Notes under the pieces: generated by a model
The model's database searches: none
Told to the model about the DNA's origin: nothing
The model's input: only the letters and a program-made list of their open reading frames with translations
Made by a program: the position numbers and the translations under genes
Part shown: positions 1-23,376 of the stretch, piece by piece
How positions within the stretch are numbered: the first letter of the stretch is position 1
Layout of the letters: each line of letters opens with the position of its first letter
Virus record (IMG/VR): IMGVR_UViG_3300008450_000477
Coordinates: 1-23,376 of that record
Source of the DNA: a virus
Length of the DNA stretch: 23,376 nucleotides
Reading direction: 5' to 3' (one strand)

Positions 1-1229
1 GAACATTGATACACATACGTTGAACCAACGATATCGTAAGGAACTTTCCAATATAAAGTTCCGGTGACTTGTCCTTGAGCTGAAGATCCTGTGGTTAATG
101 TTCCGTCTGTATCTATATGAGTTAGACCCGTGTTGTAATTAGATCCTCCTGATGACACCCGAACCATAAATGGATGGCCAGAAACATCAAGATCAAATGC
201 AATTGTTTCACCAGCACGAATATAAATTGTTGGATTATTTCCTGAATATTGGTCAATACTATAGTACATTCCAGGAGTTGTAACTGCCAGCTTAGTAACA
301 GCACTTGTATAATTTGAATTAGCTTGAGTAAAAGCACCATTAGCAAAAGATGCCGCAGAGTTGGCTGCATCAAAAGCACCATTAGCAAACGATGCACCAG
401 AATTTGCCTTATCAAAAGCATTATTCACATATGGCAATAAATCTATGCCCTTGATTGTAATTGATGTAGATTTTAGATTTGCATTTAATGTTGCAATCTT
501 AAATGAACCATCTGTTATAATGATGTTATTGTTTGAACCAACTTCTGGAGTATATTCTTCAAACAACTGCCATTCTTTGGTACCAGCATCACGTATCAAA
601 CCTGTGTGTGCATTGGTACCATTATTATAGTGTGCCGCAAAACCAATATCAAGTACATCACCTGAATAGTTTCCGGTACCCATGATGAACAGAGTATCAT
701 TAGCAACAATCTGTGTGGCACTGGTGCTGAATGTGTTTCCTGTTATGGAAAGATTGCCTGTAATATTAACATCACCAGAAATTGTACCACCAGAAGAATT
801 AAATTTCAGATTGGCTGTTGTAAATGCACCGTTAGCAAAACTGGCTGCTGAGTTGGCTGTTAAGAAAGCTGCATTTGCAAATGTTGCACCAGAGTTGGCT
901 GCTACAAATGCACCGTTGGCAAAATCAGCTGTTGTATTTTGTGATGTAAATGCCGCATTAGCAGTTACAAAAGCACCATTAGCAAATGTTGCACCTGAAT
1001 TGGCTTTATCATATGCATTATTAGCTTGTGTTCTTACCCATGGATCTGTGGCAGTATTTGCAGCATTATAGGCCGCATTGGCTCTATCAAATGCTGCGTT
1101 CGCCAAAGATGTTATTACGTTAGCATCCGTACGCAACCTTGTCCATGTGCCATAAGTGTCACTGTAGGTATATGTTATACCGTTTACTGTGGCCGTTTGG
1201 CCATTGGTTGGTGATATTGGAAATGCCAT
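1..1229 (-). CDS. FANGAF-repeat tail fibre, partial at C-terminus, ending in a cupredoxin-like domain
   Basis: The frame is open from an ATG at 1227-1229 to base 1, giving 409 residues with the end off the edge. The N-terminus (MAFPISPTNGQTATVNG, then Y/W residues) is the short docking module common in marine phage fibres. Residues about 40-140 and 275-310 carry the 14-residue FANGAF..ANS alanine-rich repeat, probably a trimeric helical shaft. Residues about 144-266 hold a module with GFAAHYNNG and HTGLIRD motifs, also present in the 757- and 642-residue fibres of this window. From about residue 310 the protein is beta-rich. It has GHPF (His 352) and ends at the edge in YVYQC (Cys 409), the spacing and context of a blue-copper (cupredoxin) fold. 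ATG follows the upstream stop by 2 bases with no Shine-Dalgarno, so coupled translation is likely. Fibre identity is strong; copper binding is inference. Confidence 0.85.
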   Translation of the reverse strand, partial: MAFPISPTNGQTATVNGITYTYSDTYGTWTRLRTDANVITSLANAAFDRANAAYNAANTATDPWVRTQANNAYDKANSGATFANGAFVTANAAFTSQNTTADFANGAFVAANSGATFANAAFLTANSAASFANGAFTTANLKFNSSGGTISGDVNITGNLSITGNTFSTSATQIVANDTLFIMGTGNYSGDVLDIGFAAHYNNGTNAHTGLIRDAGTKEWQLFEEYTPEVGSNNNIIITDGSFKIATLNANLKSTSITIKGIDLLPYVNNAFDKANSGASFANGAFDAANSAASFANGAFTQANSNYTSAVTKLAVTTPGMYYSIDQYSGNNPTIYIRAGETIAFDLDVSGHPFMVRVSSGGSNYNTGLTHIDTDGTLTTGSSAQGQVTGTLYWKVPYDIVGSTYVYQC

Positions 1230-1231
1230 TT

Positions 1232-2197
1232 TTAATTAAATTTAATTGTTCCTGAACCTGTAAAGGTATATATTCTAAAACCAGATAGTATTGAATATGT
1301 AACTGTACCTGTTGTTGTGGCTGCTGCGTAACCGGTTGGGTACTTGATGACTGCAATACCTGAACCACCGTTACCACCTATACCTCCTCCGATACTTGAG
1401 CTGCCGCCTGATCCTGCGCCACCACCCGTATTAGTACCTCCATTACCACCCGTTTGTGGATTTGATGCACCCGCTGTACCATTACTTCCACTATTTAATG
1501 CACTACCTCCACCAGTTCCCGCTATCGAAGATGTACCAGTGGCTGCACCACCTCCTCCACCACCAATGCCGCCGTTGCCACCTGTCGCACCGGAGGTGCC
1601 CACACTGCTAGCGCCGCCACCGCCACCCCAATAATAACTTGGACCTAGTATGCTGTTTTCTATGCCGGGACCACCGTTTCCACTTATAGCAGTGCTTGTT
1701 GCACTCAGACCATTACCACCAGCACCACCGCCACCGCCAGCGCTGTTTGGAGTTCCACCGTTGGCACCATTTCCACCTTGAAACCCATAACCTATTTGAG
1801 TTATTTGTAATGTAGAACCACCCATACCTCCGCCACACCCGCCGGATCCTGGCCATCCTGGTAATGTCGCTTGCGGGGTGCCAGACCCAGGACCACCACC
1901 GATGGCAGTTATATTCATATTTGTTGCTGTTATTTTTGAACTACCTCCCCAGCCACCCTGAGTGACTGTCTGACCACCGTTACTTGCACCGCCACCAACG
2001 ACAGTTATTGTATATACTATATTTCTATTTAATTTAAAATTTTCATTATAAACAACACCTCCACCACCACTGCCACCGAAGCCGCAGGCTCCACCTGCTC
2101 CTGATCCAACTAATAATATATCTGCTATTATAAATTCACTACTTAAAGTAGTATTCTTGATGGATATTTTACTTTTGGATAAAGTTTTGATTGCCAT
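1232..2197 (-). CDS. Free-standing glycine-rich adhesin (gp38-like)
   Basis: This 321-residue protein is dominated by glycine, with many GGGGG, GGNGG and GGAGG runs between residues 30 and 275. The N-terminus (MAIKTLSKSKI) leads into a strand with LLVGSGAGG. The C-terminus has the pattern GGSGIAVIKYP, then TTG, then YTFTGSGTIKF, which I recognise as the usual end of phage glycine-rich domain proteins. In T-even phages of the S16/T2 type, gp38 adhesins of this composition cap the distal long tail fibre and bind the receptor, using packed polyglycine-II helices. That role is inferred here from composition and position among fibre genes. Two cysteines (in GGACGFGG and GGCGGG) are present. The gene follows the 109-residue gene with a 1-base gap and no clear ribosome site, so it is probably translationally coupled. 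The proline-rich antisense frame is only its complement. Confidence 0.85.
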   Translation of the reverse strand: MAIKTLSKSKISIKNTTLSSEFIIADILLVGSGAGGACGFGGSGGGGVVYNENFKLNRNIVYTITVVGGGASNGGQTVTQGGWGGSSKITATNMNITAIGGGPGSGTPQATLPGWPGSGGCGGGMGGSTLQITQIGYGFQGGNGANGGTPNSAGGGGGAGGNGLSATSTAISGNGGPGIENSILGPSYYWGGGGGASSVGTSGATGGNGGIGGGGGGAATGTSSIAGTGGGSALNSGSNGTAGASNPQTGGNGGTNTGGGAGSGGSSSIGGGIGGNGGSGIAVIKYPTGYAAATTTGTVTYSILSGFRIYTFTGSGTIKFN

Positions 2198-2198
2198 A

Positions 2199-2528
2199 TT
2201 ATGTTATCTCACTACCATAAGCATGAAAACTTATTAATGCACTACTTGCATTTACTGTGACAACATCAGTTGCTGCTAAAGTTAAACCAAGTGTCAATGA
2301 TAACATATCATTTGCTGGTACAGGTGTGTCAAATGCCAAATAGTGTTGTGTAGCCAATGTTGCTCCTGCTGGACGAATAGCCACTTTAACTGTGCCACCA
2401 GTTGCAGACTGATTGCAAATAGAAAGTGTGGAAATAATTGTACTTGTTGCCGCAGGTACAGTATAAAGAGTTGTTGCTGTGTTTGCTGCTGGATTTGATT
2501 GACCTAAAACTTTGTATGCTGTTGCCAT
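2199..2528 (-). CDS. Small beta-rich virion-type protein, paralogue of the 108-residue protein at 5177-5503
   Basis: This 109-residue protein starts MATAYKVLGQSNP and ends GSEIT. An upstream ATG at 2574-2576 is in frame but would overlap the end of the preceding gene by 43 bases. The chosen start lies 5 bases after that gene's stop, has GGAATAA ahead of it and matches family-like N-termini. The pattern TLYTVPA..TSTIISTLSICN, alternating hydrophobics, and a late L.AATDVVTVN segment suggest an all-beta sandwich. The 108-residue protein shares the layout T(L/I)YT, ST.I, I.N, L.A.D...V.S and the terminal EIT. Similar small proteins occur beside fibre genes in T4-like cyanophages, without a proven function. 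It may be a fibre connector or a decoration protein. Confidence 0.75.
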   Translation of the reverse strand: MATAYKVLGQSNPAANTATTLYTVPAATSTIISTLSICNQSATGGTVKVAIRPAGATLATQHYLAFDTPVPANDMLSLTLGLTLAATDVVTVNASSALISFHAYGSEIT

Positions 2529-2533
2529 TTTTA

Positions 2534-2887
2534 TTATTCCGCCATTTCTATCCAAGAAATTGTTTTTTCGTCCCAACCGTAAGATTTGCCGTCTGTTGGA
2601 TATTCAGTCGGTGCTTCCCATTGGCATGTATTTTCATTTAACGTCCAACTGTCAAAAGGTTTTGGTGGTATGAACGCATCACGAACTGAATCATATATGA
2701 ATCCTATACCAGCATAATTTTTTCTCAATGGTATTCCACCCAATCGATGTACACCTCCAACTGTATTGTAACTTGTTTGTACGAAACTATTTGGATCACC
2801 AAAAAGTCCTGTGTCAATAACATCTTGTTCTATTACTAGAACTTGTTTTACAATATTGTTTTCATCTATTTGTGCAAAGTGTGCCAT
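2534..2887 (-). CDS. Conserved marine T4-like phage protein of the RKNYAGIG / RDAFIPPKP family
   Basis: This 117-residue protein begins MAHFAQIDENNIVKQVLVIE. It contains FVQTSYN, RKNYAGIGFIYDS, RDAFIPPKPFDSWTLNE and a tryptophan-rich end (YGWDEKTISWIE). I recognise this family from T4-like cyanophages and related marine myoviruses, where it is frequent among structural and tail genes and usually annotated hypothetical. The N-terminal half (DENNIV..V) and the C-terminal W..P..YP.DGK.Y.W motif are both intact, so the protein looks complete. A purine-rich AAGGAACGGAATAAAA precedes the ATG and overlaps the upstream stop. It sits between a FANGAF fibre and the adhesin cassette, which suggests a virion or fibre-associated role. 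The molecular function is unknown. Confidence 0.8.
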   Translation of the reverse strand: MAHFAQIDENNIVKQVLVIEQDVIDTGLFGDPNSFVQTSYNTVGGVHRLGGIPLRKNYAGIGFIYDSVRDAFIPPKPFDSWTLNENTCQWEAPTEYPTDGKSYGWDEKTISWIEMAE

Positions 2888-2901
2888 TTTTATTCCGTTC
2901 C

Positions 2902-5175
2902 TTATGCACCCATTAACAAGAATGGACTAATTGTTTCTGTGGATGCACTGCTAGTTGTACCGTTTGAAATTGTTGGTGAAGTTATATCTACCCAATTATT
3001 GCTTGTGCCATCATTTATATATTCATAAAGAATATCTGTTGTAGTTAAATACCAATGGTCTCCAGGTTTTGGTGATGATGGCGCAGTAGACGATGCTGTA
3101 TATATTGTAACTGTATTTGCTTTTGTAAATGATGCATTGGCTGTTGTAAAGGCACCATTAGCAAAGCTAGCTGCCGAATTAGCCTGTAAGAAAGATGCGT
3201 TAGCTGTATCTCTGGCATAAGTGTCAGCACCGCCACTTGTGTTTGCTGCTAAGTAAGCTGCATTAGCGTGAGCATATGCCGAATTGGCAAAACCAGCCGT
3301 AGTGTTTTGTGATGCATAGGATGCATTAGCAGTTATAAAAGCACTGTTAGCAAAGCTAGCTGCTGAGTTGGCTTTATCAAAGGCTGCATTGGCAAATGTT
3401 GCACCAGAATTGGCAGTAGTAAAAGCACCATTAGCAAATGATGAACCAGAATTTGCTACGCCATATGATGCATTAGCTCTATCGAAAGCACCATTGGCAA
3501 AACTTGAATTAGAGTTTGCAGTTACAAAAGCTCCGTTGGCAAATGAACCAGCTGAATTAGCAGTGTCATAAGCATTATTAGCTTGTGTTCTTACCCATGG
3601 ATCTGTGGCAGTATTAGCTGCAGCAAAAGCCGCATTGGCTCTATCAAATGCTGAGTTTGAGTTGTCTGTAACTACTGGTACGTTACTCAACATTTCACGA
3701 ACTTGTATTACCGACCCACTACTTGGTGCCGTTGTGAAAGTTAATGTTGTACCACTTACACTATAATCAACTATTGGATTTTGTGTAATACCATTATCAA
3801 AAACAAGAATGCTATTTGATGTGGTGTTTGCTGTTACTGTAAATGTGGTGGTACTACCATCACCAGCAAATGTTCTTGTTAAATAATATAATGATGCAGT
3901 GTTACTACTGGTGATAATTGCATTGTATGCCAAATTGGCTTGAGAGAAAGCACCATTTGCAAATGAACCAGCCGAATTAGCAGTGTCATATGCATTGTTA
4001 GCCTGAGTTCTTACCCATGAATCAATAGAACCTGTGTTTGCAGCACTGTACGCAGCATTTGCACGGTCAAAAGCACCATTAGCGAACGATGCACCAGAAT
4101 TGGCAGTTACAAAAGCACCATTAGCAAATCCTGCTGTTGTATTTTGTGAATTGTAAGATGCGTTGGCCGTTATAAAAGCACCGTTAGCAAAACTAGCTGA
4201 TGAGTTAGCTGTTACAAATGCTGCATTGGCAAATATTGCAGCTGAGTTGGCTGTTGTGAATGATCCGTTGGCGAAACTGGCTGCCGAGTTGGCTGCTACG
4301 AAAGCACCATTAGCAAATGATGCACCAGAATTGGCAGCTGCATATGCATTGTTTATATAAGGCAATACATCTATATTTTTTATCAATATAGTTGTTGATT
4401 TTACATTTGCATTTAGAGTGGCAAGTTTGAATGATGCATCCGCAATGTTGATGTTGTTGTTTGAACCAACTTCTGGAGTATATTCTTCAAACAGTTGCCA
4501 TTCTTTGGTGCCCGAATCTCTTATCAATCCAGTATGTGCGTTGATACCATTATTATAGTGTGCCGCAAAACCAATATCTAAAATGTCACCAGAATAGTTG
4601 CCTGTGCCTAGAATTATTAGGGTATCGTTAGCAACAATTTGAGTTGCACTGGTACTAAATGTATTACCTAATACACTTAGGTTACCGGTAATAGAAACAT
4701 CACCAGAAATTGTACCACCAGATGTATTAAATTTTAAGTTTGCTGTGGTAAATGCACCATTAGCAAAACTGGCTGCCGAATTGGCAACATCGAATGCTGC
4801 CTGCGCCAACACATTTGCAGAATTGGCCTTGGTGAAAGCACCATTAGCAAAAGATGCACCAGAGTTGGCTGTTACAAAAGCTCCGTTAGCAAATGAACCA
4901 GCTGAATTAGCAGTATCATAAGCATTGTTAGCCTGATTTCTCACCCATGAATCTGTGGCAGTATTAGCTGCATTGTATGCAGCGTTAGCTCTATCAAAGG
5001 CACCATTAGCAAAAGAACCCGAACTAACGGCTTTACCATCAGCCGTATTAGCTGCATCAAAAGCTCCGTTAGCAAATGAACCAGCTGAATTAGCAGTTAC
5101 AAATGCACCATTGGCAAATGAACTGGCTAACCTTACATCCTTACTTCCTTGATTGCCAATGTAATTAAATTGCAT
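2902..5175 (-). CDS. Large FANGAF-repeat tail fibre (757 residues)
   Basis: The sequence is dominated by a 14-residue repeat (SFANGAFVTANSAA and variants, roughly 20 copies) interrupted by three compact modules. Residues about 146-271 are the GFAAHYNNG/HTGLIRD module, about 85-90% identical by eye to that of the fibre at the left edge. Residues about 431-494 are a beta-sandwich with FAGDGSTTTF, DNGITQNP and DYSVSGTTLTF, also seen in the 1529-residue fibre. The last 65 residues hold a small domain with PKPGDHWYLTTTD and NNWVDI, a common end in marine phage fibres. The two-heptad repeat with F/A at core positions suggests a helical, probably trimeric shaft. The ATG lies one base after the stop of the 108-residue gene (EIT, stop, T, ATG) without a Shine-Dalgarno site. 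It is probably a receptor-binding or side fibre of the virion. Confidence 0.88.
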   Translation of the reverse strand: MQFNYIGNQGSKDVRLASSFANGAFVTANSAGSFANGAFDAANTADGKAVSSGSFANGAFDRANAAYNAANTATDSWVRNQANNAYDTANSAGSFANGAFVTANSGASFANGAFTKANSANVLAQAAFDVANSAASFANGAFTTANLKFNTSGGTISGDVSITGNLSVLGNTFSTSATQIVANDTLIILGTGNYSGDILDIGFAAHYNNGINAHTGLIRDSGTKEWQLFEEYTPEVGSNNNINIADASFKLATLNANVKSTTILIKNIDVLPYINNAYAAANSGASFANGAFVAANSAASFANGSFTTANSAAIFANAAFVTANSSASFANGAFITANASYNSQNTTAGFANGAFVTANSGASFANGAFDRANAAYSAANTGSIDSWVRTQANNAYDTANSAGSFANGAFSQANLAYNAIITSSNTASLYYLTRTFAGDGSTTTFTVTANTTSNSILVFDNGITQNPIVDYSVSGTTLTFTTAPSSGSVIQVREMLSNVPVVTDNSNSAFDRANAAFAAANTATDPWVRTQANNAYDTANSAGSFANGAFVTANSNSSFANGAFDRANASYGVANSGSSFANGAFTTANSGATFANAAFDKANSAASFANSAFITANASYASQNTTAGFANSAYAHANAAYLAANTSGGADTYARDTANASFLQANSAASFANGAFTTANASFTKANTVTIYTASSTAPSSPKPGDHWYLTTTDILYEYINDGTSNNWVDITSPTISNGTTSSASTETISPFLLMGA

Positions 5176-5176
5176 A

Positions 5177-5503
5177 TTACGTTATTTCTAATAAACTTAC
5201 AATAACGTCTGCTGCTGATGCATTGCTGGTAGAAACTTTAAGTATATCACCAGCTTCCAATACTAATTTTTGTTCACCACCAATGGTGATTAAAGAATTA
5301 CCTGGATCAATTGTGGCCATCTTAACCATATAATAATCTGATGCACTAGAAGTTACTATAACATTTGCAGTTATTGATGTGTTCAATATGTTTGCAATAG
5401 TCATACCAATAACTGTGGTGGATACGCCTGCACCAGCAGTGTAGATGGTGACTGGTGAAGTTCCGACTGCTGCTTGTAGTTGATTTTTGAAAGTATTTGC
5501 CAT
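5177..5503 (-). CDS. Small beta-rich virion-type protein, paralogue of the 109-residue protein at 2199-2528
   Basis: This 108-residue protein runs from MANTFKNQLQAAVGTSPVTIYT to SLLEIT. It shows alternating hydrophobic strands, a central YYMVKMATIDPG segment and EQKLVLEAGDILKVSTS, typical of a small beta-sandwich. I recognise the family from T4-like cyanophages, with its GG(D/E)QKLVL.(P/A)GD and LEIT signatures. It is often found next to fibre genes and has no established function. The start is supported by AAGGAAATTTAA immediately upstream and by the late-promoter-like AATAAATA at 5522-5529, making it the first gene of a transcription unit. The next gene, a FANGAF fibre, starts one base after its stop. 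Confidence 0.8.
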   Translation of the reverse strand: MANTFKNQLQAAVGTSPVTIYTAGAGVSTTVIGMTIANILNTSITANVIVTSSASDYYMVKMATIDPGNSLITIGGEQKLVLEAGDILKVSTSNASAADVIVSLLEIT

Positions 5504-5521
5504 TTAAATTTCCTTATACTC

Positions 5522-5529
5522 TATTTATT
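5522..5529 (-). promoter_or_regulatory. T4-type late promoter box AATAAATA
   Basis: On the minus strand this reads AATAAATA, matching the NATAAATA late consensus described for T4-like cyanophages (TATAAATA in T4). It lies in the 29-base gap before the 108-residue gene, 19 bases from its ATG, with AAGGAAA in between. In T4 such boxes are read by host RNA polymerase carrying gp55 and gp33. No gp55 gene is in this window, so recognition is inferred. Confidence 0.6.
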
Positions 5530-5532
5530 TCA

Positions 5533-6153
5533 TCAACTAAATGCGATAGTGAAAGCAACAATGTCGGCATTTACATCAAGTGCGGTCGTGCCTGTGTTGG
5601 CCTTATCAAAGGCAGCATTGGCATGAATGAAAGCTGCATTAGCAAACACCGCTGTGATGTTTTGTGATGCATATGCCGAATTGGCCTTTAGGAAAGCACC
5701 ATTAGCAAAAGAACCAGAAGAATTGGCTGTATCATATGCATTATTGGCTTGTGTTCTGACCCAAGGATCACCACCAGTATTTGCTGTATTATATGCCGCA
5801 TTGGCATGACTAAATGCCGCATTAGCTCTATCAAATGCAGGTCCAGGATCACTGCCGCCAGCAACTGATGCATTGATTGTGATTGTTTTTGTGGTTGTAT
5901 TTGTACTGATGGTTATATTATTACCAGCAATAAAAGACAGTGTGTCCGAACCACTTGTGGCCAATATTAAAGAACTATTGGCATTGATTGTATCGAAAGA
6001 GAATTGGTTGGAAATGTATGATGTTCCACCAAGACTGTTTTTGTAATACAGCTTACCATCGGCAAAGTTAAGCGCCAACTCACCATTGGCTAGGCCTGTT
6101 GGTGTGTTTCCTGTGACGCCTGATTTTTTTAATCGTATTGCTGTATTTGACAT
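5533..6153 (-). CDS. Short FANGAF fibre-like protein (206 residues)
   Basis: The N-terminus, MSNTAIRLKKSGVTGNTP followed by LANGELALNFADGKLYYKN, is the docking module that opens many marine phage fibres. Similar RS/KS..G.P..L..GE(L/I)A modules open the 642- and 70-residue proteins here. Residues about 50-97 are beta-rich (FIAGNNITIST, TKTITINA). Residues about 105-195 are the FANGAF-type alanine-rich repeat, with DPWVRTQANNAYDTANS in the middle. The C-terminus is short (LDVNADIVAFTIAFS) and has no recognisable tip domain, so it may be an adaptor or short side fibre. Its ATG is 4 bases after the upstream stop, and no Shine-Dalgarno sequence is evident. A late promoter box follows the gene. Confidence 0.8.
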   Translation of the reverse strand: MSNTAIRLKKSGVTGNTPTGLANGELALNFADGKLYYKNSLGGTSYISNQFSFDTINANSSLILATSGSDTLSFIAGNNITISTNTTTKTITINASVAGGSDPGPAFDRANAAFSHANAAYNTANTGGDPWVRTQANNAYDTANSSGSFANGAFLKANSAYASQNITAVFANAAFIHANAAFDKANTGTTALDVNADIVAFTIAFS

Positions 6154-6157
6154 TTAC

Positions 6158-6883
6158 TTAGAACGTTCCGCCATCCTTGATTGGGCCATCAATACCACTT
6201 AAACCTGGTAGGGTTGTTGTTGGTATCACTTCTTTATTTAGCTCATCAATTTTTTTTCTTTTGGCAGGAGGTAGTTGTAAGTAATCAATCTTAGCAATTA
6301 ATTCATCTATCTTGTTGTTGTATTCACTCTTTTCAGTTTCGTGTTTTTGAATCAATTCTTTAACTGTTCTATCATTTTGTTCAATTAAAGCATTAATTTT
6401 TCCAGTATTTTCAGATGTAAGAGAATTGATTTTATTCTCAAGTTCTGAACGAACCTGATTAACCTCTTCTCTTGCTCTAATCAATTCACCTTTAAATGTT
6501 TCCACATGACCAGCTTGATTCTTAACACTATCATAATCACGAAACTTACTTGTCAATACATCAATTTCGGCACGATGTTTGTTACTTAATTCATTAACAT
6601 CGTTATTTAATTTTGTTATAAGTTTTTCACTTTCTAACAATGTATTTTTCAGTTCTAGAACAGCTGTACTTTCATTTGATGCATTGGTATCTTTTAGTTC
6701 CACAATCATAGATTGTAGTTCACTATTCATCAACTTTAAATTATCAATTTTCTCAGTCTGTTCTTTAACAACCTCATCAGTTATTTTTGCATTTGCTTGC
6801 ATTGAGATATTTCGAACCACACAATCTGTTAATGTGCTTGTCATTGTCTCAATATAATAATTTAAATACTTCTCATTTGCCAT
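6158..6883 (-). CDS. Coiled-coil protein with C-terminal DGGTF motif
   Basis: This 241-residue protein starts MANEKYLNYYIETMTSTLTD. Residues about 40-205 are rich in E, K, L, N and Q with heptad-like spacing, strongly suggesting a long coiled coil. The end carries LQLPPAKRKKID, a proline/threonine stretch (VIPTTTLPGLSGIDGP) and a terminal KDGGTF. I recognise the KYLNYYIE..T.TLTD opening from proteins of T4-like marine phages. Their role is not established to my knowledge; a fibre chaperone, linker or virion rod are all possible. The terminal DGGTF is shared with the two genes transcribed ahead of it, which suggests a common interaction. Translation is supported by ATAGGAG 7 bases before the ATG. 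No NATAAATA box was found in its leader. Confidence 0.8.
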   Translation of the reverse strand: MANEKYLNYYIETMTSTLTDCVVRNISMQANAKITDEVVKEQTEKIDNLKLMNSELQSMIVELKDTNASNESTAVLELKNTLLESEKLITKLNNDVNELSNKHRAEIDVLTSKFRDYDSVKNQAGHVETFKGELIRAREEVNQVRSELENKINSLTSENTGKINALIEQNDRTVKELIQKHETEKSEYNNKIDELIAKIDYLQLPPAKRKKIDELNKEVIPTTTLPGLSGIDGPIKDGGTF

Positions 6884-6930
6884 TTCAAACTCCTATCATA
6901 AAAAAATCTATTACATTATATAGTCAGCCT

Positions 6931-8859
6931 TTAGAATTGTCCTCCATCTATTGTGGATGACCAAACTGGTACACCTGCATCTGTTGTTGTAAGAATCTGA
7001 TTAGACCATGTTTGATCTGATGTGCCTGCAGCAGCGGTAACTGCTAGTGCATTTGTGCCATCACCGTAAACGATACCTTTTGAAGTGAATGTGGCTGCAC
7101 CAGTACCACCTTGTGCAACAGTCAGACCTGCAATATCAGCCGCAGTTGCAGCACTTACACGGCCGTATGCATCAACAGTCAACGATGTAATTGTCTTGGC
7201 TGCACCTAATGTACCAGTCAATGTGTATGTTACGTTAGCAAGTGTAGAAATTGCACCTGTTCCGTTACCAATTAACAAACCACCTGCACTTAATGTTGAT
7301 GCACCGGTACCGCCTTGTGTAACAGTTAGACCAGCAATATCTTCAGCTGTTGCTGCTGATACACGACCATAAGCATCTACTGTTAGTGAAGTGATTGCTT
7401 TAGCAGCACCTAATGTACCAGTTAATGTGTAGTTAACGTTTGCAAGTTCATCCAAACCACCTGTGCCATTACCAATAACAATTTTACCTGTGGTGAAGGT
7501 AGATTTACCGGTACCACCTTGACCAACTGTTAGACCAGAAATTTGATTGAATGTGGCCGCAGTGAATCTACCATATGAATCTACTGTTACAGATGTAATG
7601 GTATTGTTTTGTGTGCCTGATGTTGGTCCGCTTTGTGTTGCAACAAATGTTGTATTAGAAAGTTCTTTTAATGAGTTTGTGCCATCACCAACAAGAATAG
7701 AACCAGCAGTGAATGTACTTGCACCAGTACCACCGTTAGGTACTGTTAAGTCATCAGTTAGTGTTAATGATTTAATTTGTGCGGTGCCGGCAACAAATAG
7801 AGTTCCAACGTTTGCTTGAGTTGTATTAGCATATGCTGCAATTAAGTTGGACTTCAAGTTTGCTTGACGGAAGCTTGCATCTGCAACGTTAATAACGTTA
7901 CCTGTTGGTTCTATGTTATAGTTGTCAAACAAATAGAAGAAACCATCACCAGCATTACGCACCAAACCTGCATGACGGTCTGCACCATTGTTGTAGTGGC
8001 CGTAGAAACCAATATCAACTGCATCAGATGTGTTGTTTTTACCAAGTGCAATCAATGAGTCTTCAACACTAAGCGTTTCAACGTTGTATACTGTAGAGTT
8101 ACCTAAAATGGATACGTTACCACTGATGATAAGGTCACCATCAATGGTTTGTCTCATACTTGGTGTATTTGCACGAATGACTGTAGTGTCAACATCAATA
8201 GTTACTTGATTGTTTGTTACAGTTGATGTAAGGCCTGCACCACCAGCAATTGTAAGTGTGTCGGTTGCTAGATTAACAACATCGTTTGTACCAGAATCAG
8301 CTGCAACAGTCAATGCAGTTGAAATTGTTGACGAATTGGCAATGACCATAACACGGCCATTTGCAGCTACTTGAATTATAGGTATAACTGTTGTTCCACC
8401 ATAAGTACCAGCAGTTAGACCAGCAACAGTGTTAAGTGTAGCACTCAATGTTGCATTTGCAGTACCATCATACAATTGTGCAGCAGCAGTAATATCACCA
8501 CCAGTAATATCAATAAATCTGTCGGTTTCAAATTGCGTTGCAGAGTTTGCATTACCCGAGAAATAAGTGGTACTTAATGAACCGCCGTCAGAGAAACTAA
8601 GACTTCTAACGTTTGCGTGGCCAACAGCAATGTTACCAGATGCACTACGTTGAACAAGTGTGCCTCCAGTATTTGAACTGGTTGCACTATCTATAGTTGA
8701 GGTGTAATATTGCCCACCAATATTAAGAACACCTGTACCAGCAGGTGATCCAATAAACATGGTATTTGATGCATATGAGTATGCTATCTCACCAGCTACC
8801 AGGCTGCCCGGCATGCCTGTGGTAAGGGAACGTCTAATTCTTAGTGCTGTATTTGCCAT
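6931..8859 (-). CDS. Beta-repeat tail fibre with IGF/HYNNG module (642 residues)
   Basis: Residues about 1-45 are a docking module (MANTALRIRRSLTTGMPG, GEIAYSYASNTMFIG). Residues about 50-235 are beta-rich, with T4-fibre-like TAGTYGGTT and DSGTNDVVNLATDTLTIAGG segments. Residues about 240-337 hold the module with IGFYGHYNNGADRHAGLVRNAG, a divergent relative of that in the two FANGAF fibres. Residues about 372-624 consist of a 68-residue repeat, each unit with QGGTGASTF, an ANV.YTLTGTLG segment and SLTVDAYGRVSAAT. The end is VPVWSSTIDGGQF. AAGGATAATAAT precedes the ATG, and a late box AATAAATA lies 43 bases upstream. It is most likely a virion fibre; the receptor is unknown. Confidence 0.87.
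   Translation of the reverse strand: MANTALRIRRSLTTGMPGSLVAGEIAYSYASNTMFIGSPAGTGVLNIGGQYYTSTIDSATSSNTGGTLVQRSASGNIAVGHANVRSLSFSDGGSLSTTYFSGNANSATQFETDRFIDITGGDITAAAQLYDGTANATLSATLNTVAGLTAGTYGGTTVIPIIQVAANGRVMVIANSSTISTALTVAADSGTNDVVNLATDTLTIAGGAGLTSTVTNNQVTIDVDTTVIRANTPSMRQTIDGDLIISGNVSILGNSTVYNVETLSVEDSLIALGKNNTSDAVDIGFYGHYNNGADRHAGLVRNAGDGFFYLFDNYNIEPTGNVINVADASFRQANLKSNLIAAYANTTQANVGTLFVAGTAQIKSLTLTDDLTVPNGGTGASTFTAGSILVGDGTNSLKELSNTTFVATQSGPTSGTQNNTITSVTVDSYGRFTAATFNQISGLTVGQGGTGKSTFTTGKIVIGNGTGGLDELANVNYTLTGTLGAAKAITSLTVDAYGRVSAATAEDIAGLTVTQGGTGASTLSAGGLLIGNGTGAISTLANVTYTLTGTLGAAKTITSLTVDAYGRVSAATAADIAGLTVAQGGTGAATFTSKGIVYGDGTNALAVTAAAGTSDQTWSNQILTTTDAGVPVWSSTIDGGQF
6990..7745 (-). repeat. 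204-bp in-frame tandem repeat inside the 642-residue fibre
   Basis: The GGTG-containing stretch recurs near 7099, 7303, 7507 and 7723, spacings of about 204, 204 and 216 bases. Each unit encodes about 68 residues ending in VDAYGRVSAATA.DIAGL. The two middle units are the most alike, indicating fairly recent duplication or ongoing gene conversion. Confidence 0.8.
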
Positions 8860-8901
8860 TATTATTATCCTTGTTGTTAATTGGATTTAAATCCTATGAT
8901 C

Positions 8902-8909
8902 TATTTATT
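8902..8909 (-). promoter_or_regulatory. T4-type late promoter box AATAAATA
   Basis: The minus-strand sequence AATAAATA matches the NATAAATA late consensus. Its first two bases overlap the TAA stop of the 70-residue gene. It lies 43 bases ahead of the ATG of the 642-residue fibre, with an AAGGA ribosome site between. The placement in the only leader of this size ahead of a fibre supports function; activity is inferred. Confidence 0.6.
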
Positions 8910-9120
8910 AAAACGTGCCACCGTCAAAAGTGGTACTTTCTATAACTGTACTAAAAACATTTGCCACATAATTTCCACCAGCTATTGGTATTACATGATT
9001 TGTGGTATTTCCAATAAAAAGTGTGTTGGAAAGAAAAGAATATGCAAGTTCCCCGTCTGCTAATGATGAAGGTGCTGTGTTCGCATATGAACGGAGAATT
9101 TGTATTGATGTATTTGCCAT
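8908..9120 (-). CDS. Mini-fibre protein: docking domain plus DGGTF end (70 residues)
   Basis: This 70-residue protein (MANTSIQILRSYANTAPSSL, then GELAYSFLSNTLFIGN) is clearly related to the first ~45 residues of the 642-residue fibre encoded next. Shared features are the R(S) position, P.SL..GE(L/I)AYS and SNT(L/M)FIG. It then ends almost at once with ESTTFDGGTF, close to the STIDGGQF end of the same neighbour. It thus looks like a fibre with the entire shaft missing, not a truncated pseudogene, since both ends are intact. The ATG directly abuts the previous stop (TAAATG) with no Shine-Dalgarno, implying coupled translation. Possible roles are a cap or spacer for the docking site, or a fibre-length variant; none is proven. 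Confidence 0.75.
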   Translation of the reverse strand: MANTSIQILRSYANTAPSSLADGELAYSFLSNTLFIGNTTNHVIPIAGGNYVANVFSTVIESTTFDGGTF

Positions 9121-9654
9121 TTAAAAGAAACCGGAATCAGCACCCTGGAAAGCCAAATACGTTACTGAGTTTGCTATTGCGGCCTGAATTGCTTGTTCTG
9201 GAATTACACCAGCAACAGTCTGAACAGGTACAAAACCACCAATCGGAGATACAACAATAGCGATTGGATCAGGATTTTCATCGGTTGGACGTGCTGCAAA
9301 AGATATTGAACCAGAGGTTTCATCAGCTTTGATAACTGTGCCATCCAAGTCAATTGTGTTACCACTTAGAAATAGACTTCGGAATTTTTGTGTTCTACTA
9401 CCTAGGTCAAATGCTCTTGAAGTTGTTGGCAGTAGATTTCCATGTACAGGAGTATCGGCACCAAGGCCTTTTGCAGAAAATGTTTTGGTTTGCGAGTTGT
9501 ATACAATCACATCACCCGTGTTTGCACCAACTAAACTAAGGTCAGTTAAACTCCTAAGTGTTTTGGTACCATAGGATAACGTCTGCACTTTAGTTTTCTG
9601 GCCTTCAACTCTAACTTTTATGGTTGCTGGTTGTGTAACAGTTACGGTCGCCAT
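9121..9654 (-). CDS. Fibre-like virion protein (177 residues)
   Basis: The N-terminal half has VTVTQPATIKVRVEG, LTDLSLVGANTGDVIVYN and TKTFSAKGL, the GD(V/L)(I/L)VYN...F pattern of marine phage fibre proteins. The second half begins GNLLPTTSRAFDLGSRTQKF, then RSLFLSGNTIDLDGTVIK, a motif common in phage fibres before a beta-helical or intramolecular domain. After RPTDENPDPIAIVV the protein ends in AFQGADSGFF, loosely similar to the DGG.F ends of the next three genes. AAAGGAATAAA stands before the ATG and overlaps the upstream stop. It is probably an adaptor or short fibre of the tail; I cannot assign a T4 gene number. Confidence 0.75.
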   Translation of the reverse strand: MATVTVTQPATIKVRVEGQKTKVQTLSYGTKTLRSLTDLSLVGANTGDVIVYNSQTKTFSAKGLGADTPVHGNLLPTTSRAFDLGSRTQKFRSLFLSGNTIDLDGTVIKADETSGSISFAARPTDENPDPIAIVVSPIGGFVPVQTVAGVIPEQAIQAAIANSVTYLAFQGADSGFF

Positions 9655-9663
9655 TTTATTCCT

Positions 9664-10005
9664 TTAAAATACTGTAACTTGAGGTAAAACGTTCACAACT
9701 CCTTCTAAAACACGTATCACTGTGTTTGAAGAATCTTTGATAAGCACATCATATACATAACGACCAGCAGAAATGTTTGCGGTGTTTGCATAAGGTAAAG
9801 ATAAAAGTATAACACCTTCTGTTGGATCATTAACTTGTACCACAAAGTTTGCGGTTGTACTGCTAGAATAGTATGATTTTTTCATGGCAGCTTTAATTTG
9901 ACTACCAGTTAAAACAAAAGGTGAACCATCAGCCTGGTCCAAAGAAATGGATGTGCTAAAGTTTGAACCTTGTTCTAGAAATAATTCTTGGTAACCAGCT
10001 GGCAT
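9664..10005 (-). CDS. Small Ig-like fibre-connector-type protein (113 residues)
   Basis: The sequence MPAGYQELFLEQGSNFSTSI is followed by DGSPFVLTGSQIKAAMKKSYYSS and GRYVYDVLIKD, then RVLEGVVNVLPQVT. The F.LEQG..FST, (R/K)KSY.S and RYVYDV...RVLEG.V.V.P.VT pattern is one I recognise from T4-like cyanophage tail regions. The pattern resembles the N-terminal Ig-like domain of baseplate and receptor-binding proteins (BppU_N type), an inference from strand pattern only. It is the first gene after the perfect late promoter TATAAATA at 10025-10032, and AAAAGGGG lies 7 bases before the ATG. As first gene of the unit with four fibre-associated genes after it, a connector between tail and fibres is plausible. 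Confidence 0.75.
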   Translation of the reverse strand: MPAGYQELFLEQGSNFSTSISLDQADGSPFVLTGSQIKAAMKKSYYSSSTTANFVVQVNDPTEGVILLSLPYANTANISAGRYVYDVLIKDSSNTVIRVLEGVVNVLPQVTVF

Positions 10006-10109
10006 TGTTAACCCCTTTTAGAGGTATTTATACTGAAAGTAAATTCGCTTTCCGGATTCTTGGTCCTGTCGGAGAAATTTCTGGAGCCGGAACGCAAAAA
10101 TTCGAAATT
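10006..10109 (-). other. Longest intergenic spacer, 104 bases, with late promoter and imperfect inverted repeat
   Basis: No gene is called here. The segment 10041-10100 is near half G+C, richer than its surroundings. An imperfect inverted repeat pairs 10047-10055 (GCTTTCCGG) with 10087-10095 (CCGGAACGC), and an inner palindrome AGAAATTTCT lies at 10073-10082. There is no U-run, so a classical terminator is doubtful. The frame of the 122-residue gene stays open for 33 codons past its stop. Confidence 0.5.
10025..10032 (-). promoter_or_regulatory. Perfect T4 late promoter TATAAATA
   Basis: The minus-strand reading is exactly TATAAATA, the T4 late consensus. It stands 19 bases upstream of the ATG of the 113-residue gene, so transcription would start a few bases downstream with a very short leader holding AAAAGGGG. 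It is in the largest gap of the window, where a unit boundary is expected. Confidence 0.75.
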
Positions 10110-10478
10110 TTATGGTTTTGGATATTTTGCTTTAACTGCTTTACAATCAGCAATATACTTATCTATGGCAACCTGGTCACCTTTGACCATCGCATCCAAA
10201 TAAACTTCTACTGGAGGATAAGCATTTCTACGATATGTGTCATATAGATTTGAATCATATTCTGGTATCTTGAATTCAACTTCTACATATTCAGCAATAG
10301 ACCCAAATTCACCTGCAACACAACGGTTGTAAATTTCGGTGGTGTGATCGTGATTATCGTCTGGTGATGCACAGAAAGGTATTTCACCTATAGTTTGAAA
10401 ATTAACGACACATTCTATTGCTGTTTTTTCACTAGAAGTCCATTTAGGATTCTTTACACTTGTATATTCCATTTTCAT
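10110..10478 (-). CDS. Probable fibre-assembly / tail-chaperone-type protein (122 residues)
   Basis: The protein begins MKMEYTSVKNPKWTSSEKTA and contains VNFQTIGEIPFCASPDD, IYNRCVAGEFGSIAEY and a C-terminal part with YPPVEVYLDAMVKGD and CKAVKAKYPKP. The first part matches a small family I know from phages next to fibre genes (W...E...I.C.V.F......PF.A...D....EI..R...G.FG.IA.Y). The end resembles the YPP...LDA..KGD tail-assembly-chaperone motif found after fibre genes in many phages. It directly follows the 452-residue fibre, which fits a helper for that fibre. A second ATG lies two codons later. The first is preferred because AAGGAATATT precedes it at good spacing. The chaperone role is inference. 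Confidence 0.7.
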   Translation of the reverse strand: MKMEYTSVKNPKWTSSEKTAIECVVNFQTIGEIPFCASPDDNHDHTTEIYNRCVAGEFGSIAEYVEVEFKIPEYDSNLYDTYRRNAYPPVEVYLDAMVKGDQVAIDKYIADCKAVKAKYPKP

Positions 10479-10504
10479 TTTTAATATTCCTTATTTGAAC
10501 TATT

Positions 10505-11863
10505 TTATGCTATTCTTTGCCATAATCCAATATGGCAAACAAAATAAAAATTATTAAATTCATCACTGTTGCGAGTATATAATTGAGCATATTTATTTGG
10601 TCTTAAAGCTCGCCATGTACCTGAGAGAGTTACTACATTTGCATACCCAAGGTTCCATGGAGCAGTTCCACCGGTGGCATAAAAAATCACTTCCTCAGTT
10701 ACCATACTACCGCCATGGTAAAAACTACCATCTCGATAATGTGGATTGGCTGTGCGGCCCGCACCAGTCACATAAAACAGGTTTGAACCCGCTACTTCCG
10801 TATTAATTGGATAAAAAGTAGTACCAGTATCTCCTCCAACTCCGTTTTTATTATATAAACCCAGAATATCACCAATACCGGCTACGGCCGTAGCCGCAGA
10901 AGTTATAAAACCAGAATTATTGTTCAATTGACTGGTGTTAGTTGGCACACTTGCAGAAGTTATAAAACCAGCACCATTTATCAATTGACTGGTGTTAGTT
11001 GGCACACTTGCAGAAGTTATATAACCCGGACCATTAATAAATTGATTAAGGTTTGTTGGTTGTCCCGAATTTGCTAACAATGCATCATATCTTCCAGATG
11101 TTGCAACACCTGCTAATCCAGTAACTGCACCAGCACCAATTAAAATGGCAGTTGATGTTGCGGATGTAATTCTACCTGTAGAATCTACTGCTATTGCAGA
11201 AACTGCTGATGCTGATCCGTATGATCCTGCTGACACACCAGAAGTTGGAAGTCTTGCTGCATTTAAAGTACCTGAACCGATATTAGTAGCATTTGTAGTA
11301 TCTGTGGTTGCTGAGGCTACAAATGTTGGCCAACTTGTGATTTGAGTATTTGCAATTTGTATTGCAACGTTTGAAATACCAGTAATTCTACCTTTTGAAT
11401 CAACAACAACTTGACTTACACTTGAAGCGGTACCATATGTTCTTGCAACAACACCAGAATCTGCCAATCTTGCTGTAGCTAATGTGCCTGAACTGATGTT
11501 ACTTGCATTTGTAGTATCCGTGGTTGCTGAGGTTGCTAATCCAGTAACTGCACTAGAAGCAATTGCAATTGTAACGTTGGCTGCTGATTTAATTCTACCT
11601 TTTGCATCAGTAACAATTGCAACAGTCTTGGCCGCATCACCATAATAGTTTGCAGCAGTCAAAGTTTCTTGTGCAGGCAATCTTGCATCATCCAGTGTAC
11701 CACTACCAATTTGACTTGTGCCTATACTAATAGAAGTGTTGGTGACACCAGTAATTCTACCTTGTGGATCAACAACTATAACTGGTACTGCGGCCGCAGT
11801 GCCGTGTGTGGCTGCTACAACAGTCGTATTTTCTAGAACTGATGGCGTAATCTTTGTTGTCAT
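10505..11863 (-). CDS. Tail fibre with SGTL..ARL and NTSQL repeats and a compact tip (452 residues)
   Basis: Residues about 5-255 contain about four copies of a roughly 60-residue beta unit with GSGTL..ARLP, YG.A..V..I.VD..GRIT and a short I.I strand, a pattern frequent in T4-like marine fibres. Residues about 275-328 have three NTSQL.N..GFITSASVPT units. Residues about 329-452 form a non-repetitive end (TTFYPINTEVAG, NPHYRDGSFYHGG, APWNLGYANVVTLSGTWRAL, FYFVCHIGLWQRIA) that looks like the receptor-binding tip. The GTWR.L motif before the end is common in phage fibre tips. CAGGAAATAATAA precedes the ATG. The next gene is the likely assembly helper. Confidence 0.87.
   Translation of the reverse strand: MTTKITPSVLENTTVVAATHGTAAAVPVIVVDPQGRITGVTNTSISIGTSQIGSGTLDDARLPAQETLTAANYYGDAAKTVAIVTDAKGRIKSAANVTIAIASSAVTGLATSATTDTTNASNISSGTLATARLADSGVVARTYGTASSVSQVVVDSKGRITGISNVAIQIANTQITSWPTFVASATTDTTNATNIGSGTLNAARLPTSGVSAGSYGSASAVSAIAVDSTGRITSATSTAILIGAGAVTGLAGVATSGRYDALLANSGQPTNLNQFINGPGYITSASVPTNTSQLINGAGFITSASVPTNTSQLNNNSGFITSAATAVAGIGDILGLYNKNGVGGDTGTTFYPINTEVAGSNLFYVTGAGRTANPHYRDGSFYHGGSMVTEEVIFYATGGTAPWNLGYANVVTLSGTWRALRPNKYAQLYTRNSDEFNNFYFVCHIGLWQRIA
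10924..11021 (-). repeat. Two perfect 41-bp direct repeats, 57-bp period
   Basis: Bases 10924-10964 and 10981-11021 are identical. The 57-base period equals 19 codons and encodes the NTSQL.N..GFITSASVPT unit; a third, diverged unit lies beside them (from about 10890). Identity at silent positions points to recent duplication in the fibre neck. Confidence 0.85.
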
Positions 11864-11905
11864 TTATTATTTCCTGTTTTGTATCAGTTAAACACAAATA
11901 TATTT

Positions 11906-12115
11906 TTATTTTGATTCATTTAAGTGTGATAGGTCTAAGTCTGGAAGTTTTTTTGGTTTAAAGGTGTTATTGTGATAATAGTTTTCATCAATATTTAAAT
12001 CATCTGAACAATCTACCCAAAAAAAATCTTGTGTAGTTTCAAATTTTTCTTTCGATTTATCACAAATCCTAAAACCATTTTCAATTGGTTCAATTTTTGA
12101 AATTAATGCATACAT
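11906..12115 (-). CDS. Small conserved phage protein, MYALIS/FFWVDC type (69 residues)
   Basis: The sequence MYALISKIEPIENGFRICD is followed by FETTQDFFWVDCSDD, ENYYHNNTF and a hydrophilic end. The layout MYALI..IE....G.R(I)...., FFW..C.D and a Y-rich segment is one I associate with tiny proteins near phage tail-fibre genes, with no known function. There is no signal peptide or membrane segment. ATGGAGTATT ahead of the ATG supports the start. It stands between two fibre genes and could be an assembly factor. Coding is convincing, function open. Confidence 0.65.
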   Translation of the reverse strand: MYALISKIEPIENGFRICDKSKEKFETTQDFFWVDCSDDLNIDENYYHNNTFKPKKLPDLDLSHLNESK

Positions 12116-12131
12116 TTAAAAATACTCCATA

Positions 12132-15100
12132 TTAATAGAAAATTATAATACCACCAGCACCACCATTTCGATTTGCTGTTGTGCCGCTGGCACCGGGACC
12201 ATTTGCAACTGTAGCACCTGCACCATTACCACCATTAAGACCGCCGCCGCCCCCGGTGGCGGCACCGTCACCCGCAGATGACCATGAAGCGGTTTCTCCA
12301 CCATAAAGAGACCTTAATATTTGGCTACTAGAAAGTTTTTGAGCACCGTTTCCGAAAGAAGCGCTACCTGGACCTATATAAATTGGGTATAGTGGACCAT
12401 AAGTAATATATCCTCCCGCTCCACCTGTGGCAGTTACATAACTGCCAAAAGATGTTGATCCTCCAGCAGAACCACCAGCATATGGAAACACTTGAGCACT
12501 TTGAGCACCACCGGTACCAATAGTGCAATATATACTTTGACCTGGTGTAACAGTAATTAGGGCTTCTCCTGCACCACCAGCACCACCCATAGTAGGTATG
12601 TTTGGTGTGGCCTCTAGATAAGCACCACCACCGCCACCACCAATACAAACAACACGCAATCTAGTGACTCCAGAAGGTACTGTAAAATTTTGTGATGATG
12701 TTATAACCGTCATATTTGATACTGATGTACCTAAACCCAATGATGTTGCACCACTTGAGGTTAAGTAACCTGAGTCGTTACTGAATGAACTAACGGTTGT
12801 TGGTCTACCGCTAACACTGGTCCATGCAACAGAACCAGCATTTGCAGCATATCCAGCATTTGTAGCAGAACCAGCATTTGTTGCAGAACCAGCACTTGTA
12901 GCATATCCAGCATTTGTAGCATACGTTGCATTTCCAGCACTTGTAGCATATCCAGCATTTGTAGCAGAACCAGCACTTGAAGCATATCCAGCATTTGTAG
13001 CAGATCCAGCACTGCCAGTGACATTAATACTCCAAGTGCCAGAAGCACCAGTACCCGTTTTGGTTGGTGCATAAGAAGTATAGTTACCAGAATCTAGTAT
13101 AACATAAGAACCACCTGGACGGCTCCATCCACCAGTTCTTAATTGGTTATCTGTGCCTAGTCCAAGATTAATTGCATATAGACCAGTTCTGTGAAAAGAA
13201 ATGGCCGCAGCACCCTGTGCAGCAGTACTATTGCCTTGTGACATAATTTGCGGTCCTAGATGATCGGCAAAACCAACATCTTGGCCAGATACAGAATAAC
13301 CTAAAAGACCTTTAGTAGAGTTGACATTACCAGCATTACTAGCGTAACCAGCATTTGTAGCAGAACCAGCATTTGTAGCAGAACCAACACTCAATGATCC
13401 AACTAAGTAACTACGCATATAATCGTCAGTGCCGTTTGTACCCCAAACTCTTGGTGGGTTGCTAGAATTTCCTTCGTTACCAGTACTTGAGTTGAAATAA
13501 GTTGCTAGAATATGACCATCACCATTGGTTCTTACAATCTTATTTGCTTCATTGTTTCTAGTAGTAGAATTAACTGACAAACTACCAACTGTTCCCGCAT
13601 CACCAGAAATACTTACACCACTTAATGTTTGTGCTGCACTCGCACGATTCAATGCAATTGATGTTGTGCCAACAAAAAGTGATGAGTTGCCTAAAATTGC
13701 ACTACTAATTGTACCACCGGATAACTTACCTGCACTTAATGATGTTATAAATGCTGGATCTGCAAGACTTGATGTTGTATAGACACCATTTGTTACTGTA
13801 CCAGCATTACCTGTTATACTGTGTGTAAATGTATAAGAAGAATTTGCTAAATCGTGTACATATTGTCCAGTTGCGAATGAAGTATTTGCGGTTGCTTTGT
13901 CAATTGTTTGGCCAATAACTTGGCCAGTAAATATACCGCCACTTTTTGGCATCTTACCAGATTCTAATGCATCAATTGCACTTTGAATTGTGCCTGTTGT
14001 CAGAGCACCTGTTGCTGGTCCGTATACAATATTGTTTGCAAAATATTCATATACTGCATAACCATCTACTTCGACCAATATTTTATCATTAACAACTGGT
14101 GCAACAGTCATTGTCACTCTAGATGTACCAGAATTTAAACTATATTCAGATTCTAATTGACGAACACCATTAATATACACTCTAACTTGGTTGGCCTGAC
14201 TGAATGTTGGTGTTGCATATATTGTTGTTGTACCATCACCAGTATAAGATAATCTATTAGATGTAATTCTAGTACCTGGTTGTGTACCTGCACCACCTGC
14301 ACCAGCAGCAGTCCAATAAAAACCTGTACCAGTAGTTGCAAGAACATAACCTGAAGTTGGGTTTGGTGTGGCAGTTGCGGCCGCAACCAGTGTATTGAAG
14401 GCTGATGCAGCTGATGTTGAACCAGTACCACCAGATGATGTTGGCAATGGAGTTCCAGGTAATGTCAATGAAGAAAATGACGGAGTTGCAGTAGTCCGCA
14501 AATCTTGTGATGTGCTGATTGCTAAGGTGTTTGCAGTAGTTGCATAAATTTGTACACCATTATTTGATGTAAATGTCAATGATGCATTGGTTGGTGATAT
14601 TGAACCTGTTGTTCCTTTAATCTCAGATGTTGCAGCATTGGCCTTTGAAAAAGCCGCATTAGCTTTTGCGTGTGCTGGTTCAATTTGTGGTCCAACATTG
14701 TTTGCTGCAGCGAAAGAAGCATTTGCATGTGCAAAACCAGCATTTGCAAATATTGCTGTAATGTTTTGTGCCAAATAAGCTGAATTGGCTCTAACAAATA
14801 CACCATTAGCAAATGAATCAGAAGAATCTACTCTTGCTTTTAAGAAAGTATTCGCTGTTTGTATTGCATTGTTTAATGTGTTTGCCGCTGTGGCTGATGC
14901 GGCCAATATTGAACTTACTGTTGTTGTTGAATCACTGACTTGTTGTTCGGTAATAATTCTGTAATATGTTCCATCACTAACGTCATTTAGATCAAAATAA
15001 TTATCTGTTTCATTCCAACGAATAGATGCATTCGATGCAACACCATTTGCCGCACCATTAGCTGTTCTGAAAACACTGAATTTTGATGTTTGATTTGGTG

Positions 15101-16721
15101 TTCCTTGACTTATAATAAATTCATTTGAATTAAATACTGTTCTTCCATTAAGTGTGAAGTTACCAGCAATACTTAAACCACCTTCACCAACCTGTAGGTT
15201 GAAAACTCTTGCTTCAGCATCTTCAGCATCAATTAATTCTGAAACTCTGACATTTGGTGTGAAAACATCAGAATTTGCTCTTATTGTATTTGCCGTTACT
15301 GTGTGGGTCGACCAAACATTTACTGTATTAATTCTAGTATTTGCTACTAACAAATCTGTATGTGTCGTACCAGTAACCGACATGGTTCTAGTGTTAGCCG
15401 CAGAATTGGCTTGCAGAACATCCGTATGAGTTACACCAGTAACAGACATGGTTGTAGTATTGGCTGCACTATTAGCTTGTAATACATCTGTATGAGTTAC
15501 ACCAGTAACGGACATTGTTCTAGTGTTAGCAGCTGAATTGGCTTGCAGAACATCCGTATGAGTTACACCAGTAACGGACATTGTTCTAGTGTTAGCAGCT
15601 GAATTGGCTTGCAGAACATCCGTATGAGTTACACCAGTAACAGACATGGTTGTAGTATTGGCGGCAGAATTTGCCTGCATCACATTAGTGTGTGTGGTAC
15701 CAGTAACAGACATGGTTCTAGTATTAGCAGCTGAGTTGGCTTGCAGAACATCTGTATGAGTTACACCAGTAACTGTCATTGTTTCGGTGTTGGCTAATGT
15801 ATTAGCCTGTAACACATTAGTGTGTGAAGTATTGGTTACCGATAATGTGGTTGTATTGACCGCACTATTAGCTTGCAATATATTAACAAATGCAGTTTGA
15901 GTTACAGAAAGTGTTTGTGTATTGGCCTGTGTGTTGGCCTGCAAATTCTTGGTAAATGTTGTGTCAGTAATTGAAGCAGTTGTTGTATTAACTGTAGCAT
16001 TAGCCTGCACATTATTTGCATACAAAGTCCAAACGATACTTGCATTTGATGTGTTTGTTGAAGTATTAGCCTGTAACACATTAGTATGTGTAATACCAGT
16101 AACAGACATTGTTCTGGTATTAACAAAGTCATTAGCCTGTAATGATCCTGTTAATACTTTCGTATTTGCTTGTAAATAAGTTGTGTAACTGGAACTATTT
16201 GCAACCGAAACATCTGTTAATGTGCTAGTATTTGCTTGTAATTTATCCGTAAATGTAGTGTTATATATTGAAGCGTATGATGTATTAACAGTATTATTTG
16301 CCTGTAGTGTTCTTGTGATGGTTGCATATGATATTGCAACATTACCACTAATTATAGCATTGTTTGAAACTACTAATGCATTACCTGTTCCTAAAACTGT
16401 TAAAGTTTTTCCTACATTTGCACTACCTGTTGTTGCAAGACTTAAATTTACGTTTGTAAAATAACCTTGACCCTGAACATCTAAATTGTTTTGAATTGAT
16501 GCAGAAGAACCTATGCCTTGAACAGAAAATACTTTTTGTATAATAACATTGCCGTTTGATTGTAGGGCTGTTTGTGAACTTTCTGAAAGATATAAAGTTC
16601 CAGAATCTTTGATATAATTTTCTTTAGCAAGAATGTTATTTTCTATAACTAAATTGTTGGTCGCAACCATCCAATCACCAAATGTATTGGCATAACTTAA
16701 TGAGGATACTGTATTAGCCAT
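12132..16721 (-). CDS. Giant tail fibre with 22-residue LQAN repeats and fused glycine-rich tip (1529 residues)
   Basis: The N-terminus (MANTVSSLSYANTFGDWMVA, then Y.KDSGTLYL and FSVQGIGSSASIQNN) is a docking module I recognise from T4-like marine phage fibres. Residues about 135-473 hold about 16 copies of a 22-residue unit, MSVTGVTHTDVLQANSAANT in the best copies. A region with LSIAGNFTLNGRTVFNS and IRWNETDNYFDL follows. Residues about 610-680 carry FANG-type repeats, 750-780 a TSSGGTGSTSAASAF motif, and 820-891 a GDG beta-sandwich. Hexapeptide GSATNA/GYATSA repeats lie near 1236-1295, followed by SGRPTTVSSFSNDSGYLTS. The last ~170 residues are a glycine-rich domain (GGGGGGAYLEA, GGAGGAGEALITVTPG, GGAGGIIIFY), a fused counterpart of the free adhesin at 1232-2197. 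AAAAAGG precedes the ATG. It is likely a main host-binding fibre. Confidence 0.9.
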   Translation of the reverse strand: MANTVSSLSYANTFGDWMVATNNLVIENNILAKENYIKDSGTLYLSESSQTALQSNGNVIIQKVFSVQGIGSSASIQNNLDVQGQGYFTNVNLSLATTGSANVGKTLTVLGTGNALVVSNNAIISGNVAISYATITRTLQANNTVNTSYASIYNTTFTDKLQANTSTLTDVSVANSSSYTTYLQANTKVLTGSLQANDFVNTRTMSVTGITHTNVLQANTSTNTSNASIVWTLYANNVQANATVNTTTASITDTTFTKNLQANTQANTQTLSVTQTAFVNILQANSAVNTTTLSVTNTSHTNVLQANTLANTETMTVTGVTHTDVLQANSAANTRTMSVTGTTHTNVMQANSAANTTTMSVTGVTHTDVLQANSAANTRTMSVTGVTHTDVLQANSAANTRTMSVTGVTHTDVLQANSAANTTTMSVTGVTHTDVLQANSAANTRTMSVTGTTHTDLLVANTRINTVNVWSTHTVTANTIRANSDVFTPNVRVSELIDAEDAEARVFNLQVGEGGLSIAGNFTLNGRTVFNSNEFIISQGTPNQTSKFSVFRTANGAANGVASNASIRWNETDNYFDLNDVSDGTYYRIITEQQVSDSTTTVSSILAASATAANTLNNAIQTANTFLKARVDSSDSFANGVFVRANSAYLAQNITAIFANAGFAHANASFAAANNVGPQIEPAHAKANAAFSKANAATSEIKGTTGSISPTNASLTFTSNNGVQIYATTANTLAISTSQDLRTTATPSFSSLTLPGTPLPTSSGGTGSTSAASAFNTLVAAATATPNPTSGYVLATTGTGFYWTAAGAGGAGTQPGTRITSNRLSYTGDGTTTIYATPTFSQANQVRVYINGVRQLESEYSLNSGTSRVTMTVAPVVNDKILVEVDGYAVYEYFANNIVYGPATGALTTGTIQSAIDALESGKMPKSGGIFTGQVIGQTIDKATANTSFATGQYVHDLANSSYTFTHSITGNAGTVTNGVYTTSSLADPAFITSLSAGKLSGGTISSAILGNSSLFVGTTSIALNRASAAQTLSGVSISGDAGTVGSLSVNSTTRNNEANKIVRTNGDGHILATYFNSSTGNEGNSSNPPRVWGTNGTDDYMRSYLVGSLSVGSATNAGSATNAGYASNAGNVNSTKGLLGYSVSGQDVGFADHLGPQIMSQGNSTAAQGAAAISFHRTGLYAINLGLGTDNQLRTGGWSRPGGSYVILDSGNYTSYAPTKTGTGASGTWSINVTGSAGSATNAGYASSAGSATNAGYATSAGNATYATNAGYATSAGSATNAGSATNAGYAANAGSVAWTSVSGRPTTVSSFSNDSGYLTSSGATSLGLGTSVSNMTVITSSQNFTVPSGVTRLRVVCIGGGGGGAYLEATPNIPTMGGAGGAGEALITVTPGQSIYCTIGTGGAQSAQVFPYAGGSAGGSTSFGSYVTATGGAGGYITYGPLYPIYIGPGSASFGNGAQKLSSSQILRSLYGGETASWSSAGDGAATGGGGGLNGGNGAGATVANGPGASGTTANRNGGAGGIIIFY
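12838..13015 (-). repeat. 18-bp tandem repeats encoding GSATNA/GYATSA hexapeptides
   Basis: About ten tandem units of 18 bases (type CCAGCATTTGTAGCAGAA on the plus strand) encode a six-residue G-(S/Y)-A-T-(N/S)-A repeat inside the giant fibre. A shorter group of the same unit lies near 13333-13400. Such units can expand or contract by slippage without breaking the frame. Confidence 0.75.
15303..16330 (-). repeat. 66-bp tandem repeat array encoding 22-residue LQAN units
   Basis: About 16 tandem units make up this part of the giant fibre, the first few shorter or diverged. Bases 15505-15570 recur at 15571 with almost no change (first difference at the sixth base of the following unit). Similarity is highest in the 15360-15780 section and fades towards the N-terminal end, indicating recent amplification at one end of the array. 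Confidence 0.85.
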
Positions 16722-16722
16722 T

Positions 16723-16944
16723 TTAACCTTTTTCTAATAGTTTTAATAACAAACTTTTTATTTCCGTTATATCTTCTCTGAGTTCTTTAACCTCAGACTT
16801 AACATTATTTATTTCATTTTTTTGAGACTCTAACGCCCGGCGTTTATTCAAATACTCATCCAAACCATTTTTATCTTGGTTTATAATTGCACCACTTCTG
16901 GTGTCTCTAACCAATTTTGTTCCTTCAACTCTCAAGTATGACAT
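16723..16944 (-). CDS. Small coiled-coil protein of T4-like marine phages (73 residues)
   Basis: The protein MSYLRVEGTKLVRDTRSGAI continues with INQDKNGLDEYLNKRRALES and ends in a 40-residue heptad-patterned helix (KNEINNVKSEVKELREDITE, KSLLLKLLEKG). The layout MSYL.VEG...LVRD..(T/S).AI.N.D...(Y/D).YL..R is one I recognise from T4-like cyanophages, where it is a conserved small protein of unknown role in the structural region. The coiled coil suggests oligomerisation, perhaps with fibre or baseplate partners. The ATG lies 2 bases after the stop of the giant virion gene without a Shine-Dalgarno sequence, so coupled translation is expected. AATAAATA occurs within it at 16806-16813. Confidence 0.75.
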   Translation of the reverse strand: MSYLRVEGTKLVRDTRSGAIINQDKNGLDEYLNKRRALESQKNEINNVKSEVKELREDITEIKSLLLKLLEKG

Positions 16945-16946
16945 AA

Positions 16947-19900
16947 TTAACCAATTGAACTATTGATGTTTGAAGGCAATGCAATACATCTCATGTCTGT
17001 CAAATAAGGTACCACAGTTTTATCTGTAGTTACCAAAACAATCTTGATTGCAAATTGATTGAACGAATTGTATGTTTGGCCATTAGTTGAGGTATAAGAA
17101 ACATAACCTTGTTCCAGACCCAAACTTCCTGGTGCAAAAGTATATTCGTGTAAATCATTTCTAAATTTAGAATTCAATGTATCTGAATTTCTAGTTTTTG
17201 TCATCAGAGTCCAAGAACCGTCAGCAAAACCTTGAGTGTCATTTCTATTCAAAATTTTGTAGTATACCAGTATATCTGTTCCGTTTGGACGATAAGCAGT
17301 CAAATAAACATTCAAATCACCAGAATCGAATCCTGCATCCAATACAACCTTCTTGGTTATATATCTTGTTGCAGCAGGACCACCATTCTTGGAAGTTTCA
17401 CCTGTTATGATTGCAGATGCACCAGCAGCAGAACCACCAGATACATTAATTGAAACTGTTGGTGTCTCAATATAACCAGAACCAACATCAGTTAGATAAA
17501 TGGAAGTTATGACACCATTCACAATAGTTCGTGATGCGTAAGCTTGTGTACCATTTTTACCTGTTGGTGGAGAAATGGTAACTGTTGTGTTGCCTGTAGC
17601 GTAACTGGTTCCACCAGAAACAAGGGATATTAAACTGTTTGACAGAGGGCAATTGTTGATATCATATTGCACCGTAAATACAGTTGTTCCAGCATCAGAA
17701 ATAACTGGAGAAACAGCATTGTCTTGTGAAGATAGTTGACCATACAATGAGAAAGATGTTTCCGAATTTGCGAATAACACCCTTTCGCCTTGATTATCAT
17801 CCAAATGTATATGGTCATACATTGTTGTACCATATTTACCTGGATTTATAGCAACTTGGCCAGCAGAAGTTCCGTTTTGCAATGTTGCATCATAATTATA
17901 ATTAATAGAGGTTGATGATGGAACAAAATCAGTTGTTGATATGTTAAATGCATCTACCAACATATCAGAATTTGATGTTGTTAAAATCAAATCTGTCATT
18001 GTATTTGCATTTTTATAATAATCTATTTCAGAATCAACCAAAGTTCTTTGTGGCAACTTTTTAGGTATAACCATTCTGATTGATGGTGTAACAGCAGTGT
18101 TAAACACACAACGTTCAATTGTAAACATTAGATTTTGGTTTTGATCTGCTTCCCATGTTTGTGAATTCTGAGAAAGGAATAAACCACCAACATAATGTGC
18201 AGCAGATATTTTTGTAATTGAACTTGGATATGGATCGGTTGGAAGATTTTTTACCGTTGATGGCAATGCTTCCTCATTGTTTGATGCGGTCCACAATGTA
18301 TATTCATTTGACGAAGATTTTACCATAAACGCATACAACACACCAGATTGAACATAAACTGGTGAACTAAATGTGAATTCTGTGTATGCGTTTGTATCCA
18401 AGTATTGTGGTGTAGAAGAAACTCTAACTTTAGTTGGATCCAAAGTGGCCACCGCATGATCCAATGTTACTCCGTTTGGATAACCATTCAGTGTACCAAC
18501 AATTGAAAGTGTTATTGGTGAACCATCATTTGTTGATGTTGGTTTTGATGCAAAGAACACTCTGATTGTTGATATAAAAGCACCATTTGGAAAGTTTGTT
18601 GGGTCAATCTGGAAAGTTTGAGCAACAGGATCACCTGTCCAAGGCGGCGGCGGTTCCAAATCTGTAACAATTCTTCTTGATTGTACTTCTGATGTATTGG
18701 TTGTATAAGAAGAATCTTTATACAATGTTTGTCTGAAAGTATCTTTTGCTCCAGATGGTGATGCACCAAAATCAATATTTTGTTTATTGACTTGTAGTCC
18801 TTCTGCATAGAAGGTACCTTCTGCATATGTTGATACTGTAGCAGCATTATTGTTAATGCGATTGTCTAAACGGAAGACTTTTTGGCCAGTATGGAAACTG
18901 TTTGCTGGTACCGTAAACACACCAAAAAAATCACCACGTTCATTAGTTTCAATTGAACCTGTGTTTGAACCAATGGAATATGTTTCTTTATCTGGTAAAC
19001 CAACAACTGAAGCCACTGTTATAGGTGTTGCAAGTGTTGCTACTTTTGTTGATCCAACATAATCTGAAATCACAGCTGACTGACCAGCACCTGTACCAGA
19101 AGTTATGTAAAGTGTTAAACCATTATAAAAATCATTTACACTTGATGCTAATGGTGATAGTGTTATTGATGTAGTAGATGTTGAATCTTTCAATGTACCA
19201 CTATAGTGTTCACTGGAGTTACCAAATTGTGTTGCAACAACACTGCCAGAAGCAGTAGATGATTGGTAAACACCTGATGCATTAAAGAAACCGTTTTGTA
19301 ACGTTAAACTGTTATTGTATGTTGTTGTCTTAAAATCGTTTGAAACATACAAACGCATCTTTGTTGTGTCAGTATAATTATATACACCAACAATTTTAGC
19401 TGTAGGTGTAAATGTTCCAGATGAAAAATATCCAATAATTTCACCTGCTTTAAAGGTGCCAGTCACTGATTCCACTTCAATTGTGTTTAATTTGCGAACA
19501 TAAGCATTAACATTTATATTGTCAAAGAATGCATTTAGTTTTGTTTTAATCAACAAACCAGAAGCTATAATTGTAATTTGTTGTGGTTTGATCCATGGAA
19601 GAATACTAATGTCATTTATGTAACCATTGTTCAATGCATAGGTGTTATCTATTTTATTGTATGGTCCAATTAAATTGGTTTGTTGTTCTTTAAACTTTGT
19701 AATGTAAGTTGAAGATAACGTGGAATTTTGTATTGTTGTTTGTTGCAATCCAGTTGTTCCGCCAGTCCACCCAACAGAATTTGAAATGGTTGCCCAAGGA
19801 CTAGATGTTTGCGATTGTAGGCTTGTTGCTGATGTTCCAGGAACTGTTTGCCAATCACCAAAAGCCAATGTGTTTACTACATCACCTCTTTGATACACTT

Positions 19901-22900
19901 GTAAATTAGGATCAACAACCAATAGGGCTGGTGAATATGTTGTGTCTACCCAAGTGTCCATGTTTGGAGACAATGCTAAATTGCCCTTTGCAAAAGGAGT
20001 ATTGAATGGGTTTACATTGGTCGTTCTACTTGCCAATTTTTGTGAAACAAGATTGGTTGTAGTATATGGTAGTGTGAAATAATTCACTGAACCATCTCTA
20101 GTAACATTGTAATTCAACGCAGCAATAGATGCTGTTGTTGGTGAATTCATGTTATAGACCATTGCCAAATTCTTCAATGGGAAATTCTTAACAATTTGGC
20201 CAGCAGTCATTTGTCTGGTTCTTCTGTTAATGTTTGCATTAAAGTCTGTAACACCGGCATCCGATGCTGAAAAACCAGAGAAATCGTCCACCATAATACC
20301 ATTTTTGAATCTGTTTAATCCATATGCATCTGAAATTTGCAATGAATTTGCATTTTGTTCAAGTGAATTTAAGGATGTGTAGTATTCGACACGGTTGATT
20401 CTTGTGTCAAGCCCTGCAATATCAGCCATTGTGTAACGGCGGTGTTGTACCTTATCAATAGACAAATCTGGTAGTTTACCTGGTGGAACTTCTGTGGTTA
20501 TATAACCAGTATATGGATTATGTGTGATATTTGCTATCGTCAATGAAGAATCTGGTTCATTAGGTAAAATTGGATTAATTGAAGGAGCTCCCTCAATTAT
20601 TTGTAGACTTCTATCTTTGGTTAAAATTAATTTATCTTTACGACCAAGATAATGTTCATAGTCACAAATGAAATTTGAAGAATCTACAGGTAACAGTGAA
20701 CCAAATCTTGTATCTGATGGATTAGAATAACGGAAAACAAAATCTGTTTGTGCATTTTGTCTAGATGGTCTAAAGTCTAAACAATCTCTTAATGAATATG
20801 TTGTTCCATTTTTACTTGTGTAATTTGGAATTTCTCTGTAATTTTCTGGCGCATTTGAAATATCCACATATGACATTTTATTAAAATAACCATCACCACC
20901 CGAGTGTTTGTAATAATCAACGTACACTAACAAATTACCTACTGGTTTAGGTGCACCAGGTTTCAATGTAATTGAAGCATGGTCATAATAACCATCTCTT
21001 TGGCCATTATCAAACACATAATTACTTGTAACATTGTATGTTGAATCGTTATACATTGTTGTTAATGGTACTGTGCCTGAAGCTTTTGTATCAATAATTT
21101 TTACAACTCGTTTCACATCAGATAGATACAATGATTGTTTTGTTCCGGGAGCAGCAACACCTGCAGCTTGTATATAAATTTGTCCACTAGAAGTTCCACC
21201 ATCATCAACAAATGTGTAGGTATTAATTTGTGTTCCATTAGTTACAATTGTATTAGCATTTGCTGTAACCAAATTTTTAATTTTCAAAATCAAACTGGAA
21301 TTTGTTGCAGTTGGTACAGAAACTTTGAAAATAATGGTTGCTGTAAATGCTGTCAAATCAGATGTTAATGTTTTTAATGTTGCAACAGATAAATTACTAT
21401 TCATATCAATGGTTCTACCAGATATTGTCCACGGAACAATATCACCATTATCAAATTTTGTATTTGAACCTTTATTTGTCACAATAATTGTGAAATTTTC
21501 TTCAACCAAATCGGAACTAAGTGTGGAACTTTCTGTGCCTATGTGTTTAATTACACCCAAATAACTTCCAGTCAATGGTATTGTTGCAGTCAAATCACTA
21601 CCAGAAACACCAAAAGAAACACTACGAGATTCTATGAATGTTGTATATGATGCATCAGTAATTGTTTCAACATATGGTAAACCTAATGTAAAAATTAATT
21701 CGGGTTTGTTTGGATTTTCAAAAACTGTATCTCCGCTGGCCAAATTGCCTTGTTTTCCTGTATTATCAATCTTAGCTTTACCGTATATTGTGTAATTGCT
21801 ACTAACTTGTAACATGGATTCAATATCAGCTGTATTAAAATTTAGTGCAAAAGTTGATGTGTTATCTGGTGTCACACTCCATGATCTATTTACGGTTGCA
21901 GTTCTTGTTGAACCAACATACCCTATAATAGTTCTTGTTTCACCAGCATTTGTTCCAGAAGTAATTGAAATGTCAACACCAATATATGCATCATTAACTG
22001 TAGATGTTTTACCATTAGTTGCGGGTAACACTACTGTAGTTGCACCTGCACTTACAACCGTTCCCGTCAAAGATTGGTTTTGAAGATCATTTACAAAAGC
22101 TTTGTAAATATATGTGTTTGCATCAGAATTGTCTGGGCTGCTTTGGAAATCCAATCCACGAATATAACCTCTGGCCACAAGTGTGGAATTATATGTCGTT
22201 GCGTTTGCTGTAAAAACATCACTTGATGAAACACAATGAAAATCTACTGTATTTGCTGTGGTTACCTCAAATACTCTTGCATTTGCACCAACAACATTTG
22301 CAACCGTAAAATAACTACCGTAATTTATAACAGTGTTGTCGTTGTTTATGGAAGAATTTGATCTCGCACGATTGGATGATATGTTAACAGGTGAAGGATT
22401 CTCCACACGATAACCGTGTACATATGCAAGGCCTTTACCAACACCCATTATATACTTGTCTTCATCATCGGGGTCAATTTTTGGCGTCAAACCAAAATCA
22501 TTTACAATGTAATCACCATTTGTTTCATAATCACGTTTTGCAAAATAATCATCAATTGCTGCATAGACTGATCCATTAACCATTTTGAAAACATTACCTT
22601 CTTCAATACGAAGTAATTCTATGAAGAATTGGTCATCACCAAAATATAATGGTTTTGTTGTAAGTTCCAGACTAATCACGTATCTGTCTGCACCTGGCGC
22701 TTGGTAGTTTGATGCGCCAACCGCAGGATCTAACAACGATGCATCATTTGCAAAGTCATAAATTGTTTCGGTAATTTCCAGACCAACCCTTCTTGATGGT
22801 GTGCTGTCATACTTACTTAAAACGATTGTTGTTGGTTCAATCTGTACAAAATTGCCAAGTACATAGAAAACACCTTTGGCAATAGAGACTACAGAAGATT

Positions 22901-23376
22901 GGCCGGTTGAATTGTTTGTGATTGCTTGACATGCTTTATTTGAATTTACATCATATATGATATCATTATTGGTAAATTGTGTGCCTGATTTATATACAAC
23001 AATCAATGTTGGTGGATCACCTTCACCTGCGGTACCTGTTGCTTGTGCAACAGCAACAACTTTTGCTTTAATTGTGCCTGTTGAATTTGTTATAAGCAAT
23101 CCATTAAATTCGGAAACATCAATTGTTGCACCATTGTATGTGCTTTGTAACTTAATATAAAAACAACTGAAATTGGTTGTAATCTGCCCACCAGTTACGG
23201 GAGAATTCTCTTTAAATATGTTATTGGCAAACTTTGTAATCTGATCTTGTAGAATCGCTTGCGCCTGTGTTAATTCTCTGGCCTGTACTGCCTTACCTGG
23301 TTTGAATAAGATTCGATGAAAGTTTTTTGTATCATCGAAATCATCATAGTAAGGATCAACGTTAAAATTTAGAGCC
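16947..23376 (-). CDS. DUF4815-type giant structural protein, N-terminus a few residues past the edge
   Basis: The frame is open from the TAA at 16947-16949 to the right edge, giving 2142 visible residues. The first, ALNFNVDPYYDDFDDTKNFH, then LFKPGKAVQARELTQAQAIL and FKENSPVTGG, match the start of DUF4815 proteins of T4-like marine phages as I remember them. The gene is therefore nearly complete, and a TTG at 23097-23099 is not the start. Residues about 812-868 contain YVDYYKHSGGDGYFN, ENYREIPNY and RDCLDFRPSR. Residues about 979-1005 contain RRYTMADIAGLDTRINRVEY. The C-terminal quarter has DPVAQTFQID, GSGY-type repeats and a final beta region (ILVYYKILNRND). Members of this family are large virion proteins in the baseplate/tail neighbourhood. 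The exact role is not known to me. There is no membrane segment. Confidence 0.85.
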   Translation of the reverse strand, partial: ALNFNVDPYYDDFDDTKNFHRILFKPGKAVQARELTQAQAILQDQITKFANNIFKENSPVTGGQITTNFSCFYIKLQSTYNGATIDVSEFNGLLITNSTGTIKAKVVAVAQATGTAGEGDPPTLIVVYKSGTQFTNNDIIYDVNSNKACQAITNNSTGQSSVVSIAKGVFYVLGNFVQIEPTTIVLSKYDSTPSRRVGLEITETIYDFANDASLLDPAVGASNYQAPGADRYVISLELTTKPLYFGDDQFFIELLRIEEGNVFKMVNGSVYAAIDDYFAKRDYETNGDYIVNDFGLTPKIDPDDEDKYIMGVGKGLAYVHGYRVENPSPVNISSNRARSNSSINNDNTVINYGSYFTVANVVGANARVFEVTTANTVDFHCVSSSDVFTANATTYNSTLVARGYIRGLDFQSSPDNSDANTYIYKAFVNDLQNQSLTGTVVSAGATTVVLPATNGKTSTVNDAYIGVDISITSGTNAGETRTIIGYVGSTRTATVNRSWSVTPDNTSTFALNFNTADIESMLQVSSNYTIYGKAKIDNTGKQGNLASGDTVFENPNKPELIFTLGLPYVETITDASYTTFIESRSVSFGVSGSDLTATIPLTGSYLGVIKHIGTESSTLSSDLVEENFTIIVTNKGSNTKFDNGDIVPWTISGRTIDMNSNLSVATLKTLTSDLTAFTATIIFKVSVPTATNSSLILKIKNLVTANANTIVTNGTQINTYTFVDDGGTSSGQIYIQAAGVAAPGTKQSLYLSDVKRVVKIIDTKASGTVPLTTMYNDSTYNVTSNYVFDNGQRDGYYDHASITLKPGAPKPVGNLLVYVDYYKHSGGDGYFNKMSYVDISNAPENYREIPNYTSKNGTTYSLRDCLDFRPSRQNAQTDFVFRYSNPSDTRFGSLLPVDSSNFICDYEHYLGRKDKLILTKDRSLQIIEGAPSINPILPNEPDSSLTIANITHNPYTGYITTEVPPGKLPDLSIDKVQHRRYTMADIAGLDTRINRVEYYTSLNSLEQNANSLQISDAYGLNRFKNGIMVDDFSGFSASDAGVTDFNANINRRTRQMTAGQIVKNFPLKNLAMVYNMNSPTTASIAALNYNVTRDGSVNYFTLPYTTTNLVSQKLASRTTNVNPFNTPFAKGNLALSPNMDTWVDTTYSPALLVVDPNLQVYQRGDVVNTLAFGDWQTVPGTSATSLQSQTSSPWATISNSVGWTGGTTGLQQTTIQNSTLSSTYITKFKEQQTNLIGPYNKIDNTYALNNGYINDISILPWIKPQQITIIASGLLIKTKLNAFFDNINVNAYVRKLNTIEVESVTGTFKAGEIIGYFSSGTFTPTAKIVGVYNYTDTTKMRLYVSNDFKTTTYNNSLTLQNGFFNASGVYQSSTASGSVVATQFGNSSEHYSGTLKDSTSTTSITLSPLASSVNDFYNGLTLYITSGTGAGQSAVISDYVGSTKVATLATPITVASVVGLPDKETYSIGSNTGSIETNERGDFFGVFTVPANSFHTGQKVFRLDNRINNNAATVSTYAEGTFYAEGLQVNKQNIDFGASPSGAKDTFRQTLYKDSSYTTNTSEVQSRRIVTDLEPPPPWTGDPVAQTFQIDPTNFPNGAFISTIRVFFASKPTSTNDGSPITLSIVGTLNGYPNGVTLDHAVATLDPTKVRVSSTPQYLDTNAYTEFTFSSPVYVQSGVLYAFMVKSSSNEYTLWTASNNEEALPSTVKNLPTDPYPSSITKISAAHYVGGLFLSQNSQTWEADQNQNLMFTIERCVFNTAVTPSIRMVIPKKLPQRTLVDSEIDYYKNANTMTDLILTTSNSDMLVDAFNISTTDFVPSSTSINYNYDATLQNGTSAGQVAINPGKYGTTMYDHIHLDDNQGERVLFANSETSFSLYGQLSSQDNAVSPVISDAGTTVFTVQYDINNCPLSNSLISLVSGGTSYATGNTTVTISPPTGKNGTQAYASRTIVNGVITSIYLTDVGSGYIETPTVSINVSGGSAAGASAIITGETSKNGGPAATRYITKKVVLDAGFDSGDLNVYLTAYRPNGTDILVYYKILNRNDTQGFADGSWTLMTKTRNSDTLNSKFRNDLHEYTFAPGSLGLEQGYVSYTSTNGQTYNSFNQFAIKIVLVTTDKTVVPYLTDMRCIALPSNINSSIG

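Follow-up and report, generated by a model that had tools for sequence, protein, structure and literature searches.

A predicted cupredoxin domain between the repeats of a viral tail fibre, with relatives in virion proteins of aquatic tailed phages

The window analysed here, a stretch of 23,376 bases that is a complete IMG/VR virus record (IMGVR_UViG_3300008450_000477) with reading frames open at both ends, probably carries at its left edge a genuine cupredoxin domain, homologous to the blue copper proteins and inserted between the repeats of a fibre of an uncultured aquatic phage. With the complete type-1 ligand set (His352, Cys409, His412 and Met415), the domain would be a member of a family of virion modules that bind copper, are filled after lysis and act as a rigid knob or joint. 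That is, a known fold and a known site are found in a place that is unreported, as far as we found.

The fibre gene occupies positions 3..1229 on the minus strand, where 409 amino acids of its product are visible before the left contig edge cuts it, and the protein is characterised by FANGAF/alanine-zipper repeats (Alanine_zipper, PF11839, E 6e-05 in Pfam). FANGAF/FANAAF repeats form an upstream stretch at residues 82-136 (822..986, minus strand), and FANGAF-type repeats at residues 281-300 (330..389, minus strand) immediately precede the domain. The first ~105 residues of the domain, 305-409 (3..317, minus strand), are free of such repeats, as the preliminary description of this DNA had stated. 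It had also located a histidine at 352 within GHPF and a cysteine at 409 on the very edge, and both positions are exact. The codon of His352, the candidate N-terminal copper ligand, lies at 174..176 (minus strand) and corresponds to H48 of alignment A1, where it is invariant, while that of Cys409, the candidate thiolate ligand, lies at 3..5 (minus strand) and is the last codon of the visible reading frame, whose product terminates in ...GSTYVYQC. The last ~15 residues of the domain, that is, His412, Met415 and the final strand, fall outside the window, past the left edge.

The missing part could be read from another contig, IMGVR_UViG_3300027798_000224 (L009), which is 99.7% identical to positions 1-5317 of the window and extends past the edge, and whose fibre differs from the window fibre at one residue out of 409. 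After Cys409 the L009 protein continues with CSIHSGMVGNIVIDQPTVIAF and then with FANGAF/FANAAF/FANASF repeats, six of them in all after the domain, to a full length of 752 aa. The segment C-SI-H-SG-M (CSIHSGM) places His412 and Met415 after Cys409 in the form C-x2-H-x2-M, and the motif C-x(2-4)-H-x(2-4)-M that had been foreseen past the edge is thus present there. On the other hand, what had been taken for the end of a tail fibre is only the end of the contig: the cupredoxin domain (about residues 305-420) is an internal knob between two stretches of repeats, not the fibre terminus.

A paralogous fibre gene, 2902..5175 (minus strand), encodes a protein that is 82% identical to the first fibre over 266 aa and lacks the cupredoxin domain, and it constitutes a natural domain-minus comparison for the fibre described above. 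The remaining reading frames of the window have no significant match to the cupredoxin family. Among them, a gene at 12132-16721 (minus strand) encodes a protein of 1529 aa, which has no PHROG match and contains 66-base repeats (MSVTGVTHTDVLQANSAANT) and 9/18-base GSATNAGYAT repeats; the DNA repeats of this gene are located at 15354-15826 and 12835-13011.

The query of the first search consisted of the 105 visible residues only and stopped at Cys409, so His412 and Met415 were absent from it. The motif C-x2-H-x2/3-M was nevertheless present in all 80 of the first relatives (the x3 form in 1 to 3 of them, belonging to one phage type), which amounts to an unbiased prediction and not to chance, because the His and the Met lay outside the query. 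Among 154 distinct copies of the domain, none of which was excluded, the His, Cys, His and Met ligands all rank among the top six of 116 columns in conservation, and 152 of the copies retain all four. It should be noted that the patterns of the family scans were set around segments of the domain, in some cases with the first His or the Cys included, and the conservation of those two is therefore partly favoured by the search, while that of the last His and the Met in the first search is free of this bias. Only the copy in L244 and the second of two tandem copies in L042/L119 depart from this, and in both the His, Cys and His are lost together and never singly. In the L042 and L119 proteins the ligand-less copy spans residues 429-526 of the reading frame and immediately follows the intact one.

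In addition, 149 of the 154 domains contain exactly one cysteine. The ligand Cys is also the sole cysteine of the whole 752 aa L009 protein and of the gp9 proteins of five of the six cyanophages examined, and consequently these proteins have no partner with which it could form an intrachain disulphide. The conserved ligands together with the single cysteine are the pattern of a putative metal site. Since the conservation of the ligands resembles that of an active site, the cysteine has no in-chain disulphide partner and the loop is of the amicyanin type, we consider it quite probable that the domain binds copper in the virion. Then, could the domain be a metal-free or incidental beta-sandwich, an Ig-like adhesion or spacer module in which the four residues owe their conservation to a structural need? 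Such modules are portable, and the position of the present domain varies in the same way (internal, C-terminal, between collagen-like repeats or stand-alone), while the two copies without His, Cys and His persist. However, the ligand columns are highly conserved and the ligands are lost only together, a lone, conserved, partnerless cysteine in an exposed virion protein is hard to explain otherwise, and we regard the metal-free module as unlikely.

The putative copper site could depart from the classical blue type. Pro follows the first His (HPF) in 150 of the 154 copies, at the position where type-1 sites have an Asn or Ser that gives an outer-sphere hydrogen bond. In plastocyanin, azurin and amicyanin the first His is usually followed by Asn, but this is not general in the superfamily, and multicopper oxidases also have HP. 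An assignment to the multicopper oxidases, whose type-2/3 cluster is bound by the HxH motifs of several cupredoxin domains, was rejected, given the single cupredoxin domain and the absence of the HxH motif from the L009 protein. A third histidine (H67 in A1, within GLTH) was considered as a further ligand and rejected as well, since it is invariant in A1 and has no counterpart in cyanophage gp9.

The fold was predicted by AlphaFold2 with an alignment of 34 relatives (a single-sequence run gave a pLDDT of 31 and was not used). The resulting model of the domain, with a pLDDT of 92.3 and a pTM of 0.86, is mostly beta. The first His comes directly after strand 38-44 and the C/H/M loop sits between strands 100-105 and 112-118, which in the model is the cupredoxin arrangement, and the Greek-key barrel that the preliminary description had expected is indeed predicted. 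The best 50 matches of the model in the PDB by Foldseek are all cupredoxins (rusticyanin, amicyanin, plastocyanin, nitrite reductases and laccases), with a best E of 2e-4 and moderate TM-scores of 0.4-0.6. A second structure aligner gave a Z of 10.8 to nitrite reductase. For the N-terminal domain of 2dv6, itself a cupredoxin, the Z was 10.5, with 92 residues aligned at 1.9 A and an identity of 29%.

Homology to cupredoxins could also be traced in the sequences themselves. The truncated domain of the window alone has no cupredoxin match in Pfam or PHROGs, because the diagnostic loop lies beyond the contig edge. The complete domain of L009 matches PF00127 (Copper-bind) with 14.6 bits, under the gathering cut-off of 21.2 bits, and Copper-bind matches 32 of 34 close relatives, with a best E of 1.2e-5. 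The NCBIfam matches are headed by plastocyanin, amicyanin and rusticyanin; membership of these equivalog families was rejected, since the L009 domain remains under their cut-offs (for example, 16.4 vs 146.7 bits for rusticyanin and 12.6 vs 110.2 bits for amicyanin). A profile of six cyanophage-type domains (A2) matches amicyanin over most of the domain, with an E of 0.0018. A further profile (A4) was built from 28 diverse members, the two ligand-less copies having been excluded beforehand, and its invariant columns are Y18, H45, P46, Y90, C92, H95 and M98. Searched against the PDB sequences, it matches Cu nitrite reductase (1.4e-5), plastocyanin (2e-5) and rusticyanin (3.5e-5); all the listed matches to an E of 0.21 have the cupredoxin fold, and the first non-cupredoxin appears at 0.33. 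In the alignment with rusticyanin, GHSF/GHDF stands opposite GHPF and Y-C...H...M stands opposite Y-C..H..M. PF25489, a domain named after a plant protein (At5g54830-like), shares profile matches with the phage domains, in that it matches 10 of the 28 A4 members (best E 1.1e-05), and it is possibly the nearest non-phage relative of the phage cupredoxin type.

The domain is widespread in aquatic phages. At least 599 stretches in IMG/VR match the A1 pattern and at least 600 the A3 pattern, and the 50,697 annotated phage records include at least 367 with a match, the majority from Synechococcus and Prochlorococcus phages. The preliminary description had regarded a copper-type fold on a fibre as unusual, a view that this distribution does not bear out, while its mention of HP(F/L)...YYYC..H..M in marine phage structural proteins agrees with the annotated phage records, where that pattern is present. 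The commonest carrier there is gp9, the 'baseplate wedge tail fiber connector', and window-type and gp9-type domains are homologous (hhalign probability 99.7, E 5.7e-27). Ocean phages in culture are among the carriers, with the domain in baseplate and fibre proteins; for example, the tail fibre of the Pelagibacter podophage HTVC028P has the domain near its C-terminal end. It also occurs in large cyanophage structural proteins and in proteins with collagen-like GPQ repeats on both flanks. One A1-type copy is present in 20 of 21 longer records. Three contigs (L068, L074 and L150) have, besides the copy in the fibre, a divergent one between collagen-like GPQGPQ repeats, encoded in a reading frame upstream of the fibre. 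On these sequence comparisons, the family appears to be a large one, made of portable cupredoxin modules that aquatic tailed phages carry in virion proteins of the baseplate and the fibres.

Among bacterial and archaeal genomes, no relative was found with the A1 pattern, and 15 loci were found with the A5 pattern, which rules out the wider family being confined to phages. Several of these 15 loci have, by eye, apparent signal peptides or lipoprotein signals, and the corresponding proteins, some of them bacterial surface proteins, would thus be secreted, to where copper is accessible. Some of the contigs may actually be phage. Two loci in alphaproteobacterial single-cell genomes, L255 (OCS116 clade) and L260 (PS1 clade), each encode a protein (422 and 449 aa) in which two cupredoxin domains stand in tandem, the first of which is of the NHPL type with all four ligands.

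Then, which metal would the site hold? A conserved Met ligand is unusual for Zn, and a His-Cys-His-Met set with a loop of amicyanin length is typical of Cu. This argues against the alternative that Zn or Ni is loaded in the cytoplasm during assembly and serves stability only, like the Fe/Zn in the T4 fibre tips, which we consider rather improbable, even though the cytoplasm in which virion proteins fold contains little free Cu, and cupredoxin folds can hold other metals, as in the Zn-bound cupredoxin-like structure 4hcg among the Foldseek matches. Phage fibres with metal, at HxH iron sites, are also known (PMC11705849). If the metal is copper, as we favour, it would probably be taken from the water after lysis, because virion proteins such as this fibre are made in a reducing, copper-poor cytoplasm. 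The metal would then hold the barrel rigid, as a knob or joint that sits on the fibre itself or, as in cyanophage gp9, where fibre and baseplate meet, and this could support the stability, swivelling or adhesion of the fibre. We hold this mechanical role with less confidence than copper binding itself.

Other roles for a bound copper could also be imagined, among them the link to host chemistry or metal availability that the preliminary description had suggested. The copper-loaded domain might be recognised, in the manner of a Trojan horse, by a copper-uptake or surface protein of the host, or give a redox response at the cell surface. An analogous hypothesis concerns iron and the HxH fibres of marine phages (PMC11705849), and relatives of the domain are present in fibres and baseplates of phages with different hosts. 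However, many copies lie inside the protein or where fibre and baseplate join, away from the receptor-binding tip, and the occurrence of the same module in Synechococcus, Prochlorococcus and Pelagibacter phages argues against one specific receptor, so that such a role is very unlikely.

An auxiliary metabolic gene, that is, a plastocyanin-like electron carrier for host photosynthesis, deserves almost no credence. It is true that cyanophages do have petE, and that in phage S-SCSM2R a relative of 168 aa is labelled 'PetE'. However, the domain is fused to fibre repeats or to gp9, and in the window it is within the fibre reading frame, an architecture that contradicts the photosynthetic reading. 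In addition, psbA was not found in 14 IMG/VR relatives, many of which are fragments, and a separate petE (plastocyanin) gene is present in four of the six cyanophages checked. In those four, the virion domain is thus not the electron carrier, and a carrier role in metabolism is unlikely in general, since the domain resides in structural proteins, in part of phages that encode plastocyanin separately. The S-SCSM2R protein (PQ898602.1, 2803-3309; L166) is encoded beside structural genes and has the domain of the virion family, and its label is probably a misannotation.

No description of cupredoxin domains in phage virions was found in the open-licence literature, and InterPro may already list the fold. 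The sequence evidence suggests that very common phages may carry copper on their tails, a phage-tail metal that has not so far been reported, as far as we found. The copper dependence of adsorption is directly testable, because the hosts (Synechococcus, Prochlorococcus and Pelagibacter) can be cultured. A wider proposal, which we advance tentatively and with some doubt, is that the dominant phages of the sea and of fresh water, T4-like cyanophages included, have virions that are copper proteins, in which Cu captured after lysis is needed for the function of the fibre. If so, copper in the surroundings would have an effect on infectivity, and the copper-ligand pool of the ocean would include phages. 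There would be 18 copies of gp9 per T4-like cyanophage particle, if the stoichiometry follows T4. The unexplained C-terminal domain of cyanophage gp9 gains a fold and a hypothesis. For viromes, plastocyanin (petE) calls may include structural proteins and the counts may be inflated, one deposited record being an apparent example.

Compared with known systems, the phage domain has in common with amicyanin, plastocyanin and rusticyanin (PF00127, PF13473) the predicted fold and a His followed by C-x2-H-x2-M, and the loop length of amicyanin is exactly that of the phage domain. However, those proteins are free electron carriers, whereas the phage domain is a module within fibre and baseplate proteins, and its first ligand is followed by PF (HPF) instead of the N of their HN.

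Among phage fibres, iron-binding HxH sites are known from T4 gp37 and from the Alteromonas phage R22Y (PMC11705849), where, as predicted here, a marine phage has a metal site in its tail fibre. Those fibres differ from the L009 fibre in fold, in ligands and presumably in metal, and the HxH motif is absent from the L009 fibre, whose histidines are at 200, 208, 352, 371, 412 and 487.

Another counterpart is gp9 of T4-like cyanophages (PHROG 677, 'baseplate wedge tail fiber connector'). The match of this PHROG to the domain is at 8.5e-26, and cyanophage gp9 has the domain C-terminally, complete with the four ligands of the fibre described here. The baseplate domain T4_gp9_10_N is present in cyanophage gp9 but not in the window protein, which is a repeat-rich fibre; identification of the latter as gp9 itself was rejected, and it is the domain that is shared, not the identity of the gene. 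In T4, the C-terminal domain of gp9 serves as the attachment site of the long fibre (PMC3004832). A knob or joint made rigid by copper, as proposed here, would fit the internal position in the fibre and the position in gp9 alike.

Follow-up and report, generated by a model that had tools for sequence, protein, structure and literature searches.

In the window (the whole stretch of DNA analysed here, an IMG/VR record of 23,376 bases), the 70-aa gene that we call SHORT is, as judged from its sequence, a real and conserved gene for a fibre segment without a shaft, and we consider it probable that its product is a joint, or adaptor, in a fibre chain that is assembled head to tail by the insertion of plugs into sockets. 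Here the word socket denotes the N-terminal domain of the SHORT type and the word plug denotes the C-terminal tag. The features needed for the argument are as follows.

8908..9120, minus strand: SHORT, 70-aa shaftless fibre segment composed of socket, linker and plug (ORF; 54 distinct homologues in the same slot)
8977..9120, minus strand: socket, the N-terminal domain of SHORT, residues 1-48 (supported by pLDDT blocks; domain also on the 642-aa and 206-aa proteins and on T-even gp37)
8911..8925, minus strand: plug, the C-terminal DGGTF of SHORT (the 54 distinct homologues keep it as [DRQ][GA]GxF, some with one extra residue)
6931..8859, minus strand: LONG, 642-aa fibre with a socket at its N-end and the plug DGGQF (6934-6948) at its C-end (ORF; sequence match to SHORT)
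9121..9654, minus strand: 177-aa small protein, probably the partner upstream of SHORT, with DSGFF (9124-9138) as a variant plug (ORF; socket fusions in L040, L041 and L221)
9664..10005, minus strand: 113-aa protein, probably the base of the chain, from the PHROG family 'L-shaped tail fiber assembly' (PHROG matches)
6158..6883, minus strand: 241-aa coiled-coil protein with the plug KDGGTF at its end (ORF)
5533..6153, minus strand: 206-aa protein with a socket but no plug, probable tip segment (ORF; sequence match; slot very variable in length in relatives)

The two ends of SHORT and its slot

The ORF of SHORT at 8908-9120(-) has an ATG start and a TAA stop. As the first-pass annotation had claimed, both of its ends match those of LONG: in a search within the record, residues 1-68 match the 642-aa fibre at 42% with an E value of 3.6e-12, and the C-ends read IESTTFDGGTF in SHORT and WSSTIDGGQF in LONG. 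In the same kind of search, residues 1-57 match the 206-aa protein (5533-6153) at 39% with an E value of 3e-5. The reading of the tag as a fibre end was likewise borne out, with the tag being wider than had been supposed, because it also ends the 241-aa coiled-coil protein (..KDGGTF) and, in a variant form, the 177-aa protein (..DSGFF). That SHORT abuts its neighbours is true on the side of the 177-aa gene, where the stop at 9121-9123 is followed with zero gap by the ATG of SHORT from 9120, and is not true on the side of LONG, where 48 nt lie between the two genes.

The relatives come from a first IMG/VR scan that gave 44 loci, from a second scan with an alignment as the query, of which the best 80 of 206 confirmed relatives were taken, and from a third scan with a long-fibre query, which gave 77 further loci. 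Most of the 44 first-scan loci have a complete short ORF, two are truncated by the contig end, and in the remaining ones the domain is inside or at the start of longer ORFs. The 210 sequences including the window were reduced to 165 by removal of contained ones, with 2202 called ORFs. These 165 sequences contain 59 distinct socket genes that are no longer than 130 aa, of which 54 end in a plug and are counted as SHORT, and the other five (L035, L049, L183, L186 and L187), having no plug, look like tip proteins. The 54 distinct homologues are 61-89 aa long, with the N-domain and the last five residues being conserved and the linker between them being variable in length. Directly upstream is a small protein ending in a plug (52 of 54), and directly downstream is a socket-bearing gene (also 52 of 54); in L095 and L101 a single 74-aa gene separates SHORT from the downstream socket gene. 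A stand-alone gene with two fibre ends and no shaft is thus recurrent beside long fibres in relatives, which is where the first-pass annotation had suggested looking for it.

The N-domain of SHORT is under constraint, as judged from dN/dS, whose median is 0.11 in 806 usable pairs, and the codons of the tag differ at third positions with the residues kept. Because 54 distinct homologues of such lengths keep both ends and occupy one shared slot, chance, erosion and sequencing error are rejected, and the earlier claim of a clean frame stands. We also rejected the idea that the tag is solely a DNA signal, such as a ribosome-binding or recombination site, because the third positions vary and the next start usually lies 30-60 nt past SHORT.

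With AlphaFold2, SHORT together with its homologues (40 rows) gave a mean pLDDT of 79.8, with 38 residues above 90; the predicted structure is a small confident beta domain, with pLDDT blocks of 93-94 over residues 11-40, followed by a low-confidence tail. In this model of SHORT alone, which is a monomer model of proteins expected to be trimers, the plug is undocked and of low confidence. The plug is also undocked when SHORT is joined by read-through to residues 1-90 of LONG (monomer, 20 rows; mean pLDDT 57.9, pTM 0.33). The undocked plug in these monomer models counts as weak but real negative evidence against docking.

The fold matches of the socket are weak and mutually consistent. The best one by VIA-align is the N-domain of Mtd (1yu0, residues 5-49; Z 3.0, rmsd 2.7, 42 aligned), and the others are the N-ends of phage hyaluronidases and the trimerisation domain of collagen XVIII. 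Among the sequence matches to solved structures, serralysins, SUPPRESSOR OF QUENCHING 1, GAPDH and others were judged to be due to chance. The socket bears a weak resemblance, in sequence and fold, to Mtd_N (PF18454) of Bordetella phage Mtd and to the N-ends of phage hyaluronidases and CBA120 tailspikes; SHORT itself scores 12.7 bits against Mtd_N, which is below the Pfam gathering score of 26.3, and at E values up to 1 the Mtd_N match is present in 12 of 40 homologues, the best being 0.0015. Matches among predicted viral proteins include T-even distal fibre subunits, the 559-aa fibre of P-HM1 and several proteins of 62-88 aa, and short uncharacterised proteins of uncultured phages in BFVD (such as A0A6J5SMK7, 73 aa, and A0A6J7WCK8, 66 aa) are similar to SHORT in both predicted fold and length.

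Plugs, sockets and the gp36-gp37 joint

The named relatives of SHORT found by tblastn are all weak, with many T-even gp37 N-ends among them. When the socket profile was rebuilt without its T2 (T-even) row, it gave 23.5-41.6 bits on 7 of 7 gp37 N-ends in a database of these 7 sequences, and the gp36 proteins neighbouring those gp37 end in D[FY]G[TYS][YF] in all seven cases. According to the relevant passages of two reviews, a gp36 trimer binds to gp37 within the N-terminal region of the latter (PMC3004832), and gp36 uses its C-terminus to bind the gp37 N-terminus (PMC9603124). Since the socket is gp37-like, the gp36 end is plug-like and the contact between gp36 and gp37 has been reported, a joint in which a C-end enters an N-domain is the natural model, although it is unproved. 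The window resembles the T-even joint in that the gp37 N-domain is homologous to its socket and in that an aromatic C-end is carried by the upstream partner, as it is by the 177-aa gene (DSGFF); it differs in that none of the T-even proteins seen consists of socket plus plug alone.

Based on a socket profile from 20 sequences, to which some of the genes tested had contributed, and on a simple C-end pattern, which was chosen after examples had been seen, the upstream gene of a deduplicated neighbour pair has a plug in 207 of the 224 pairs whose downstream gene has a socket, as compared with 78 of the 1271 whose downstream gene has none. At loci without SHORT a plug gene is upstream in 92 of 104 pairs with a socket and in 44 of 982 pairs without, these pairs not being deduplicated. 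For the 17 of 224 socket genes having no strict plug upstream, about nine have near-plugs (DGSSF, DMGFF, DGSTF), one is an ORF miscall (L051) and the rest are true exceptions. Viewed from the plug genes whose next gene is known, the next gene is a socket gene in 203 cases; in 72 cases the plug gene is itself socket-bearing and a non-socket gene follows, nearly all of these being long fibres that precede the coiled-coil gene; and in 11 cases neither holds. Because the plug of LONG usually precedes the coiled-coil gene rather than a socket gene, not every partner can be read from adjacency, and there can be more plugs than sockets.

The plugs are present on several upstream families, including T2 gp36, that show no relationship to one another when their last 12 residues are left out; the counts of these families are rough, with the largest one having merged coil proteins with SHORT and LONG, and they replace a cluster-level plug-socket test in which single linkage gave no separate majority-socket cluster. 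The type of plug varies with the position. The base proteins before SHORT end in GFF or GYF (36 of 47, deduplicated), SHORT before LONG ends in GGxF (37 of 39 complete cases), LONG ends in DGGQF (34 of 45) and the coil proteins end in DGG[ST]F (40 of 44). A non-GG GFF plug outside SHORT occurs in two cases (L030 and L032), each preceding a SHORT-like socket. These plug types fit plugs that are specific to each joint, and shared ancestry could give the same picture.

The 12 named phage genomes that were searched whole with the socket profile contain the socket in 8, and all 8 have a plug-ending protein beside the 'L-shaped' gene. P-TIM68, P-SSM4, vB_OspM_OC and HTVC008M gave no socket at the profile threshold, and the portions of their fibre clusters that were read showed no plug. 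In S-SRM01, ACG-2014f, S-SKS1 and Sf-CH8 the socket gene is far from the plug gene, so linkage alone cannot explain the association of plug with socket. In DSL-LC03 (L221), L040 and L041 the small base protein and the socket are fused in one chain, where DGQVNP, DGKFYP or DGKTYP is present as a plug-like remnant at the point where a plug would be expected to end. The small protein of HTVC008M continues straight into a 1020-aa fibre at DDDTFP.

The cassette of the Kyanoviridae phages P-HM1, Mosig and Melnitz is alike in having a 111-113-aa protein, a 73-90-aa plug protein, a long fibre with socket and plug and a later socket-bearing fibre, but it has no stand-alone SHORT between the plug protein and the long fibre. 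The order in P-HM1 (a VrlC-like protein, a 73-aa protein, the 'L-shaped' 113-aa protein, the plug protein and the long socket fibre) is that of the window, except that the window has further fibre genes between the 73-aa and 113-aa genes. In the open-access subset of the literature, we found no paper that describes a fibre segment lacking a shaft or a code of plugs and sockets.

The fibre cassette and the origin of the short form

The 113-aa protein matches phrog_1084 (E 3e-22) and phrog_3304 (E 6.7e-18) and is, weakly, LtfC/BppU_N-like. The 177-aa base protein (9121-9654(-)) corresponds to proteins of 66-90 aa in many relatives, about 100 residues having been gained in the window's clade. The gene of the 241-aa coiled-coil plug protein (6158-6883(-)) has the long-fibre gene on one side and the tip gene on the other, and in L035, L049 and L051 the corresponding small helical gene has no plug; the protein may be a chaperone, a cap or a segment. 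The tip slot (5533-6153(-)) holds 206 aa in the window and from about 70 to more than 1200 aa in relatives, a range which suggests that it is exchanged often. A module of about 100 residues (..DIGFxxHYNNGxxxHxGLxR..) is common to three fibres, as if copied among them:

3-1229, 2902-5175 and 6931-8859, minus strand: the 409-, 757- and 642-aa fibres with the common module

In relatives, the fibre cassette is adjoined by Radical SAM and 2OG-Fe(II) oxygenase genes as identified by Pfam (L022 1108-4028; L037 889-1896(-)), one of the Radical_SAM matches being just under the Pfam cutoff. A megablast search of 50,697 phage records gave nothing close to the window, and its 2142-aa VrlC-like protein has about 28-30% identity to its counterparts in named phages, for example P-SSM4 and S-RIM2.

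In a tree of the N-ends, made from a short alignment of 62 residues, 50 of 53 SHORT cluster with one longer protein at a local support of 0.75, with 47 of them at 0.98, and the SHORT of L129, L135 and L148 are placed beside the long proteins of L138, L139 and L142, which suggests that SHORT arose at least twice. In some members of this sister clade the slot contains an 83-aa SHORT, and in the others it contains a socket protein of 848-928 aa and, after it, a plug protein of 186 aa. A longer orthologue in the slot, which had been named beforehand as evidence against the first reading and as a sign of internal deletion, is therefore present in the sister clade (L138, L139 and L142), while the SHORT genes of the window's clade are 61-89 aa. 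A SHORT-type socket is also carried, within the window's clade, by a 1295-aa protein of L030, a record of 27.8 kb that was found to contain neither a second socket nor anything matching LONG.

The flanks of the slot in L148 and L139 align at 85.6% over 409 nt and at 97.8% over 231 nt, and between them there are 12 nt in one and 3,108 nt in the other, with the ends in frame and both socket and plug kept; L135 and L142 show the same pattern with other gap ends. In the window's clade the 88-89-aa forms of SHORT keep the start of the long-fibre neck. Both these and the 83-aa forms retain a stump of the shaft. Because of these stumps shaft loss is favoured over insertion, with the direction unproved, and the sequences point more to shaft loss as the way in which the short form arose. 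Of the earlier idea that long fibres grow from a minimal form by insertion, the swap of short and long forms in one slot thus holds, and the direction does not fit so well.

Two further proteins are noted here. The 186-aa plug protein of L139 (5398-5958) and L142 (9383-9943), which starts with MAILDSAKVDLLYKKLFG, comes after a socket protein of more than 900 aa that has no plug; its L139 copy has no Pfam match. In L128 (439-834) a 131-aa socket-plus-plug protein ending in DGGTY has a length between those of SHORT and LONG.

The proposed role of SHORT and its alternatives

We propose a chain of fibre proteins, probably trimers, that are joined head to tail. In the chain, the Mtd_N/gp37-like socket of SHORT would receive the plug ..DSGFF of the 177-aa base protein, the linker after the socket would be flexible, with its variation giving flexibility, and the plug DGGTF of SHORT would enter the N-terminal socket of the 642-aa fibre. 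The order in the virion would then be the 113/177-aa base, the 70-aa joint, the 642-aa shaft and the tip segment. For SHORT we infer docking, trimerisation, presence in the virion and the role of a hinge. More tentatively, the same may be generalised to a plug-into-socket code, in which the C-terminal plugs (D[AS]GFF, DGGxF, DGGQF) would set the order of segments and the shafts would be exchangeable cargo that can shrink to nothing, so that SHORT would be the limiting case, a removable adaptor taking one plug type and presenting another, with the same code operating at the T4 gp36-gp37 joint.

Two boxes bear on when SHORT would be made.

10025..10032, minus strand: TATAAATA box upstream of 113-177-SHORT, about 20 nt before the 113-aa gene
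8902..8910, minus strand: TAATAAATA, possible late promoter of LONG, overlapping the SHORT stop

We take TATAAATA to be the core of the T4-type late promoter, and of the 53 distinct gaps that follow SHORT, 50 contain TAAATA. The genes 113-177-SHORT may accordingly form one late unit with LONG heading the next, in which case SHORT would be produced together with the base proteins.

This arrangement, in which SHORT is translated beside the 177-aa gene and may share a transcript with 113-177, would also suit a helper, and it could be argued that SHORT is a trimerisation or assembly factor, forming a small trimer on which the base (or LONG) is nucleated or by which it is capped, without being a permanent segment, as the weak matches of its domain to phage fibre N-domains and to the trimerisation domain of collagen XV/XVIII would allow. 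We regard this as unlikely, because it is not obvious why a helper should need socket and plug to be both conserved and arranged in the observed order, and because the 848-928-aa socket protein and the plug protein in the slot of the sister clade look structural.

With two binding ends and no shaft, SHORT could alternatively, as the first-pass annotation had suggested, be a decoy or copy-number regulator, filling sockets or plugs and so limiting the number of long fibres attached. Neither of these roles gained support from our sequence comparisons. Competition of this kind for a single joint would fit less well with the sockets of SHORT and LONG falling mostly in separate clades and with the plugs being different, mostly GFF or GYF on the bases before SHORT and GGxF on SHORT itself. 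Because of these separate clades and differing plugs, two successive joints suit better than competition at one joint, shared ancestry being possible too, and we give the decoy little credence; a structural segment is the more likely reading on our analysis, because the N-domain resembles an acceptor for the C-tag of the previous protein, as at gp36-gp37. That SHORT is a tolerated remnant of shaft deletion, retained since both junctions still fit, could draw on the 3.1-kb in-frame difference between L148 and L139 and on the shaft stumps, but it is very improbable given that the low dN/dS, the fixed slot and the grouping of 50 of 53 SHORT sockets in one clade speak of long-term selection.

The joint between gp36 and gp37 has long been known from assembly work, and our sequence searches of a PDB copy gave no credible match among solved structures for the socket, the gp37 N-end or gp36, so that no solved structure of either joining end was found there. 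A protein that combines the two halves of such a joint within 70 residues would offer a minimal model for it. Should the plug code prove true, the order of segments and the exchange of shafts could be readable from gene ends in a large group of aquatic T4-like phages, and many fibre genes now listed as 'hypothetical protein' could be better annotated.
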